Below are positions 1 to 64,000 of a stretch of 64,000 nt of DNA, piece by piece; position 1 is the first letter of the stretch; each line of letters starts with the position of its first letter. Origin of the DNA: Algoriphagus pacificus (GTDB lineage Bacteria; Bacteroidota; Bacteroidia; Cytophagales; Cyclobacteriaceae); the NCBI RefSeq assembly GCF_017254845.1, contig NZ_JAFKCU010000001.1:310001-374000 (forward strand), read 5' to 3'. A program made the position numbers and the translations under genes. The notes under the pieces are model-generated. The model was not told the origin of the DNA, did not search any database, and saw nothing but the letters and a program-made list of their open reading frames with translations.

Positions 1-1
1 A

Positions 2-973
2 ACGATCGAAACGGTTTATTTTGGAGGTGGAACTCCCTCTCTTCTAAAACCGGAAATGATCCACTCCATCCTTGATCAAATCCAATCTACCTTTTCCAAC
101 CAATGGAAAGAAGTAACAATTGAGGCAAATCCGGATGATCTGACTGATTCAAATTTAAAGGCTTGGAAAGAGCTTGGCTTTGATCGATTAAGCCTTGGAG
201 TTCAAAGTTTCAATGCAGAAGTTTTGAAATTTTATAATCGGGCTCATACATCAGAGGAGTCTAAAATTGCCATTGACAAAGCAAGAGCAATCGGATTCGA
301 GAAATTCAGTTTGGATTTGATTTATGGTTATCCTTCTGACAATCATAAGATTTGGGAGAATGACTTAAAAGAAGCACTGATTAGGGATCCAGGGCACATT
401 TCGAGTTATGGGCTGACCGTAGAACCCAAAACCGCTTTGGGGAATTGGGAAAAAACGGGAAAGTTCACCCAAGCAAATGAAGAGTTTGTTTCCCAACAAT
501 TTGAAATGCTACAGGAAGCCATGGATCAAGGGGGGTATATCCAGTATGAGATTTCAAATTTTGGGAAGCCTGACAATTTTGCCCTCCACAACACGAATTA
601 CTGGAAAGGAATCCCTTACCTTGGAGTAGGGCCAAGTGCTCATTCATTTGACGGGAAGCATCGCGGATTTAATCCGAGAAGCAATTCAAAATACCTGAAT
701 TCATTGAAGGCTGGAGTCATTCCTTTTGAAATCGAGGAACTTAGCCCTGAGGATTCCCTCAATGAGTATATTTTAACTGGATTAAGGACCATTTGGGGTA
801 TTGACCTAGATTTGATTGAGGAAAGACATCAAATAAATCTCCGAGCGGAGAAATCCTCGGTTTTAGAAAAAATGAATGATCAAGGCTGGCTGTTATGGAA
901 AGACAATCAACTATCTTTGAGCAAAAGCGGAAAGCTCCTAGCCGATTGTATCGCAGCAGCGCTTTTTATTTGA
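2..973 (+). CDS. hemW: HemW-like radical SAM protein, 5' end outside the window
   Basis: The reading frame is open from base 2, so the gene starts upstream. The first visible residues include FGGGTPSLL, a hallmark of the HemW / oxygen-independent coproporphyrinogen oxidase-like family. The CxxxCxxC cluster-binding motif should lie in the missing part. Known role: HemW is a radical SAM protein that binds heme and is thought to act as a heme chaperone; it is often misannotated as coproporphyrinogen III dehydrogenase. The remaining sequence has the family pattern: the LSLGVQSFN strand, the YEISNF motif, and a C-terminal HemN_C-like region up to the stop at 971-973. The DUF721 gene follows after 12 bases on the same strand. 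The family is clear; HemW rather than true HemN is inferred from length and motifs. Confidence 0.9.
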   Translation, partial: TIETVYFGGGTPSLLKPEMIHSILDQIQSTFSNQWKEVTIEANPDDLTDSNLKAWKELGFDRLSLGVQSFNAEVLKFYNRAHTSEESKIAIDKARAIGFEKFSLDLIYGYPSDNHKIWENDLKEALIRDPGHISSYGLTVEPKTALGNWEKTGKFTQANEEFVSQQFEMLQEAMDQGGYIQYEISNFGKPDNFALHNTNYWKGIPYLGVGPSAHSFDGKHRGFNPRSNSKYLNSLKAGVIPFEIEELSPEDSLNEYILTGLRTIWGIDLDLIEERHQINLRAEKSSVLEKMNDQGWLLWKDNQLSLSKSGKLLADCIAAALFI

Positions 974-985
974 ATCATCCAAACC

Positions 986-1300
986 ATGAATAACAAGTAC
1001 AATCCTTTAAGTCGAAAAAAAGAAGCCGCTCCGTTGGAATCTGCCTTCAAGGATTTGCTAAAAGCATATCGCATCGAGGATAAATTTCAGGAAAAAAGTC
1101 TGGTGCAGGCTTGGCCGAAATTAGTGGGAAAAACCATCGCAGATAGAACCACTTCGGTATTTGTAAAAGAAAAAAAACTTTTTGTTAAACTGAGCTCTGG
1201 ACCCATCAAAAAAGAACTGATGATGAATAAAGGGAAGGTAATGGCTTTGATAGAAAACCAATTCGGCAAAGGAGTCGTTGACGACTTGGTATGTTTCTGA
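986..1300 (+). CDS. DUF721 (DciA-like) domain protein
   Basis: A 104-residue basic protein with a DUF721 core: the AWPKLVGKTIADRT segment (about residues 42-55), then the VFVKEKKLFVKLSSGPIK strand pair (about 58-75). DUF721 includes DciA, the ancestral loader of the replicative helicase DnaB, but short Bacteroidota members have not been shown to do this as far as I know. It starts 12 bases after hemW and is probably cotranscribed with it. No signal peptide or membrane segment is visible. Domain assignment is firm; a replication role is inference. Confidence 0.8.
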   Translation: MNNKYNPLSRKKEAAPLESAFKDLLKAYRIEDKFQEKSLVQAWPKLVGKTIADRTTSVFVKEKKLFVKLSSGPIKKELMMNKGKVMALIENQFGKGVVDDLVCF

Positions 1301-1416
1301 TTGAAAAGTAGTTCTTCTGTCAAAAGTTTACTTTTTTTAACATTCATTCCCAATAGCTATCTTTTAGTCCTACTCTTAATTTATTTCAGTTTGAGTATTA
1401 TTGTGGGACCGAATCC

Positions 1417-3480
1417 ATGATCAAACTACCAACCATTCATATAGGTAAACTCAGCATGCTCCTGGCCATTTTGGTCTGGCTATCGCTCCTTTTTGTGGAT
1501 TTGGTTCGTTTGTTTGGGATTCTCAATGAACTTGAGTCCGGTATCGCTCAGGAATTCACCTGGACACTTGAAATCCTTTTCTTTTTGACCGTTTATCTCT
1601 TTTACAATTATTCGATAAACAAAAACAGTCAAAATGATTTTTTAAACCTGATTTGGAGGGCAGCTTCTACTGGAATAATTGCAGTATTTGTCTCGATCAT
1701 CATCGATATTTTCTATTCGCTCTTAGGAGACAGTAGCCTATTGAATGAGCCATTTTTAAGGAATTTCTTCTACCATGTCAACTTCGCACTGATCTCGATC
1801 TTTTTGATTTCTGGGGCCTTGCTCTGGAAGCATCTGATCCTTTATCAGAAAAACAAAAGAGTGGTCAAGCAGTGGCAAGCCTATGAGTTTGCTATGCTGA
1901 TAGCCATGCTTTTTATTTATTTCAATAAAAACTCGCTAGATTATAGTTTTCTGTTTGGCTTTGTCCTCTTAGTGGGATTGGGAATTATCCTGTCGGGAAA
2001 CCTCAAATGGATCCCTTATCTGACTTTTAGGGAAAAGTGGAAATCTCTCTTATTTCTTTTTATCATCATCAATTGCTGTGGATACCTGTTTTACCAAGTC
2101 ATTATCTACAATGACAGAAGCAGATATGTAGTAAACCTGACAGATAACCTTTTCTTGGTTTCGCTCTTCAGTTTCATCTTTATTTATGCCTTATTTTGCT
2201 TTTTGGTCACCTTATTCAATTTGCCAACCTCATCAGTTTTTGAACAGAAACTAACGGAAGCCATCAGTTTTCAGAGATTGAGTCAGTCAATTCAGCCCGA
2301 GGAAAGTGAGGAACAGGTTTTGGATATTTTGGTCGACTCTTGCATGAGTGCGTCTTATGCTGACGCAGCCTGGCTGGAGATGGGCGACGGAGAAGGTCCC
2401 AAAGGAATTCTACAAGAGCGCTTCTTGAACAAAGAGCAAAGGGAAGAACTCAGCGATTTGATTCAAAACCTAAAAGCCGCTCAAGACTGGGCTGTGGAGC
2501 ACAGACCTGATAATTTGACTCCTCTCCCGCTCCGGATCAATCACAGCCAATTTGAATCTGTTCTTTTAGTGCCTTTGGTGATCAATAAATCCGCAATCGG
2601 TCGGATGGTGCTTTGCAAAGAAGTGCGTGATGGCTTCAACAAGGAGATGATCAACATCATCAGCACTTTTGTAAGACAGGCCTGTATTGCAGTAGAAAAC
2701 CACAGACTTTTGAACCAGGCAATTCAAAATGAACGCTACCAAGAGGAATTGAAAATTGCTCAGCGGGTTCAAAAATCCCTTTTGCCAACCAAACTTGATC
2801 ACAATGACACCTTCGATATCTGCGCATATTCTAATGCCGCGGATGAAGTAGGAGGAGATTATTACGATACTTTTAAACTTGATGAGGATCGATACGTAAT
2901 GATCATCGGCGACGTTTCCGGCAAAGGAACTTCAGCCGCATTTAACATGTCCCAAATGAAGGGGATATTCCAAAGTTTAATCCAATTGAACTTGGGCCCT
3001 GCCCAATTTATGATCAAAGCCAATGCAGCTTTAAGTCGCTGTCTGGAAAGAAATCATTTTATCACCGCATCCATCTTTCTCATCGATACCAAAGCACATA
3101 CCATCTGTCATGCTCGTGCAGGACATGTCCCTACGCTGATGCATCAGGTTAAAAACAAAAAAACTGATTATCTGGGAATTGATGGCCTTGGTTTGGGGAT
3201 TTTGAGAAACATGCAATATGAAAAACACGTTGAGGAAAAAACATTCAACTACTCAGCAGGTGACATTTTGGTTCTCTTTACAGATGGCATTGTAGAAGCT
3301 AAAAATGAGAAATCACATCAGTTTGGATTTGAGAGAATCAGATCATTGGTGGAGGTCTATCACGAGCTAAGCCCAAAGGAAATTCAAAACAAAATAATCG
3401 ATTCTCTTCATGCCTACGTGGGTGGAGATGGACTAATAGATGATGATTATTCGATCATGGTGGTCAAATTTTCAGAATAA
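1417..3480 (+). CDS. Membrane-bound GAF / SpoIIE-type serine phosphatase (RsbU-like)
   Basis: 687 residues. The first ~270 hold about eight hydrophobic membrane segments, followed by a GAF-like region (about 290-440), a short coiled coil (about 435-460) and a PP2C/SpoIIE phosphatase domain (about 465-685). Metal-binding motifs are present: GGDYYD (about 479-484), GDVSGKG (about 498-504), FTDGIVEA (about 622-629) and DDDYS near the end. RsbU/SpoIIE phosphatases dephosphorylate a STAS anti-sigma antagonist and so release a target in a partner-switching circuit. The next two genes encode exactly a STAS protein and a RsbW-type ATPase, which supports that role. The signal is unknown; the membrane region and GAF domain are the likely sensors. 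The gap to the STAS gene is 18 bases. Confidence 0.9.
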   Translation: MIKLPTIHIGKLSMLLAILVWLSLLFVDLVRLFGILNELESGIAQEFTWTLEILFFLTVYLFYNYSINKNSQNDFLNLIWRAASTGIIAVFVSIIIDIFYSLLGDSSLLNEPFLRNFFYHVNFALISIFLISGALLWKHLILYQKNKRVVKQWQAYEFAMLIAMLFIYFNKNSLDYSFLFGFVLLVGLGIILSGNLKWIPYLTFREKWKSLLFLFIIINCCGYLFYQVIIYNDRSRYVVNLTDNLFLVSLFSFIFIYALFCFLVTLFNLPTSSVFEQKLTEAISFQRLSQSIQPEESEEQVLDILVDSCMSASYADAAWLEMGDGEGPKGILQERFLNKEQREELSDLIQNLKAAQDWAVEHRPDNLTPLPLRINHSQFESVLLVPLVINKSAIGRMVLCKEVRDGFNKEMINIISTFVRQACIAVENHRLLNQAIQNERYQEELKIAQRVQKSLLPTKLDHNDTFDICAYSNAADEVGGDYYDTFKLDEDRYVMIIGDVSGKGTSAAFNMSQMKGIFQSLIQLNLGPAQFMIKANAALSRCLERNHFITASIFLIDTKAHTICHARAGHVPTLMHQVKNKKTDYLGIDGLGLGILRNMQYEKHVEEKTFNYSAGDILVLFTDGIVEAKNEKSHQFGFERIRSLVEVYHELSPKEIQNKIIDSLHAYVGGDGLIDDDYSIMVVKFSE

Positions 3481-3498
3481 AAAAGAAACGCATTCGTC

Positions 3499-3831
3499 AT
3501 GCTCACTATAGAAAAGCAACAAGAAAACAGCTCTTACATTCTCGTCCTCAAAGGCGAAATAGATGCCAGCAACTCCGTCATGCTAGATCAGGCAATGCAG
3601 GATCTTATCGCCACGGGGACCAAGTCAATTTTGGTGGATTGTGAAGGGTTGGAATATATCTCCTCCGCAGGATTGGGCGTGTTCATGTCCTATCTGGAGG
3701 ATTTTCAAGAGCAGGAAATTGACCTGAAAATTTATGCGCTGTCCACTCGGGTTTTTGAGGTTTTCAAAATTCTCGGTCTGGATCAGTTGATCTCAATTTA
3801 TGCCAATAAAAAAGCTGCACTAGAAGCTTGA
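3499..3831 (+). CDS. STAS-domain anti-sigma factor antagonist (RsbV/SpoIIAA-like)
   Basis: 110 residues, the usual length of a stand-alone STAS protein. The motif YISSAGLGVF contains the expected phosphoacceptor serine (Ser56, aligned with the phosphorylated Ser of SpoIIAA/RsbV). In known systems the kinase phosphorylates this serine and the SpoIIE phosphatase removes the phosphate. Both partner enzymes flank it (1417-3480 and 3834-4247), and its stop codon overlaps the region just before the next start, so the three form one operon. The downstream target (a sigma factor or another partner) is not encoded here. Confidence 0.92.
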   Translation: MLTIEKQQENSSYILVLKGEIDASNSVMLDQAMQDLIATGTKSILVDCEGLEYISSAGLGVFMSYLEDFQEQEIDLKIYALSTRVFEVFKILGLDQLISIYANKKAALEA

Positions 3832-3833
3832 AA

Positions 3834-4247
3834 ATGAAGCATCAGTTAAAAATATATTGCCAAACTACTGCCCTTTCAGACCTTAGGCTGTTTATGCAAA
3901 CAACTTTGCGTGAACTTCAGGTTTCTGAAAAAGATCAGCATCAATTGACACTTGCTGTGGAAGAGGTCTGCGCGAACCTGATCATCCATTCCCACCAATG
4001 CAACGGCAAAGATCAAATCCAACTGATCATCAAAGACTCACCCGAAAAGATAATTTTTGAAATAACTGATGAAGGAAAGGCATTCAACTTATTGGATTAT
4101 GAGGTGCCAGACCTGAAAAAAGTCGTAAGCGAAAAGCGAAAAGGTGGTTTGGGCATCATTTTGGTAAAGACCATCATGGACGAGATAGAATTCGAGTCCA
4201 ATAAAGGCACAAATACCTGTAGATTGATCAAGTGGTTTCGATCCTAA
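3834..4247 (+). CDS. RsbW/SpoIIAB-like HATPase serine kinase
   Basis: About 137 residues with a GHKL-type ATPase fold: an N-box with EEVCANLIIHSH (about residues 39-50), a G1-like segment ITDEGKAFN, and a glycine loop GGLGIILVKTIMDE near the C-terminus. The ATG at 3834 is preferred; an in-frame TTG two codons upstream (3828) overlaps the STAS stop. RsbW-type proteins phosphorylate the STAS partner and sequester a target, usually a sigma factor. No sigma factor gene lies nearby, so the output is unknown. Third gene of the phosphatase-STAS-kinase operon. Confidence 0.87.
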   Translation: MKHQLKIYCQTTALSDLRLFMQTTLRELQVSEKDQHQLTLAVEEVCANLIIHSHQCNGKDQIQLIIKDSPEKIIFEITDEGKAFNLLDYEVPDLKKVVSEKRKGGLGIILVKTIMDEIEFESNKGTNTCRLIKWFRS

Positions 4248-4294
4248 TTCTTGTTAAATACTTGACATCGCATTCATTTCCCTTTATTATCTGA

Positions 4295-4302
4295 TAAATT
4301 TG
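4295..4302 (+). promoter_or_regulatory. Putative -7 promoter element (TAnnTTTG) for the prolyl isomerase genes
   Basis: The octamer taaatttg matches the Bacteroidota -7 consensus TAnnTTTG, 33 bases before the start codon at 4336. No convincing TTTG -33 box lies at the usual distance, so the call rests on the -7 match and its position in the 88-base gap. Confidence 0.4.
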
Positions 4303-4335
4303 TAAAATTGCACTGAATTTAAGGCACTACAGTAC

Positions 4336-6336
4336 ATGATCTACCGAACCCTTTCGGCATTTGTATTTTCTCTAATATTGGTTTTAGCGAATTTTTTCCC
4401 CGCTTTGGCATTTTTCCAAAGTGCAGGACAGGAAGAAACGCTTCTAACAATCGGTGGAAAACCTATTGAAAAAGATGAATTGATTTATCTCATTTCAAAA
4501 GGGAAAAACTCTGAACCATCCTCTTCGGGAATGTCTAGGGATGAGTTTGAAGAAAATCTGAACCTCTTTATTAACTATAAACTCAAAGTTCGAGAAGCAG
4601 AAGAGCTTGGCTTGGACAAAACCGATGAGTTTAACAGAGAATTCAATTCTTTCAAGGAGAATTTAAAAGCTCCTTATTTAATCAAAAACTCGCTAGAAGA
4701 AGGTGAGCTTCGTAAAGCATATTCCAGAATGCAGGAAGTGGTGAGAGCTAGTCATATTCTCTTTCAATTTCCTTCCAATGCATCCCAAGAAGATAGCTTA
4801 ATCGTTCTTCGCATGGCATTGAAGGTTCGTGATCAAATCAATGCAGGTGGAGACATCAACGAACTTGCGGTCGAATATTCAGACGATCCTTCTGCCAAAG
4901 TCAACAAGGGAGATCTGGGATATTTTACTGCTTTGCAGATGGTTCAGCCATTTGAAGATGCAGCTTTTTCTCTTCAGCCGGGTCAGGTTTCTGATCCTGT
5001 GATGACCAATTTTGGCTATCATATCATCAAAGTATTTGATAAAAGACCAAATCCAGGCCAGGTGCGGGTTTCCCATATTTTGGTTAGAATCGATGAAAAT
5101 GATCCCAACAGTGAGGATTTGGCGAGAAGAAAAGTAGCAGATATCTACACAGAGATCCAGAAAGAAAGTACGATTTGGGAAAATATTGTCAAAAACTTCT
5201 CTGAGGATCCTTCTTCCAGTGAAAATGGAGGAATGCTTCCTTGGTTTAGCGTAGGTTCAATGATTCCTGAATTTGAAATGGCAGCTTTTTCTTTGACAGA
5301 AATCGGAGAGGTTTCCCCTCCAGTAAGAACAAAATATGGATACCACATTTTGAGATTAGAGGAGAAAAAACCAATTGATTCCTTTGAAAATCTGGAAGAA
5401 AGCATACGTTCCAAAATCATGAGAGATTCAAGATCTACTATGATACAGTCTCAGGTAATGGCGATCCAAAAAGCCCGTTACAATTTTGACGAGAACGAAA
5501 CTTCTGTGGCAAACCTAGAAAACGAACTGAAAACCTTTACCAAATCGCAAATCCCTGGAGCTGTAGCTGCAAAGGGTTTGGGAGATCAGGAGCTTTTCAC
5601 TTTACAAGGAAAAACTTATACAGCTGACGATTTGGTGACTTTTATAGAGGAAGAAGAATTGAGTATTCGCTCCAAAACAAGTGTCTTCGATGCTTGGTAT
5701 GATCGATTTACCGCTTCTATCCTGAACCAAACTGAGGACGCCGATATTCTGGCAAATAACAAAGAGTATCAGATGCTACTGAATGAGTACCACGATGGAA
5801 TCTTACTCTTCTCCCTGATGAATGATGAAGTTTGGCAGAAAGGAATTGAGGATTCCGTGGGCCAAAAAGCATATTTTCAAGAGCATATCCAGGATTATCA
5901 ATGGGATGATCGGGTGGACGCTTTTATTGTAAAAGTATTGGACATTTCTCAGCTGGATCCAGCTAGAACCAAACTGAAAGGTCAGGATCTGAGTCAAGAT
6001 TTGGTTCAGGCATTTAATACTGATTATAAGGAAAAAATGCCTTTGGCTTATCAAACCGAAACTGGATTGATCGAATTCAAGAAACATCCGATTTTATCCA
6101 AAGCCAATCTTTCTGAAAGCTATCAGGAAGTAGAAGCTGATGGACATTTGCATCTTATTTTATTGGGACAAAAAGCTCCGGCAGGACCTAAGAAATTTCA
6201 TGAAACCCGAGGAATGGTTATTCGGGACTACCAAGAATATTTAGACAGCATGTTAATTTCTGAATTGAGAGAAAAATACCCAATTCAAGTAAACGCAAAA
6301 GCAAAAGAAGAGGCATTTGTCTCCCTCAATCAATAG
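4336..6336 (+). CDS. Periplasmic peptidyl-prolyl cis-trans isomerase, two parvulin domains (PpiC/SurA family)
   Basis: 666 residues with an N-terminal hydrophobic signal segment (about 1-25). A SurA_N-like helical region (about 35-130) is followed by two parvulin repeats. The first (about 135-240) has the RASHILFQF start and the NFGYHIIKV end; the second (about 242-350) has RVSHILVRI and KYGYHILRL. The last ~300 residues are less conserved and form a long C-terminal region. Parvulins catalyse proline isomerisation and act as chaperones for outer-membrane proteins in the periplasm. The gene is followed 44 bases later by a second SurA-like isomerase, and bamA and two skp genes lie in the same window. 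The specific gene name (surA or ppiD) cannot be settled from sequence. Confidence 0.9.
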   Translation: MIYRTLSAFVFSLILVLANFFPALAFFQSAGQEETLLTIGGKPIEKDELIYLISKGKNSEPSSSGMSRDEFEENLNLFINYKLKVREAEELGLDKTDEFNREFNSFKENLKAPYLIKNSLEEGELRKAYSRMQEVVRASHILFQFPSNASQEDSLIVLRMALKVRDQINAGGDINELAVEYSDDPSAKVNKGDLGYFTALQMVQPFEDAAFSLQPGQVSDPVMTNFGYHIIKVFDKRPNPGQVRVSHILVRIDENDPNSEDLARRKVADIYTEIQKESTIWENIVKNFSEDPSSSENGGMLPWFSVGSMIPEFEMAAFSLTEIGEVSPPVRTKYGYHILRLEEKKPIDSFENLEESIRSKIMRDSRSTMIQSQVMAIQKARYNFDENETSVANLENELKTFTKSQIPGAVAAKGLGDQELFTLQGKTYTADDLVTFIEEEELSIRSKTSVFDAWYDRFTASILNQTEDADILANNKEYQMLLNEYHDGILLFSLMNDEVWQKGIEDSVGQKAYFQEHIQDYQWDDRVDAFIVKVLDISQLDPARTKLKGQDLSQDLVQAFNTDYKEKMPLAYQTETGLIEFKKHPILSKANLSESYQEVEADGHLHLILLGQKAPAGPKKFHETRGMVIRDYQEYLDSMLISELREKYPIQVNAKAKEEAFVSLNQ

Positions 6337-6380
6337 ACTGAATCAATACTCAATCGAATCAAAAGGTTGGACGAATACGA

Positions 6381-7751
6381 ATGAAAATACTAAACCGATT
6401 TACACTTACTTTACTCGCATTTTCAATGCTATCATCTTTGGCAGCACAAGAATCCGCTACTCCTGCCAATGGCCAGGTATTGGATAAGATTGTAGCCAAA
6501 GTAGATAATTACATTTTGCTGGAGTCAGATGTACAAAAGACCTACATGGAAGCTTTGGCCCAAGGCCAGCAAGGTGTTACCCCTCCTACCCGTTGTGAGG
6601 TGTTCGAAACTTTGATGGTCAACAAGCTTATGGTGGCAAAAGCTGAGATTGACTCAGTGATGGTGACTGATGCAGAAGTGATGCTTCAGACAGATCAGCG
6701 CTTCAACATGGTCATGCAGCAGTTCGGCGGAAATGAAGAAACACTTGCAGAGGTATATGGTAAAACGGCCGAGCAATTAAAATCCGAAATTGAGGAAATC
6801 ATCAAAGAACAATTGATTGTGCAGCGTATGCGTGCAAAAATCACAGAGGGGCTTACAGTTTCTCCAGCAGAAGTTCGTGATTTCTACAAAAGCATACCTT
6901 CTGATTCCCTTCCTTTCTTTTCAGCAGAGGTAACTGTTGGTCAGATCGTGAAGAAACCAGATGTAAACCCAAATATCAAAGAAGAAATATTTGCTAAGCT
7001 ATCCCAGTTTAAGCAAGATATCTTGGATGGAAAGGCTGATTTTGCTGATCTGGCAAGAGCATATTCTGAAGATCCAGGTTCTGCAGCGCAGGGTGGTGAT
7101 CTTGGCTTTTTCAGAAGTGGCGAATTAGCTCCTGAATTTGAGGCTACCGCCATGGAACTTCGTCAGGGTGAAATTTCTGATCCAGTGGAAACAGCCTTTG
7201 GTATTCACTTGATCCAATTACTTGAAAAAAGAACTGGGTCATTTAATACCCGACATATTCTGATGATCCCTAAAGCATCTGAAGATGATCTTTTGAAAGC
7301 GGAAAGATATCTAGACAGTTTAAAAACTGAAATCCAGGCTGGCAACATTGAATTTGCGAAAGCTGCAAAGGAGAATTCCGATGATAGAGGAACTTCTGAT
7401 AATGGAGGATTTTTCGTAGATCCATCCAATAATTCAAAAAGATTGACACTTAGAACACTTGAAGATCCCGTTTTATACTTCACTCTAGACAGTATGGAAG
7501 TGGGCACTGTGACTAAACCAATCCGATTTGAGGATCCAAGAGAAGGTACTAAAGTGAGAATCCTTTATTACCAATCGAAATACCCTGCACACCGTGCAAA
7601 TCTGGAGGATGATTACGAAAAAATGAAAGCTGCTACTCTAAGAAAGAAAGAAGATGAGCTTTTGAGTAAATGGTTTATCACAGCTAAGGAAGATGTCTTT
7701 ATAGATATTGATCCTACCTATGATCGATGCCAAGCACTCGAGAGTAAGTAG
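6381..7751 (+). CDS. SurA-like periplasmic peptidyl-prolyl isomerase
   Basis: 456 residues with a cleavable signal peptide ending near the SLAAQ motif (about residue 23). The SurA_N chaperone domain covers about 30-155 (DKIVAKVDNYILLESDV is typical). A clear parvulin domain follows (about 180-285, ending TAFGIHLIQLLEKR). A second, more degenerate parvulin-like region starts at FNTRHILMIP (about 290-400). The role is chaperoning outer-membrane proteins on their way to the BAM complex. It is probably cotranscribed with the isomerase gene upstream and ends at a strong hairpin terminator (7764-7783). The architecture matches SurA; orthology is inferred. Confidence 0.9.
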   Translation: MKILNRFTLTLLAFSMLSSLAAQESATPANGQVLDKIVAKVDNYILLESDVQKTYMEALAQGQQGVTPPTRCEVFETLMVNKLMVAKAEIDSVMVTDAEVMLQTDQRFNMVMQQFGGNEETLAEVYGKTAEQLKSEIEEIIKEQLIVQRMRAKITEGLTVSPAEVRDFYKSIPSDSLPFFSAEVTVGQIVKKPDVNPNIKEEIFAKLSQFKQDILDGKADFADLARAYSEDPGSAAQGGDLGFFRSGELAPEFEATAMELRQGEISDPVETAFGIHLIQLLEKRTGSFNTRHILMIPKASEDDLLKAERYLDSLKTEIQAGNIEFAKAAKENSDDRGTSDNGGFFVDPSNNSKRLTLRTLEDPVLYFTLDSMEVGTVTKPIRFEDPREGTKVRILYYQSKYPAHRANLEDDYEKMKAATLRKKEDELLSKWFITAKEDVFIDIDPTYDRCQALESK

Positions 7752-7763
7752 CGAAACAAAAAA

Positions 7764-7783
7764 GCGGAAGATTAATCTTCCGC
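7764..7783. terminator. Bidirectional intrinsic terminator
   Basis: Perfect inverted repeat with arms gcggaagatt and aatcttccgc, flanked by A-runs on the left and T7 on the right. It can end both the SurA-like gene from the left and the coiled-coil gene from the right. Confidence 0.88.
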
Positions 7784-7804
7784 TTTTTTTTATGTCACTT
7801 GAAA

Positions 7805-8122
7805 TTATTTCTTTCCAAAGAGCGCTTTTAAAGCAAGTCCAAATTGTTTGAATCCCTCTTTTAGGAAGCCTTTAGATTCTTTAAGCTTCGGTTCAAACTC
7901 TTCCTTCTTCTCTTTGAACTCTTTCTCTAATAAGTCTTTTCCTTTTTTAAGTTCGTCTTCTAAAGTCGTTTTCTTTTCTTTCAGATCTTGGATTTTCTTT
8001 TCAATATCTTCTTTTACTTCCATTCCAGCTTCTGAACCCTTTTGTACCAACTCTTCAATTTTGGCACCTATCTCTTTGAGGACTTTCTCAATATCCTTTG
8101 TGGTGGATTTTTGCTCTTCCAT
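7805..8122 (-). CDS. Small charged coiled-coil protein, function unknown
   Basis: 105 residues, almost entirely Lys/Glu-rich heptad-like helix (about 5-90), ending in a short hydrophobic and basic tail (GLALKALFGKK). No signal peptide. It resembles the helical part of YtxH- or apolipoprotein-like small proteins but I do not recognise a named family. The opposite strand is also open over this interval because of the skewed composition, but the frame read here gives a coherent amphipathic helix and sits directly before a bidirectional terminator. It is 78 bases downstream of the start side of no other gene, so it is probably monocistronic. Function not assigned. Confidence 0.7.
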   Translation of the reverse strand: MEEQKSTTKDIEKVLKEIGAKIEELVQKGSEAGMEVKEDIEKKIQDLKEKKTTLEDELKKGKDLLEKEFKEKKEEFEPKLKESKGFLKEGFKQFGLALKALFGKK

Positions 8123-8200
8123 AATAAAAGTGATTTAATAGATTGATTTCTATCAAGTTAATCATTTTTCTGAAAGAGCCTGAGTGCTATTTAAAATACC

Positions 8201-10003
8201 TTAGAGAGACGTTCCTTCTATGGATTCTCCAGCTTGGGTTTGTTTTTCAAAAAGCTCTGCATATACACCTCTTTCAGCCATCAGAGATTCGTGATTCCCG
8301 CTTTCGATGATTTTGCCATCATCCAGGACAATGATCTGATCCGCTAGTTTCGCAGAAGAAACTCTATGTGAAATAATCACTGAAGTCCTGTTTTTCATGA
8401 TCTTTTTCAAGGCATTCAGAATCACATTTTCAGTTTTGGTGTCAACTGCCGAAAGGCAATCATCCAAAATCAGGATTTTCGGTTCTTTCGCAATGGCTCT
8501 TGCAATGGAAACCCGTTGTTTTTGCCCACCAGAAAGTGTGATACCTCTTTCGCCTAGCATGGTCTCAAACCCATTTGGGAAATCAATGATATTCTGATAG
8601 ACATCCGCATCCTGAGCAGCCTTAATAATTTTGTCTTTATCCGCGTAATCCAAACCAAACGCTATGTTATTTCCAATCGAATCTGAAAACAGAAACACAT
8701 CCTGTGGTACATAGCCAATCTGTTTTCTAAGGCTGGAAAGGTTATATTTTTCAATCGTTCTGTTATCAATCTTGATAGTTCCAGAACTAGGATCATACAT
8801 CCTCATTAGGAGGTTGGCAATGGTGGATTTTCCGGAACCTGTGGTTCCAATTATTCCCAGCGTCTGTCCGGATTGAATTTCAAAACTTACATTGTCCAAA
8901 GCTTTGATTCCTGAATCCGGATAGACAAAGCTTAGATTTTCCACCTTGATCTTCCCAGCAATTTCTGTCTCGATGTTTTCAGTGCTTAGGATGTCATTTT
9001 TCTGGTCTAAAAATTCATTGATCCGGGTTTGGGAGGCTGCTGCCCTTTGGACGATGCTTGTCACCCAACCTAAGGAAGTAACCGGCCAGGTAAGCATGTT
9101 TACGTACAAGATAAATTCCGCAATGATCCCATAACCAATCTCTCCACTGATCACTTGCATCCCGCCCACATACACGGTAATGATTGTAGAAATACCCACC
9201 AAAGCCATAATGATTGGGAAAAACAATGCATTCACTCGAGTCAAGCGAATGGATTTAATCTTATAATCTTCACTGGCATCTGTAAAATCCCTGGCGCTAT
9301 CCTCTTCCCTTACAAATGCTTTGATTACCCGGATTCCTGAGAAAGCTTCCTGAACAAAAGTGCTCAGCCCTGAAAGACTCCTTTGTATTTTTTCGGAACG
9401 CTCATTGATCAGATTATTCACAAAGTAAATACTCAAAGAAAGTACCGGCAGAGGCAATAGAGAATACAATGTCAATTCAGGATTGACAGAAATCATGTAG
9501 GTGATTACCAAAGGAAACAGGATCAACAAATTCAATCCGTACATAATGGCTGGACCAAGATACATTCTCACCCGGCTGACATCTTCTGTTATCCTGGCCA
9601 TTAAATCTCCTGTACTGTTTTTCCTGTAAAAGCTGAGAGGAAGGTTTTGATAATGTTCAAAAATTTCGTTTTTCATGTCGTATTCGATTCTTCGCGACAT
9701 GATGATGATTGTCTGGCGGATCAAAAAGAGGAAAAAACCTCTCAACAAAGCCATGACAAGGATCAGTATTCCAAAAACAAATACGAATTGAAGGAAAATT
9801 TCTCTTGCATTTTCACCCGATCCACCGAGCTCCAAAGGCTTAAAAATAGAAAAACTCTCAACCACATAATCTATGGCAAGTCTGACTAACTGCGCAGGGA
9901 TAATTACGAAAATATTGGATATCACCGTAAATACTATCCCCAAAAGCAATAAGCCCTTGTATTTGTACAAATACTTATTAAGTCTCCAAAGTGGTTTCAC
10001 CAA
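8201..10003 (-). CDS. ABC exporter, fused permease and ATPase (MsbA/MDR type)
   Basis: 600 residues: six membrane segments in the first ~320 (ABC transporter type 1 domain), then a nucleotide-binding domain (about 340-585). ATPase motifs are complete: Walker A GTTGSGKST, signature LSGGQKQR, Walker B ILILDDCLSAVD and the switch histidine in ISHR. This architecture is a half-transporter that works as a homo- or heterodimer and exports lipids, drugs or peptides. The substrate cannot be told from sequence; MsbA-like lipid flipping or multidrug export are both possible. Encoded alone, transcribed away from the leucine dehydrogenase gene. Confidence 0.93.
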   Translation of the reverse strand: MVKPLWRLNKYLYKYKGLLLLGIVFTVISNIFVIIPAQLVRLAIDYVVESFSIFKPLELGGSGENAREIFLQFVFVFGILILVMALLRGFFLFLIRQTIIIMSRRIEYDMKNEIFEHYQNLPLSFYRKNSTGDLMARITEDVSRVRMYLGPAIMYGLNLLILFPLVITYMISVNPELTLYSLLPLPVLSLSIYFVNNLINERSEKIQRSLSGLSTFVQEAFSGIRVIKAFVREEDSARDFTDASEDYKIKSIRLTRVNALFFPIIMALVGISTIITVYVGGMQVISGEIGYGIIAEFILYVNMLTWPVTSLGWVTSIVQRAAASQTRINEFLDQKNDILSTENIETEIAGKIKVENLSFVYPDSGIKALDNVSFEIQSGQTLGIIGTTGSGKSTIANLLMRMYDPSSGTIKIDNRTIEKYNLSSLRKQIGYVPQDVFLFSDSIGNNIAFGLDYADKDKIIKAAQDADVYQNIIDFPNGFETMLGERGITLSGGQKQRVSIARAIAKEPKILILDDCLSAVDTKTENVILNALKKIMKNRTSVIISHRVSSAKLADQIIVLDDGKIIESGNHESLMAERGVYAELFEKQTQAGESIEGTSL

Positions 10004-10056
10004 ATAAAAATTTTAAAATCAAGAAATATGTTTGCAGAAACTAGATATATTAATCC

Positions 10057-10086
10057 TTTGATGGCCAATAAAAGTATTTAATTTTG
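10057..10086 (+). promoter_or_regulatory. Bacteroidota-type promoter for leucine dehydrogenase
   Basis: TTTG at 10057-10060, 18-base spacer, then taattttg (TAnnTTTG) at 10079-10086, 62 bases before the start at 10148. This is one of the best matches to the -33/-7 consensus in the window. Confidence 0.7.
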
Positions 10087-10147
10087 TATCGGCCTTTTCA
10101 TTGAGGTTAAGTCCCAAATATAACACATTCTAAAAAGCTAAGTTCAC

Positions 10148-11248
10148 ATGTACGAGATTAAAGCTACCGAAACTGTGCGTGAAGGCTCCATCTTTGGACA
10201 AATCAGCACCATGAACCACGAGCAAGTCGTGATTTGTCATGATCAACCAACCGGTTTAAAAGCAATTATTGGGATTCATAACACCATTCTGGGGCCAGCT
10301 TTGGGAGGCACAAGAATGTGGCCATATACCTCAGAGGCGGAAGCTATTACCGATGTTTTGAGATTATCCAGAGGCATGACTTTTAAAAACTCTCTGGCAG
10401 GATTGAATCTTGGCGGTGGAAAAGCAGTCATCCTTGGAAACCCTTCTTTGAAAAATGAGGCATTCCTAAGAAGATTCGGAAGATTCATCGAAAGCTTAGG
10501 CGGTAGATACGTCACTGCAGAAGATGTGAACATGAATACTTCAGACATGGAGTACATCAGAATGGAAACCCGTCACGTAGCCGGATTACCTGAAATCAAA
10601 GGTGGTTCTGGAGATCCATCCCCTGTAACTGCTTACGGAACCTACATGGGAATGAAAGCAGCTGCAAAAAAAGCTTTTGGTTCTGATTCCTTGGAAGGAA
10701 AAAAAATCGGAGTTCAGGGTGTAGGCCAAGTGGGTAAATATCTGATCGAATATTTGGTGAAAGAAGGTGCTGAGGTCATGATCACAGACATCTTTGAAGA
10801 CAAGCTCAAGCAGGTAGCGAAAAACACTGGAGCTACAGTAGTAGATCCTACTGTTATTTATGATCTGGATATGGATATTTATGCCCCATGTGCCCTTGGA
10901 GCCACAATCAACGATGAAACCATCGACAGATTAAAGTGTAAAGTGATTGCCGGAGCTGCCAACAACCAATTAAAAGATGAGGCCAAACATGGCCAGATTT
11001 TATTGGAAAAAGGAATTGTATATGCTCCTGACTTTTTGATCAACGCCGGTGGTGTAATCAATGTAGGTGCTGAATACTTAGGAGGATTCATTAAAGAGAT
11101 TGTTTACAAACAAACTGAGAAAATATACGATACCTGTCTGGGCATTCTTGAAAAATCAGAAGCTGAAAATATTCCGGCTCAACAGGCAGCTATTGAGACT
11201 GCTAAGGCAAGAATCGAAGCGATGGGAAACGTTAAACTTCCGTTTTAA
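10148..11248 (+). CDS. Leucine-type amino acid dehydrogenase (Glu/Leu/Phe/Val family)
   Basis: 366 residues, the length of leucine/valine dehydrogenases rather than glutamate dehydrogenase (~450). The substrate-binding lysine motif GGGKAVI is at about residues 89-95 (Lys92), the upstream GGTRMWPY segment is typical of leucine dehydrogenases, and a NAD-binding GVGQVGKYL motif lies at about 195. The enzyme reversibly deaminates branched-chain amino acids to 2-oxo acids with NAD. It has its own promoter (10057-10086) and terminator (11271-11296), so it is a single-gene unit. Substrate preference (Leu versus Val or Phe) cannot be fixed from the sequence. Confidence 0.92.
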   Translation: MYEIKATETVREGSIFGQISTMNHEQVVICHDQPTGLKAIIGIHNTILGPALGGTRMWPYTSEAEAITDVLRLSRGMTFKNSLAGLNLGGGKAVILGNPSLKNEAFLRRFGRFIESLGGRYVTAEDVNMNTSDMEYIRMETRHVAGLPEIKGGSGDPSPVTAYGTYMGMKAAAKKAFGSDSLEGKKIGVQGVGQVGKYLIEYLVKEGAEVMITDIFEDKLKQVAKNTGATVVDPTVIYDLDMDIYAPCALGATINDETIDRLKCKVIAGAANNQLKDEAKHGQILLEKGIVYAPDFLINAGGVINVGAEYLGGFIKEIVYKQTEKIYDTCLGILEKSEAENIPAQQAAIETAKARIEAMGNVKLPF

Positions 11249-11270
11249 AGTATAAACCAACTTATTAAAC

Positions 11271-11296
11271 ACCACCGAAAAGCGATTTTCGGTGGT
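11271..11296 (+). terminator. Intrinsic terminator after leucine dehydrogenase
   Basis: Arms accaccgaaaa and ttttcggtggt around a gcga loop, followed by a T-run (11296-11302). Confidence 0.9.
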
Positions 11297-11339
11297 TTTT
11301 TTGTCTATAAAGTCATGGGTATAGCCCATTCAAATTGCC

Positions 11340-11347
11340 TATATTTG
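11340..11347 (+). promoter_or_regulatory. Putative -7 promoter element for nusB operon
   Basis: tatatttg is a perfect TAnnTTTG match, 18 bases before the nusB start at 11366, implying a very short leader. No clear -33 box was seen. Confidence 0.45.
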
Positions 11348-11365
11348 CAACTCCATTTCTAAGAT

Positions 11366-12550
11366 ATGCTAAACAGAAGAATACTAAGGGTCAAGGCTTT
11401 CCAAAACCTCTACGCTTATGAGCAATGTAAAGGATCAAACCTCAACTTGGCCAAAGATTTCATCAAAGAATCTTTTTTACCTGATCTCAACAGTATGGAG
11501 GTTCAGGATAAAGTTGCCTTAAATAAAGAAGCAGAAGAGGCTTTAAAGTTATTTGATGAGAATCTGGGAAATACACAGGCACTCAGTTCAAGTGATGCAA
11601 GTCCCAAAATCAAAAAGGTAGTCTTAGATGCTTTGAAACAATTTAAGCTTGCCAATGAAAAGGATCGAGAGTTCCTTTTGAAAAATATGGTGACTTCAGC
11701 TGAGCGAATTCCTCAGCTTTATTTATTGGCGATTCAGTTGCTACAGGCATTTGCAGCTCATGTTGGAAAAGAATTTGAGAAAAAGAGAAAATTCAATGGT
11801 GATGATCCGGCAGGATTTGCAAATGAATTGAATCTTGCCAACAATAAAGTCTTGAAGCATATCCGCGAATCGGCTTCGTACAATGCTGCAGTGGCAAGAA
11901 ACAATGCAAATCTGGACGACCTCGAACTTGAAATCAGAGAGTGGTACAGAGATTACGTAAAACCGTCTGAGGAATATCAGGTGTATTTGAAAGTTACCAA
12001 TCCTACCTTAGAGCAGGATTTTGAAGCAGCGGACGATATTTTGAAAAAGATCATTTTCAAAAATGAAGTCATGTTGAATTACTTTTCAGAAAAAGATCTG
12101 AACTGGACTGAAAACAAATCTGTTGTTAGAAGTCTGGCTTCCAAGGTGTTGAAAAATGCAGCATTACTAGATGAGGCAGAAAGCAGTAACCTTCCGGAGA
12201 TTGCAATGAACTGGGACGAGGATAAGGAGTTTTTTCAAAATATCTTTAACTTCACCATTGAAAATGATGCCGAAAGCAAAGCATTGATCTCTCAAAAAAC
12301 CAAAAACTGGGACATCGAAAGGCTTGCTTTTACAGATAAAATCATCATTTCTATGGCACTTGCAGAAATGAAAAATTTCCCAAGTATCCCAGTGAAAGTG
12401 AGTATTAATGAATACATTGATATCTCAAAAACATACAGTACGCCCAAGAGCAAGCAATTTGTGAATGGATTACTGGATGTCATGTCAAAAGAATTAACCG
12501 AAAGTGGCAAAATCCGTAAAAGCGGAAGAGGCCTTTTGGACAATAAATAA
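11366..12550 (+). CDS. nusB: Transcription antitermination protein NusB, long form
   Basis: 394 residues, more than twice the ~140 of E. coli NusB. The N-terminus begins MLNRRILRVKAFQNLYAYEQ, the usual NusB helix 1, but the main NusB fold is at the C-terminus (about 265-385), where DRLAFTDKI-like and VKVSINEYIDISKTYSTPKS segments match the family. NusB with NusE/S10 binds boxA RNA and promotes rRNA antitermination. The long helical insert seems typical of Bacteroidota NusB, from memory. First gene of the run nusB - ytxH-like - DUF1573 - yajC - ybbR-like - coaE, all closely spaced. Confidence 0.9.
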   Translation: MLNRRILRVKAFQNLYAYEQCKGSNLNLAKDFIKESFLPDLNSMEVQDKVALNKEAEEALKLFDENLGNTQALSSSDASPKIKKVVLDALKQFKLANEKDREFLLKNMVTSAERIPQLYLLAIQLLQAFAAHVGKEFEKKRKFNGDDPAGFANELNLANNKVLKHIRESASYNAAVARNNANLDDLELEIREWYRDYVKPSEEYQVYLKVTNPTLEQDFEAADDILKKIIFKNEVMLNYFSEKDLNWTENKSVVRSLASKVLKNAALLDEAESSNLPEIAMNWDEDKEFFQNIFNFTIENDAESKALISQKTKNWDIERLAFTDKIIISMALAEMKNFPSIPVKVSINEYIDISKTYSTPKSKQFVNGLLDVMSKELTESGKIRKSGRGLLDNK

Positions 12551-12557
12551 AAATATT

Positions 12558-12866
12558 ATGAGCAATAACAGTAGTAGCAACTCATTCCTAGCATTTTTGG
12601 TTGGCGCCGGTGTCGGTGCTGCATTGGGAATACTTTTTGCACCAGATGCAGGAGAAAATACCCGTGACCGTCTGACTTTCAAACTTTCAAAGTATAAGAA
12701 AGAATTAGAGGATCTGATCAGCGAATTAGTGGAAGGAAAAGAAACACATTTGAATGAGGCAAAAACCGAAGGTAAGCGTGTGATTTCTGAAGCAAAAAAC
12801 AAAGCTGAGAATCTTTTGAACGACGTAAATAAACTAATCGATCAAATAAACCAAGGAGACAATTAA
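12558..12866 (+). CDS. YtxH-like small membrane-anchored protein
   Basis: 102 residues from the ATG at 12558. The frame is open back to 12504 but that part overlaps the nusB end. A glycine-rich membrane segment (about 9-29, FLVGAGVGAALGILFAPDAG) is followed by a charged helix up to the C-terminus. The GxxxGxxxGxLFAPxxG pattern is the YtxH family signature, annotated as general stress or gas-vesicle-like protein. Function is not known; the helix probably faces the cytoplasm. It sits 7 bases after nusB and 1 base before the DUF1573 gene. Confidence 0.85.
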   Translation: MSNNSSSNSFLAFLVGAGVGAALGILFAPDAGENTRDRLTFKLSKYKKELEDLISELVEGKETHLNEAKTEGKRVISEAKNKAENLLNDVNKLIDQINQGDN

Positions 12867-12867
12867 T

Positions 12868-13410
12868 ATGAAAATCAACATGTTAAGTGCTGCTGCTCTA
12901 TCCCTTTGCCTTGCCTTGGGAACAGCTTGTAGCCAAAAAAACGACCAAGAGGCTAAAATAAAGGCTCTTGAAGAGAAGATCGCTGCTCTTGAGACAAGCA
13001 ATACTTCTGTGACACCAGTGAATGCGCTGGCTTCTCAGGCTGCAGATCCAAGTACTTTGGGTCAGTTCCAGTTTCCAGAAATGGAATATGATTTTGGTGC
13101 TATCAAAGAAGGTCAGATCATTGAGCATGAATTTACGTTTACCAACAGCGGTCAAGCGCCATTAGTTATTTCTAACATTACTGCATCCTGCGGATGTACT
13201 ACACCTGATTGGACCAAAACTCCAATTAAACCAGGAGAAGAAGGTTATGTAAAAGTAGTGTTCAACTCTACCGCTAAATCAGGTTCTCAAGCTCCTACAG
13301 TGAGTATCCAGGCCAACACAAACCCAACTGTTACCCGATTGAGAATGAAAGGTACAGTTACTCCAAAAAATGCAACCGGTGTGGCTCCAGTAGGCCCAGT
13401 TAAAAAATAA
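12868..13410 (+). CDS. DUF1573 lipoprotein
   Basis: 180 residues. The signal peptide ends in a lipobox LGTAC (cysteine about residue 21), so it should be a lipoprotein. A short coiled coil follows (about 28-46), then an Ig-like DUF1573 domain (about 70-165) with the typical YDFGAIKEG, TNSGQAPLVI and ASCGCTTPDW motifs. DUF1573 is very common in Bacteroidota; its biochemical role is unknown. Position in the nusB-coaE run suggests a housekeeping role. Probably at the inner face of the outer membrane or at the inner membrane; sorting cannot be read with confidence. Confidence 0.88.
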   Translation: MKINMLSAAALSLCLALGTACSQKNDQEAKIKALEEKIAALETSNTSVTPVNALASQAADPSTLGQFQFPEMEYDFGAIKEGQIIEHEFTFTNSGQAPLVISNITASCGCTTPDWTKTPIKPGEEGYVKVVFNSTAKSGSQAPTVSIQANTNPTVTRLRMKGTVTPKNATGVAPVGPVKK

Positions 13411-13412
13411 AC

Positions 13413-13730
13413 ATGATTTCTACAGTATTGGCACAAGCCGCCGCAGGTGGTGGCGGCATCCTCGGACAAGTTTTCCTGTTCGGTTCTATTATTCTGATTA
13501 TGTACTTTTTCATGATCAGACCTCAGCAGAAAAAACAAAAGGAAAGCAAAAAATTTATTGAAGAAATCAAAAAAGGAGATGCAGTAGTGACCATTGGTGG
13601 GCTTCACGGAAAAGTGAGCAGCGTGGAAACAGATACTGTAGTCCTTGAACTAGATAGAGGGTTGAAAGTAACTGTTGAGAAATCAGCTATTTCTTTAGAC
13701 TTCTCTAAGAAAACAACTACAAGTAAATAA
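13413..13730 (+). CDS. yajC: Sec translocon accessory protein YajC
   Basis: 105 residues: an N-terminal membrane helix (about 15-33), then the conserved FMIRPQQKKQKE motif and the IKKGDAVVTIGGLHGKV segment of the YajC family. YajC associates with SecDF-YidC at the inner membrane and helps protein export. Two bases separate it from the DUF1573 stop. The typical secDF neighbours are absent; a ybbR-like gene follows instead. Confidence 0.93.
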   Translation: MISTVLAQAAAGGGGILGQVFLFGSIILIMYFFMIRPQQKKQKESKKFIEEIKKGDAVVTIGGLHGKVSSVETDTVVLELDRGLKVTVEKSAISLDFSKKTTTSK

Positions 13731-13738
13731 ATTGAATT

Positions 13739-14704
13739 TTGCCGGAAACTAAAAAATCCTCCAAAGGGATTTCTCCTAAAAAACTCTCTGATCTAAAAGT
13801 GGTAGTCCTCTGCATTGCAGCAGCTACCACTTTTTGGATTTTAAACGCCCTTAATAAGGACGATTACAATACCATTGTGGATTTTCCGATTGAGATAGTT
13901 TACGATGAAGAAGACTACATGCCTGTCAAAAAATTACCGGCAAGTATTCAGATTGAAATAAATGGAAATGGCTGGGATTTATTGAGAAAGTACTTCAACA
14001 TCAATGAGAGCCCTTTTCCCATCAACTTAGAGAATCCGGCAGAAAGAAATTATGTTTTGACAAGCGACCTGAAAAGACCTCTTGGTGAATTTTTAAGTCC
14101 TACCCAATTGATTTCTGTCTTGGAAGATTCCATCTCTTACCAGATTGATGCCATCAAAACCATCAAACTTGTTCCTAAGTTGGATTCATTGAGTTATTCT
14201 TTGGCAAAGAACCACAGAATATTAGACGACATTACCTTCACTCCTACTACTATATCTTTGAAGGGACCAACCTCCGTTTTAGAAAAGTTTGATGGCACTT
14301 ATCCTGTTCAGCTCAACGAGAATAAAATCACAGAAAATGTGAATAAGAACTTGACCTTGGAGGTGCCAGAAAATCTAGAAAATGTAATTTCTTTGGTCGA
14401 AGACCAAATCAATGTTCAATTCGAGGTGATTAGTTTCTTAGAGGGAAACAAACGACTCAAGGTGAAAAAAATCAATTTCCCTAGAACAGTAACGATGGAA
14501 AATGAAGAAGTCACCATCATGATGAGTTATTTGGTGGATGGTAGAAAGGTGAATGAGTTGAAAGACTTGGAATTTGAGGCCATCCTTGACTATTCGAAAA
14601 GAAACAGAGAAGACAGTACTATCAATGTGGTGGTAAAACCTATGCCGGATTATCTGGAACAGGTAAAAGTTACCCCAGAAATCATCAAACTCAAGTATGA
14701 GTAA
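13739..14704 (+). CDS. YbbR-like domain protein, TTG start
   Basis: 321 residues with one N-terminal membrane segment (about 20-40) and an extracytoplasmic part made of YbbR-like beta repeats (about 45-120, 135-215, 220-320). YbbR proteins in other bacteria stimulate the diadenylate cyclase CdaA; no cdaA is next to this one. The start must be TTG at 13739: an in-frame stop lies at 13733-13735 and the next ATG is 60 codons in, beyond the membrane helix. The 3' end overlaps coaE by 8 bases. Family assignment is from repeat pattern and context, moderately sure. Confidence 0.75.
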   Translation: MPETKKSSKGISPKKLSDLKVVVLCIAAATTFWILNALNKDDYNTIVDFPIEIVYDEEDYMPVKKLPASIQIEINGNGWDLLRKYFNINESPFPINLENPAERNYVLTSDLKRPLGEFLSPTQLISVLEDSISYQIDAIKTIKLVPKLDSLSYSLAKNHRILDDITFTPTTISLKGPTSVLEKFDGTYPVQLNENKITENVNKNLTLEVPENLENVISLVEDQINVQFEVISFLEGNKRLKVKKINFPRTVTMENEEVTIMMSYLVDGRKVNELKDLEFEAILDYSKRNREDSTINVVVKPMPDYLEQVKVTPEIIKLKYE

Positions 14705-15305
14705 AGTCACTCCAAAACTGGTTGGGCTTACCGGTGGAATTGGTTCAGGAAAATCTACCGTTGCAAAAATTTTTGAAATCTTGGGTATACCTGTCTATTA
14801 TGCGGATGCCAGGGCAAAGTGGCTAATGGCTCACGACCCCGCATTAACGGCAAAAATCAAATCAGCTTTTGGAGAGGAATCGTATCTTGAAGACGGCTCA
14901 GTCAATCGAGCTTACTTGTCTAAAAAAGTCTTCTCAGACCCGGAAAAGGTAAAACTTATTAATTCATTTGTTCATCCAGCCGTAGGTTCAGATTTCAAAA
15001 ACTGGGCTTCTTCACAGACAAGTTCTTATGTATTAAAGGAGGCTGCCTTGATTTTTGAAACAGGCAGTTTTAAAGAATTGGATTTTGTAATTAATGTCAG
15101 TTCACCTCTTAAAGTAAGAATCGCTAGAGTATTGATGCGTGATAGTCATCGAACCGAAGAACAACTCAACCAAATTATTGATCAGCAACTTCCTGACGAA
15201 GAAAAAAATGAAAGATCTGATTTTGTAATCAAAAATGTGGACAATAAACTTTTGATTCCCCAGGTATTAAAAGTGCATCAGAGTTTGATCTCTTCAGACA
15301 ATTAA
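14697..15305 (+). CDS. coaE: Dephospho-CoA kinase
   Basis: 202 residues, standard length. P-loop GLTGGIGSGKST at about 9-20, the DARAKWLM segment, and the EAALIFETG motif near residue 117 are all typical of CoaE. It phosphorylates dephospho-CoA to CoA with ATP, the last step of coenzyme A synthesis in the cytoplasm. Translationally coupled to the ybbR-like gene (8-base overlap). Last gene of the nusB run. Confidence 0.95.
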   Translation: MSKVTPKLVGLTGGIGSGKSTVAKIFEILGIPVYYADARAKWLMAHDPALTAKIKSAFGEESYLEDGSVNRAYLSKKVFSDPEKVKLINSFVHPAVGSDFKNWASSQTSSYVLKEAALIFETGSFKELDFVINVSSPLKVRIARVLMRDSHRTEEQLNQIIDQQLPDEEKNERSDFVIKNVDNKLLIPQVLKVHQSLISSDN

Positions 15306-15318
15306 GCATTCTGCTTAA
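15302..15318 (+). terminator. Probable terminator overlapping the coaE stop
   Basis: 7-bp stem ttaagca / tgcttaa with a 3-base loop, followed after two A and a C by T6 (15322-15327). AT-rich and short, so weaker than the others. Confidence 0.5.
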
Positions 15319-15336
15319 AACTTTTTTAAATTTTCT

Positions 15337-15762
15337 CTACAGCTTTTTCTCAGACCAACTCTTATTGACAATTTTCCACTGTCCATCAATTTTCATCAAA
15401 GTCAAAAAATCATAATAATAAATCCCTGGCCAATACAATTCTGTTTCCACTGAGGCAGCATTACCCTGCACACGTATCGAAACAATTTCATTTTTATGGG
15501 TTGCCGGATCCCGAGGCTCTCCTTTGCTTGTCGCTTCAGCCCAAGTATCAAAAGTCGTCAGTGTAAAATCCTCTCCTCGATATCCAATTAGCCTAGCCTC
15601 AGGGATAAACGCTTGTCTCAATTTTGCTTTATCCCGCATCATCATCCCGTCGAAATAAAGCTGGACTGTTTCGGAAATAGCTTCTCGATCATTTGTTGAT
15701 TGGGCGATTGCTAGCTCAAAGCAACTGTAAAAAAGTAAAATTGTAAGGATGGTAGTTTTCAT
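15337..15762 (-). CDS. Secreted NTF2-like (nuclear transport factor 2 family) protein
   Basis: About 141 residues from the ATG at 15762, which gives a clean signal peptide ending at the ELAIAQS segment; an upstream in-frame ATG (15831) would put 23 extra residues before it. The rest is an NTF2/SnoaL-like cone fold: an N-terminal helix (REAISETVQLYFDGMM), then beta strands ending in LMKIDGQWKIVNKSWSEK, the usual ending of this family. Such proteins often bind small molecules, some are isomerases; no specific function can be assigned. It is convergent with coaE. Confidence 0.78.
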   Translation of the reverse strand: MKTTILTILLFYSCFELAIAQSTNDREAISETVQLYFDGMMMRDKAKLRQAFIPEARLIGYRGEDFTLTTFDTWAEATSKGEPRDPATHKNEIVSIRVQGNAASVETELYWPGIYYYDFLTLMKIDGQWKIVNKSWSEKKL

Positions 15763-15893
15763 GATGACGATTTTTATTTCCTGAGTCAGACAAATTCTCT
15801 CTACACAAATCATTCCTAGGTTCAATTTCACCCCTTAAATTTCCTTTAGCAAATAAGTCTTCCTTCCCCGATTTTTTTTTCTTTATTTCAAAG

Positions 15894-16676
15894 ATGGAAA
15901 ATATCCAAAAGCTGAGAACCGTCAATGTGACCCGATACATTCTCCCTTTGCGAGAAGGAGGTTCTTTGCCTGCTTTGGCAGATGCAGATGATGGCTTCAA
16001 ATACGTCCTCAAGTTCAGAGGGGCTGGACAACGCGAAAAAGCACTGATCTCAGAATTTTTGGGAGGTGAGATCGCCCGAAGATTAGGTTTAAAAGTCCCT
16101 GAATTGGTTTTTGCCAATTTGGATCCTGCTTTCGGCAGATCCGAGGGAGATGAAGAAATCCAGGATTTACTCAAAGGAAGCCAAGGCTTGAACCTGGCTT
16201 TGCATTTTCTTTCTGGAGCGATTAATTACGATGCTTTGGCCATGCAAATTGATCCTCTTTTAGCTTCAAAAATAGTATGGTTGGACATGTTGATCACCAA
16301 TGTGGACAGGACCTTCAGAAATACAAACATGCTTCTTTGGAAAAGGGAGTTATGGTTGATTGACCATGGAGCAGCTTTTCTATTTCATCATTCTTGGAAT
16401 AATTGGGAGAAAAATGCTAAAGGTCCCTTTCCAATTATCAAAAATCATGTTTTGCTCCCACAAGCAAGCCAATTGGAAGAGGCGAATGAACTATTTAAAG
16501 GTTTGCTGAATGATGACTTTTTTGAGGCCTTGGTAGCTGAAATACCCGAGGAATGGCTCCTAGCTGGAGGGGATTCTGAGGATGTTTCTGCGATACGAAA
16601 AGTATATGCAGGTTTTCTTTCGCAGCGACTTTCTTATTCTGATCAATTCACTAAAGAGGCTCAAGATGCAAGGTAA
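15894..16676 (+). CDS. HipA-family kinase without a HipB partner
   Basis: 260 residues, shorter than E. coli HipA (440) because the N-subdomain 1 is missing. Kinase-like motifs are seen: a lysine in KYVLKFRG (about residue 41), the catalytic-loop motif ITNVDRTFRNTN (about 134-145) and a metal-binding IDHGAAF (about 156-162). HipA proteins are serine/threonine kinases, some acting as toxins on a tRNA synthetase. This group lacks a DNA-binding HipB and is instead paired with DUF3037, whose gene overlaps its last 11 bases. Catalytic residues look intact. Substrate unknown. Confidence 0.82.
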   Translation: MENIQKLRTVNVTRYILPLREGGSLPALADADDGFKYVLKFRGAGQREKALISEFLGGEIARRLGLKVPELVFANLDPAFGRSEGDEEIQDLLKGSQGLNLALHFLSGAINYDALAMQIDPLLASKIVWLDMLITNVDRTFRNTNMLLWKRELWLIDHGAAFLFHHSWNNWEKNAKGPFPIIKNHVLLPQASQLEEANELFKGLLNDDFFEALVAEIPEEWLLAGGDSEDVSAIRKVYAGFLSQRLSYSDQFTKEAQDAR

Positions 16677-17049
16677 ACACTTATATGAGTATGCCGTGAT
16701 CCGGGTAGTTCCTCGTGTGGAGCGGGAGGAATTCATAAATGTTGGTGTAATTCTCTGTGATTGGAAGAATGGCTTTCTTGGCTCAAAAATTCATTTAAAT
16801 CCAGAGAAACTTCTGGCGATAGATCCGGAGGCGGATCTGGAAATGATTCAGCTCAACCTACAATCATTTGAAAAAATCTGTCAAGGAAAATCCCAAGGTG
16901 GATTAATCGCTGAGATGGATTTAGCTTCAAGATTTCGCTGGCTTACAGCTGTAAGAAGTTCAATTATTCAGACTTCAAGACCTCATAATGGGTTCAGCGA
17001 TGATTTGGAAAAAACCCTCCAAAAGCTCTTTGAAGAACAAGTTGCTTAA
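16666..17049 (+). CDS. DUF3037 protein, partner of the HipA-like kinase
   Basis: 127 residues from the ATG at 16666; the frame is open upstream but that overlaps the kinase gene. The start EYAVIRVVPRVEREEFINVG is the DUF3037 signature. The ATG lies 11 bases inside the upstream gene, with an aaagagg purine run just before it, pointing to translational coupling. From memory, DUF3037 genes are recurrently found next to HipA-like kinases; the biochemical role is unknown. Confidence 0.85.
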   Translation: MQGKHLYEYAVIRVVPRVEREEFINVGVILCDWKNGFLGSKIHLNPEKLLAIDPEADLEMIQLNLQSFEKICQGKSQGGLIAEMDLASRFRWLTAVRSSIIQTSRPHNGFSDDLEKTLQKLFEEQVA

Positions 17050-17080
17050 TTAAGAAACCTAAAACACAAGAAAAAAGACC

Positions 17081-17908
17081 ATGAAAAACCTAAAGCTTAC
17101 CGCTGTAGCGATACTCTTCTTTTCAGTTTCATTTACTCTCAAAGCTTCTGTTGACACGGTTTCAACTTACAGTAAAGTGATGAACAAAGAGATCAAAGCG
17201 GTAGTCATCACTCCTGATTCTTACAATTCAAATCAAGAATATCCCGTCGTTTATTTGCTGCATGGTTATTCAGGCAATTATGCCTCTTGGATCAAAAGTG
17301 CTCCACAGATTGAAGCATTGGCAAATCAATACGAAATGATTTTGGTAACTCCCGACGGGAACTTTGATAGTTGGTATTGGGACAGTCCCGTGGATCCAAG
17401 GTCCAAATATGAGACTTACTTCACTGAAGAACTGATCCCATTTATAGACCAGAATTACAGTACCAAGTCCAGCAAAGAAGGAAGAGCTATCACCGGATTA
17501 AGTATGGGAGGTCATGGAGCATTGTATTTGGCAATTCGCCATCAGGATATTTTCGGAGTGGCAGGCAGTCAAAGTGGCGGGGTAGATATCGGTCCTTTTC
17601 CGGAAAACTGGAACATGAAAAGCTACTTAGGATCAAGAGCAGAGTTTCCCGAGAGATGGAAAGAATATTCTGTCATGGGTCAACTTCATTTATTGAGTAG
17701 AAATAATCTCCCGCTAGTCATTCACTGCGGTACTGGCGACTTTTTCTATCAAGTCAATTTGAAACTACACGAAGAGCTGACTTACTTAAATATCCCGCAT
17801 AGCTTTACTTCAAATCCCGGTGGACATACTTGGGATTATTGGAGAGAATCTGTTCAATATCAATTGTTGTTTTTTCATAATTATTTTGAAAGTGCAACAG
17901 CTAAATAG
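17081..17908 (+). CDS. Secreted esterase, S-formylglutathione hydrolase/esterase D-like
   Basis: 275 residues with a signal peptide (about 1-22). An alpha/beta-hydrolase fold follows: YLLHGYSGNYASW (oxyanion region, about 58-70), nucleophile motif GLSMGGHGAL (Ser at about 145), an acid in the HCGTGDFF segment and a histidine in GGHTWDYW near the C-terminus. This matches the esterase D family, which includes feruloyl esterases and mycolyl-transferase-like proteins. With the signal peptide it acts in the periplasm or outside, so a role in formaldehyde detoxification is unlikely. Substrate unknown. Confidence 0.88.
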   Translation: MKNLKLTAVAILFFSVSFTLKASVDTVSTYSKVMNKEIKAVVITPDSYNSNQEYPVVYLLHGYSGNYASWIKSAPQIEALANQYEMILVTPDGNFDSWYWDSPVDPRSKYETYFTEELIPFIDQNYSTKSSKEGRAITGLSMGGHGALYLAIRHQDIFGVAGSQSGGVDIGPFPENWNMKSYLGSRAEFPERWKEYSVMGQLHLLSRNNLPLVIHCGTGDFFYQVNLKLHEELTYLNIPHSFTSNPGGHTWDYWRESVQYQLLFFHNYFESATAK

Positions 17909-17950
17909 GGTGAATAAAGAAGTTGAGATTTTAAAGATGAAACAGCTCCC

Positions 17951-19429
17951 GTGAATGCTACGAAATTAACCAGACAAATGGGGCTTTTGGCCCTAATTGC
18001 TACGGGAGTTTGCTCCATGCTTGGGGCGTCTATTAACGTTGTTCCATTTATGATTCAGCGTAATGTTCCCGGTATCGGGCCTTACGTTTTGCCAGCATTT
18101 TTATTTGCTGCTATCCCTGCCTTATTTGCTGCTCTAGCTTACGGCATTCTGGCTTCAGCCATGCCCCGTGCCGGCGGAAGTTATATTTATGCAAGTCGAG
18201 GCCTCAATCCCTATATGGGTTTTGTAGCCAGCTTTTCCCAATGGTTTGGTTTATCGATTGTTATTGGTGTCATCGCTTATATCACTATTCCTTTTATCCG
18301 GGATGTGACCTCTAGTTTCGGTTGGGAAAATGTTTCTCATATATTGGAAAAAGGATGGGTAAGAGTTGGACTGGCTTTGGGACTGATTTGGGGTTTTGTG
18401 GGAGTAAACATTCGCGGCTTAAAATCTTACGAGAGGATTGTATTGCCTATGATGTTTTTGATGTTTGCGCTTGGAGGGATTGTAATCATATCAGGACTTC
18501 TATTTGATTCATCTGATTTTTTAACTGCTCTTCAGGAAAAAGAAGGAAGAACCTTTACACCCACAACAGATATCGCATTTGATTGGCGAATCTTTTTATC
18601 AGCAGCGGCATTACTCTTCTCTAGTTTTATTGGGTTCGATTCTATTGCCCAAGCAGGAGGAGAAGCCAAAAACCCGACTAAATCCCTACCTCAGGCAATT
18701 TTACTTGCAATTCTTGGGGTCGGAGCTTTCTACTTTTTATTCGCTGCGGCGGTTTATCATATTGTTCCATGGAGTTTTGTGGCGGCAGAAGCGATGGAAA
18801 AAGACATTACAGCCCCAGGACTTTTAAGCTATGTATTGCCTTCAGGTTGGGGGATTGCTATTTTGGTAGGTGCAGCAATAGCTTTAATCAACGATTTACC
18901 AGCCATGCTTTTATCAGTTTCCAGATTAATGTTTGCCTGGGCAAAAGATGGGATTTTCCCAAAAGCCATTTCAAAAATCCATCCGAAAAACAACACGCCA
19001 TATGTAGCTCTCGTTGTTGCCGGACTTATGGCGAGTATAGGCGTTTTGGGTTCACATTTTGCCGGGGATTTCTTTTTGGGAATAGATATCATGGTAACTT
19101 CAATGATGGTCAACTTCCTACTAATGTGTATTACTTTGGTATCTATCACCAAGGTTAATTCGAAAGTTGCAGAACGAATCTCTGTGATAAAAAACAGAAC
19201 GATTCAGTTAAGTATTGGCTGGCTAGGCATCCTTAGTTTAACAGGCTTTCTCGCCATACATACCTACAAAGATTTGACATCAGAGGTCAAAGAATGGTAT
19301 TTTCATTCTACTCCTATTTGGGTTATAGTGATGGGATTGGCCAGTATAATTTTCATTTATAACTGGAGAAGATTGAAAAAAAGTGAACCCAAATTATCAG
19401 AACGATTTTTAAACCTTCCAGAAGAATAA
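17951..19429 (+). CDS. APC-family amino acid permease, GTG start
   Basis: 492 residues with about 12 membrane helices. The first helix carries GVCSMLGASIN, in the position of the GxG substrate-binding loop of APC transporters, and PRAGGSYIYASRGLNP is the family motif after helix 2. The start is the GTG at 17951; the frame has a stop at 17924-17926 and no ATG before residue 10. It imports an amino acid or amine with protons or sodium, identity unknown. The downstream reductase-Rid gene begins 2 bases after its stop, so the two are one transcription unit and probably one pathway. Confidence 0.87.
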   Translation: MNATKLTRQMGLLALIATGVCSMLGASINVVPFMIQRNVPGIGPYVLPAFLFAAIPALFAALAYGILASAMPRAGGSYIYASRGLNPYMGFVASFSQWFGLSIVIGVIAYITIPFIRDVTSSFGWENVSHILEKGWVRVGLALGLIWGFVGVNIRGLKSYERIVLPMMFLMFALGGIVIISGLLFDSSDFLTALQEKEGRTFTPTTDIAFDWRIFLSAAALLFSSFIGFDSIAQAGGEAKNPTKSLPQAILLAILGVGAFYFLFAAAVYHIVPWSFVAAEAMEKDITAPGLLSYVLPSGWGIAILVGAAIALINDLPAMLLSVSRLMFAWAKDGIFPKAISKIHPKNNTPYVALVVAGLMASIGVLGSHFAGDFFLGIDIMVTSMMVNFLLMCITLVSITKVNSKVAERISVIKNRTIQLSIGWLGILSLTGFLAIHTYKDLTSEVKEWYFHSTPIWVIVMGLASIIFIYNWRRLKKSEPKLSERFLNLPEE

Positions 19430-19431
19430 TC

Positions 19432-20880
19432 ATGATTGGAAAAATTGAATTAGCCAACAAATTGGAGATCTCTCGAATAGTTACGGGCCTATGGCAAATA
19501 GCTGATATGGAACGGGATGGTAAAACTTTAGATCCCGTTGCCACCTCAAACTATATGAAGCCCTATTTAGACGCCGGACTTTCTTCTTTTGATATGGCAG
19601 ATCATTATGGTTCGAGTGAAATTATAGCTGGGACATTTAAAAACAGCCTGTCCAATAAAAATGAGGTCCAACTTTTCACTAAATGGGTGCCAAAGCCAGG
19701 TAAAATAAGCCGAGATGATGTTCGTGAGGCAATACAGACTGCATTGGATAGGATGCAACAAACTTCCATTGACTTGTTACAATTTCATGCCTGGTTTTAC
19801 CCTGATCCAAGTTGGCTTGATGGTTTATTTTACTTAAAAGAACTTCAGGAAGAAGGGCTTATCAAACATCTTGGAGTGACCAATTTTGATTCTGCCCACC
19901 TTCGTATGGCTTGTGCAAGCGGTATACCTATTGTCAGCAATCAAATCTGCCATTCAGTAATCGACCAAAGAGCTTCGCATCAAATGAAAAAAGTCTGTGA
20001 AACTTATGGTGTAAAACTTTTGGCATTCGGCACTTTAGCGGGAGGATTTCTGACTGATAAATGGCTAGGAAAATCAGAGCCTAAAAATGAAGAGTTGACC
20101 ACTTGGTCTCAAATGAAATACAAGCGTTTCATTGATGCAGCAGGCGGATGGGCCCCTTTTCAAAATGTTTTGAGTTCACTTAAGAGCATTGCTGATAAAC
20201 ACCAAGCATCTGTTGCCAACATAGCCACTAGATATATTCTGGAAAACCCAACTGTCGCGGCAGTAATCGTAGGAGCTCGACTAGGAGAAAGCGAGCATAT
20301 TGCCGATAATACCAAAATGCTGGAAATAGATTTATTACCTGAGGATATCGAAACAATAAAAAATGCTCAAAGTCAATTAAAACCCATTCCCGGAGACTGT
20401 GGGGACGAGTATAGGAAACCTCCTTTTTTAACTGCTTCTGGTGATTTAAGTGATCATTTGGAAACTATTCCCAAAGCTTTTACTCCAATCAAGACCGGAA
20501 AAAACAGAGAACAGATTTTTAGTGGGACAGAATGGGAAGAATATGCAGGTTACTGTCGAGCGGTGAAAGATGGAAATAGAATCCATATTTCAGGCACTAC
20601 TGCTACTCATGGTTCCATGATGATCGGAGGAAATGATCCAGCCGCACAAACTCATTTTGTGATCGACAAAATAGAAGGGGTATTGACTTCTTTTGGGGGC
20701 TCCTTGGCAGATGTCGTGCGAACTCGGATTTTTGTCAATGAGTTGAAAGACTGGGAGCCTGTTGCCCGTGCTCATGGAGAAAGGTTCAAAGGAATCAACC
20801 CGGCAAATACCTTGGTAGAAGCAAAACTAGTGGGTGAAGGCTATATGGTTGAAATTGAAGCAGAAGCTGTTTTAAGCTAA
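19432..20880 (+). CDS. Aldo/keto reductase fused to a Rid (YjgF/YER057c) domain
   Basis: 482 residues. The first ~325 form an aldo/keto reductase: tetrad positions look present as Asp/Tyr in DMADHYGSSE (about 54-63), Lys in LFTKWVPK and His in LLQFHAW, and GTLAGGFL and VIVGAR segments fit the NADPH site. The last ~130 residues (about 350-482) are a Rid domain: IHISGTTATHG, ADVVRTRIFVNELKDW and VEIEAEAV. As I align it, the catalytic arginine of RidA (in the PARS segment) is replaced by Asn in NPANTLVE, as in Rid subgroups without proven imine deaminase activity. The gene follows the APC permease by 2 bases and ends at a hairpin. Joint action on an imported amine or amino acid is inferred. Confidence 0.88.
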   Translation: MIGKIELANKLEISRIVTGLWQIADMERDGKTLDPVATSNYMKPYLDAGLSSFDMADHYGSSEIIAGTFKNSLSNKNEVQLFTKWVPKPGKISRDDVREAIQTALDRMQQTSIDLLQFHAWFYPDPSWLDGLFYLKELQEEGLIKHLGVTNFDSAHLRMACASGIPIVSNQICHSVIDQRASHQMKKVCETYGVKLLAFGTLAGGFLTDKWLGKSEPKNEELTTWSQMKYKRFIDAAGGWAPFQNVLSSLKSIADKHQASVANIATRYILENPTVAAVIVGARLGESEHIADNTKMLEIDLLPEDIETIKNAQSQLKPIPGDCGDEYRKPPFLTASGDLSDHLETIPKAFTPIKTGKNREQIFSGTEWEEYAGYCRAVKDGNRIHISGTTATHGSMMIGGNDPAAQTHFVIDKIEGVLTSFGGSLADVVRTRIFVNELKDWEPVARAHGERFKGINPANTLVEAKLVGEGYMVEIEAEAVLS

Positions 20881-20894
20881 GACATAAAAAGTAG

Positions 20895-20915
20895 GCTCCA
20901 TTAAATTAATGGAGC
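20895..20915. terminator. Bidirectional intrinsic terminator
   Basis: Near-perfect palindrome with arms gctccattaa and ttaatggagc around a single A (in practice an 8-bp stem). T-rich on the right, A-rich on the left (20886-20890). Lies between the reductase-Rid gene and the broken gene on the other strand. Confidence 0.78.
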
Positions 20916-21316
20916 TTATTTTTCTATTTCCACTTCAACTCCCGCTTTATTTTGCTCGGTAATCCATGTATCAACCCATTCAATTTTCTTATCAATTGCC
21001 TTAAGGTCTTTGGTTAAAATTGCAACTTGGGCATCTATTTCTTTTCTGATTCCTCAAGAAAAAATCAAACAATCCTAGATTCGGAATATAAGTCATAAGC
21101 AGCAACCAATAATTGTCTACCTGGAGTGTTGGTGTATCTATCATACTGGTCAATATCTGTCCGATCTTCCGCGTAAACAGGTTGATATGCCCCTTCAATA
21201 TCATCCCAAATCACCAATAAATAAGCGTAGGGAATTCTACTTTTGCGGCCATTTTCCAACCAATCTTCAAAAGTCTGTTCATCCAGGGATTTAGGAAAGC
21301 TGGCTCCTTCAAACAT
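20916..21316 (-). pseudogene. Broken small gene, unknown family
   Basis: An 83-codon frame (21316 down to 21065) starts MFEGASFPKSLDEQTFEDWL and stops at a TGA after YDLYSESRIV. Beyond it, in another frame, a coherent charged stretch runs down to a TAA at 20916-20918 (EIDAQVAILTKDLKAIDKKI is part of it). Reading through the TGA and adding one A to the A4 run near 21040 would join them into one ~130-residue protein. Both the stop and the shift lie within about 30 bases. I do not recognise the family. It could also be two sequencing errors, or a shorter functional gene. The serS gene lies upstream, a shared hairpin downstream. Confidence 0.55.
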
Positions 21317-21377
21317 AGAGATTAAATTTATAGGGCATTATTTAGTACTGACAAATCAGTTCTTTCTAATAAAAAAG

Positions 21378-21402
21378 CGTGAAGAGTATTTCTCCTCACG
21401 CA
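21378..21402 (-). terminator. Terminator after serS
   Basis: Stem gcgtga / tcacgc extended by gag / ctc across one mismatch, loop tattt, with A6 at 21372-21377 that reads as T6 on the minus strand. Confidence 0.8.
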
Positions 21403-21425
21403 TTTCTTATGTCGAAATTCAGTTT

Positions 21426-22697
21426 TTAGATTTTATCAAAACCCAAATAAGGATGCAATACTTTTGGCATATTGATTCCATCTGGAGTTTGGTTATTTTC
21501 TAAGATAGAAGCCACTATCCTTGGCAAAGCAAGTGCACTTCCATTTAGAGAATGTGCCAATTGGGTTTTCTTATCTTCTCCTTTGTATCGAAGTTTCAAA
21601 CGGTTGGACTGATAGGTCTCGAAATTAGAAACAGAACTTACTTCCAACCATCTTTCTTGAGCTGCAGAATAGACTTCCATATCATATGTCAAGGCAGAAG
21701 TGAAGCCCATATCACCTCCACAAAGTCTCAAAACCCGGTATGGCAATTCGAGCTTTTGCAATAATCCTTGCACATAGCTACTCATACTTTCCAATGTCTC
21801 GTAAGACTTGTCCGGATGCGTAATCTGAACAATCTCGACTTTGTCGAATTGATGCAATCTATTCAAACCTCTTACGTGTGCACCCCAACTTCCAGCTTCT
21901 CTTCTAAAGCATGGCGTGAAGCCTACATTTTTTATAGGAAGATCAGACTCAAAAAGAATGACATCTCTGTACAAATTTGTAATAGGAACTTCTGCCGTAG
22001 GGATCAAATACAAGTTATCTGCCGAAGCAAAATACATTTGTCCTTCTTTATCTGGCAATTGTCCTGTTCCGTAACCAGAGTCTTCATTGACTAAAATAGG
22101 TGGCTGTACTTCCATGTATCCCTGTGCCATAGCCTCATCTAAGAAGAAATTGACCAAAGCACGTTGAAGTCTGGCTCCTTTACCCTTGTAGACTGGGAAA
22201 CCAGCTCCTGCTATTTTTACTCCTAAATCAAAATCGATGATATCGTATTTTTTGATCAGCTCCCAGTGGGGTTGCTTGTCAGGATGCAAAGAAGGGATTT
22301 CTCCGTGTTCTAAAACGACTTCATTGTCCTCAGCAGATTTTCCTGCTGGTACTGAAGTATGTGGGACATTCGGGATGGTGTATAACAAAGCTTTTAGGGA
22401 TTCTTCTGCGGAAGAATTTTGATCCTCAAGCTCTTTAATCTGGATTTTAATTTGAGCAGTACGCTCTTTGATCTCCATTGCCTCAGCGGCTTTTCCCTCC
22501 TTCATCAGCATTCCTATTTGCTTGGAGATCGAGTTGGATTCTGCCTGTATTTGATCACGTTGGGTTTGAGTTGATTTTCTCAAATCATCTAAACTCAACA
22601 CTTCAGCAAGGACAGCTTCAGCATTTGGGAAATTTCTTTTTTGGAGTCCGGCCAATACACCGGCGTAGTTTTCTCGAATTTGATTAACTAACAGCAT
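21426..22697 (-). CDS. serS: Serine--tRNA ligase
   Basis: 423 residues, standard length. An N-terminal coiled-coil arm (about 1-110) binds the long arm of tRNA-Ser. The class II catalytic core contains motif 2 (PCFRREAGSWG, about 263-273) and motif 3 ([19 protein letters not shown], about 373-391). It charges tRNA-Ser with serine in the cytoplasm. It is preceded by a TAnnTTTG element (22723-22730) and followed by a hairpin terminator, so it is a single-gene unit. Confidence 0.97.
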   Translation of the reverse strand: MLLVNQIRENYAGVLAGLQKRNFPNAEAVLAEVLSLDDLRKSTQTQRDQIQAESNSISKQIGMLMKEGKAAEAMEIKERTAQIKIQIKELEDQNSSAEESLKALLYTIPNVPHTSVPAGKSAEDNEVVLEHGEIPSLHPDKQPHWELIKKYDIIDFDLGVKIAGAGFPVYKGKGARLQRALVNFFLDEAMAQGYMEVQPPILVNEDSGYGTGQLPDKEGQMYFASADNLYLIPTAEVPITNLYRDVILFESDLPIKNVGFTPCFRREAGSWGAHVRGLNRLHQFDKVEIVQITHPDKSYETLESMSSYVQGLLQKLELPYRVLRLCGGDMGFTSALTYDMEVYSAAQERWLEVSSVSNFETYQSNRLKLRYKGEDKKTQLAHSLNGSALALPRIVASILENNQTPDGINMPKVLHPYLGFDKI

Positions 22698-22722
22698 TTG
22701 AAAATCTTGGAAATTGAAGCCC

Positions 22723-22730
22723 CAAAGATA
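22723..22730 (-). promoter_or_regulatory. Putative -7 promoter element for serS
   Basis: On the minus strand tatctttg matches TAnnTTTG, 25 bases before the serS start. The -33 side falls inside the end of the upstream lipoprotein gene and shows no clear TTTG. Confidence 0.45.
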
Positions 22731-22736
22731 AGCATG

Positions 22737-23507
22737 TTATCGAACTATCACTGATTTACTGACAGATGAGAAGGGTCCTTCTAGCTCTTTCCCATCAGTT
22801 CTAAGCAAATTCACATGAACTTGATAAGATCCTTTCGGTAGATTGGCTACTCTTACAGGTTTCATCTCATCTATTTCGTACTGGTAGTCGTTGATTTTGA
22901 CCTGAACTTTAAGCCCATCAAGTTCCATGTCACCACCTATAACTAAAAAATCTACGATGATTTCTTCACCTTCAGTATAGGCCTGCTCATTTCTAGGATA
23001 ATTTACCGCCAAATAGGGTTCTGCTGAATATGGGAAGGGTCGGGAATCGCCAACTTGGAAATCTCTGTCAACATAATTTCCAAAATTCTTCAGGGCAAAA
23101 CCTTCATCATCCACCAAATAAGCAACTACTCTATAACTCCCCTCTGTCAATTCCCTTTGAAAAATAGGAGAATAAAAGCCAACAGGATCGCCTCCATTAA
23201 GGATATTGAAAAGCTTGAAACTCTGATTACCCTCTTGCTCAAACTCATAATTCTTGATGTTAAATTCAAAAGGAACTTTGCCTGGTTTAAAAACCTGGTT
23301 GCCTAATGGGGTGTACAATTCCAAAATCGCATCTGGGTAGCTCGATGAATCTTCGTATTGATAAAATGTTACTTTTGGTATATCCTGACTATCAGATGCA
23401 TTCACATCTCCGGTTTCGACTACAGATTCATTTATTTTCTTCTTTTCCTCCGAACAGCTGAAAACTAGAACAGAAAGCAGAATCAATGAAACGAGTATTT
23501 TATTCAT
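22737..23507 (-). CDS. Lipoprotein of unknown function
   Basis: 256 residues. The signal peptide ends in the lipobox LVFSC (cysteine about residue 18), followed by SEEKKK, so it should be membrane-anchored. The mature part looks all-beta and probably has two Ig-like halves (about 58-150 and 165-256): both contain a Y-rich strand pattern such as GSYRVVAYLVDDEG and GSYQVHVNLLRTDG, which may be an internal repeat. I do not recognise a named family. It lies upstream of serS on the same strand and divergent from the oxygenase gene. Confidence 0.8.
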   Translation of the reverse strand: MNKILVSLILLSVLVFSCSEEKKKINESVVETGDVNASDSQDIPKVTFYQYEDSSSYPDAILELYTPLGNQVFKPGKVPFEFNIKNYEFEQEGNQSFKLFNILNGGDPVGFYSPIFQRELTEGSYRVVAYLVDDEGFALKNFGNYVDRDFQVGDSRPFPYSAEPYLAVNYPRNEQAYTEGEEIIVDFLVIGGDMELDGLKVQVKINDYQYEIDEMKPVRVANLPKGSYQVHVNLLRTDGKELEGPFSSVSKSVIVR

Positions 23508-23583
23508 AACAGGACTAATTTGATACTAAAGATATTTAATTTTAAAGAAAAAAAGAGTTCTACCATATTTAACATAAACCGAC

Positions 23584-24561
23584 ATGGATATCCTTTTTGA
23601 TGAAATCCCAAGCTTGGATTTAGCCGATTTCACATCGGGTTCACCTGAAAAAAAAGCAGCATTTGTAAAGAAGCTTGGTGATGCATACGAAAATATCGGC
23701 TTTGTGGCCATCAAAAACCACGGTCTTTCACAGGATCTTCAAGATCGATTATATCAATCCATCAAAGATTTCTTTGCCTTGCCAGATGAAATCAAGACGA
23801 AATATGAAAAGCCAGAAATCGGTTTTCAAAGAGGCTATACCGGAAAGGGCAAAGAACATGCAAAAGGTAGAAATACAGGGGACCTGAAAGAGTTTTACCA
23901 TGTGGGACAGGAACTCTCCAGAATCCCAGACTCTGATCCAATTAAGTCAGAGTACCCTGCCAACCTTTGGCCGGAGGAAATCCCAGCTTTTCAACAAGAT
24001 GCAACAGAAGCCTACCAAACTTTGGAAAATGCCGGAAAAGCCATGCTTCGAGCAATTGCTCTAAATCTAGAACTTCCAGAAAACTATTTCGAGGATAAAG
24101 TAGCCTATGGAAATTCAATTTTGAGACAGATTCATTATTTCCCAATTGAAAACCCAGATGCTGTGCCAGCAGATGCGGTTCGCGCGGCTGAGCATGGCGA
24201 TATTAACCTGATCACCTTACTCATGGGCGCAAGTGCAGATGGTTTACAGGTGTTGAGAAAAGACGGAAAATGGATTCCAATCACTGCTTTGCCTGATCAA
24301 TTGGTTGTCAATGTGGGTGATATGCTGGAACGCCTCACCAACAAGAAACTAAAATCCACCATTCACCGGGTCGTAAATCCTCCAAAGGATAAAATGAATT
24401 CGAGCCGTTATTCAATCCCATTTTTTATGCATCCAAGATCCGAGATGGATTTGACTTGTCTTGAATCTTGCGTATCAGCAGAAAATCCAAAACAATTTAC
24501 CGATGCTACTGCAGGTGAATTTTTGGATGAGCGATTGAGAGAACTTGGCTTGAAGAAATAA
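23584..24561 (+). CDS. Isopenicillin N synthase-like 2-oxoglutarate/Fe(II) oxygenase
   Basis: 325 residues. An N-terminal DIOX_N-like region (about 6-130) has GFVAIKNHGL, and the jelly-roll core (about 170-290) contains the iron ligands: His and Asp in EHGDINLIT, and His in STIHRVVNP. The RYSIPFF motif supplies the Arg-x-Ser that binds the 2-oxoglutarate carboxylate. Such enzymes hydroxylate, desaturate or cyclise small molecules. The natural substrate is unknown; true penicillin synthesis is not implied. A chromate transporter gene starts one base after its stop, so they are cotranscribed. Confidence 0.88.
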   Translation: MDILFDEIPSLDLADFTSGSPEKKAAFVKKLGDAYENIGFVAIKNHGLSQDLQDRLYQSIKDFFALPDEIKTKYEKPEIGFQRGYTGKGKEHAKGRNTGDLKEFYHVGQELSRIPDSDPIKSEYPANLWPEEIPAFQQDATEAYQTLENAGKAMLRAIALNLELPENYFEDKVAYGNSILRQIHYFPIENPDAVPADAVRAAEHGDINLITLLMGASADGLQVLRKDGKWIPITALPDQLVVNVGDMLERLTNKKLKSTIHRVVNPPKDKMNSSRYSIPFFMHPRSEMDLTCLESCVSAENPKQFTDATAGEFLDERLRELGLKK

Positions 24562-24562
24562 G

Positions 24563-25762
24563 ATGTCCGTCAAAAAGGTACGATATTACCTTTTTCTGAA
24601 AGACATTCTTTTACTTTCAGTCACTGCTTTTGGGGGACCGCAAGCATTCCTTGCCATGCTCTTGGAGCGAATGGTGAAAGTAAGAGGGTACATTTCGGAA
24701 GATGATCTTTGGGAGCTGAATGCTTTATGCAATATGCTCCCAGGGCCATCTTCTACTCAATTGGTCTCAGCAATCGGGTTTAGAGTTGGTGGTCCTAACT
24801 TAGCCTATCTAGCGTTGATTGTCTGGATTCTTCCTGCAACCATGCTGATGACAGGCGCAGCCTTGTTGATCTCCTTTTTACAACAGAATACTCCCGGAGC
24901 GCTAAATTTTGCAAGGTTTATCCAACCAATGGCTATCGGTTTTATCATTTTTGCTGCTCAAAAGACAATAGGAAAAATGGTACAAAGTACCGAGGCAATG
25001 GTGCTAATGATGATCTCAGCATTCGTTTCATTTTTCTACAGTTCTCCTTACATTTTCCCGGTTCTATTGCTGATCGGAGGAATTAGTACTTCCATCAAGT
25101 ATAAAAAACAGCCAAAATTGGAGAAAGATGCTCCATTGAAAATCCAATGGCCGAACTTCTATCTATGGGGCGGAGTGCTGGTTTTGGCAGCAATTCTCGG
25201 TGGGATAACCAAATCCCATGAAATCTTGCTTTTTGAGAATTTCTATCGAAACGGTTCTTTGATATTTGGAGGGGGGCAGGTCTTGGTTCCTTATCTCTAC
25301 ACTGAGTTTGTTGATTTTAAACATTTTCTGAGTTCAGAGGAGTTTTTGACTGGCTATGCTATTTCACAGGCTATTCCAGGGCCTACTTTCAGCATTGCTT
25401 CTTACGTCGGCGCGCTTTCCATGCGCGAAGGAGGAACCCTAGGATTCCTTTTTGGAGGACTGATCGGAGCCGCTGGGATCTTTTTGCCAGGGATCTTTCT
25501 GATATTTTTTGTAATTCGATTTTGGGATCAATTGAAAGTATATAGACCAGTTCGAGCAGCGCTGGAAGGGATCAATGCGGTTTCATGCGGGATGTTGATT
25601 GCAGCAGCCTATTTACTTTTCGAACCTTTGGAAGCAAACGGAATGAATATATTTTTCATTTTGGCAACATATTCCATGTTGCAGTTTACCAAAATCTCCT
25701 CTCCTGCAATTATTGCCGGCGGGGTAACTTTAGGAATTCTATATAATTACTTTCTTGCCTGA
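24563..25762 (+). CDS. Chromate transporter (ChrA), two-domain form
   Basis: 399 residues with two homologous halves. Half one has FGGPQAFLAML and MLPGPSSTQL; half two has FGGGQVLVPYLY and AIPGPTFSIAS, the duplicated CHR motifs. About ten membrane helices are predicted. Long-chain ChrA proteins export chromate, probably by exchange; many family members may have other anions as substrates. It is translated right after the 2OG oxygenase (one base apart). The stop codon lies at the edge of a nested inverted repeat (25761-25815). Confidence 0.88.
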   Translation: MSVKKVRYYLFLKDILLLSVTAFGGPQAFLAMLLERMVKVRGYISEDDLWELNALCNMLPGPSSTQLVSAIGFRVGGPNLAYLALIVWILPATMLMTGAALLISFLQQNTPGALNFARFIQPMAIGFIIFAAQKTIGKMVQSTEAMVLMMISAFVSFFYSSPYIFPVLLLIGGISTSIKYKKQPKLEKDAPLKIQWPNFYLWGGVLVLAAILGGITKSHEILLFENFYRNGSLIFGGGQVLVPYLYTEFVDFKHFLSSEEFLTGYAISQAIPGPTFSIASYVGALSMREGGTLGFLFGGLIGAAGIFLPGIFLIFFVIRFWDQLKVYRPVRAALEGINAVSCGMLIAAAYLLFEPLEANGMNIFFILATYSMLQFTKISSPAIIAGGVTLGILYNYFLA

Positions 25763-25815
25763 AGTGGACGAAAAACCTTCAAAAAATAAGGTGAAGGAAC
25801 AAGTTTAGCCACTTC
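25761..25815 (+). terminator. Nested inverted repeat at the end of the chromate transporter gene
   Basis: Outer arms gaagtgg (25761-25767) and ccacttc (25809-25815), inner arms ccttc (25776-25780) and gaagg (25793-25797); an alternative inner pair is acctt / aaggt. It is followed by ggcgtttt. It can fold into a stacked hairpin and may act as a terminator or mRNA 3' stabiliser. Confidence 0.45.
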
Positions 25816-25854
25816 GGCGTTTTATTATCTAAATTCATTCCCTATATTTCATCT

Positions 25855-26520
25855 ATGCAGGCCTACGAATTCATCAATAATCTTATCCCACCATTGAAAC
25901 TCAGTGATAAAACTGGGATGGCTTTGGCGTGGATGGAAGAAATTCGTACCGACATACTTCCTGTCGTAGATCAGGGAAATTTTTTAGGATTAATCCGGGA
26001 AGAAATGATTTTTGACATGAACAATGCTGAAAAACTCATTTCAGAAGTGCAGTTGGATAATCAAATGTGCTGGGTTTATTCAGATAAGCATATTTATGAT
26101 GTGCTGAGAGTGGGTGCCGAGCAGCATAGCAATGTAGTAGCTGTCCTTAGCAGAGATCAGCATTATTTGGGTGTGGTGACTATGGAAGACTCTATAGCTG
26201 CATTTGCAGATAGCCTTTCTATCCAATCCCAAGGAAGTGTTTTGGTGCTTTCCCTTTTCATGACGGATTACAGCTTATCGGAAATTTCAAGGATCGTAGA
26301 ATCTGAAAACACCAAAGTACTGAGTTCATTTATCACCAGTGATCCTTTGGACGATGCCAAGATCAAACTAACTTTAAAGCTCGACAAACCGGAACTCAGA
26401 CATATCAAAGCAACTTTAGAGCGCTTTGGATACAAAATATTAGATCATTACCAAGAAGAAAGCGGAATCAGCGGGGAAGAAGACCGAATCGGTAACTTGC
26501 TTAGATTTTTAGATATTTGA
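25855..26520 (+). CDS. CBS-domain protein
   Basis: 221 residues with a CBS pair in the first ~125 (DILPVVDQGNFLGLIREE and NVVAVLSRDQHYLGVVTMED are the two typical strands) and a C-terminal ACT-like region (about 140-215, VLVLSLFMTDYSLSEISRI). The arrangement resembles AcuB-like proteins. CBS pairs bind adenosine nucleotides and act as sensors. The gene ends 3 bases before nadK and a comparable CBS-nadK pair is common in Bacteroidota, from memory. Target unknown. Confidence 0.82.
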   Translation: MQAYEFINNLIPPLKLSDKTGMALAWMEEIRTDILPVVDQGNFLGLIREEMIFDMNNAEKLISEVQLDNQMCWVYSDKHIYDVLRVGAEQHSNVVAVLSRDQHYLGVVTMEDSIAAFADSLSIQSQGSVLVLSLFMTDYSLSEISRIVESENTKVLSSFITSDPLDDAKIKLTLKLDKPELRHIKATLERFGYKILDHYQEESGISGEEDRIGNLLRFLDI

Positions 26521-26523
26521 TGC

Positions 26524-27399
26524 ATGAAGGTAGCCTTACATGGCTTGGCTCTAAAAGCTGAATATTTTCAGCATGTGCAGATTCTTTTTGATGAGCTAAG
26601 CAATTATAATTTCGAAATTTTTGTCACCGAACAGTTTGACCGGCAGCTCCGGATGCATGGCAATAAAGCTTTGCTATATTGGGTTATCGAGAGCGAAGTT
26701 GATATGGGAATGATGGATTTCATGATTTCTATTGGTGGAGACGGCACTTTGCTGGATGCAGTTTGTCAGGTAGGGTCACTTGAAATACCGATTTTGGGAT
26801 TGAATACTGGCAGATTAGGCTTCTTGGCCACAGTTGCCACAGCCGATATTTCCACTGCGATCAATCAATTGGCAAATGAAAATTTCCAGATTGAAAATAG
26901 AAGTCTGATTTCTTTACAATCCCACAGAAGGTTATTCAATGGATTGAATTTTGCCCTCAATGAATTCACCATTCATAAGCGAGATACTTCCTCGATGATT
27001 ACAGTTCACACCTACATCGATGATAAATATTTGAACAGTTATTGGGCGGATGGGCTGATTGTTTCTACTCCTACAGGTTCTACAGGCTATTCACTTAGCT
27101 GCGGCGGGCCTTTGATTTCTCCTGAGGCAAAAAATCTGGTCATCACTCCTGTGAGTCCACATAATCTAAATGTACGTCCGATTATCGTTTCGGATGACAG
27201 CGAAATTAGTTTCGAAATAGAAGGAAGATCCGAGAAGTTTCTGATTTCTTTGGACTCAAGGTCAACTTCCATTTCTTCGGAAGTCAAGCTCAGCGTCAAA
27301 AAAGAATCATTTCAGGCAAAATTAATCAAGCTGCCACATTATCATTACTTTGATACACTGAGACAAAAACTGAATTGGGGATTTGATATGAGAAACTAG
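26524..27399 (+). CDS. nadK: NAD kinase
   Basis: 291 residues. The diphosphate/substrate loop GGDGTLLDA (about 75-83) and the glycine-rich second motif STPTGSTGYSLSCGGP (about 181-196) define the family. It phosphorylates NAD to NADP in the cytoplasm using ATP or polyphosphate. First core gene of the nadK - DUF6089 - uppS - bamA - skp - skp block. Confidence 0.95.
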   Translation: MKVALHGLALKAEYFQHVQILFDELSNYNFEIFVTEQFDRQLRMHGNKALLYWVIESEVDMGMMDFMISIGGDGTLLDAVCQVGSLEIPILGLNTGRLGFLATVATADISTAINQLANENFQIENRSLISLQSHRRLFNGLNFALNEFTIHKRDTSSMITVHTYIDDKYLNSYWADGLIVSTPTGSTGYSLSCGGPLISPEAKNLVITPVSPHNLNVRPIIVSDDSEISFEIEGRSEKFLISLDSRSTSISSEVKLSVKKESFQAKLIKLPHYHYFDTLRQKLNWGFDMRN

Positions 27400-27508
27400 A
27401 TTTACCAAAAGATTGGTAAATTCACCCTAATTAAGCTTAACAATTATTAACCCGGTAAATACTAGTAAGCGTTTTTTAAACGTTAGCTACTTCATAACTT
27501 GCATCGTC

Positions 27509-28258
27509 TTGAAAAAGGTCAATTTTCAGATTTTCAATCACTTAATCATTTTCTTGTTTGTTTTCTCAGGCATTTGTCTGGAAGCACAAGCACAGAAGTA
27601 TGAGATTGGTGGTGGATTGGGAGTATCAGCTTACTCCGGAGACATCATTCGAAAAATTGATCCTGGCCAATTGGGCCTTCAAGGAACGTTGTTTGGCAAG
27701 AGAAATTTTGACAATGTTTGGACGCTGAGAGTGGGCCTGAGTTTGGCAAGCTTAAATGCAGCAGACAGTATTAAACCGATCGATCGATTGGCGCAGGCAA
27801 GAGATGGAAGATTTCGAGCTGGAATCATAGAGGGTTCCGCTATCATGGAATTTAATTTTCTGGATTTTCTAAGAAACAATTCCGAATTCCGCTTCTCCCC
27901 TTATGCCTTCTTTGGAATAGGGTATACTTTCGCCTTAGCCAAAGGAAACACTTTTCAATACAATGTATCTACAAGATATAGTTTGGGAACAGTTGTTATT
28001 CCTTTTGGGGGTGGTGTAAAGTATCGAATCAATGATCGATGGACTTTGGCAGCTGAAATGGGCTTTAGACCTACTATGACAGATTATCTGGACAAGATTG
28101 ACAGCACAGAGCCTGCAATCCCCCGATTCCCAGACCCTAACAATCCCGATTCCCCATATGGAATTAATTATGGGAACCCTAATGATAAAGATTGGTACTA
28201 TTTCTTAGGGCTTACAATAAGCTACACTTTCGCCAGTACCAAGTGCTATGCCTATTAA
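27509..28258 (+). CDS. DUF6089-type outer-membrane beta-barrel protein, TTG start
   Basis: 249 residues from a TTG at 27509, which gives a proper signal peptide (cleavage near EAQAQ). The frame has no ATG ahead of the signal. The mature chain is a small outer-membrane barrel: alternating strands, GVSAYSGDI near the start, SPYAFFGIGYTFALAKG in the middle and LGLTISYTF close to the end. This family recurs between nadK and uppS/bamA in Bacteroidota, which suggests an envelope role, but none is proven as far as I know. The 109-base gap upstream contains an 8-bp hairpin (27400-27421). Confidence 0.8.
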   Translation: MKKVNFQIFNHLIIFLFVFSGICLEAQAQKYEIGGGLGVSAYSGDIIRKIDPGQLGLQGTLFGKRNFDNVWTLRVGLSLASLNAADSIKPIDRLAQARDGRFRAGIIEGSAIMEFNFLDFLRNNSEFRFSPYAFFGIGYTFALAKGNTFQYNVSTRYSLGTVVIPFGGGVKYRINDRWTLAAEMGFRPTMTDYLDKIDSTEPAIPRFPDPNNPDSPYGINYGNPNDKDWYYFLGLTISYTFASTKCYAY

Positions 28259-28342
28259 TTAATTGACCCTTAGGGGTAAATTATTGGAAAAGAAATAGCA
28301 TTTTTGTACCTCCAAAAATTAAGGTATTCGGAAAAAACTGGA

Positions 28343-29080
28343 ATGAAGGAAGAATTAGACCGAAACAGAATCCCCCGACATATTGCAATCATCATGGACG
28401 GAAATGGCCGTTGGGCCAAGAAAAAGGGAGCCATGAGAATCTTCGGACATCATCATGCCATTAAAGCGGTAAGAGATGCGATAGAAGGTGCCAATAATTT
28501 AGGAGTAAAGTATCTTACCCTGTTTTCCTTTTCAACAGAGAACTGGTCAAGACCCAAGGATGAAGTAGAAGGTCTGATGGCTTTATTGGTAAAAACGATT
28601 GCAAATGAAGTTCCGATGATGATGAAAAACAACATCGTCATGGAAAGCATCGGCGATATCGAATGCCTACCCCAGTCCGCATATAACCAACTCATAGAAG
28701 CAAAAGAAAAAACCGCTTCTAACACAGGTCTCAAACTCGTTTTAGCACTCAGCTACAGCGGGCAATGGGAACTCACTCAAGCAGCCCGACGCATTGCTCA
28801 AAAAGTCTCAGAAGGGAAATTGAAAGTCGAAGACATCACTCAAGATGTTTTCGCCGATCATTTAGAAACTCGTGGTATTCCAGATCCAGAATTGATGATC
28901 CGGACTTCAGGGGAATTTAGATTAAGCAATTTCCTACTTTGGCAACTGGCCTACACAGAATTACATTTTACCCCTGTGTTGTGGCCAGATTTTAGAGAAA
29001 AGCATCTTATCGCTGCAATCCTCGACTACCAAAAAAGGGAGCGAAGATTTGGCAAGACAGGTGAGCAAGTTAAATCTTAA
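28343..29080 (+). CDS. uppS: Isoprenyl (undecaprenyl) diphosphate synthase
   Basis: About 245 residues from the ATG at 28343. A TTG at 28304 would add 13 residues not seen in the family. Motifs: HIAIIMDGNGRWAKKKG (catalytic Asp in MDGN), TLFSFSTENW, and the C-terminal DPELMIRTSGEFRLSNFLLWQ. The cis-prenyltransferase makes the C55 lipid carrier for peptidoglycan and other wall polymers at the inner membrane. It ends 7 bases before bamA. Confidence 0.95.
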   Translation: MKEELDRNRIPRHIAIIMDGNGRWAKKKGAMRIFGHHHAIKAVRDAIEGANNLGVKYLTLFSFSTENWSRPKDEVEGLMALLVKTIANEVPMMMKNNIVMESIGDIECLPQSAYNQLIEAKEKTASNTGLKLVLALSYSGQWELTQAARRIAQKVSEGKLKVEDITQDVFADHLETRGIPDPELMIRTSGEFRLSNFLLWQLAYTELHFTPVLWPDFREKHLIAAILDYQKRERRFGKTGEQVKS

Positions 29081-29087
29081 GTAATTG

Positions 29088-31784
29088 ATGAAAAGAAGTT
29101 TACTGATTCTGTTTTGTCTGGTTTGGACAAGTTCAGCAATGGCGCAAATACGTTTGGGTCAAAGCCGCTATGCGTCTACCAAGCCAGTCAATATCCTGGA
29201 GTTGAATTATCAAAAACCTCAGTCGTATAGAATCGCAGAAATAAAAGCGGTTGGTTTGACAACGCTTGATGAAATCGCGATCATTTCACTTTCAGGATTG
29301 AAGGTGGATGATACCATCGAAGTTCCGGGTGAGGCTATCTCCAATGCCTTGAAGAAGCTTTGGGGACAAGGAATCATCGGGGATGTCAAAATCTTGGTGA
29401 CCAAAGTAGAAGGAGATGATATTTACTTGCTTTTGGACCTTACCGAACGACCTAGATTCTCGAGAGTTGAATTTTCGGGGATGAATAAAACCCAAGAAAG
29501 TGAACTTCGGGACAAAGTAAATATCAGAGGTAGAGTAGTACGGGACGATGTCTTGAATACTGCCAAAAGAACGATCGAGAAATATTACCTTGACAAAGGA
29601 TACCTGAATACCGATGTTAAAATCATTCAGGAAAGAGATACAACGCTTCCAAATTCCGTCAAGCTTCGCTTTGATGTGGATATGAATTCAAAGGTTAGAA
29701 TCAATGCCATCAACATCTATGGCAATGAGGAAATTGCCGATTCTAAAGTCAAAAAGAAATTAAAGAAAACGAAAGAGCATGCCAGAGTCAGCGTGTTTAA
29801 GGATGTATATTCCCGAATCACAGATGCCAACGCTTCTGATTATGCCAATTCACTTTTCCATACGGACTCTGCTTCCAAAGAAGACGTACAGAATTATATC
29901 AACAAAAATTTCAAATTGAATTTCTTCAGTGGCTCTAAATATATTCCAAAAGAATACATTGAGGACAAGAAGAACATGATCAACTTCTATAACAGTAAAG
30001 GCTTCAGGGATGCAGAAATCCTAGAAGATTCTGTTTATGATTTTTCGGAGGATAAAATCAACATTGACATTGAAGTAGAAGAAGGAAGAAAATATTACTA
30101 CAGAAATATCACCTTCACAGGTAATTACATCCACCCTGCCCCTGTCTTGTTGGCTAAATTAGGCATTCAAAAGGGAGATGTATATAACAAAGAACTATTG
30201 GACAAGCGTCTGAATTATGATCCTCAAAAAGGAGATGATGTCAGTTCCCTTTACCAAGATGATGGTTATTTATTCTTTAACATTGACCCAGTTGAGGTAA
30301 ATGTAGCGGGCGACTCCATTGACCTGGAAATGCGAATTTTCGAAGGTCCACAGGTAACCGTAAACAGTGTCAATATCAAAGGAAATGAGCGTACTTCTGA
30401 CCACGTGGTCATGCGTGAAATCCGAATTCTTCCAGGACAAAAGTTTAATAGAAGCTTACTTGTAAGAACCATCCGAGAACTTTCCACTTTGGGGTACTTT
30501 GATCCGGAAAAAATCAATCCTGATCTAAGACCTAATTTTGAAGCGGCAACAGTTGACATTACGTTTGAGCTAGAAGAAAGACCAAATGATCAGATAGAAT
30601 TGTCTGGTGGTTGGGGAGGTTTCTACGGTTTCGTAGGTACAGTAGGATTGGTCTTCAATAACTTCTCAATCCGAAATATCGGAGATTTCTCCAAGTGGGA
30701 TCCACTACCAGTAGGTGACGGTCAAAAGCTTTCCCTACGAGTTCAGGCAAATGGTAGAAGCTTCCAAAACTATTCTGTCTCCCTGACGGAACCTTGGTTT
30801 GGAGGTAAAAAGCCACAGGCCTTGAGTTTCAGCTTCAACCATTCTGTTCAGAGACAAGTTGATTTCTACAATCAACAAAACTTTGGAAATGAACTTGGTT
30901 TCTTTAAAATCACAGGGGTGACTTTAGGTCTTGCCAAGCGTGTTACTTGGCCAGATGATTATTTCAGTATCAGTAACTCTCTGCAGTTCCAGGTTTACGA
31001 ATTTGATCAGTTTGGTACATCATTCGGTTTGAGTTATCCAACTGGTACTTCGAAGAGTATTACCTTCAACAATACAATTGCAAGAAACAACGTAGATAAT
31101 CCAACTTTCCCAAGATTTGGATCGAACATAATCCTTTCAACCTCTTTCACTCCTCCTTATTCTTCATTGAATAAGAATATCGATGGGGAGTCTACCGATC
31201 AAGAGAAATACAAGTGGTTAGAATATCACAAGTGGATGTTTGATGCGTCTATCTATACTCCATTGTTTGGTTCATCTAAATTTGTGGCCAGTGCAAGAGC
31301 TCACATGGGCTTCTTAGGATCTTATGGCAGCAAATTGGGAATTATTCCACTGGAAAGATTCGTGATGGGTGGAGACGGTATGACATTTAACAACTTTGCT
31401 TTGGGCCAGGAGATCATTGGTCTTAGAGGTTATGAAAACCAATCCATTACACCGGGTAGGGATACCAGAGGTCAAGAAAATGCAGATCCTTATGGTGGGG
31501 TGGTTTATAACAAATATGTGATGGAATTGAGATTCTTGGTTTCTCCTAACCCATCTGCCACGATCTTCTTGTTAGGGTTTGCCGAGGCAGGAAACAACTG
31601 GGGATCTTATGCTGATTTCAACCCATATGATTTGAAAAAATCTGCTGGTGTCGGTGCAAGAATCTTTATGCCTGCATTTGGTCTTTTGGGTGTTGACTGG
31701 GGCTATGGTTTTGATGCAATTCCTGGATCAACCCAAAGAAGTGGAGCGCAATTCCACTTTACGATCGGACAACAATTCAGGTAA
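29088..31784 (+). CDS. bamA: Outer-membrane protein assembly factor BamA
   Basis: About 898 residues, with signal peptide (about 1-20), POTRA repeats (about 50-490) and a C-terminal Omp85 barrel ending in FTIGQQFR. The ATG at 29088 is taken; a TTG one codon earlier is possible. It is longer than E. coli BamA (810). The extra length includes a charged insert in the third POTRA region (about residues 222-305), which as I recall is a Bacteroidota feature. It inserts beta-barrel proteins into the outer membrane. The neighbours uppS and two skp genes make a classic envelope cluster; E. coli also has bamA-skp. Confidence 0.95.
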   Translation: MKRSLLILFCLVWTSSAMAQIRLGQSRYASTKPVNILELNYQKPQSYRIAEIKAVGLTTLDEIAIISLSGLKVDDTIEVPGEAISNALKKLWGQGIIGDVKILVTKVEGDDIYLLLDLTERPRFSRVEFSGMNKTQESELRDKVNIRGRVVRDDVLNTAKRTIEKYYLDKGYLNTDVKIIQERDTTLPNSVKLRFDVDMNSKVRINAINIYGNEEIADSKVKKKLKKTKEHARVSVFKDVYSRITDANASDYANSLFHTDSASKEDVQNYINKNFKLNFFSGSKYIPKEYIEDKKNMINFYNSKGFRDAEILEDSVYDFSEDKINIDIEVEEGRKYYYRNITFTGNYIHPAPVLLAKLGIQKGDVYNKELLDKRLNYDPQKGDDVSSLYQDDGYLFFNIDPVEVNVAGDSIDLEMRIFEGPQVTVNSVNIKGNERTSDHVVMREIRILPGQKFNRSLLVRTIRELSTLGYFDPEKINPDLRPNFEAATVDITFELEERPNDQIELSGGWGGFYGFVGTVGLVFNNFSIRNIGDFSKWDPLPVGDGQKLSLRVQANGRSFQNYSVSLTEPWFGGKKPQALSFSFNHSVQRQVDFYNQQNFGNELGFFKITGVTLGLAKRVTWPDDYFSISNSLQFQVYEFDQFGTSFGLSYPTGTSKSITFNNTIARNNVDNPTFPRFGSNIILSTSFTPPYSSLNKNIDGESTDQEKYKWLEYHKWMFDASIYTPLFGSSKFVASARAHMGFLGSYGSKLGIIPLERFVMGGDGMTFNNFALGQEIIGLRGYENQSITPGRDTRGQENADPYGGVVYNKYVMELRFLVSPNPSATIFLLGFAEAGNNWGSYADFNPYDLKKSAGVGARIFMPAFGLLGVDWGYGFDAIPGSTQRSGAQFHFTIGQQFR

Positions 31785-31875
31785 GCATGGAAATCGGGCG
31801 TGGATTAGTTAATTTATGCAAAAATTTCGTTCTGAATAAGAATGAAAAACAAGCCTTTAAAACTTTCCCTCAGCC

Positions 31876-32406
31876 ATGAATAAATCATTGAAAATAGTAT
31901 TTTTGCTGCTCTTTGCACTGCAAGTACTGCCTGCAAACGCTCAAAAGATCGGTTATGTTGATTCGGAGTTTATTCTGAATAAGCATCCAGATTATAAAGT
32001 TGTCCAACAGGAGCTTCAGAACCTGAGTGATGCTTGGAGGAAAGAGGCACAAAATTTGGATAAAGAGATCAAAGACCTCTACGTCCAATTGAAGGCTGAA
32101 GAAGTACTACTAACAGAAGAGATGTATCAGCAAAGGCTGAAAGACATACAGCAAAAAGAACAGGAAGCTCAGGCCTTTTATAGTAGAATCTTTGGTATTG
32201 ACGGGCAATATTATCAAAAGCAGGCAGAACTGCTTCAGCCCCTTCAGTCTAAGATCTATGATGCGATGGAACGGGTTTCGAGAAAAAACAACTTGGCCAT
32301 GTTATTTGACAAGGCCTCAGTACCTTCGGGAATTATTTATACAGATCCAAGACATGATTATTCTGAATTTGTCTTGGATGAATTAGGAATTGAAGACAAC
32401 AATTAA
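31876..32406 (+). CDS. OmpH/Skp-family periplasmic chaperone 1
   Basis: 176 residues with a signal peptide (cleavage near ANAQ) followed by KIGYVDSEFILNKHPDYK, the Skp/OmpH opening, and a long coiled-coil arm pair (about 45-115). Skp trimers hold unfolded outer-membrane proteins in the periplasm. It lies 91 bases after bamA and 13 bases before the second copy. The chain is more acidic and lower in glutamine than its neighbour, so the two have diverged. Confidence 0.9.
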   Translation: MNKSLKIVFLLLFALQVLPANAQKIGYVDSEFILNKHPDYKVVQQELQNLSDAWRKEAQNLDKEIKDLYVQLKAEEVLLTEEMYQQRLKDIQQKEQEAQAFYSRIFGIDGQYYQKQAELLQPLQSKIYDAMERVSRKNNLAMLFDKASVPSGIIYTDPRHDYSEFVLDELGIEDNN

Positions 32407-32419
32407 ATACAAACACAGA

Positions 32420-32965
32420 ATGAACAAAGTAAAAGTTATCCTTTCAGCAGTAGCGTTGCTTTGCGTAGGATTCACGGCTCAGGCTCAAGAGATCAAAATT
32501 GGTTATACCAATGTGGAGTTTATCATGGACTTGATGCCAGAAATGGAACAAATCGGAGCTGATATCCAAGATTATCAAACTCAGCTTCAAACTAATATCC
32601 AGACAAAAGCTGCAGATTTCCAGCGTCAGGTACAAACTTATCAGCAGGCTGCTCAGACTATGACTGAAGAAGCAAGAGCTGCAAAAGAAGGTGAGTTGAC
32701 CAAACTTCAGGCTGATCTTCAGAAATACGAGCAAGATGCTCAGGTTTCTTATCAGAGAAAATTAGGCGAATTGCTTGAGCCTGTACAGACTAAAGTAATC
32801 AATGCTATCAATGCTGTAGCAGCTGAAAACAACTACACTCATATCTTTGCTGAAAGCGCAGGTACTGCTCCTGTTTTGCTTTACACTAAAGAAGAAGACA
32901 AATTCACTGAATTGGTATTGGCAAAGTTAGGCCTTCAAATGCCTACTCCTCCAGCTGGAAACTAA
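32420..32965 (+). CDS. OmpH/Skp-family periplasmic chaperone 2
   Basis: About 181 residues from the ATG at 32420, giving a clean signal peptide (GFTAQAQ end). The start IKIGYTNVEFIMDLMPEME is the family opening. The coiled-coil arm (about 45-125) is very rich in Gln and Ala, and the chain ends in a Pro-rich tail. A tandem partner of 31876-32406; a strong terminator (32986-33021) ends the bamA-skp-skp unit right after it. Confidence 0.9.
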   Translation: MNKVKVILSAVALLCVGFTAQAQEIKIGYTNVEFIMDLMPEMEQIGADIQDYQTQLQTNIQTKAADFQRQVQTYQQAAQTMTEEARAAKEGELTKLQADLQKYEQDAQVSYQRKLGELLEPVQTKVINAINAVAAENNYTHIFAESAGTAPVLLYTKEEDKFTELVLAKLGLQMPTPPAGN

Positions 32966-32985
32966 ACCAAGCATCTTCAATAATT

Positions 32986-33021
32986 AAAACCGGTTTTTCG
33001 ATGATTCGAGAAACCGGTTTT
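32986..33021 (+). terminator. Strong terminator of the bamA-skp-skp operon
   Basis: 16-bp stem, arms aaaaccggtttttcga and tcgagaaaccggtttt (one G-T pair), 4-base loop, then a T-rich tail. An ATG at 33001 lies in its loop and is therefore not the start of the next gene. Confidence 0.93.
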
Positions 33022-33033
33022 TTATTTTTACCC

Positions 33034-33339
33034 ATGCCAAAAAAGAAACCTAAAGATATTATCAGTAAAAGCCTTGATGCAATTTTGGTAGATTTCCGGG
33101 CTGACTGGTGTGGCCCCTGCCAGACTATGGATCCTATCATTGAAGAGGTTTTAGATGAGCTAGGAGGCAAAATCAAACTCCTCAAACTAGATATCGATAA
33201 GCATCCCCAGATGGCTCAGCAGTTTGCAGTCCGATCTATTCCTCACTACATCTTATTTAAAAAAGGAAAAATACTTTGGAGAAAAGGAGGATTAATTCCA
33301 AAGAGGGATTTAGAGAAAGCTTTAAAAGGGTTTATATAA
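33034..33339 (+). CDS. Thioredoxin-family protein
   Basis: About 101 residues from the ATG at 33034, which comes just after the terminator stem. The WCGPC active site (about residues 24-28) and the cis-proline segment RSIPHYILFKKGK are typical of thioredoxin. No signal peptide, so it is cytoplasmic: a general disulfide reductase. Its own promoter would have to overlap the terminator; readthrough expression is possible. Confidence 0.9.
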   Translation: MPKKKPKDIISKSLDAILVDFRADWCGPCQTMDPIIEEVLDELGGKIKLLKLDIDKHPQMAQQFAVRSIPHYILFKKGKILWRKGGLIPKRDLEKALKGFI

Positions 33340-33341
33340 AA

Positions 33342-33363
33342 AAAGCTCCCGTTTGGGAGCTTT
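33342..33363. terminator. Bidirectional terminator between thioredoxin and the pseudouridine synthase
   Basis: Arms aaagctccc and gggagcttt around gttt, between two convergent genes, with A-rich and moderately T-rich flanks. Confidence 0.83.
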
Positions 33364-33368
33364 AACTT

Positions 33369-34802
33369 TTAACTAAAGTATTTCAATCTGATCACTTCCT
33401 GTTCTGAAAGGAATCGATAATTTCCTCTTTTCAAGTCCTTTTTATCAAGACCTGCATACATGACACGGTCCAAGGCAGTTACTTCATAGCCAAGATGAGC
33501 AAAAATCCTTCTGACAATTCGGTTTCTTCCCACATGGATTTCCAATCCAAGAATCTTCCGATCTACAGACAAGACCTTCATATCATCTACAGCCACTTCA
33601 CCGTCCTCTAAAGTCAAACCTTCCAGAATATCTTTTTCATCATTATGCGTCAAAGGCTTATCCAGAGTCACCTGATATATTTTTTTGATCTGGTTGGAAG
33701 GATGAGAAAGTTTGGCAGCTAATTCTCCGTCATTCGTGAATAGCAACAAACCGGTTGTATTTCTGTCCAAACGACCTACTGGAAATATTCTTTCCTCACA
33801 GGCATTACCTACCAAGTTCATCACCGTTTTTCTTTCCAAAGGATCTTCCGTTGTTGTGATGAAGTCCTTCGGCTTATTCAAAAGAACGTAGACAGGTTTC
33901 TCAGGATTTATTTTCCTTCCTTGGTAAACTACTCGATCACTTTTGCTGACTTTGTATCCCAATTCGGTAATCACTTGTCCATTGACAGAAACCAAACCCT
34001 GAGCAATCAATTCATCTGCTTCTCTTCTACTGCAAATCCCTGAATTAGCGATATACTTATTTAGTCGAAGCTGAGAATCATCTTCTTTTCCTTTTACTTT
34101 TCTTGCTGGGAGCTGATCGAAATTGTAATCAGGCCTATCGTTTTGAGCTTCAGCATTTGATTTGAAACGCTTCTTCCCAAATCCTGAAGCTTCAGATTTA
34201 CCCTCAAACTTCTTTGCTTTACCAGGCGCGAATACAGGCTTCTGATCTCTTCCTCTTCCTTTGTAAACTAAGCCTGCAGCATCATCCTTTGAACCATAAT
34301 ATTCAGATTTCGAATCTTTGGAGAAAGGCTTTCCCGATTTGGAATCAGATTTTTTTCCAAATTTCTTAGCTCCCGGTTCACTCTTTTTATAGTCTTCAAA
34401 GGATTGAAATTTTTCATTTTTGCCTTTGAAACTTCCCTTTTTTTGGAATCCAGAGTCCTCTCTTTTCTCAAATTTGTTTCCTGAAAAGCCTTCTTTTTTA
34501 TCACCAAACGAGCTTTTCTTTCCAAAAGAACCTGACTCTGATTTTGGAAATTTGTTTCCAAATTTCTTCTCACCGAAAGACTTTGGTCCATCCTTTTTAA
34601 AATTAGGTTTCTTGCCAAAAGTGCTGTTGGAATTACCTCTTTCCTTGGAATCAAAAGATCTTTTGCCCAAGTCAAATTCATCTGCTGCGGAATCCGATTT
34701 TCTGGATCTTCCTCTGGATTCTCTTCTTCCAGCACTGCTTTTTGGCTGGGACTCGGAATCGTCCGATTTGAAAAATTGCTTTTTTGGATTGTTATTTTTC
34801 AT
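33369..34802 (-). CDS. RluB/RsuA-type pseudouridine synthase with a long basic low-complexity tail
   Basis: 477 residues. The first ~240 are low complexity: Lys, Ser, Phe and Gly-rich, with many SFGKK / KKFG / KFEGK motifs. The rest is a normal enzyme: an S4 RNA-binding domain (LRLNKYIANSGICSRREADE, about 246-300), then the catalytic domain with GRLDRNTTGLLLF (catalytic Asp, about 343). It converts uridine to pseudouridine in rRNA (RluB type at 23S U2605 in E. coli, inferred). The tail is likely disordered and RNA-binding. Preceded by a TAnnTTTG element (34873-34880). Confidence 0.92.
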   Translation of the reverse strand: MKNNNPKKQFFKSDDSESQPKSSAGRRESRGRSRKSDSAADEFDLGKRSFDSKERGNSNSTFGKKPNFKKDGPKSFGEKKFGNKFPKSESGSFGKKSSFGDKKEGFSGNKFEKREDSGFQKKGSFKGKNEKFQSFEDYKKSEPGAKKFGKKSDSKSGKPFSKDSKSEYYGSKDDAAGLVYKGRGRDQKPVFAPGKAKKFEGKSEASGFGKKRFKSNAEAQNDRPDYNFDQLPARKVKGKEDDSQLRLNKYIANSGICSRREADELIAQGLVSVNGQVITELGYKVSKSDRVVYQGRKINPEKPVYVLLNKPKDFITTTEDPLERKTVMNLVGNACEERIFPVGRLDRNTTGLLLFTNDGELAAKLSHPSNQIKKIYQVTLDKPLTHNDEKDILEGLTLEDGEVAVDDMKVLSVDRKILGLEIHVGRNRIVRRIFAHLGYEVTALDRVMYAGLDKKDLKRGNYRFLSEQEVIRLKYFS

Positions 34803-34872
34803 AAGTATGCAGCATCACTGCTGGATTTTTGTTTAAAATAAGCGATTGACTATCAAACGCTTAATCGGGGTG

Positions 34873-34880
34873 CAAAGATA
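34873..34880 (-). promoter_or_regulatory. Putative -7 promoter element for the pseudouridine synthase
   Basis: Minus-strand tatctttg matches TAnnTTTG; a TTG lies 22 bases further upstream. The leader to the start (34802) is about 65 bases and contains a small hairpin with arms cagca / tgctg. Confidence 0.5.
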
Positions 34881-34921
34881 AGTCCATTCCTCAAAATAAT
34901 TGCAATCGCCCCAAAAAATAA

Positions 34922-34941
34922 AAGACCTCTTAGGAAGTCTT
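34922..34941 (-). terminator. Terminator at the murQ stop codon
   Basis: On the minus strand arms aagacttc and gaggtctt (one T-G pair) with a loop that contains the murQ TAA stop (34930-34932), followed by TTATTTTTT. Confidence 0.75.
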
Positions 34942-35745
34942 ATTTTTATAATAGTATTCGGTAGCTAAACGAACTGATCCCTGACTTATCAGAAGTTCTT
35001 TCGCCTCTGCTTCCTCGACACCCGTAACTTCCATAATCATTTTGGTACCTCTTTCCACAAGTTTAGAATTGGAGAGTTGCATGTCCACCATTTTGTTACC
35101 TTTCACTCTCCCTAGCTTAATCATCACAGTGGTTGAGATCATATTCAAAACCAACTTTTGGGCTGTTCCAGATTTCATTCGGGTACTTCCAGTCACAAAT
35201 TCAGGTCCCACCACAACTTCCACAGGAAGCTCAGCCACCTCTGCCAATGGCGATCCTAGATTACATGTAATACAACCAGTGAGCAATCCATTTTCTTTGG
35301 CTTTGCGAAGTCCTCCAATCACATAGGGAGTAGTACCAGAAGCCGCAATACCAATAATCGTATCGTCAGGATTGAATCCATATTTTTGAATATCGATCCA
35401 TGCTTGTTCAGGATCATCTTCTGCATTTTCAACAGCTTTTCTGATCGCTGTATCTCCACCTGCGATAATTCCAATAACCCATTCATGGGGAACCCCATAG
35501 GTAGGAGGACATTCTGAAGCATCTAAAATCCCTAATCTTCCACTGGTGCCTGCACCAATGTAAATCAGTCTGCCTCCAGCTTCCATTCTCGGCACTATAT
35601 TCTCAACCAATCGAGTGATTTCAGGTAAAACCGTTTTCACCGCAGCAGGCACAACATGATCTTCGGTATTGATATTTAACAGCAATTCACTCACCGTCAT
35701 CTTTTCTAGATTGTCATAGTGGGAAGCACTTTCTGTTACTTTCAT
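34930..35745 (-). CDS. murQ: N-acetylmuramic acid 6-phosphate etherase
   Basis: 271 residues with an SIS-type sugar isomerase fold. The phosphosugar loop GAGTSGRLGILDASECPPTYG region (about 64-84) carries the catalytic Glu, and VTGSTRMKSGTAQKLVLN follows (about 187-204). It cleaves the lactyl ether of MurNAc-6-P to give GlcNAc-6-P in peptidoglycan recycling. It overlaps the upstream kinase gene by 4 bases (ATGA type), so the two are translationally coupled and likely act in sequence. It ends inside a hairpin terminator. Confidence 0.95.
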   Translation of the reverse strand: MKVTESASHYDNLEKMTVSELLLNINTEDHVVPAAVKTVLPEITRLVENIVPRMEAGGRLIYIGAGTSGRLGILDASECPPTYGVPHEWVIGIIAGGDTAIRKAVENAEDDPEQAWIDIQKYGFNPDDTIIGIAASGTTPYVIGGLRKAKENGLLTGCITCNLGSPLAEVAELPVEVVVGPEFVTGSTRMKSGTAQKLVLNMISTTVMIKLGRVKGNKMVDMQLSNSKLVERGTKMIMEVTGVEEAEAKELLISQGSVRLATEYYYKNKTS

Positions 35746-36584
35746 AATTTTTCCTGATGATATAGCGTCAGTCCTGAAATTGGACTTTCGATGATGAGAT
35801 TTGTTTTGATTTGAGAATCCAAAGCAGCTTTTCTTAAGATATCGCTATTATAGTAAGCGATGGATCCTACGAAATTAACAGGCTTGTCTCGATAATTCTT
35901 GTATTTCATGACATGAACTTTAAAAAAGTCCACAAAGGAATTATAATAAAGCATGTAGCAATAAGGATCTGATTTATGCTCCGTAATAAATCTGCAAAAG
36001 CTAGCCATGTACCTATTCGGAAAAGGCTGGCGATACACATGCTCTTGGATGGTAGTTGCTGTCAGCTTCAGTTTATCCACTAGCTCTTCTTTTATCTGAA
36101 CTGGCATTTCATCGTTGATGAAATCCATTAGAAATTTTCTGCCAATGTATCCTCCACCGCCTTGATCTCCCAAAATATATCCTGGTGCAGGTCTGGTATC
36201 TATAATTTCAGAGCCATCATAATCACAGCTATTGGAGCCCGTTCCTAAGATGCATGCAATACCAGCTTGATGTCCACAGGTAGCTTTGGCTGCCGCAGAT
36301 AGATCGTGATCAACATGAATTTTGGCTTTTGAGAAAATGGTCCTCAAGGCATTTTCAACTTCTTTCTTTCTTGAGTCAACTGAACAGCCCGCACCGTAGT
36401 AATAAATCTCTTCTATTTCGGATTCAAGATTAATCAAAAACTCATGGCGCATATTAATCGCCATTTCTTCTGAGGTTTGGTAATATGGATTGAATCCCAC
36501 ACCTCTGTATTGGCTGATTTTTCCATTTTCATGGATTACTCTCCAATCTGTTTTTGAAGAACCACTATCTGCAATTAATATCAT
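35742..36584 (-). CDS. BadF/BadG-type amino-sugar kinase (N-acetylglucosamine kinase-like)
   Basis: 280 residues with the ASKHA fold: phosphate 1 loop ADSGSSKTDWRV (about 4-15), adenosine/phosphate 2 region ILGTGSNSC (about 112-120) and GDQGGGGYIGR. Related enzymes phosphorylate N-acetylglucosamine or N-acetylmuramate. The coupled murQ gene favours a MurNAc/GlcNAc kinase that feeds MurQ with MurNAc-6-P. Exact substrate is inferred. Cytoplasmic. One base separates it from the cytochrome b5-like gene upstream. Confidence 0.87.
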   Translation of the reverse strand: MILIADSGSSKTDWRVIHENGKISQYRGVGFNPYYQTSEEMAINMRHEFLINLESEIEEIYYYGAGCSVDSRKKEVENALRTIFSKAKIHVDHDLSAAAKATCGHQAGIACILGTGSNSCDYDGSEIIDTRPAPGYILGDQGGGGYIGRKFLMDFINDEMPVQIKEELVDKLKLTATTIQEHVYRQPFPNRYMASFCRFITEHKSDPYCYMLYYNSFVDFFKVHVMKYKNYRDKPVNFVGSIAYYNSDILRKAALDSQIKTNLIIESPISGLTLYHQEKL

Positions 36585-36585
36585 G

Positions 36586-36813
36586 TTATTCCAATTGGCC
36601 TATAGCCGTGAATTTTTCAAATACCTGTTTTGAATGTGGCGCATCTTCCAATTCTTCGGTGAGATCCTGCCCTGCCCAATGCTCATAATGCTTCCCATTT
36701 CTCCACATTTTTGAGGTAGTGACATCGTAAATCACTCCTTGAAAGGCAATCCAAATTTCAGGCTTATCCTGCCCATTTCGAAGAGCAAGTTGCTGTTTTG
36801 TATAAATTTTCAT
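36586..36813 (-). CDS. Small cytochrome b5-like heme-binding domain protein
   Basis: About 75 residues from the ATG at 36813; a longer start at 36843 overlaps the upstream gene. The pattern YTKQQLALRNGQDKPEIWIAF then GVIYDVTTSKMWRNGKHYEHWAG matches the cytochrome b5-like heme/steroid-binding group, with the HxxHxxG-type position seen as HYEHWAGQ. It has no membrane anchor or signal. Its ATG overlaps the stop of the arginase-fold gene (TGATG), so they are coupled. Function unknown. Confidence 0.8.
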   Translation of the reverse strand: MKIYTKQQLALRNGQDKPEIWIAFQGVIYDVTTSKMWRNGKHYEHWAGQDLTEELEDAPHSKQVFEKFTAIGQLE

Positions 36814-37964
36814 CAGAGCAATTTGATCTGGGCATTGACCCATCTTTCAGGAATCTCTCCTTTTTGGGCTACTTGATAATCTGCGTAGCTGCAAGGAACT
36901 GTACTCACTCGATCAAACTTCTCTGTTTCATTATGGGGAATTTCCATCCACCATTTCCCGCTCTTTTTACTCTTGTAAAATACCAGGGTATTTGGTTTGG
37001 AGTCCAGAGAAACAGTATACTTTATGTAATCATTGCTTTTAAAGGAAAGACTGTCTTTTCTGGAATAGAATCCTTCGATAAAATACCAAATCATCACAGC
37101 CACAACTTTTGCTGTTTTATTATGGGCATCATCATAATAAGGTTCGTAGCCATAAATCCCAATTGAACTTAGCTTTTCATTTGTTCCTGCAAACCAACAA
37201 ATTTGACAGGCTTCTTCGGCAGTAAGCCCAAAAGGCTGTGCATCGACAGCACCAGGAGCATCAGTGGACTGAATTGCTGCTAAATCAAAACTCACAAAAT
37301 CAGCATTTCGGATCAAAGGTTCTATTTCTTTAAATTCTGATCGAACCTGACCCAATCTCACATGATCGAAGTATAATTTTTCCATCACATTGATCAATGA
37401 TGGATCAACCAGAAAGCTTTGATATGCTAAATGCGAATAGGAAAACAAGAAATTTGGCTGGTGTAAAATGATCTCTTGGGTGTGCTGATCAGCCATTGGA
37501 CCGGTTTCTTCCATATCCAATTTTGCATCCACTGTCAGAAGACTGACCAATTTCTTCATCTTTTTATAAGACAAATATTGGCCGTAATCCAGATCATGCG
37601 TTCCCCCAATGTAAATCGGAAGTATCTGCTGCTTCATCAAATATTCACCTACTTGCTGAATAGCCTCACAAGTTTCTTCCAGAGTTTCTCCAGATATCAA
37701 ATCCCCCAAATCCGCTACCCGAATAGCACCAAACCCTCTCTTCAGCTCATAAAGCTTTTCTCTGATTTCCGAGCTGGACCTATCTAAACTTTCATATTTC
37801 TTTATCCCTCGTGTTTCTTTCAGGCCAACGATAGCGATCTGCATTCCCTTTAGTTCGGGGAAGCTTTCACCGTAAAAATGGATTTGATGGAAGAAGGTAT
37901 TATCCGGATATTTTTTCTGCCAAAGAAAATCTGCAACCGGTTCAAAGAAAGATTGAATATTCAT
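36813..37964 (-). CDS. Arginase-fold (formimidoylglutamase-like) protein with missing metal ligands
   Basis: 383 residues, clearly of the ureohydrolase fold: GGTHDLDYG (about 120-128), TVDAKLDME (about 145-152) and SFDLAAIQSTDAPG (about 225-238) are the three metal-binding motifs. In active members they read GGxHD/S, DAHxD and SFDxDxxDP. Here the His of DAHxD is Lys148 and the second Asp of DxD is Ala229, so at least two of six manganese ligands are absent. It may be inactive, use one metal, or have a new role. The standard label is formimidoylglutamase (histidine breakdown), but no hut genes are near. The coupled cytochrome b5-like gene follows. Confidence 0.8.
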   Translation of the reverse strand: MNIQSFFEPVADFLWQKKYPDNTFFHQIHFYGESFPELKGMQIAIVGLKETRGIKKYESLDRSSSEIREKLYELKRGFGAIRVADLGDLISGETLEETCEAIQQVGEYLMKQQILPIYIGGTHDLDYGQYLSYKKMKKLVSLLTVDAKLDMEETGPMADQHTQEIILHQPNFLFSYSHLAYQSFLVDPSLINVMEKLYFDHVRLGQVRSEFKEIEPLIRNADFVSFDLAAIQSTDAPGAVDAQPFGLTAEEACQICWFAGTNEKLSSIGIYGYEPYYDDAHNKTAKVVAVMIWYFIEGFYSRKDSLSFKSNDYIKYTVSLDSKPNTLVFYKSKKSGKWWMEIPHNETEKFDRVSTVPCSYADYQVAQKGEIPERWVNAQIKLL

Positions 37965-38137
37965 AAGGGTGTGGTAATAGGTAAAAATAATGAAAAATTG
38001 ACAGGGTTCTCAAGAGATTCTAATCCCAAATTGAATCCCAAGTCAGTTTTAAAAAGTGAAACAAATTCCTTGCCTCATCCCAATTTCAACAATTCTTTAG
38101 AAGTCAAATGCTTAGATAATTAAAAATGAACAAAAAA

Positions 38138-38157
38138 AATCCCGCCGAAGCGGGATT
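38138..38157 (-). terminator. Terminator of nqrF
   Basis: Arms aatcccgc and gcgggatt with a cgaa loop (a stable UUCG-type loop on the minus-strand RNA); A8 on the left reads as T8 after the hairpin on the minus strand. Confidence 0.92.
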
Positions 38158-38163
38158 TATATT

Positions 38164-39468
38164 TTATCCTCCGAAATCATCGAAGCGGATATTTTCCTGT
38201 GGAATTCCTAGATCATCCAACAGTTTCAATACTGCAGCATTCATCAAAGGAGGACCGCAAAGGTAATATTCTACCTCATCTGGCTCAGGATGATTCTTTA
38301 AGTAGTTATCATACAGTACTTGGTGAATGAAACCTACATATCCATCTCCTTCTTTGTCATCAAGAGATTTTTTGATTTTCCAGTTGTCTTCAGGAAGTGG
38401 TTCGGATAAACCAATATGGAACTGGAAGTTCGGGAAATCTTCCTCAATGGCTCTGAAATGAGGGACATAGAACAATTCTTTCTTAGATCTACCTCCATAC
38501 CAGTAAGAAACTTTTCTGCTTGTTTTCTCTGTATGGAAAAGGTGGAAGATTTGTGCTCTCAATGGAGCCATACCGGCACCACCACCGATGTAAACCATTT
38601 CTCTTTGAGTTGGATTGATATGGAATTCACCATAAGGTCCAGAAATAGTTACTTTATCACCTGGCTTTCTAGAGAATACATAAGAAGAACAAACACCAGG
38701 ATTTACATCCATCCATTTGTTATTAGCTCTATCCCAAGGTGGAGTTGCGATACGAATTGTCAACATTACGATATTACCTTCAGCTGGGTGGTTAGCCATG
38801 GAGTAAGCTCTGAATAGCTCCTCATCATTTTTCATGACAAGATCCCAAAGACCAAATTTATCCCAATCACTTTGGTAAACATCAGCTGGGTGACCCAATT
38901 CCGGATGTGGAGTGATATCCATCTCCTTGAAATTAACGGTCACTACAGGTACGTCAATCTGGATATATCCACCAGCTTCGAAATCCAAAGTTTCTCCCTC
39001 AGGAAGTTTTACTTTAAATTCTTTAATGAAAGTAGATACGTTGTAATTTGAAATAACCTCGCAATCCCACTTTTTGATACCAAAAATCTCTTCTGGAACG
39101 CGGATTTTCATGTCATTCTTCACTTTCACCTGACATGCCAGACGAACGTTTCCTTGCTGCTCTGCTCTGCTCAAGTGACCAACTTCAGTTGGAAGAACTT
39201 CTCCTCCACCTTCTTCGACCACACATTTACACATAGCGCAAGTACCGCCACCACCACATGCGGATGGAAGGAAGATTTTTTGACCCCCTAAAGTAGACAG
39301 CAAAGTAGTCCCTGCTGAAGTAACGATTGGAGAACTTTCATCACCATTGATTACAATGCTGACATCCCCTGAATTGACCAATTTGGATTGGGCAAAAAGG
39401 AGAATAAATACCAGTAGCAATATGATTACTGTAAAAGCTACTATGGATGTGATAATTACTGAACCCAT
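38164..39468 (-). CDS. nqrF: Na+-translocating NADH:quinone reductase subunit F
   Basis: 434 residues. An N-terminal membrane helix (about 5-27) is followed by a 2Fe-2S ferredoxin domain with [14 protein letters not shown] and LACQ (about 68-115) and a ferredoxin reductase module: FAD-binding RAYSMANHP (about 230-238), NAD-binding [12 protein letters not shown] (about 297-308). NqrF takes electrons from NADH into the sodium-pumping NQR complex at the inner membrane. No other nqr subunits are visible; the gene stands alone with its own promoter (39518-39551) and terminator, so nqrA-E must be elsewhere if present. Confidence 0.94.
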
Positions 39469-39517
39469 GAAATATTGGTTTTATTTTCTCGTATGGATTG
39501 ATTCCAATTTTGGAACA

Positions 39518-39551
39518 CAAATATATTTATTAATCCTATAAACAGGTCAAA
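39518..39551 (-). promoter_or_regulatory. Bacteroidota-type promoter for nqrF
   Basis: On the minus strand TTTG (39551-39548), 22-base spacer, tatatttg (39525-39518), about 50 bases before the nqrF start. Confidence 0.65.
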
Positions 39552-39602
39552 ACCAAAACCAAATTTGGCTCGAAACCTGAATTCATTTGATAGAATAACT
39601 GA

Positions 39603-40445
39603 TTAATTATGCAAGAGGTTTAGCAAAGTGGTCAATCTGTTTTTTAATTGACGTCTGTCAATAATAAAATCAAGAAAACCATGCTCTAAAACGAACTCTG
39701 AGCTTTGGAAACCTTTTGGCAAATCTTTGCCGATAGTTTCACGAATTACACGAGGTCCTGCAAATCCGATCAATGCTTCCGGTTCTGCAATATTAAAATC
39801 CCCCAACATTGCATAAGAAGCTGTCACGCCTCCTGTGGTAGGATCTGTCAGTAAAGAAATGAAAGGAATTCCAGCCTGATCCAATAAAGCAAGCTTGGCA
39901 GAAGTCTTTGCCATTTGCATCAATGAGAATCCCGCTTCCATCATTCTAGCTCCTCCTGACTTAGAAATCATCAAGAAAGGAATTTTGTTTTTAAGCGAAT
40001 GATCAATAGCGCGAGCGATCTTTTCACCCACTACTGATCCCATAGATCCACCGATGAAATTGAAGTCCATACAGGAGACTACGATATCCAGGCCATTCAT
40101 TTTACCAACTGCTGATCTAACGGCATCATTCAGTTCTGTCTTCCGAATAGTCGCTTCGATTCTAGAAGTATAGGGTTTTGTATCTGTGAAATTCAAGGGA
40201 TCTCCAGACTTCATGTCTTTATCCAACTCCTTGAATTTATTCCCATCAAACAGAATCTCGAAATATTCTTTAGAGCCAATTTTCACATGAAAATCGTCAT
40301 CAGGACATACATAAGCATTGTTTTTCAACTCACGCGTATGAATGATATTTCCGTTTGGGGTTTTAAACCAAAGGCCATCAGGAGTATCCTTTTTCTCCGC
40401 TGTGGAGGTTTTGATGCCTTTGTCTGTTCTTTTAAACCAAGCCAT
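39603..40445 (-). CDS. accD: Acetyl-CoA carboxylase carboxyltransferase subunit beta, zinc finger degenerate
   Basis: 280 residues. The carboxyltransferase core is intact: [35 protein letters not shown] and [18 protein letters not shown]. The N-terminal zinc ribbon, CxxC-x15-CxxC in E. coli, is degenerate: the region [20 protein letters not shown] then VCPDDD keeps only Cys47. With AccA it transfers carboxyl groups to acetyl-CoA in fatty acid synthesis. The zinc ligands also appear lost in flavobacterial AccD, as I recall, so this is probably a lineage trait. It is transcribed divergently from cstA. Confidence 0.93.
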
Positions 40446-40485
40446 AATATGATTTTAGGTCGTTGTTTTGACGAATCAAAGGTTA

Positions 40486-40493
40486 CAAATTTA
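40486..40493 (-). promoter_or_regulatory. Putative -7 promoter element for accD
   Basis: Minus-strand taaatttg, a perfect TAnnTTTG, 40 bases before the accD start. No clear -33 box. Confidence 0.45.
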
Positions 40494-40674
40494 GTCCATA
40501 TCTCCATTAAATAAAACCAGTAATCAAATAGCAACCCATTTATTCCAACTTAAATTCTTTTTGATTTCGTATACAATTCCTTTTTTACTCCTTCTTTATT
40601 TGCTTTATTTTGAGTTATAATTGATTTACAGCACTTTTCAGCTGTGATTTCAGCATTTACCCAAATACCCAACT

Positions 40675-42309
40675 ATGAACCTCCCTTTGCTTTTACTTGC
40701 TTCTGGAATCATTCTTTTTGTAGCCTATAAATTTTATGGCTCCTATGTCTATAGAAAATTTGGGTTGACAGATGATAAACCTGCACCCTCTCATGAGTTC
40801 AAAGATGGAGTAGATTACGAGCCTAGTAAACCGATAGTCGTATTGGGCCACCACTTTGCCTCCATCGCTGGCGCGGGACCTATTGTTGGACCAATCATCG
40901 CTATCACTTTCGGATGGATCCCTGCGGTTATCTGGATCTTAATTGGCGGAATCTTTTTTGGAGCTGTTCACGATTTGGGAAGTATGGCAGCTTCACTGAA
41001 AACAGATGGAAAATCCATCGGAGTTATCATCAGAAAGCAAATTGGTCCCCGAGGCAAGCAATTATTCATTCTCTTTAGTTTTTCCACACTAATTTTGGTC
41101 ATCGCTGTTTTTGCGGATATTATCGCTAAGACATTTGTAAGTAATCCAGGCGTAGCCTCGGCCTCCATTTCCTTTATTTTCTTGGCTATGGCTTTTGGAT
41201 GGGTGAGTAAAATCGTAGGAAATAAAAAAATTGCTTTCGTTATCCTAAGTACGATCGGAGTAATCCTCATGTACTTTTTTGTCTATGTGGGAATGCAAAT
41301 TCCATTGCTTTTAGATTATAAAATCTGGATTCTTGCTTTACTGGGCTATGCATTTATTGCTTCAGTGACTCCTGTCAGTCTGCTTCTTCAACCCCGGGAT
41401 TACCTAAACAGCTTCTTATTATATGGGATGATCTTAGCGGCAGTTTTAGGGATTTTTGTTGCAAATCCAGAAGTCAAAATGAGCAATGAAATCGTGATGT
41501 CTTCTGAAAGTCTAGGCTATATTTTCCCAGTATTATTTATCACCATAGCCTGCGGAGCAATCAGTGGTTTCCACTCCCTAGTCGCTTCAGGAACCACTTC
41601 CAAACAGTTGGATAAGCCAAGTGATGCAAAAGTCGTAGGATTTGGAGGGATGTTGATTGAATCTTTCTTAGCCATCATTTCTGTAAGTGCCGTTGTGGTT
41701 CTGGAAAGAGGAGATTTCATGAGCAGATTGAGTGGAGAAGGCCCAGTTGCGTTATTTTCTACTGGTCTCGGAGGGATGATCTCAAGTTTGGGTATTCCCG
41801 AAGAATTTGCAGTTGCATTTGTTGCATTGACCGTGTCTGCTTTTGCCCTGACTACTTTAGACACTTGCACCAGGTTGGCAAGATTTACCCTTCAAGAATA
41901 TTTTGAGGACATTCCTCATCCTGTAGCAAAAACAGTCGCAACCAATCGCTATTTATCAACAAGTATTGTTGTAGGCTTTTCTATTCTATTGTTGGCATCG
42001 GGAGAGTTTACCACTCTTTGGCCAATTTTTGGTTCAGCCAATCAATTATTGGCGGCTCTAGCTTTATTGACCATTGCAGTGTGGATGATTCGACAAAAAG
42101 TAAACGCTTGGTTTGTCACCATTCCTATGTTTTTCATGTTTACAGTGACGCTGGCGTCTTTGGGATTATTTGCCTGGAGAAACTTCCAAGACGAAGTTTA
42201 TGTACTTTCTCTTATCGCCGCGGCCTTGTTCATCCTTGCAATTTCGCTAATGGTACTGGCTACAAAAAGTCTAAAATCTGAAGTCAAAGAACCGGCAAAG
42301 GCTCTTTGA
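40675..42309 (+). CDS. cstA: Carbon starvation protein CstA-type transporter
   Basis: 544 residues, about 13-15 membrane helices; shorter than E. coli CstA (701). The N-terminal CstA motifs are clear: VLGHHFASIAGAGPIVGPI and ISGFHSLVASGTTSKQL. In E. coli, CstA and BtsT are peptide/pyruvate uptake proteins. Here the substrate is inferred (pyruvate or peptides). Its 3' end folds into a 12-bp hairpin that covers the stop codon (42279-42314), 12 bases before the convergent barrel gene. Confidence 0.9.
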   Translation: MNLPLLLLASGIILFVAYKFYGSYVYRKFGLTDDKPAPSHEFKDGVDYEPSKPIVVLGHHFASIAGAGPIVGPIIAITFGWIPAVIWILIGGIFFGAVHDLGSMAASLKTDGKSIGVIIRKQIGPRGKQLFILFSFSTLILVIAVFADIIAKTFVSNPGVASASISFIFLAMAFGWVSKIVGNKKIAFVILSTIGVILMYFFVYVGMQIPLLLDYKIWILALLGYAFIASVTPVSLLLQPRDYLNSFLLYGMILAAVLGIFVANPEVKMSNEIVMSSESLGYIFPVLFITIACGAISGFHSLVASGTTSKQLDKPSDAKVVGFGGMLIESFLAIISVSAVVVLERGDFMSRLSGEGPVALFSTGLGGMISSLGIPEEFAVAFVALTVSAFALTTLDTCTRLARFTLQEYFEDIPHPVAKTVATNRYLSTSIVVGFSILLLASGEFTTLWPIFGSANQLLAALALLTIAVWMIRQKVNAWFVTIPMFFMFTVTLASLGLFAWRNFQDEVYVLSLIAAALFILAISLMVLATKSLKSEVKEPAKAL

Positions 42310-42314
42310 CTTCA
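42279..42314. terminator. Large hairpin spanning the cstA stop codon
   Basis: Perfect 12-bp inverted repeat, arms tgaagtcaaaga (42279-42290) and tctttgacttca (42303-42314), loop 12 bases. The TGA stop at 42307-42309 lies in the second arm. No T-run follows; it sits between two convergent genes 12 bases apart. Confidence 0.5.
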
Positions 42315-42321
42315 AGATAAA

Positions 42322-43425
42322 TTATAATGAGTTAAAAGGAGTAGCAACTTTTCGAGGGATTCTCCAAGCCAAGGAAAAATTGATCAAATAATCTGCGAAA
42401 GCTGCATCTCCGTGCACAACATCATCTGGAGTTGAGTTTTCGATATCAGTAACACTTTGAGTTCTATTTCTAAGTAAAGCGATTGGCACATTCAAGGTTC
42501 CAGTTACATTTCCTTTCATATAGCTGATCCCTGGCTCCACTGAAACAATATATCCAGGTCTTCTAAAACCGTTACTGCCTCCGATAGCATCACGTACTGG
42601 AATTCCCTCCATGCGGCCGCCAAGTGAAATCCCCAATCCATGGATTTTCTCGAAAGATTTGAAAACACCGGTTCTCACTGCATACTGATCCGGCACGCTC
42701 ATGATAGCCTCATTTTCTCTTCTTCTATTGGTTGGGGTTCCATTCATTTCTTTTGGATTAAACATGTAGAAACCATCATAATACCAGAAATAGGTACTTT
42801 TAATATTCCACAAACCCTGGAAATCTACAATCAAACCTGTACCGCCATCGCCAAGTTGGATAGATTGATCTACTGTTTTCACTTCAGCAACCCCTTCAGT
42901 CCCTTGATTATAAAAGGTACTGGTAGCGGCATAATCACCTGTTGGAAATTTAATCCCCAAGCCAATGGCAGTATTGCCTTTTTTAGCTTTTTCCCCTGAA
43001 AGCAACCAATATCCAGCACCGATTCGCATGTCTCCAAATCCTTTTGAATAAGTTGTATGTCTTTCAGTACGCCCATGTTCATACAAAGAACTGCGCTCAT
43101 TGTACTGCAAAGGCAGAGAAATGATTCCGTAGATTCTTTCATTAAATGCATAACTGATATTGAAATCAACACCATGTTGATGGTTGATTACCTCAGTTCC
43201 ATCCTCCACACGATTTGTTTCTTCGTGTGTTCCTCTGAAGTGTCTAAATGATTTGAAGTACCGGTAATTTGCTGAAATATTCCATTCGCCTTTTTCCAGC
43301 ATATTTCCTTGTCCTACGGCATTTCCCAATCCAGAAAACTGGCGAATGGCTACACAGCCCTGGCCGTATGAATTTATTGTACACAGTAACATGGCTACTG
43401 CTATAATAGTAGTAATTTTTTTCAT
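42322..43425 (-). CDS. Outer-membrane beta-barrel protein of unknown function
   Basis: About 367 residues from the ATG at 43425, which gives a proper signal peptide (ends INSYGQ); a 45-base upstream extension is possible. The mature chain is a beta-barrel: many alternating aromatic strands (WNISANYRYFKSFRHFRG, FNISYAFNERIYGIISLPLQ) and a GLGIKFPTGDY segment like that of MetA-pathway/phenol-type transporters. It ends in ...LINFSLAWRIP, an outer-membrane barrel-like terminus. Substrate not assigned. Upstream DNA carries two TATTCGAATA-like motifs (43507-43531). Confidence 0.75.
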   Translation of the reverse strand: MKKITTIIAVAMLLCTINSYGQGCVAIRQFSGLGNAVGQGNMLEKGEWNISANYRYFKSFRHFRGTHEETNRVEDGTEVINHQHGVDFNISYAFNERIYGIISLPLQYNERSSLYEHGRTERHTTYSKGFGDMRIGAGYWLLSGEKAKKGNTAIGLGIKFPTGDYAATSTFYNQGTEGVAEVKTVDQSIQLGDGGTGLIVDFQGLWNIKSTYFWYYDGFYMFNPKEMNGTPTNRRRENEAIMSVPDQYAVRTGVFKSFEKIHGLGISLGGRMEGIPVRDAIGGSNGFRRPGYIVSVEPGISYMKGNVTGTLNVPIALLRNRTQSVTDIENSTPDDVVHGDAAFADYLINFSLAWRIPRKVATPFNSL

Positions 43426-43535
43426 TGTTATAGGGTAAATTGTTAAGTACTTGAAATGAGATACTTTCAAAAGATTAAAATTCTCTTATTCAGAAAATCA
43501 ATTAGTTATCGAATAAGATGTATTCGAATAAAAAA

Positions 43536-44090
43536 TCAAGAAAACTGGGGAGGTGGTGAATCAAGGGTGAACACCGGATTTTGATAAGCTGAAAAAATAA
43601 ACCCTATTAAATTATTATCGATTCTTGTAGAATAAGCCTTAAATGTAAAATCTTCACTTTGAATGTAATCCTTCACGAAATTCTTCAATAGTGATTTACT
43701 TCCCTGATCGGAAGGGAGTTCATCATCTACTAAGGATGAAATCCATTTTTTAACTGTATTGTCAAGTACTTTTCTTGCAGTATCAGGCACATAAACTATC
43801 TGCAATTTGTCATTGATGTATCGTTGCTTAATGGCACGATAATACTTTCCGTCTTTTTCAAATCGGGTATTTGTCACTTGAAAATCCTCTTGAAAAGACA
43901 TGTATGGAACTGACAATGGGACTTCCATTATTCTCTCTTCCAAATCTCCATTTTGCATGCTATACACTTTATCCTCCCACTTGGATTCAAGGTGGCTATC
44001 AAAGGATAAATAGAAAGCGTAATAGCCAAAATGGTAGATGGCAAAACACAACAGAAGTAATATGGAAGAGAATTTTTTCAATTCAGACAC
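43536..44090 (-). CDS. Secreted or membrane-anchored protein, function unknown
   Basis: 184 residues. A hydrophobic segment (about 8-29) looks like an uncleaved signal anchor. The rest is soluble and mixed alpha/beta (about 35-170) and ends in a Pro-rich tail, LDSPPPQFS. No known family recognised. Similar small proteins with a C-terminal PPP motif occur near metal-related genes in Bacteroidota, but I cannot link this one. It is upstream of the barrel gene on the same strand, 110 bases away. Confidence 0.68.
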   Translation of the reverse strand: MSELKKFSSILLLLCFAIYHFGYYAFYLSFDSHLESKWEDKVYSMQNGDLEERIMEVPLSVPYMSFQEDFQVTNTRFEKDGKYYRAIKQRYINDKLQIVYVPDTARKVLDNTVKKWISSLVDDELPSDQGSKSLLKNFVKDYIQSEDFTFKAYSTRIDNNLIGFIFSAYQNPVFTLDSPPPQFS

Positions 44091-44197
44091 TTTACAATGC
44101 GAAAAGTAAATATAAAATCAGGCTTTCCCCAATAAATAATTAAAAACCTCTCTGGAAATAATTCAATTTGGGTTAATCCAAATTTTAATTGGTATTT

Positions 44198-44401
44198 CTA
44201 TGTTTTTTCAAAACAAAAATCAACAACAAAATAAATACAGCTTAATACTAGAATTGCAGTACCAAAGATCTTCAGAACTTTCAATCGATTCGATCTATCC
44301 AAAAACCATAGGACATATACTGGCTTGATCAATCCCAAAACCAGTTGTAGGATGGAAATTCCAATGAAAAATTTGAGAAGAAAAAGAATTGCCTCTATCA
44401 T
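44198..44401 (-). CDS. Small membrane protein, function unknown
   Basis: 67 residues with two hydrophobic segments (about 4-27 and 45-62) joined by a basic loop (DRSNRLKVLK), a topology of two helices with a cytoplasmic loop. No named family recognised. It lies between the infB terminator and the preceding gene with its own frame start ATG at 44401. Small size lowers certainty, but the composition is not that of a random shadow frame. Confidence 0.55.
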   Translation of the reverse strand: MIEAILFLLKFFIGISILQLVLGLIKPVYVLWFLDRSNRLKVLKIFGTAILVLSCIYFVVDFCFEKT

Positions 44402-44416
44402 AGGTCAAAAATAAAA

Positions 44417-44438
44417 AAGGAACGGCTTCCCGTTCCTT
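44417..44438 (-). terminator. Terminator of the rimP-nusA-infB operon
   Basis: Arms aaggaacgg and ccgttcctt, loop cttc, followed on the minus strand by TTTTATTTTT. Lies 25 bases after the infB stop. Confidence 0.92.
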
Positions 44439-44462
44439 TTCTTAGTATTTATTCGAGCGAAC

Positions 44463-47393
44463 TTATTTTTTTCGCTTGATTTCACGCATTTCGTAGCCTT
44501 CAATGGTATCATCAATTTCAATGTTGTTGAAATTCTTGATGGAAATACCACATTCGTAGCCTGCTTTCACTTCAGCTACATCATCTTTGAATCGCTTCAA
44601 TTGATCGATTTCACCTTCATGAATCACAATACCGTCACGGATAACCCTGATCTTATTTTTACGGGTGATATATCCGTCCATTACATAAGAACCTGCAACG
44701 GTACCGATTTTAGAAATCTTGAATACCTCACGAACTTGAATGTTACCAGTGATAACCTCTTCAAATTCTGGCTCAAGCATTCCCTCAATCGCATCTTTGA
44801 TTTGGTTGATCGCATCATAGATGATTGAGTAATGTCTAATCTCGATTTCTTCCTGCTCAGCCAATTTCTTAGCATTCGCAGAAGGTCTAACCTGGAATCC
44901 GAGGATAATCGCATCAGATGCAGAAGCTAGCAATACATCAGATTCTGAGATCTGACCAACACCTTTGTGGATGATGCTCACTTTTACTTCATCTTTAGAA
45001 AGCTTCAATAAGGAATCAGAAAGCGCTTCAACAGAACCGTCCACATCACCTTTGATGATAATATTCAATTCCTTGAAAGATCCGATTGCCAAACGACGTC
45101 CAATTTCATCAAGGGTAATGTGCTTCTTCGTACGAAGGTTTTGCTCTCTTTGAATTTGCTCTCTAGAGTTTGCAATTTCTCTTGCTTCTCTTTCAGTATC
45201 GTAAACTTTGATGATATCGCCTGCTTGAGGAGCTCCACTTAAACCAAGTAACTGTACCGGAGTAGAAGGTCCTGCAGTTTTTAGCTTTTTACCTTTGTGG
45301 TCAAACATAGCCTTCACACGGCCGTAATGTTTACCTGCCAAAGTAATATCACCGATATTTAAAGTTCCACTTTGAACCATGATGGTAGTCACATATCCAC
45401 GACCTTTATCCAAGGAAGCTTCAATTACAGTTCCTACCGCATTTTTGTCAGGATTTGCCTTCAGTTCTAAAACTTCTGCTTCAAGAAGTACTTTTTCAAG
45501 CAACTCATCGACACCTTCACCTGTCTTCGCTGATAATTCCTGAGACTGGTATTTACCACCCCACTCTTCGATCAACAAATTCATATTTGCCAGCTCTTCC
45601 TTGATTTTATTAGGATTGGCATTCGGCTTATCAATCTTGTTGATTGCAAAAATCATTGGAACACCCGCCACTTGTGCGTGATTGATAGCTTCCTTAGTCT
45701 GAGGCATGATGCTGTCATCGGCAGCGATTACGATAATTGCCACGTCAGTAATTTTAGCACCTCTAGCTCTCATCGCGGTAAACGCTTCGTGACCCGGAGT
45801 ATCAAGGAATGCGATTTTATGACCTGTTTTGGTCATCACATCATAAGCACCAATGTGCTGTGTGATACCACCCGCCTCATCTGCAGTAACTTTTGAAGTA
45901 CGGATATAATCCAACAAGGAAGTTTTACCATGATCGACGTGACCCATGATCGTAACGATCGGAGCTCTTTCGATCAAATCTTCCGGATCATCTTCTACTT
46001 CTTCGACAATTTCATCTTCGATGGATTTGGTGAATTCAACATCATATCCAAACTCATCTGCGATGATAGTAATGGCTTCTGCATCAAGTCTCTGGTTGAT
46101 CGAAACGAACATACCCAAAGACATACAAGTAGAGATAATCTGGTTTACAGAAACGTCCAACAAGGCCGCCAAGTCATTTGCAGAAATAAATTCTGTGACT
46201 TTAAGCAATTTTGTTTCTTCGTTTTCAAGATCAGTCTCTCGCTCTCTTTCTGCTTTCTTGTCTCTTCTTGATTTGGATTTTCCTCCACCAGGCTTATTGC
46301 CTTGCAATCTTGCAAGAGTCTGTTTGATTTGATCCTGTATTTCTTTTTGAGTTGGCTCGGCCTTCTGAACACGGTTCTGGCCGCCACCTCTATTTTGGTT
46401 GTTTCCTTTTTGACCTTGAGGGCGGTTACCGCCTCCTTGTCCTGGTCCACCGGCATTTCTATTTCCGGCATTGTTAGAACCACCTTTATCTATACGTTTT
46501 CTTGGACGCTTTTTATCTCTTCCTCTTTCGTCAGAAGATGCTACAGGTCCACCTTTTTTCTTAGGCTTATCTGCAGGAAGTTCGATTTTGCCAAGTACTG
46601 TTAGACCTTTTAAGGAATCTGCTTTTGCAGAAATCAATTCGCTTGGAGTTGTTTCGTCAGAGGCTGGGTTAACCGGAGCTTGTGCAGCTGGTTTAGGAGC
46701 TTGCGTAGGCTTAGCAGGAGGTGTATTTTGCTTGGGTGCATTTTGTTGGTGCGGTGCTCCAGGCTTCTTGTTTTCCTGACCAGGTCTTTGTTGATGCTGA
46801 GGCTTTCTATTGTCGCCTCCAGGCTTATTGCCTTTATATTGATTTCCTTGGCCACCTTGTTTTTGATTTTGAGTTGGCTTATTGCTACTTAAATCAATTT
46901 TACCAAGCACCTTAATTCCCTCTAATTTCGGAGACTCAGTCTCGAGTTTAGCAGGAGCAGGCTCAGCTTTAGGTTCTGCAGCTGGCTTAGGTGCAGGCGT
47001 AGGCGCAGGTTCTTCAGCCTTCACAGGCTTAACTTCTTCTTTCGGCGTTTGCGTAGGCGCAGGTGTAGAAGCTGGAGCCGGCGTAGGTGCTGGCTTCGGA
47101 GTCTCTACTGGAGCTGGGGCTGGTTCAGGAGCCTTTTCTTGCTTTGGAGTTTCTGGCTCCATCGAAATAGGCTCATGGCGCTTCCCTATCGAGAGGTGGG
47201 AAGCCTCTTCTTTATCGAGGGCAGAAGACTTGAATTCCTTTCTCAGCATCTCAACTTGTTCCATACTGATTTTGGAATTCGGATTATTCTCCACCTCAAA
47301 GCCTTTTTTAGCCATTGACTCAACTATGGTCGCCGTTCCCACGTTGAGTTTTCTGGCTATCTGGCCTAATCGCATCATTTTTTCTTCTGACAT
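44463..47393 (-). CDS. infB: Translation initiation factor IF-2
   Basis: About 976 residues from the ATG at 47393 (a TTG two codons upstream is less likely). Order: N-terminal IF2_N helix bundle (about 7-60), a long low-complexity linker rich in Pro, Ala, Glu, Gln, Gly and Lys (about 75-385), a second IF2_N-like helical domain (about 395-450), then the GTPase core with [12 protein letters not shown] (about 484-495), DTPGHEAF and NKID, and domains II-IV. It brings initiator tRNA to the 30S subunit. The antisense strand of the linker is open for long stretches because of its biased codons. Confidence 0.96.
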
Positions 47394-47456
47394 AAGCAAA
47401 AACCTCTTTCGAAATCTTAAGTAAAATAGGGTATTTAAATTGGGAAATCCCCTGTA

Positions 47457-48701
47457 TTATTGTTCAAATTCTTGTCTGAGGATACGGAATATCTCATCGA
47501 TCGTCTCTTCCTCAAGTTCTGTTCTTCGGAGTAAATCCTCCTTACTTAGGGTTAAGACACTTTTTGCAGTATCCAATCCTGTTTTTTTCAATTCTTCGAT
47601 GATCCAAGATTCGATTTCGTCTCCGAATTCTACCAGATCAACATCTTCCTCTTCGTATTCATTCAATTCGCGGAATACATCAATTTCGTATTCTACCAAT
47701 TTACTGGCCAACTTGATATTGAATCCTCCTTTACCGATAGCAAGGGATACTTGATCCGGCTTCAGGAATACAGAAATCCTTTTGGATTCTTTGTTGACAG
47801 TAATAGAAGATACCTTAGCAGGGCTCAAAGCTCTGGTTACATATAATTCCAGATTATCTGTGTAATTGATTACGTCGATATTTTCATTTTGAAGCTCGCG
47901 AACTACTGCATGGATTCTAGAACCTTTCATCCCAACACATGCTCCAACTGGATCAATTCTGTCATCATAAGATTCTACAGCCACTTTCGCTCTTTCTCCT
48001 GGCTCACGAACAATCTTCACAATAGTGATTAATCCGTCATATACCTCAGGAACTTCATTTTCGAATAATCTTTCCAAGAAAACCGGAGAGGTTCTAGACA
48101 AGATGATTTTAGGATTTCCGTTCATCATATCCACTCTGTGGACGATAGCTTTTACGGAATCTCCTTTTCTAAATCTGTCTTTTGGTATCTGCTCCCCTTT
48201 TGGAAGAATCAATTCATTGCCTTCACCATCCATGAGTAAGATCTCTCTTCCCAAAATCTGGTAAACTTCAGCTGAAACGATTTCTCCAACCTGCTCTTCA
48301 TACTTATTATATAGGATATCTTTTTCAAGATCCTTGATTCTCTGGATCAATGTCTGACGAGCCATTTGTACAGCTCTTCTTCCAAATTCTTCCAGTTCTA
48401 TTTTCTCGTATACTTCTTCACCGATCTCAAAATCAGGCTCAATCTTGCGTGCATCAGACAAACTGATTTTATCGAAGTCCCAAATGTCTTCAGAATTATC
48501 ATCGACGATTTCTCGGATTCTGAAAATCTCTAGGTCACCTTTATCAGCATTGATTGTCACATCGAAGTTTTCGTCTGTTTCAAACTTCTTTCTAATCATT
48601 GCTCTGAACACATCTTCCAGGATACGGATCATGGTTGGTCGATCCACATTTTTAGATCTCGCAAACTCTGCGAAAGATTCTATTAAGATTTTGGCATCCA
48701 T
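47457..48701 (-). CDS. nusA: Transcription termination/antitermination factor NusA
   Basis: 414 residues: NusA N-terminal domain (about 1-125), S1 domain (about 130-200), two KH domains (about 205-345; GACVGMKGSRIHAVVREL and LAIGKGGFNIKLASKL are the GxxG loops). The acidic C-terminal repeats of E. coli NusA are absent; a short helical tail follows instead. It binds RNA polymerase and RNA, and affects pausing, termination and antitermination. Second gene of the operon. Confidence 0.96.
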   Translation of the reverse strand: MDAKILIESFAEFARSKNVDRPTMIRILEDVFRAMIRKKFETDENFDVTINADKGDLEIFRIREIVDDNSEDIWDFDKISLSDARKIEPDFEIGEEVYEKIELEEFGRRAVQMARQTLIQRIKDLEKDILYNKYEEQVGEIVSAEVYQILGREILLMDGEGNELILPKGEQIPKDRFRKGDSVKAIVHRVDMMNGNPKIILSRTSPVFLERLFENEVPEVYDGLITIVKIVREPGERAKVAVESYDDRIDPVGACVGMKGSRIHAVVRELQNENIDVINYTDNLELYVTRALSPAKVSSITVNKESKRISVFLKPDQVSLAIGKGGFNIKLASKLVEYEIDVFRELNEYEEEDVDLVEFGDEIESWIIEELKKTGLDTAKSVLTLSKEDLLRRTELEEETIDEIFRILRQEFEQ

Positions 48702-48706
48702 TTGAG

Positions 48707-49189
48707 TTATTTAAAAGATACTTGTACGATTGTTTTTTTCATTTCTTCAAAAGGAAGCTCAACTTCCTCCTCTGTGGCTTTTTTGCCTTTTTCTTTCTTC
48801 TTCACCAGCATTTTCACGCTGGCTTCTTCTACCTCTACTAATTTCCCTAGCAACTCCTCTCCACTGGTTCGCAAAACTTTGATGTCACGGCCAATATTTT
48901 TTTGAAATTGTCTCTTACTGTTCAATGGAAAATCCAACCCAGGAGATGAAACTTCCAAAACATAGGCACCAGGCATTAGGTCTTTTGCTTCCAACTCCTC
49001 AGAAACAGCTCTGCTCACATCGGCGCAAGTCTGAATATTCAATCCCTGATCTGCATCAATCAAGATGCTAAGGGTCGTTTTTCCAGCTTTAGAGGCCATG
49101 TTGACATCCACAATGAAATGAGATTCATCAGGAAGATGCTTTTCTACTATTTCTTCTATAGATTGCTTCAGTTCGGACATAGTATGCAT
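48707..49189 (-). CDS. rimP: Ribosome maturation factor RimP
   Basis: 160 residues (or 157 from an ATG at 49180). N-terminal part with SELKQSIEEIVEKHL and the core VLEVSSPGLDFPL (about 83-95) match RimP, which helps assemble the 30S subunit. It opens the rimP-nusA-infB operon, as in many bacteria. A GC-rich hairpin lies just upstream of its start (49197-49217) and a promoter at 49239-49269. Confidence 0.94.
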   Translation of the reverse strand: MHTMSELKQSIEEIVEKHLPDESHFIVDVNMASKAGKTTLSILIDADQGLNIQTCADVSRAVSEELEAKDLMPGAYVLEVSSPGLDFPLNSKRQFQKNIGRDIKVLRTSGEELLGKLVEVEEASVKMLVKKKEKGKKATEEEVELPFEEMKKTIVQVSFK

Positions 49190-49196
49190 AATGAAA

Positions 49197-49217
49197 GAGG
49201 GGACATGTGGTCCCCTC
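49197..49217 (-). promoter_or_regulatory. GC-rich hairpin in the rimP leader
   Basis: Arms gaggggac and gtcccctc, loop 5 bases, 8 bases before the rimP ATG at 49189. It has no T-run, so it is not a terminator; it could restrict ribosome access or mark mRNA processing. Confidence 0.45.
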
Positions 49218-49238
49218 CAGAAACTTTCGAATACGGCA

Positions 49239-49269
49239 CAAATGTAAAATAAATTTGGTGTAAAAACAA
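49239..49269 (-). promoter_or_regulatory. Bacteroidota-type promoter of the rimP-nusA-infB operon
   Basis: Minus strand TTG (49269-49267), 20-base spacer, tacatttg (49246-49239), a perfect TAnnTTTG, about 50 bases before the rimP start. Confidence 0.65.
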
Positions 49270-49423
49270 TTTGAGTAAAAAATCTACAAAGAGCCGCTTT
49301 TATAAGCGGGCATTCAGAAACGACCTAAATTTTCAGGACTCGGAATAGGATGAGCTTATTGATTATTTCACTATTAAACCCAAAAAATATCGGGTTTCTT
49401 TCAGAATTCTAACATTAAGGTAA

Positions 49424-49431
49424 TAATTTTG
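49424..49431 (+). promoter_or_regulatory. Putative -7 promoter element for the mreB operon
   Basis: taattttg matches TAnnTTTG, 80 bases before mreB. No clear TTTG box at the usual distance. The leader would be about 75 bases. Confidence 0.45.
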
Positions 49432-49510
49432 CCGACCCCCGTTTAATAAAGAGTGCAAGTCGTACTATATTAAACATCAAACTCCAATTCAAGCCAACAA
49501 AAAGTCAAAA

Positions 49511-50539
49511 ATGGGATTATTCGATTTTTTCTCTAGTGATATAGCCATCGATTTAGGTACGGCCAATACCCTGATTATCCATAAGGATAAAATAGTGGTG
49601 GATGAGCCTTCCATCATTGCTATTGACAAAACAACTAACAGAGTTTTAGCTGTTGGTCGAGAAGCAATGAACATGCATGAAAAAACGCATGAAAACATCA
49701 AAACCATCCGTCCTTTAAAAGACGGTGTGATTGCTGATTTCTATGCTGCAGAACAAATGATCCGTGGCTTGATCAAAATGATTCCTGGTCAGAAAAAAGG
49801 AATGTTCCCCCAATCCCACCGAATGGTGATCTGTATTCCTTCAGGGATTACAGAAGTGGAAAAAAGAGCGGTTCGAGATTCCGCCGAACATGCCGGGGCA
49901 AAGGAGGTTTATATGATTTTTGAACCGATTGCAGCAGCAATTGGTATTGGCATTGACATCGAAAAACCTATGGGTTCGATGATTGTGGACATCGGGGGAG
50001 GTACAACAGAAATCGCTTTGATTGCACTTTCAGGAATTGTGGCTGATCAGTCTATCCGTGTGGCAGGAGATACTTTTACAAAGGATATCCTGGACTACAT
50101 GAGAAGACAGCATAACTTGTTGATTGGCGAGCGCTCTGCTGAAAAAGTAAAAATCGCGATTGGATCCGCTCTGACTGAACTTGATGAGCCTCCGGAAGAT
50201 TACGAAATCAGAGGTCGTGATTTGATGACTGGTATACCGAAAGTAATTAAGGTTTCTTATTCAGAGATTGCATTTGCTTTAGACAAATCTGTTTCCAAAA
50301 TTGAAGAGGCAGTTCTTAAAGCGCTTGAAATTGCGCCACCGGAACTATCTGCAGATATTTATGATAACGGGATTCACCTAACAGGTGGTGGAGCTTTATT
50401 AAAAGGGCTGGATAAGAGATTGCATCAAAAAACCAAGTTGCCAATTCACATTGCCGAAGATCCACTAAGAGCTGTGGTTAGAGGTACTGGCACTGCCTTG
50501 AAAAATGTACAGAATTTCAGAACAGTATTGATGACATAA
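49511..50539 (+). CDS. mreB: Rod-shape determining protein MreB
   Basis: 342 residues with the actin-like ATPase fold: phosphate 1 loop IDLGTANTLI (about 14-23), DIGGGTTEIALIALSG (about 161-176) and HLTGGGALLKG (about 292-302). MreB filaments under the inner membrane direct lateral wall synthesis with MreC, MreD, PBP2 and RodA, all encoded directly downstream in this order. First gene of that operon. Confidence 0.97.
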   Translation: MGLFDFFSSDIAIDLGTANTLIIHKDKIVVDEPSIIAIDKTTNRVLAVGREAMNMHEKTHENIKTIRPLKDGVIADFYAAEQMIRGLIKMIPGQKKGMFPQSHRMVICIPSGITEVEKRAVRDSAEHAGAKEVYMIFEPIAAAIGIGIDIEKPMGSMIVDIGGGTTEIALIALSGIVADQSIRVAGDTFTKDILDYMRRQHNLLIGERSAEKVKIAIGSALTELDEPPEDYEIRGRDLMTGIPKVIKVSYSEIAFALDKSVSKIEEAVLKALEIAPPELSADIYDNGIHLTGGGALLKGLDKRLHQKTKLPIHIAEDPLRAVVRGTGTALKNVQNFRTVLMT

Positions 50540-50546
50540 ACCCTGA

Positions 50547-51383
50547 ATGCTACGCATCCTTCAATTCCTTTATAGTTTAAGGTCTTTTCTTCTTTTTGTC
50601 TTACTTGAAGTAGTGGCAATTTGGCTTTTAGTCGCAAATAATTCTCCTCAGGGTGCAGCTTTCTTTAATAGTTCCAATGCTGTAGTCGGTTCTGTTTTAG
50701 AAACCAGATCCGACATCTCTGACTTTTTCTCACTTGCCCAAGCGAATGAAGCTTTGGTAGTAGAAAACGCGCGGTTGTTGGAACAGTTAAAAATCTTAAG
50801 TTCAGATCCTGATAGCACAGCGATCAGTTTGGATTCTGCTTTAGCAACAAACTATGAATTCATAGGCGCTCGTGTAATCAGTAATTCCTTGCGCTACGCC
50901 CAAAATCACCTGACCATCAATAAAGGTAAAAATCAGGGTGTGAAACCAGGCATGGGGATTTTCAATGAAAGTGGTGTAGTAGGAAGAGTAAAATCTGTTT
51001 CCAACAATTATGCGGTTGGGATTTCGTTGCTTAACACAGGACTACTCGTTTCCTCCAAAATCAAAACCAATGAAGTTTTTGGATCCATCAATTGGGATGG
51101 GAAAGACTCCAAAAAAGCGAAAATGCTTTATGTGCCCCGTCACGTAAAAGCAGAGGCTGGAGATACGGTGGTGACTTCCGGTTTTAATGCGGTATTTCCA
51201 AAAGGTATTAAAATAGGTGTCATCTCCGCTGTGAGTCAATCCCAAGATCCCAATTATTTGGATATTGATATTGAGCTGACCACAGATTTCAGTAAAATTT
51301 CATACGTCTATCTTGTAGAAAATAATCAAATCGAGGAACTAGATTCTTTATACCAACAATCAGAAGTACCCAATGAATTTTAG
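50547..51383 (+). CDS. mreC: Rod-shape determining protein MreC
   Basis: 278 residues. One N-terminal membrane helix (about 12-32), a coiled coil (about 60-90), then the periplasmic beta-rich MreC domain (about 105-265; GARVISNSLRYAQNHLTINKG and GDTVVTSGFNAVFPKG are typical). MreC connects MreB to the PBP2/RodA synthase. It starts 7 bases after mreB and overlaps mreD by 11 bases. Confidence 0.93.
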   Translation: MLRILQFLYSLRSFLLFVLLEVVAIWLLVANNSPQGAAFFNSSNAVVGSVLETRSDISDFFSLAQANEALVVENARLLEQLKILSSDPDSTAISLDSALATNYEFIGARVISNSLRYAQNHLTINKGKNQGVKPGMGIFNESGVVGRVKSVSNNYAVGISLLNTGLLVSSKIKTNEVFGSINWDGKDSKKAKMLYVPRHVKAEAGDTVVTSGFNAVFPKGIKIGVISAVSQSQDPNYLDIDIELTTDFSKISYVYLVENNQIEELDSLYQQSEVPNEF

Positions 51384-51894
51384 AAACCTGATTTCATTTA
51401 TTTTTCTCCTTTTGATTTTAGGATTAGTGCAGATTCTTTTGCTAAAGAACCTGGCCTTATTTGGTGTGGCTTTCTGTTTTATTTATTTGATCGGGATCCT
51501 CAGCTTACCGATGCAAATTCAACATGTTTCTTTGATTCTAATCAGTTTTTGTATTGGACTCTTAGTGGATGTGTTTTACGATACACTGGGATTGCATGCC
51601 GCATCCGCAACATTTCTAGCTTTCTTAAGACCTTATTGGCTGAAAATATTAAAGCCGAATGGAGGTTATGATGATTCCAGCAACCCAACCCTTCAGGAAT
51701 TGGGAATGGGCTGGTTTATCAGCTACTCCTTACCTCTCATATTTGGCTTTTGTCTGGTATTTTTCATAGCTGATCAGTGGGGAACTGGAGGCTTTTTTGG
51801 AGTTTTAAACAAAAGCTTGTTCTCCTCGATTTTTACAGTGGTTTTGGCTATTATTGTACAACTACTGTTCTTCAAAAGAAGGAGGGGAATCTGA
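51373..51894 (+). CDS. mreD: Rod-shape determining protein MreD
   Basis: 173 residues with about five membrane helices. Weakly conserved in sequence like all MreD; called from its membrane topology and exact position between mreC and PBP2. The N-terminus overlaps mreC by 11 bases and the stop overlaps the PBP2 start (TGATG), so the whole set is translationally coupled. Confidence 0.88.
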   Translation: MNFRNLISFIFLLLILGLVQILLLKNLALFGVAFCFIYLIGILSLPMQIQHVSLILISFCIGLLVDVFYDTLGLHAASATFLAFLRPYWLKILKPNGGYDDSSNPTLQELGMGWFISYSLPLIFGFCLVFFIADQWGTGGFFGVLNKSLFSSIFTVVLAIIVQLLFFKRRRGI

Positions 51895-53696
51895 TGAATG
51901 ACCAAAGACCTGTAGCAATCGTAATTTTTATTTTCTTGGTCGGTGTAGTGCTTTTAACAAAGCTCTTTCTGATTCAAGTGGTGGATGACAGCTTTATGAA
52001 AAAAGCTGAGAGGAATGCTATTCAAAGAGTGGTAGATCATCCATACCGAGGGCTTGTTTATGACCGCAACGGAAAATTGCTGGTTTACAACAATCCTATT
52101 TTTGACTTGATGCTGGTACCAAAAGAATTTGAAGTTGGGGACACCACTCGATTCCTGGATATTTTTGGCATTACCAAAGAAGAGCTTATTGAAGCATATA
52201 CGGCTGCAAGGAAATATTCGCCAGTAAAACCTTCTCCCCTCATCAAGCAAATTTCAACGACTGATTTTGCAAGAATTCAGGATTATCTGATTGATTATCC
52301 AGGCTTGTTTATCATGACAAGATCAGTCAGATCCTACCCTCTTCCCATTGCAGCACACGCCTTAGGCTATATCGGTGAGATAAATGCCCGACAGTTAGAA
52401 TCTGATTCTTCCAACTATTACCGTCAAGGGGATTATGTTGGTTTGAGTGGAATGGAGCGATTCTACGAGAATCAACTCCGTGGACAGAAAGGTGTGAAAT
52501 ACAAAATGGTAAACGTCCGAGGAGTGGATAAAGGCCCTTTCAAAGATGGGGAATACGATACCGCCTCTGTAGCCGGAACCAACATTACTTCTACCATAGA
52601 TATGGAGTTGCAGCGCTATGGCGAAATGCTGCTGAATGGAAAAAAAGGTTCAGTAGTAGCTATCGAGCCAAAGACAGGGGAAATTTTAGCTATGATCTCT
52701 GCTCCTTTTTATGATCCAAACGATCTAACTGGAGCTGACTTTAGCAACACTTATAGAAGTCTTAATTCGGATGAAAGCAAACCGCTTTTCAACCGTCCAA
52801 TTATGGCTACATATCCTCCTGGTTCAATTTTCAAAGTAGTACAAAGTTTAATAGGTCTGCAAGAAGGGATTCTGACTCCCGAAACAACCTTTGCCTGCAA
52901 CAAGTCTTTGGTTGCTTGCCATAATCACCCCTCTCCGGTCAATTTATTCGGAGCGATCAGAAATTCTTGTAATCCTTATTATCATCAGGCTTTCCGACAA
53001 ATCATCAATCAAGAAAAATCTTCAAACACTTACAAGGACACTGAAATCGGCTTGAATGCATGGAGAGAAAAAGTCCTAAAGTTTGGACTTGGCGGTAGAT
53101 TGGGAGTAGACATGCCAAATGAAAAAGGTGGAGACGTTCCTTCCAGTAAATATTATGATAGATTTTATGGAGAAGGAAGATGGAAATATTCAACCATTTA
53201 CTCTCTTTCAATAGGCCAGGGAGAAATGCTTGTCACTCCACTTCAAATGGCGAATTTGGCTGCAATTTTTGCCAATAAAGGATATTACTACACTCCTCAT
53301 TTGGTGAAAGCTATAAATGGAGATCCGAATCAGATTCCAGAAAAATACCAGATCAAAAACGAAGTGGGGGTTGATTCCTATCATTTTGATATGATTCAAG
53401 ATGCGATGGCGCAGGCACTCTATGGAACAGCGACCAGAGCTATTATCAAAGACATCGAAATTGCCGGTAAAACAGGGACTGCGCAAAATCCACACGGGGA
53501 AGATCACTCGGTCTTCGTTGCTTTTGCACCAAAAAGTGACCCTAAAATTGCTATCGCAGTATATGTGGAAAATGCTGGTTGGGGTGGTCGTGCAGCAGCA
53601 AGTACTGCTTCATTGATGATCGAAAAATACATCCGTAAAGAAATAACCAGACCTGAATTGGAGCAATATGTGCTAGCAGGTAACTTCATTTATTAA
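51894..53696 (+). CDS. mrdA: Penicillin-binding protein 2 (elongasome transpeptidase)
   Basis: About 600 residues from the ATG at 51894, preceded by a strong purine-rich ribosome site aaggagggg (51879-51887), uncommon in this phylum. N-terminal membrane helix (about 7-27), the pedestal/dimer domain (about 45-215), then the transpeptidase: SIFK (Ser311 nucleophile), SCN (SxN) and KTGTAQ. It crosslinks peptidoglycan during rod elongation, working with RodA whose gene follows with a 1-base overlap. Confidence 0.95.
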   Translation: MNDQRPVAIVIFIFLVGVVLLTKLFLIQVVDDSFMKKAERNAIQRVVDHPYRGLVYDRNGKLLVYNNPIFDLMLVPKEFEVGDTTRFLDIFGITKEELIEAYTAARKYSPVKPSPLIKQISTTDFARIQDYLIDYPGLFIMTRSVRSYPLPIAAHALGYIGEINARQLESDSSNYYRQGDYVGLSGMERFYENQLRGQKGVKYKMVNVRGVDKGPFKDGEYDTASVAGTNITSTIDMELQRYGEMLLNGKKGSVVAIEPKTGEILAMISAPFYDPNDLTGADFSNTYRSLNSDESKPLFNRPIMATYPPGSIFKVVQSLIGLQEGILTPETTFACNKSLVACHNHPSPVNLFGAIRNSCNPYYHQAFRQIINQEKSSNTYKDTEIGLNAWREKVLKFGLGGRLGVDMPNEKGGDVPSSKYYDRFYGEGRWKYSTIYSLSIGQGEMLVTPLQMANLAAIFANKGYYYTPHLVKAINGDPNQIPEKYQIKNEVGVDSYHFDMIQDAMAQALYGTATRAIIKDIEIAGKTGTAQNPHGEDHSVFVAFAPKSDPKIAIAVYVENAGWGGRAAASTASLMIEKYIRKEITRPELEQYVLAGNFIY

Positions 53697-54970
53697 TGCG
53701 GGAATCAGACATACATATTGATCGGGTTGACTGGCTAGTTGTGGCCATTTATTTTGCATTAGTCATTTTTGGCTGGTTCAATATCTATGCTGCAGTATAT
53801 GATAGTCAAGCCCCTCAAAGCATGTTTGACATGTCTATCAACTCCGGTCAGCAGCTTGTAAGAATTGGTATATCTGTGGTTTTGATTGTACTGATCATGG
53901 TGGCGGATTACCGTTTCTTTGAAAACCTATCTCTATTTATCTACATTTTTTTCATTGCCTTATTGGTCGTCACTCCATTTATAGGAAAAGAAGTAAACGG
54001 TCAGGTTTTGACTGTCGGCGTTGGTTCCTTCCGAATTCAGCCAGGTGAATTTGCAAAATTGGCTACTGCATTAGCACTAGCCAAGGTGATGGAACGGCCT
54101 ACCTTTGATTTGACCAAAACCAAAAATCAACTCATCGCTTTTGGTGTCTTACTGCTTCCTGTGGCTCTGATCCTTTTGCAGCCAGATACTGGAACAGCAA
54201 TGGTGTATTTTTCTTTGCTTGTGATGTTTTATCGTGAAGGATTGCCCCAACGCTATTACATCCTAGGTTTTGGATTTATTGCTTTGACACTTCTATCCTT
54301 GGGCATAGAAAACAACCTTTATCTGGTCGCAGCAATTGCCATAATAATCCTGATTCTTATCCTAATGGGGAAAAAGACCTGGCAGAGGATTGTGGTATTC
54401 TCATTAATTGGATTGGGCATGATTGCCTATAGCTACAGTATCGATTTTGTTGTTTCTAAACTTCCAGACCACCAGCAAAACCGGGTTATGGTCCTTTTCA
54501 ATCCCAATTTGGATCCATTAGGAGTGGGTTGGAATGTAACACAGTCTAAGATTGCTATTGGATCCGGGGGATTATTAGGAAAAGGCTATTTGGAGGGAAC
54601 GCAAACAAAATTTGATTTCGTACCTGAGCAGCACACAGATTTTATTTTTTGCACACTAGGAGAGGAATTTGGCTGGATTGGTAGCTTGATAGTAATCGGA
54701 CTATTCGTAACTCTTTTGGTGCGATTGGTAATAATGGCTGAGCGCCAGAAAACCAGATTTTCCAGAATCTATGGATATGGGGTCATTTCCATTCTGCTTT
54801 TTCACTTTATGATCAATATTGCAATGACCATAGGACTTTTCCCTGTGGTAGGGATTCCTTTACCATTTTTTAGCTATGGGGGTTCTTCGCTTTGGTCCTT
54901 TACCATTTTGCTTTTCATCTTCGTCAAAATGGATTCTTCGAGAGCAATGCAATTGGGAAGATTGGGATAA
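53696..54970 (+). CDS. rodA: Peptidoglycan glycosyltransferase RodA
   Basis: 424 residues, about 10 membrane helices, SEDS family. Motifs: LQPDTGTAMVY (about 162-172), the extracellular EQHTDFIFCTLGEEFG (about 311-326) and the C-terminal PLPFFSYGGSSLW (about 388-400). RodA polymerises lipid II with PBP2. The ATG overlaps the mrdA stop by one base. Last gene of the mre operon; it meets the HD gene tail to tail with a 1-base gap and no visible terminator. Confidence 0.95.
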   Translation: MRESDIHIDRVDWLVVAIYFALVIFGWFNIYAAVYDSQAPQSMFDMSINSGQQLVRIGISVVLIVLIMVADYRFFENLSLFIYIFFIALLVVTPFIGKEVNGQVLTVGVGSFRIQPGEFAKLATALALAKVMERPTFDLTKTKNQLIAFGVLLLPVALILLQPDTGTAMVYFSLLVMFYREGLPQRYYILGFGFIALTLLSLGIENNLYLVAAIAIIILILILMGKKTWQRIVVFSLIGLGMIAYSYSIDFVVSKLPDHQQNRVMVLFNPNLDPLGVGWNVTQSKIAIGSGGLLGKGYLEGTQTKFDFVPEQHTDFIFCTLGEEFGWIGSLIVIGLFVTLLVRLVIMAERQKTRFSRIYGYGVISILLFHFMINIAMTIGLFPVVGIPLPFFSYGGSSLWSFTILLFIFVKMDSSRAMQLGRLG

Positions 54971-54971
54971 A

Positions 54972-55547
54972 TCAGGATTCAAGAAGCTTTTTAAGCCATT
55001 CCTGTTTTTTCGGCTCCCTGTTTTTCACAGCGAAAGGGGTTTGAAAATGATGCGCTTTCAAAAAATTAATCTGAAGATTTTTCCACTGTTCTTCAGTTTC
55101 CAAGACTTTCATGTATTTCAATTCCTGATAGAGCCTGCTGCTTATTTCCGGATAGTCCGAACGACCTAAATAATCCAGGTCTGCATCACAGATTATTTTT
55201 TGAAGATCATTTAAAGGTGTCTGGGGAATTTTTGTAGCCATTACGAGACCTTTTACCTCTGCAATATAATTTCCCGGCATTCCGAGATCAGTCATGATTT
55301 CAGCTGCCATTTCCGAGCCAACAGCTTCATGATTGGCAGGTCCTTTCAAAAAACCCATGTCATGTACAATAGCTCCCATTCTTAACAAATACCTTTCTTC
55401 CTCGTTGAGCTTGAGTCTTTTGATGTATTGCTCACAAACATTCAGCACATCCAATGTGTGATCCATGCCATGGTATGATAAATAATCAGGCAGGTTTGCC
55501 TTTAATTTATCCAATACAATTTTTCTCAGTTTTAGGTATCCTTTCAT
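54972..55547 (-). CDS. HD-domain phosphohydrolase, partner of the PycTM-like protein
   Basis: 191 residues. Metal ligands of the HD fold are all seen: His26/His30 in YHGMDHTLDV, the HD pair His62-Asp63 in VHDMGF, His73 in ANHEAV and the aspartates in ICDADLDYLG (Asp121, Asp123). Such enzymes hydrolyse phosphodiesters or nucleotides. The gene follows a Pycsar-effector-like membrane protein by 18 bases on the same strand. From memory, this HD type is often fused to that effector domain in Bacteroidota, so here the two parts may be split. A role in degrading a cyclic or modified nucleotide signal is inference. Confidence 0.8.
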   Translation of the reverse strand: MKGYLKLRKIVLDKLKANLPDYLSYHGMDHTLDVLNVCEQYIKRLKLNEEERYLLRMGAIVHDMGFLKGPANHEAVGSEMAAEIMTDLGMPGNYIAEVKGLVMATKIPQTPLNDLQKIICDADLDYLGRSDYPEISSRLYQELKYMKVLETEEQWKNLQINFLKAHHFQTPFAVKNREPKKQEWLKKLLES

Positions 55548-55565
55548 TTATTTGAAAAAGATTTT

Positions 55566-56132
55566 TCAGCCTTGTAACGCTGTTCTTAAGGCATAATACA
55601 AAATAAAAACAAACAATAGGCCAATATTAAAGGAAAGAAAGCGAATTGATAGGTTGACATTACGGAATTTCGCTGCTGTAATCTTTGCATTGATATAAAC
55701 TTGTTCCCCTAATTGATCCAAATAGGGTCTTCTTTCTATACTAATTTTTTCAAGAACTCTAACATATTCCTTGATCGTACCATAGGAATGGATAATATCA
55801 CCAAAGAAGAAAACGCTCTTATCGAACTTGCTTTCTATCTGCGGCATAAAACATCTAAAGCTATAATAAATGGAGATAACGCTAAACAAAAACCATAAGG
55901 ATAAAAAAATGTAAATGAACGGATCACTTCCAGCCACCTCAATCAAATGGTCAGAAAACTGAAAGAAAACATTGATTAAAAGACCATAAAATGAAAGGAC
56001 CAAGCCCGCTTTGATTTCAGAGGCTTTAATCAGATCTCTCAAGTAATTGATCAGGTACCAATAATTATCAACGATATCTAACCCTTCATCAAACTCAGGA
56101 ATATCATCTATTCCCTTTTGCTTTTTGGCCAT
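55566..56132 (-). CDS. Pycsar-effector-like membrane protein (PycTM / DUF5706 type)
   Basis: 188 residues. Helical N-terminal region (about 18-43), two membrane helices (about 44-60 and 72-95), a soluble part (about 100-155), and a third membrane helix at the C-terminus (about 164-183). The segment with R93xxxP97 just after helix 2 and FFFGDIIHSY (about 108-117) is the pattern I associate with PycTM effectors of Pycsar anti-phage systems. Those effectors respond to cUMP or cCMP made by a cyclase and disrupt the inner membrane. No cyclase gene is nearby; the downstream neighbour is an HD phosphohydrolase. Family call is from memory; not verified. Confidence 0.68.
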   Translation of the reverse strand: MAKKQKGIDDIPEFDEGLDIVDNYWYLINYLRDLIKASEIKAGLVLSFYGLLINVFFQFSDHLIEVAGSDPFIYIFLSLWFLFSVISIYYSFRCFMPQIESKFDKSVFFFGDIIHSYGTIKEYVRVLEKISIERRPYLDQLGEQVYINAKITAAKFRNVNLSIRFLSFNIGLLFVFILYYALRTALQG

Positions 56133-56166
56133 TTATATTAAATATTTCTACTAAAAATAATTTCTT

Positions 56167-56197
56167 CAAATTCTAGATAATCTGTGATTTAAACAAA
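56167..56197 (-). promoter_or_regulatory. Possible promoter for the PycTM-HD operon
   Basis: Minus strand TTTG (56197-56194), an 18-base spacer, then tagaatttg (56175-56167), which is TAnnTTTG with one extra base, about 34 bases before the PycTM start. Confidence 0.4.
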
Positions 56198-56238
56198 TAC
56201 TCTGAGTTTAGAAAGAGATTGAAAAAAATTTTAAAAAA

Positions 56239-56260
56239 AAGGGCATTAAAAAATGCCCTT
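56239..56260 (-). terminator. Terminator after the 369-residue protein gene
   Basis: Arms aagggcatt and aatgccctt around aaaa, followed by T-rich sequence on the minus strand. Confidence 0.82.
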
Positions 56261-56283
56261 TTCATCAATCAAACAAATGAAGT

Positions 56284-57393
56284 TTAAACTTCATCAAATT
56301 TTCTGTAGATCAATAACAGAAATTCCTGAACAGGTTCTGTATCGGTCTCCCAATTCAACTCATGCACATATCTCTGATTAACAAGCTGAATGGCTTCATT
56401 AAAGGTACGGCAATCATCTATTGATTTCAAGGCATGGGTCAATAAATCCGAGTTTCCGTCAAAAAGCTCTTTGGTAAACATAAACCGTTGGTTGATAGCC
56501 AAACTCTCAGAGAGCTCTCCAATAACCCCTTTCATACCTTTATAAGATTGAGAAGCAAACCTGGATTTCAAAGTCGAAGGATTAAGATCTGCTCCATTGG
56601 ATGGTTTTGAAACAGGCTCTGCATAAACGGGCTCCTTATAAACAGGTTCTTCCACCTTTGGTTCTTCCACTTTTCGCTCGACTGGCTTTTCCTCCTCCAT
56701 TTGGTCAAAAAATGAAGAACTGGTTTCCTGAACAGGTTTGGTTTCCGGAGCAGAAAAAGTCGGTTCATTCTCTTTTTCCAAGTAGGCATCCAAGTTGAAT
56801 GCCTTCACATCACCCAATGTGGCTAATAAAAGATTCTCTGATTCCAAGGAGTCTTTTACTACTTGATAATTCGCACTGATTGCTCTTAAATATTCTCCTT
56901 TGTCATGTCCAAACCCTGCTTTATCGATCAAGAAAGAAACAGCGCGGTCATGCCATTTGTAATATTTTTTATTCTCCTTGAGGTAATCATTTATTTTGCT
57001 GTCTGGTGCTTTGGAAACCTCGGATTGGTAGTATCCAACCGGATCAGTTGCCAAAAACACAGCTTGGGAGACAGCAGCTTCAACCAATGGTTTTAAATCG
57101 TCCTTCTCCACTTTGATTCTGCGGGAAAGCACATTCATAAACTGTGTAAGAGCATCATGAACAGCGATATCCCGATAATCGAAATAGGGATTACTTTTTA
57201 GCTTGGCCAATTCTTCCTGCCAAAGCTCAAACAACCTTTTGATCACAAAGAAATTAACCTGCGTACTACTGGTCAGTTTGATAATATCCTGACCCGTGAT
57301 GTATTTCTTATTGGAAAAAAATCTTTCGCAAACGATGCTAGCGTATTCGCTGGCATATTTTTCTAAATAATTGCTGTTAATTTGAATTGTCAT
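56284..57393 (-). CDS. Conserved-looking protein with a Pro/Glu/Val repeat linker, function unknown
   Basis: 369 residues, no signal or membrane segment. An N-terminal helical domain (about 1-200; includes the ITGQDIIKLTSSTQVNFFVI and RDIAVHDALTQFMN segments) is joined by an acidic low-complexity linker with repeats of VEEP / VYKEP / VYAEP (about 215-265) to a C-terminal helical domain (about 275-369). This looks like two folded helical units on a flexible tether. I do not recognise the family. It is divergent from the ferredoxin gene (33 bases between starts) and has its own terminator. Confidence 0.75.
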   Translation of the reverse strand: MTIQINSNYLEKYASEYASIVCERFFSNKKYITGQDIIKLTSSTQVNFFVIKRLFELWQEELAKLKSNPYFDYRDIAVHDALTQFMNVLSRRIKVEKDDLKPLVEAAVSQAVFLATDPVGYYQSEVSKAPDSKINDYLKENKKYYKWHDRAVSFLIDKAGFGHDKGEYLRAISANYQVVKDSLESENLLLATLGDVKAFNLDAYLEKENEPTFSAPETKPVQETSSSFFDQMEEEKPVERKVEEPKVEEPVYKEPVYAEPVSKPSNGADLNPSTLKSRFASQSYKGMKGVIGELSESLAINQRFMFTKELFDGNSDLLTHALKSIDDCRTFNEAIQLVNQRYVHELNWETDTEPVQEFLLLIYRKFDEV

Positions 57394-57425
57394 TGATGAG
57401 TTCTGTTTTTAAAAACAACGAACAA

Positions 57426-57752
57426 ATGCCTCGAATCGTCATTCAAAATTTATTTAATCGCGAGATTTATTCGAAATCCCCTGGACGTAAAGTTATCGAA
57501 TTAATTCATGAAAATGGAATTGATTGGATGCATGCCTGCGGGAAAAAAGGCAGATGTACTACCTGTAAAATTATTTTGAAAAAAGGTTCAGAAAACCTGA
57601 GTCCCATGACAGCCGCAGAAGAGAATTTTTCAAAATTGGGAAGGTTAAAAGCCAATGAACGGTTATCTTGCCAAGCTCAATTAGATTCTGGAGAAATAAT
57701 AGTCAGAGTAGCTGAGATCAATAAATTTCCTCATTTAGAATACAGCGAATAG
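57426..57752 (+). CDS. 2Fe-2S ferredoxin-like protein
   Basis: About 108 residues from the ATG at 57426 (other starts at 57387 or 57396 would overlap or abut the divergent gene). Cysteine pattern [10 protein letters not shown] then LSCQ fits a plant-type 2Fe-2S cluster (four ligands, one pair separated by two residues). It is a small electron-transfer protein, partner unknown. The tdk gene starts 2 bases after it, so it heads a ferredoxin-tdk-recO operon. Confidence 0.85.
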
Positions 57753-57754
57753 GT

Positions 57755-58339
57755 ATGTTTATCGAACCTTCATTTGGAAGGAATAAATCTCCTGAAAAGA
57801 AAGGTCAGATTGAAGTGATCTGTGGATCCATGTTTTCCGGGAAAACGGAAGAACTGATCCGTAGACTGAATCGGGCGAAAATCGCACGCCAGAAAGTAGA
57901 GATTTTCAAACCTTCTGTAGACAAAAGATACAGTGATACAGAGGTAGTTTCCCACAATGAAAATGCGATTCGATCCACCCCTGTGAATTTTGCAGGGGAC
58001 ATTCTTTTATTAAGTGGAGACTGTGATGTGGTGGGAATAGATGAGGCCCAGTTTTTTGATGCTGAGATCGTAACAGTTGCCCAAAAGCTAGCCAGACAAG
58101 GAAAGCGCGTAATTCTAGCTGGATTAGACATGGATTTTGAGGGTTCCCCTTTTGAGCCTATGCCAAAACTAATGGCCGTAGCAGAATACGTCACTAAAGT
58201 GCATGCGATCTGTATGAAGTGTGGGGATTTGGCTGCATTTTCCTTCCGCCTTTCTGATTCAAAACAACAGGTGATGCTGGGCGAAAAAGATGCATATGAA
58301 GCAAGATGTCGGAAGTGTTTTTTTGAAGATAAAAAATAG
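57755..58339 (+). CDS. tdk: Thymidine kinase
   Basis: 194 residues. P-loop [18 protein letters not shown] (about 25-42), DEAQFF (about 98-103) and the zinc site CMKC / CRKC (two pairs near residues 150-190). It phosphorylates thymidine for salvage in the cytoplasm. Tight spacing on both sides (2 and 6 bases) supports cotranscription. Confidence 0.96.
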
Positions 58340-58345
58340 GCCGAA

Positions 58346-59035
58346 ATGCTCCATAAGACTTCTGGTATTGTACTGAATTACATCAAATACAAAGAAAGTA
58401 GCATTATTGTCAAAGTCTTTACCAGAGAGTTGGGATTGAAATCATACTTGGTAAATGGTGTAAGAAGCGTACAATCAAAATCCAAAATTGCCCTATTTCA
58501 GCCCATGACCTTGTTGGATATGGTAGTTTATAATAAAGAAAACTCAGGTTTGCAGCGAGTCTCTGAAGTAAAACTTGCTCAGGCAAATCAGATGACTCCC
58601 TTTGATATGAACCGAACTGGGCTAGCACTCTTCATGACCGAAGTGATTTCAAAATCCATTTTTGAAAATTATCAAAATGAATATCTGTTTGATTTTTTGG
58701 CGTTGAGTATTTCAAAACTTGATAAGAAAGAAACCTCTTTGGGGCATTTTCCTATAGTTTTCTTATTGGAACAAGCCAAATATCTGGGATTCGCACCGGA
58801 GGATGCTTCAGGCTTTTTATATGAAAATCAAGGTCAGCCTTTTACTCCCGAGGAATTCAGTGCGGCTGAGAATTTGATGGAAATTTTGATGCAGGAAGCC
58901 TATGATTGCAAGGTCAAATCACCTTTGCTACTTCGAAGAAAGCTCCTCGACCACTTACTGGAATTCTATAATCAACAACTAGAAAATAACCAACCTTGGA
59001 AGTCCATGGCCATTCTTCGGCAGTTAATGAGCTGA
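58346..59035 (+). CDS. recO: DNA repair protein RecO
   Basis: 229 residues. N-terminal OB fold (about 1-80, beginning KTSGIVLNYIKYKESSIIVK, the classic RecO start) and a C-terminal helical domain (about 90-229). No CxxC zinc site is seen. RecO loads RecA with RecR at gaps. Third gene of the ferredoxin-tdk-recO unit. Confidence 0.93.
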   Translation: MLHKTSGIVLNYIKYKESSIIVKVFTRELGLKSYLVNGVRSVQSKSKIALFQPMTLLDMVVYNKENSGLQRVSEVKLAQANQMTPFDMNRTGLALFMTEVISKSIFENYQNEYLFDFLALSISKLDKKETSLGHFPIVFLLEQAKYLGFAPEDASGFLYENQGQPFTPEEFSAAENLMEILMQEAYDCKVKSPLLLRRKLLDHLLEFYNQQLENNQPWKSMAILRQLMS

Positions 59036-59078
59036 ATTAAAATTAATTAGAAGTAAAATTGTCTAAAAAAAATAAAAA

Positions 59079-59110
59079 TTTGCTAAATCCAACCTGATCC
59101 TTTAATATTG
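59079..59110 (+). promoter_or_regulatory. Putative promoter for rho
   Basis: TTTG (59079-59082), 20-base spacer, taatattg (59103-59110; one mismatch to TAnnTTTG), leaving a leader of about 124 bases. Confidence 0.55.
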
Positions 59111-59124
59111 TGACGTAACGCGAT

Positions 59125-59178
59125 TGAGCAAGTCAGCCCACTTTGACTTGAGTTTTTCCTGCAGACCTTTTTTGCTCA
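59125..59178 (+). promoter_or_regulatory. Possible attenuator in the rho leader
   Basis: A terminator-like hairpin: caagtca (59129-59135) with tgacttg (59144-59150), loop 8 bases, followed by agttttt. A competing pair is tgagca (59125-59130) with tgctca (59173-59178). The two structures share the bases at 59129-59130, so they could be alternatives. The rho start is at 59241. Confidence 0.45.
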
Positions 59179-59240
59179 GAAAATCAATCACGATCCCAAA
59201 TACCGCATTTTACAATATCTTATTATTTCATACCCTCTTT

Positions 59241-60992
59241 ATGTACAACATAGAAGAACTCAGAATCAGACTTCTGTCTGAACTGAAGGAAATCGCAGAG
59301 GAATTGGGAGTCAAAAACCACAAGACTCTTAAAAAAGACGACCTAGTCTATGCGATCCTTGACCAGCAGGCAATCACCCCCGAACAAGCCTTGCCAAAGA
59401 AAAAACCATCTGTAGCTGAAACTCAAGCCCCTGAGCCTACCAAATCAGCCGAACCTGCAAAAGCGGAAGAAGAGCCAGAATTTAAACCTAAATTCAAAAG
59501 ACAAAACGTAACTGAAATACCAAAAGAAGTTACCCCTGAGGCTGAATCGACCGAAGAAGTAAAAAAAGCTGCTCCTAAACAGGATTGGAAGCAGAAAAAA
59601 GAGCAGCCAGCAAAAGCTGAAAAGAAAAACACGGACACTCCGGTTGCTGAAGATGCAAAAACCTTCAGACCAAGAAAGCGGGTTTTTGACGAAGTGAACA
59701 AAGAGGAGGAATCTACTCCTACCCCACCCGCTCCAAAAGCTACTGAAAAGCAAGAAACAGAAGTTGAACTGCCAAGAAGGAAAAACTTCAAATCACAAGA
59801 CGAAGTGATGGCACCTGCAGCGGAAACTTCTTCTCACCACTCTAATAGAAAAAGACCTTTTGTGAATCCACGTGAATTTGACGGAGTGATCGAAAATGAA
59901 GGTGTTTTGGAGATGATGCAAGAAGGCTATGGATTTTTGAGATCATTGGATTACAATTATTTAGCATCTCCGGATGATATTTACGTTTCTCCAAGCCAGG
60001 TTAAATTATTTGGATTAAAGACTGGTGATCATATTAAAGGCTCTATCCGTCCTCCAAAAGAAGGTGAAAAGTATTTTGCCTTGTTGAAAATAGCCACTGT
60101 CAATGGCAAAACAACTGACGAAATCAGAGATCGTGTTCCTTTCGAATACCTTACTCCACTTTTTCCAGAGGAGAGATTAAACCTATCTACTTCTCCAGAT
60201 AAAATGTCTACTAGAATTCTTGATTTGTTTGCTCCGATTGGAAAAGGACAAAGAGGAATGATTGTAGCTCAACCAAAAACTGGTAAGACGGTTCTTTTGC
60301 AGCAAATTGCCAATGCGATCACCAAAAATCATCCGGAAGTTCACCTGATGATCCTTTTGATTGACGAACGTCCTGAAGAAGTAACGGATATGGCAAGATC
60401 TGTAAATGCTGAGGTTATCTCCTCAACTTTTGATGAGACAGCTGATAGACATGTAAAAGTTGCCAACATCGTTTTGGAAAAAGCAAAAAGAATGGTAGAA
60501 GTAGGTCATGATGTAGTGATTTTACTTGATTCTATCACCAGACTTGCAAGAGCCCACAACACCGTGGTTCCAAGTTCAGGAAAGATACTTTCCGGAGGTG
60601 TGGATGCAAATGCGCTTCATAAGCCAAAGCGTTTCTTTGGTGCTGCTAGAAATGTTGAAAACGGAGGGTCTTTGACCATCATTGCAACAGCTTTGGTTGA
60701 AACCGGGTCTAAAATGGATGAGGTAATCTTTGAGGAATTCAAAGGAACCGGTAACATGGAATTGGCACTGGATCGTAAGCTTTCTAACAGAAGAATCTAT
60801 CCTGCCATCGATGTATTGAGTTCTGGAACCAGAAGAGAAGATCTCTTGATGGATAAAGAAGAAATGCAAAGAGTTTGGATCCTTAGAAAACTAATGAGCG
60901 ATATGACAGCTCAAGAATCTATGGAATTCCTTCTTCAGCGAATGAAAGGCACTAGAGATAATGCCGAATTCCTGATCAGTATGAACGGATAA
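59241..60992 (+). CDS. rho: Transcription termination factor Rho
   Basis: About 583 residues from the ATG at 59241; an upstream TTG (59124) would add 39 residues unlike Rho and lies in the leader. N-terminal Rho_N helices (about 1-45), an acidic/basic low-complexity insert (about 50-205), cold-shock RNA-binding domain (about 210-290; [20 protein letters not shown]), then the ATPase with Walker A PKTGKT (about 345-350) and the Q/R-loop region. The hexameric helicase ends transcripts and releases RNA. The insert makes it longer than E. coli Rho (419), as in other Bacteroidota. Confidence 0.95.
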
Positions 60993-61011
60993 GTCCATTT
61001 CTAATTCAAGC

Positions 61012-61047
61012 AAAAAGCCTTTGATTTTTAAAAATCAAAGGCTTTTT
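61012..61047 (+). terminator. Terminator of rho
   Basis: Perfect 18-base arms, aaaaagcctttgattttt and its complement, ending in a T-run (61043-61047) and more T afterwards. Confidence 0.93.
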
Positions 61048-61219
61048 CTTTTTTGAAAATTTCATCAATTTTTTGAAACAGGTTTTTCAATATTTATTCG
61101 GCATATTTTTTGGTACGAATGTTGGAAATAGCTTTTTGCTAATTACATTTGGATTACCCTAATCACCTGATTTTCACCAACTGGCTTAGTTAAATAGGCC
61201 AATTTATTTTCCGACAAAT

Positions 61220-62485
61220 TTGAAAAGTAGAATCACCCTAATTCTTCTGCTTTCATTGTGTGGAATTTTCTCTTTTCAGAGAACATTTGCTCAATGTACA
61301 GGATGTATTGTCAATAAAACCTACACCGGAGGAAATTCTGTAGGGAACTCATGGAGTCCATCAGGAGCACCAAATTCTACAACAGTTGCCAGATTTTCAG
61401 GACCTGGACCTTTCGTATGGAATGCCAGTGCCAATAATTCCGTTTCAATTTCAGGATTAGTTTTGGAACCAAATGTCAGCTTAGAAATTGGTAGAACAAA
61501 TAATAATGAAGTAGCTGCATTTAATATAGTCGGGGGTTGCATTACAGTTGGAACAAATTCAACGCTATATTTTTCGTTTTTTACTAAAATGGAAAACCTG
61601 ACCATTTGTGTAGAATCTGGTGGTAAATTAATTTATAATAGTGATGCTACAGGAGGATCTGCAGGCATGAGAGATGATTTCAACTTTGATAATGTTGTTA
61701 TAAATCTCGCAGATGCGACCTCAACTATCGAATTTGGGGATGCTGATGTGAATGTCGGTTCTCGTGGACTTGAAATCACTGGGTGGACAGGAACAGCTGT
61801 TTGTAATGGCAGCACTCCTCCTAGCTCATCTGGTTCATCTGGAAATATTTCCTGGACATCTGACACTGATATCTGCGAGGTCTTGAACGGAAGAATTTTA
61901 CCTGTCGAATTTGTCTCTTTCGATGCAATATTTGACCAAAATCTTGGTAGTTCAAAATTACAATGGGCCACTGGAAAAGAGTGGGGAAGTTCTCATTTTG
62001 AAATTGAGCGAGCTGAAAACTCCGTAAAAAATTGGGAGAAAGTTGCCACAGTTGAATCTAAAGGATTTAGCGAGGAAATTACCGAGTACCAGTTTATTGA
62101 TAATGACTTGGCATTAGTTAACGGAAGTGTTTTTTACAGAATTAAACAAGTTGATTTAGATGGCAAATTCAGTTACAGTAATACTAAGGGAATTCAAATA
62201 AAAAATTCCCGATTGGATAAATCTGTATGGGTTTCATTTCCAAATCCAAGTTTAGTTGGAACTGAACCTCAAATTAAACTAGTCCAATCAGAAAGCTATA
62301 ATGATGAGCCTATTCATTTCAAAATCATGAATTCAATAGGTTCTGGTATTTCAGGGATAGCAAATTCACCAATAGAATTGGATGAGATTGCTTCTTCTTT
62401 TCTAAAAAAGAACGAGATTGGTGTCTTCATCGTAAATTTGAATTGGGGAGAAAATTCTCAGTCACTGAAATTGATTAGAAATTGA
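61220..62485 (+). CDS. Secreted protein with a type IX-like C-terminal domain, TTG start
   Basis: 421 residues from a TTG at 61220; a stop lies at 61187-61189 and no ATG precedes the signal peptide (about 1-25, ends RTFAQ). Next comes a beta-helix-like part (about 30-200, rich in Asn, Ser, Gly and Thr), a linker with PPSSSGSSG, then a fibronectin-like repeat (about 225-330; VEFVSFDAIFDQN, YQFIDNDLALVNG, YRIKQVDLDGKFSYS) typical of Bacteroidota secreted proteins. The last ~85 residues (FPNPS to LKLIRN) resemble a type A sorting domain. Probably secreted by the type IX system and surface-attached; the substrate is unknown. Confidence 0.78.
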   Translation: MKSRITLILLLSLCGIFSFQRTFAQCTGCIVNKTYTGGNSVGNSWSPSGAPNSTTVARFSGPGPFVWNASANNSVSISGLVLEPNVSLEIGRTNNNEVAAFNIVGGCITVGTNSTLYFSFFTKMENLTICVESGGKLIYNSDATGGSAGMRDDFNFDNVVINLADATSTIEFGDADVNVGSRGLEITGWTGTAVCNGSTPPSSSGSSGNISWTSDTDICEVLNGRILPVEFVSFDAIFDQNLGSSKLQWATGKEWGSSHFEIERAENSVKNWEKVATVESKGFSEEITEYQFIDNDLALVNGSVFYRIKQVDLDGKFSYSNTKGIQIKNSRLDKSVWVSFPNPSLVGTEPQIKLVQSESYNDEPIHFKIMNSIGSGISGIANSPIELDEIASSFLKKNEIGVFIVNLNWGENSQSLKLIRN

Positions 62486-62981
62486 TTTTTCAATTTCCCA
62501 GAAACATTATTTTTATATCTAAATCCGGTATTGCATTATTTAAAACATAAAATAAGAGATTAAATAAATCCAATTTTTTACCATAACTCGTATTTATTAC
62601 AGTTAAAAATTAAGCGCTAGAATATTTGCCAATAGCGTTTTTATTTTTAATTTCAGAGCCCAATTTTTAATAAAATCAAAATATAATTTTATTGATTCTA
62701 TTTAATTGGTTTTTACATCATAAAAAATGCATGTTAAAAAAGTAATAGTAGACATGATATATTTCAATTATTATATTGGATTGAATAATTTGATTTCTTC
62801 GTAATTGACAAAAAAATATTTATTAACCCTTTGCTAAATAAATTTTGAAGATTTTCAAATTTCTATAGACGATTGTTTATCAATCTTTTACCCAACAATT
62901 CTTTATAGTCTCAATTCAAAGTTCTATATTTGAAATACATTTTTATGATGTTAAAATTCATTTTAATCTTAAAATGAAAAT
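62486..62981 (+). other. AT-rich intergenic region of about 496 bases, no gene
   Basis: Strongly AT-rich compared with the rest of the window, no open frame and no tRNA. It holds a small hairpin (gattg / caatc near 62871-62885) and a -7 element at 62925-62932 for the large surface-protein gene. Confidence 0.6.
62925..62932 (+). promoter_or_regulatory. Putative -7 promoter element for the glycine-rich surface protein
   Basis: tatatttg, a perfect TAnnTTTG, 49 bases before the start at 62982. No clear -33 box. Confidence 0.45.
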
Positions 62982-64000
62982 ATGGCAAAACGTCTACTCA
63001 AAAGTATTCTAATTTTTCTTCTGATTTTGATCGGGTGGCATGCTTATGGGCAAACTCAGATAGTAATAACGCCAGATCCTGCTGTAAGACAATTTACAGT
63101 TCCTGCTGGTGTAACCTCCATTACCGTTGAAGTTTGGGGTGGTGGTGGAAGTGGTGGATCCAAATCAGGTTCAAATGGAGCAGTAGGTGGTGGTGGTGGT
63201 GGTGCATATTCTCGAAGTACAATCTCCGTTACGCCAGGCCAAGTAATAAACTATTATGTAGGGTTTGGAGCGCTTACAACAACAAACGGTGAAGACTCTT
63301 GGTTTGTAAACAATACCACTTTAATGGCTAAAGGGGGCGGCTCAGTACCAATGAATTCCACAAATGGAGCTGCTGGAGGTTCTGCGACAGCAGGTTTTGG
63401 TAGTGTAAAGTATAGTGGAGGAAATGGAGCAAATTCTTCAGGATCTGATGCTGGAGGTGGTGGATCATCTGCGGGGATTTCTTCTAATGGAACTAGTACA
63501 ACAACGAGAACCGGGGCCTCATCTCCCAATGGAGGGGGAAGTGGCGGTGATGGAAAAGCGGGCGGTACTGGCCAAAGTGGACAGGGACGTGGTAATGATG
63601 GAACTAGTCCTGGCGGAGGCGGAGGTGGATCAGTAAGAAATAATGCTTCAGGTACAGAAATAGTAGGAGGTTATGGTGGGAACGGCCAGATTCGAATCTC
63701 CTATATTAGATTGACTTCTGCAACTGGTACCGATAATCAAACAGTTTGTGAAAATGATCCAATTGTCACAACAACCTATTCTTTTCCTCCCAATTCTACA
63801 GTCAGCGTTTCAAATCTCCCCGCTGGTTTAACAGCTGGTACTCCCAACTTAACGGCAGGAACAATTTCCATTTCTGGTACTCCTACTGCGAGTGGAACTT
63901 ACACCATAAATGCAACTCCTCCTTATAATTCTTTTTTTACACTTACTAGAAATGCTACAGTAACGATGGTCAGGAGACCCAATATCACTCCTAATATTAT
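62982..64000 (+). CDS. Large secreted glycine-rich surface protein, 3' end outside the window
   Basis: The frame is open from the ATG at 62982 to the end of the window (339 codons) and must continue. A signal peptide (about 1-25, ends HAYGQ) is followed by a glycine-rich domain (about 26-240) with VTVEVWGGGGSGG-like openings and GGGGGGAYSRSTISVTPGQ; it has long runs of Gly, Ser, Asn and Thr. A second part (from about 250) looks like Ig-like repeats with Thr/Pro-rich strands (LPAGLTAG, ISISGTPTASGTYTINATPP). These features suggest an extracellular adhesin or matrix protein, likely a type IX substrate, but the sorting domain is not in the window. Confidence 0.8.
   Translation, partial: MAKRLLKSILIFLLILIGWHAYGQTQIVITPDPAVRQFTVPAGVTSITVEVWGGGGSGGSKSGSNGAVGGGGGGAYSRSTISVTPGQVINYYVGFGALTTTNGEDSWFVNNTTLMAKGGGSVPMNSTNGAAGGSATAGFGSVKYSGGNGANSSGSDAGGGGSSAGISSNGTSTTTRTGASSPNGGGSGGDGKAGGTGQSGQGRGNDGTSPGGGGGGSVRNNASGTEIVGGYGGNGQIRISYIRLTSATGTDNQTVCENDPIVTTTYSFPPNSTVSVSNLPAGLTAGTPNLTAGTISISGTPTASGTYTINATPPYNSFFTLTRNATVTMVRRPNITPNI

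Follow-up and report, generated by a model that had tools for sequence, protein, structure and literature searches.

The PycTM-HD locus and its surroundings

The stretch of DNA that was analyzed, hereafter the window, comprises 64,000 nucleotides of the Algoriphagus pacificus genome (G000:C1:310001-374000). As an earlier note on this DNA had claimed, the minus strand encodes a 188-aa membrane protein of the PycTM family, followed after 18 bases by an HD phosphohydrolase, which is 191 aa long. The features of the site are:

53696..54970, plus strand, rodA
54972..55547, minus strand, HD phosphohydrolase, predicted to be cyclic-nucleotide phosphodiesterase-like (191 aa; Pfam PF01966, AF2 model, conserved positions)
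55548..55565, minus strand, intergenic gap between PycTM and HD (18 bases)
55566..56132, minus strand, PycTM-family membrane protein (188 aa; Pfam PF18967, PADLOC PycTM, hydropathy, subfamily alignment A3)
56284..57393, minus strand, 369-aa protein with no assigned function
57387..57752, 2Fe-2S ferredoxin

The short gap is consistent with expression of PycTM and HD from one transcript. The rodA gene is convergent with the HD gene and ends 1 base before it, and the gene for the 369-aa protein lies upstream of PycTM across a 151-bp gap; these two genes are the edges of a conserved PycTM-HD site. In the genus, rodA adjoins HD in 22 of 22 genomes, and the same rodA site is also found in one other genus (L142). 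The 13 named relatives comprise 12 Algoriphagus and one uncultured Cyclobacteriaceae MAG. Judging from their translations, the other genes of the window presumably include nusA, infB, mreB-mreC-mreD, a PBP2 gene, thymidine kinase, recO and rho, and the surroundings of the pair, rodA included, look like core genome. No defense genes were seen in the window, where the PADLOC scan covered PycTM, HD and the 369-aa gene.

A promoter and terminator scan yielded five promoter-like sites (8.8 in shuffled sequences) and five terminator-like sites (1.7 in shuffled sequences), with no site between the 369-aa gene and PycTM. By eye, a hairpin with A/T runs, absent from the scan's list, is seen at 56232-56270, immediately beyond the 369-aa gene; it is a possible terminator separating this gene from PycTM-HD.

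The PycTM and HD proteins

Profile searches bear out both family assignments of the earlier note. The membrane protein matches PF18967 with an E-value of 1.3e-11 and 45.3 bits (cut-off 27.2) and the PADLOC PycTM model PDLC02364 with an E-value of 3.9e-26, and by these matches it has the "PycTM or PycTIR effector" feature of Pycsar. It contains three hydrophobic stretches (residues 42-60, 72-90 and 161-179, approximately), and its subfamily carries the motifs ASEIKAG and CFMP...FFF (alignment A3); the AF2 model, with a mean pLDDT of 64.8, was set aside.

The HD protein matches PF01966 (E-value 1.2e-6, 29.2 bits, cut-off 22) and possesses the HD motif and metal-site residues of the superfamily, within the motifs YHxxxHxxDV, HD, DAD and QxxF. 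The residues H26, H30, H62-D63, H73-E74, D121 and D123 are invariant in all homologs that cover them, that is, in 54 to 56 of 56 stand-alone sequences, some of which are cut copies of one gene, and in 28 of 28 fused ones, and Y25 is replaced by F in nine fusions; which of the conserved positions bind metal we assume by analogy with known HD enzymes. At position 159, 52 of the 56 stand-alone sequences, the window's included, have Q, and the remaining four, all of the type with overlapping HD and then PycTM genes, have N; all 28 HD-PycTM fusions have N, T or S.

The AF2 model of the HD protein (pLDDT 94) adopts the fold of the catalytic domain of class I cyclic-nucleotide phosphodiesterases (PDEs). 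Its top structural matches are PDE10A and PDE7A, with which it shares the predicted fold across nearly the whole chain as well as the HD motif and YHxxxHxxDV, which we take to be PDE-like. No other HD families are among the best 50 structural matches listed, but PDE entries crowd the structure list, and the scores of other HD enzymes could be almost as high. Unlike these PDEs, the window protein stays below the cut-off of PF00233, the class I PDE family (14.3 against 24.8 bits), and, at 191 aa, is shorter than the PDE catalytic domains listed; a PF00233 search in 198 genomes of the phylum gave one weak match and none above the cut-off. In profile searches against the PDB, 2pq7 ranks first among solved relatives (E-value 7.9e-8; a predicted HD hydrolase), and PDB sequence searches reach PDEs at E-values of 0.04 and above only, over the HD-motif region. 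Q159 and F162 are conserved and may be the counterparts of the base-binding glutamine and the clamp phenylalanine of PDEs, a match drawn from order and spacing only. We retain the earlier idea that the HD enzyme could degrade the nucleotide, as a prediction.

Class III cyclases linked to PycTM relatives

As noticed previously, there is no cyclase next to PycTM: the 64,000-nt window contains no class III cyclase match, and the adjacent cyclase gene that characterizes Pycsar is missing. All six class III cyclases of this genome are encoded outside the window, the nearest one on the same contig about 0.6 Mb away.

A search for the A3 subfamily in 341 genomes of the order and 392 of the phylum, with at most eight or nine candidates scored per genome, returned at least 11 loci outside the genus. 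In eight of these 11 (G181, G209, G534, G575, G586, G596, G635 and G822), a class III cyclase match lies near PycTM, and no recognized cyclase was found in the other three (G345, G654 and G699). In G586, G635 and G822, a receiver gene comes first, then the receiver-cyclase and then PycTM. A tree of 32 PycTM proteins, several rows of which have long branches, groups the rodA-site PycTMs together (support 100/99), and their sister is a branch (98/86) of PycTMs encoded after receiver-cyclases plus one solo PycTM; the pairing of the two branches is supported at 94/87, just under the level starred by the program.

In the family sample (146 genomes, each at least 95% complete), 44 PycTM matches besides the window's lie in short frames, and all were fetched with about 4 kb per side where the contig allowed. 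Four are in the arrangement cyclase-PycTM-HD, four have a cyclase alongside in the classical manner (L134-L137), four are HD followed by PycTM in overlapping genes, and one is PycTM-HD at rodA in the other genus (L142); profiles detected no HD and no adjacent cyclase in the other 31, and a partial cyclase lies 2.6 kb from one of these (L112). The window HD clusters with the HDs of the cyclase-PycTM-HD loci (99/95) in a tree of 26 HD proteins. At three loci with the latter arrangement (L144, L145 and L146), the gene directly upstream encodes a long protein that contains repeats of NKFRAIVN or NEFKPIVN, and a separate frame of L145 holds the TPR part of the cyclase. A further candidate Pycsar locus, L232, was not confirmed: the neighboring gene did not align as a cyclase.

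The window's genome encodes a receiver-cyclase of the matching type (Response_reg and Guanylate_cyc domains) at G000:C1:975475-976515, about 0.6 Mb from the window, preceded by genes for a receiver and for a large sensor-like protein. Full-length receiver-cyclases, 71-100% identical, are present in 22 of the 22 Algoriphagus genomes with a rodA-site HD, each with a receiver match just upstream, and in G009 this is the sole class III cyclase. The gene is equally present in the 10 rodA-HD genomes without a full PycTM, and neither PycTM nor HD lies within the 1.5-kb flanks at 15 of 21 receiver-cyclase loci. The assignment of the receiver-cyclase to the pair is thus based on its universality and on adjacency in relatives, the gene being unlinked to PycTM in the window's genome; on these grounds, the window PycTM appears to be tied to the receiver-cyclase. 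Given such a cyclase elsewhere in the genome and class III cyclases beside the relatives of PycTM, the two-part system envisaged in the earlier note is probably not what the pair represents. TPR-cyclase homologs were rejected as the cognate cyclase: they are absent at an E-value of 1e-20 in the PycTM genomes G009 and G037 and hence are not universal.

The TPR-, GAF/PAS- and receiver-cyclases have K and D or T at two alignment positions, which we take to be adenylyl-type sites, and the aligned PycCs (L134, L135, L136 and L242) lack these residues. PADLOC PycC models also score the receiver-cyclase domain, at up to 79.7 bits, and cyclic pyrimidines could still be its product. Another class III cyclase of the same genome (L151 4336-5706, plus strand; G000:C38) has an N-terminal stretch 33% identical to the 2Fe-2S ferredoxin of the window.

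PycTM or YitT as the partner of HD

An HD match outside HD-PycTM fusions is present in 46 of 60 genomes of the genus. In 22 of these, the gene is located at rodA and the protein shares at least 64% identity with the window HD; in 24, the HD is 32-40% identical and, by coordinates, adjoins YitT, a family with five transmembrane segments that Pfam describes as uncharacterized. The 22 rodA-HD genomes include 12 with a full PycTM, two with a remnant of 105-107 aa and eight with no match, and HD is present in all 12 of those with full-length PycTM. A close YitT ortholog (at least 71% identical) occurs in 10 of 10 rodA-HD genomes without a full PycTM and in none of the 12 with one. The latter 12 retain a YitT paralog, 41-45% identical to the query, which is a second copy in many other genomes and might serve instead. 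Thus, the 46 HD genomes divide into 12 with PycTM and 34 with YitT, none with both and none with neither; in G058, the YitT protein is 46% identical yet adjacent to HD. The remaining 14 genomes of the 60, each smaller than 3 Mb, have no match to HD and none to the YitT family either.

On the RodA tree, the PycTM/YitT change takes five steps, four of which are forced by well-supported branches. All four independent contrasts are in the expected direction (sign test p 0.125, the lowest value reachable with four contrasts, which puts significance out of reach); by our arithmetic, the raw 12/10 split would arise by chance once in 646,646 if kinship were ignored, a figure that is too strong because of kinship. 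In these genomes, the window-type PycTM was never seen without HD and HD persists without PycTM, a pattern that fits an enzyme clearing a signal shared with another membrane partner. The YitT/DUF2179-HD pairs located beside receiver-cyclases resemble the window pair in HD family and in receiver-cyclase type but differ in the membrane partner and in the HD branch: in the HD tree, the YitT-HDs are apart from the window HD, one group of them being supported at 95/95.

Several individual loci are of note. In L288 5266-7377 (minus strand; G058:C42), a GAF/PAS-like class III cyclase is fused to an HD from the family of the window HD and followed by a yitT gene with a 4-base overlap. The 105-107 aa frames just upstream of HD in L022 and L023 (G024 and G056) match the last part of PycTM only and have starts that look alike by eye; both genomes carry YitT. 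L274 6099-8741 (minus strand; G073:C9) encodes a protein of 880 aa that combines TPR repeats with an HD from this family at its C terminus and is convergent with a receiver-cyclase; its start has a TIR-type look by eye, and Pfam found no TIR.

A putative cyclic-nucleotide circuit

Comparison with relatives suggests that the pair belongs to a chromosomal signaling circuit rather than to a classic defense system. We consider it slightly the better bet that PycTM and HD respectively receive and clear the signal of a chromosomal cyclic-nucleotide circuit whose cyclase is encoded elsewhere. Under this scenario, a sensor histidine kinase would control the receiver-class III cyclase about 0.6 Mb away, which would produce a 3',5'-cyclic mononucleotide, with cAMP as the likeliest product; the inner-membrane protein PycTM would respond to the nucleotide, for example, as a gated channel or a membrane-state switch; and HD, as a small phosphodiesterase whose fold resembles that of class I PDEs, would hydrolyze the signal and reset the system. 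In sister species, the YitT/DUF2179 membrane protein would replace PycTM. The scenario draws directly on the protein families, the conservation of the site, the class III cyclases linked to relatives of PycTM and of HD, and the cyclase-HD fusion, and also on the similarity of predicted folds and the exclusive distribution of PycTM and close YitT orthologs in the sampled genomes; from these we infer the substrate, catalysis, gating and physiological output, and that the receiver-cyclase serves the window's pair.

More speculatively, and with less than even confidence, PycTM might serve an undescribed cAMP-type pathway of Bacteroidota as its membrane receptor and not be a suicide effector. The receiver-cyclase would be the source, a compact bacterial HD phosphodiesterase with a fold like that of animal PDEs the sink, and the membrane part would be exchangeable for YitT, such that the PycTM of Pycsar would be a defense offshoot from a family of housekeeping signaling proteins and YitT would be linked to cyclic nucleotides. 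No link between PycTM, HD and YitT was found in the listed titles and abstract starts of the open-licence literature, which excludes most subscription papers, nor was anything found on DUF5706 in the open-licence literature. PADLOC scores the window PycTM as a Pycsar effector, and if the circuit is real, defense counts based on PycTM only are inflated. It would also make a bacterial HD phosphodiesterase family testable and provide the YitT family with a concrete hypothesis; given their exclusivity, the membrane roles of PycTM and YitT could be tested by swaps within one genus.

Relation to defense systems and other readings

Pycsar consists of a pyrimidine cyclase and a PycTM or PycTIR receptor, as outlined in the consulted part of PMC11224242, and PycTM appears in a defense table in the excerpt of PMC11719660. 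The window locus resembles Pycsar in the PycTM-family protein and in the class III cyclases beside relatives of this protein, and differs in the lack of an adjacent cyclase, the HD partner and the core rather than island site; furthermore, the cyclases linked to PycTM relatives mostly have sensory domains and keep the adenylyl-type residues. We assign the protein to the PycTM family and, because the adjacent cyclase is missing, do not claim that the pair is a Pycsar system; protection from phages is putative. It is unlikely, in our estimate, that the pair is an anti-phage module of the Pycsar type, with PycTM as a suicide effector, HD holding it inactive through degradation of cUMP or cCMP, and a cyclase acting in trans or phage interference with HD as the trigger. 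Family membership speaks for such a module, as do the scores of the PycC models for the receiver-cyclase and the presence of HD in all 12 genus genomes with full-length PycTM, as expected of an effector and its safety, but the stable site at rodA, with housekeeping genes on both sides and common to another genus, the receiver, TPR or GAF/PAS-like parts of the candidate cyclases, their K and D or T at the presumed adenylyl sites, absent in the aligned classical PycCs, and the exchange of PycTM for YitT all argue against it. Nor did a single scan of viral contigs turn up a relative among its 119 pattern stretches. Once activated, PycTM disrupts membrane integrity, according to the same part of PMC11224242, which also favors the module. 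Of the earlier description as a Pycsar effector, the family stands; defense is not the best-supported role, given the core locus, the two-component-type cyclase, the adenylyl-type residues and the YitT exchange.

Panoptes (OptS and OptE), as described in the available portion of PMC12657218, is likewise a two-gene operon that combines a cyclic nucleotide with a small membrane protein; its effector is of the S-2TM-beta type and its synthase an mCpol, and the term HD is absent from that portion.

Many substrates are known for HD-fold enzymes, the closest solved sequence relative of the window HD is a predicted HD hydrolase, and HD is kept in those 10 of the 22 rodA-HD genomes where a full PycTM is missing; the enzyme might accordingly be a general nucleotide or nucleotidase-type phosphohydrolase unrelated to PycTM, the pair being a mere conserved neighborhood. 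We deem this quite improbable because in other families, too, HDs of this kind are encoded beside cyclases, together with PycTM or YitT, an HD of the same family is fused to a cyclase, and the 14 of 60 genomes without HD are also those without YitT-family matches.

HD-PycTM fusions

The claim that HD-PycTM fusions are common in Bacteroidota proved correct. The window's own PycTM is one of three matches in its genome, the others being an HD-PycTM fusion (L001) and a solo PycTM (L002). In the family sample, 95 of the 146 genomes have a match, and among the 124 matches listed, 79 belong to frames at least 390 aa long. Among 30 PycTM loci returned, all 27 with long frames contain the HD motif (28 of 28 checked when L001 is added), always in the order HD-PycTM. 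Three loci with frames of 386-394 aa were considered as read-through fusions and discarded on translation, which revealed a stop codon between the genes.

The fusions (PF18967 members of about 400 aa) consist of the same two domain families as the window pair but form separate branches, in the HD tree (100/97) and, together with some solo PycTMs, in the PycTM tree (96/97), and neither window protein belongs to them. Likely splits do exist elsewhere in the family, in L103-L106, where HD precedes PycTM in overlapping genes, and both trees place one of these, L096 (identical with L105), among the fusions. For the window pair, the earlier suggestion of a split fusion is highly improbable: the trees refute it, provided that they are not misled by long branches, and the reversed order in separate genes, PycTM then HD, and Q rather than N, T or S at HD position 159 speak against it.
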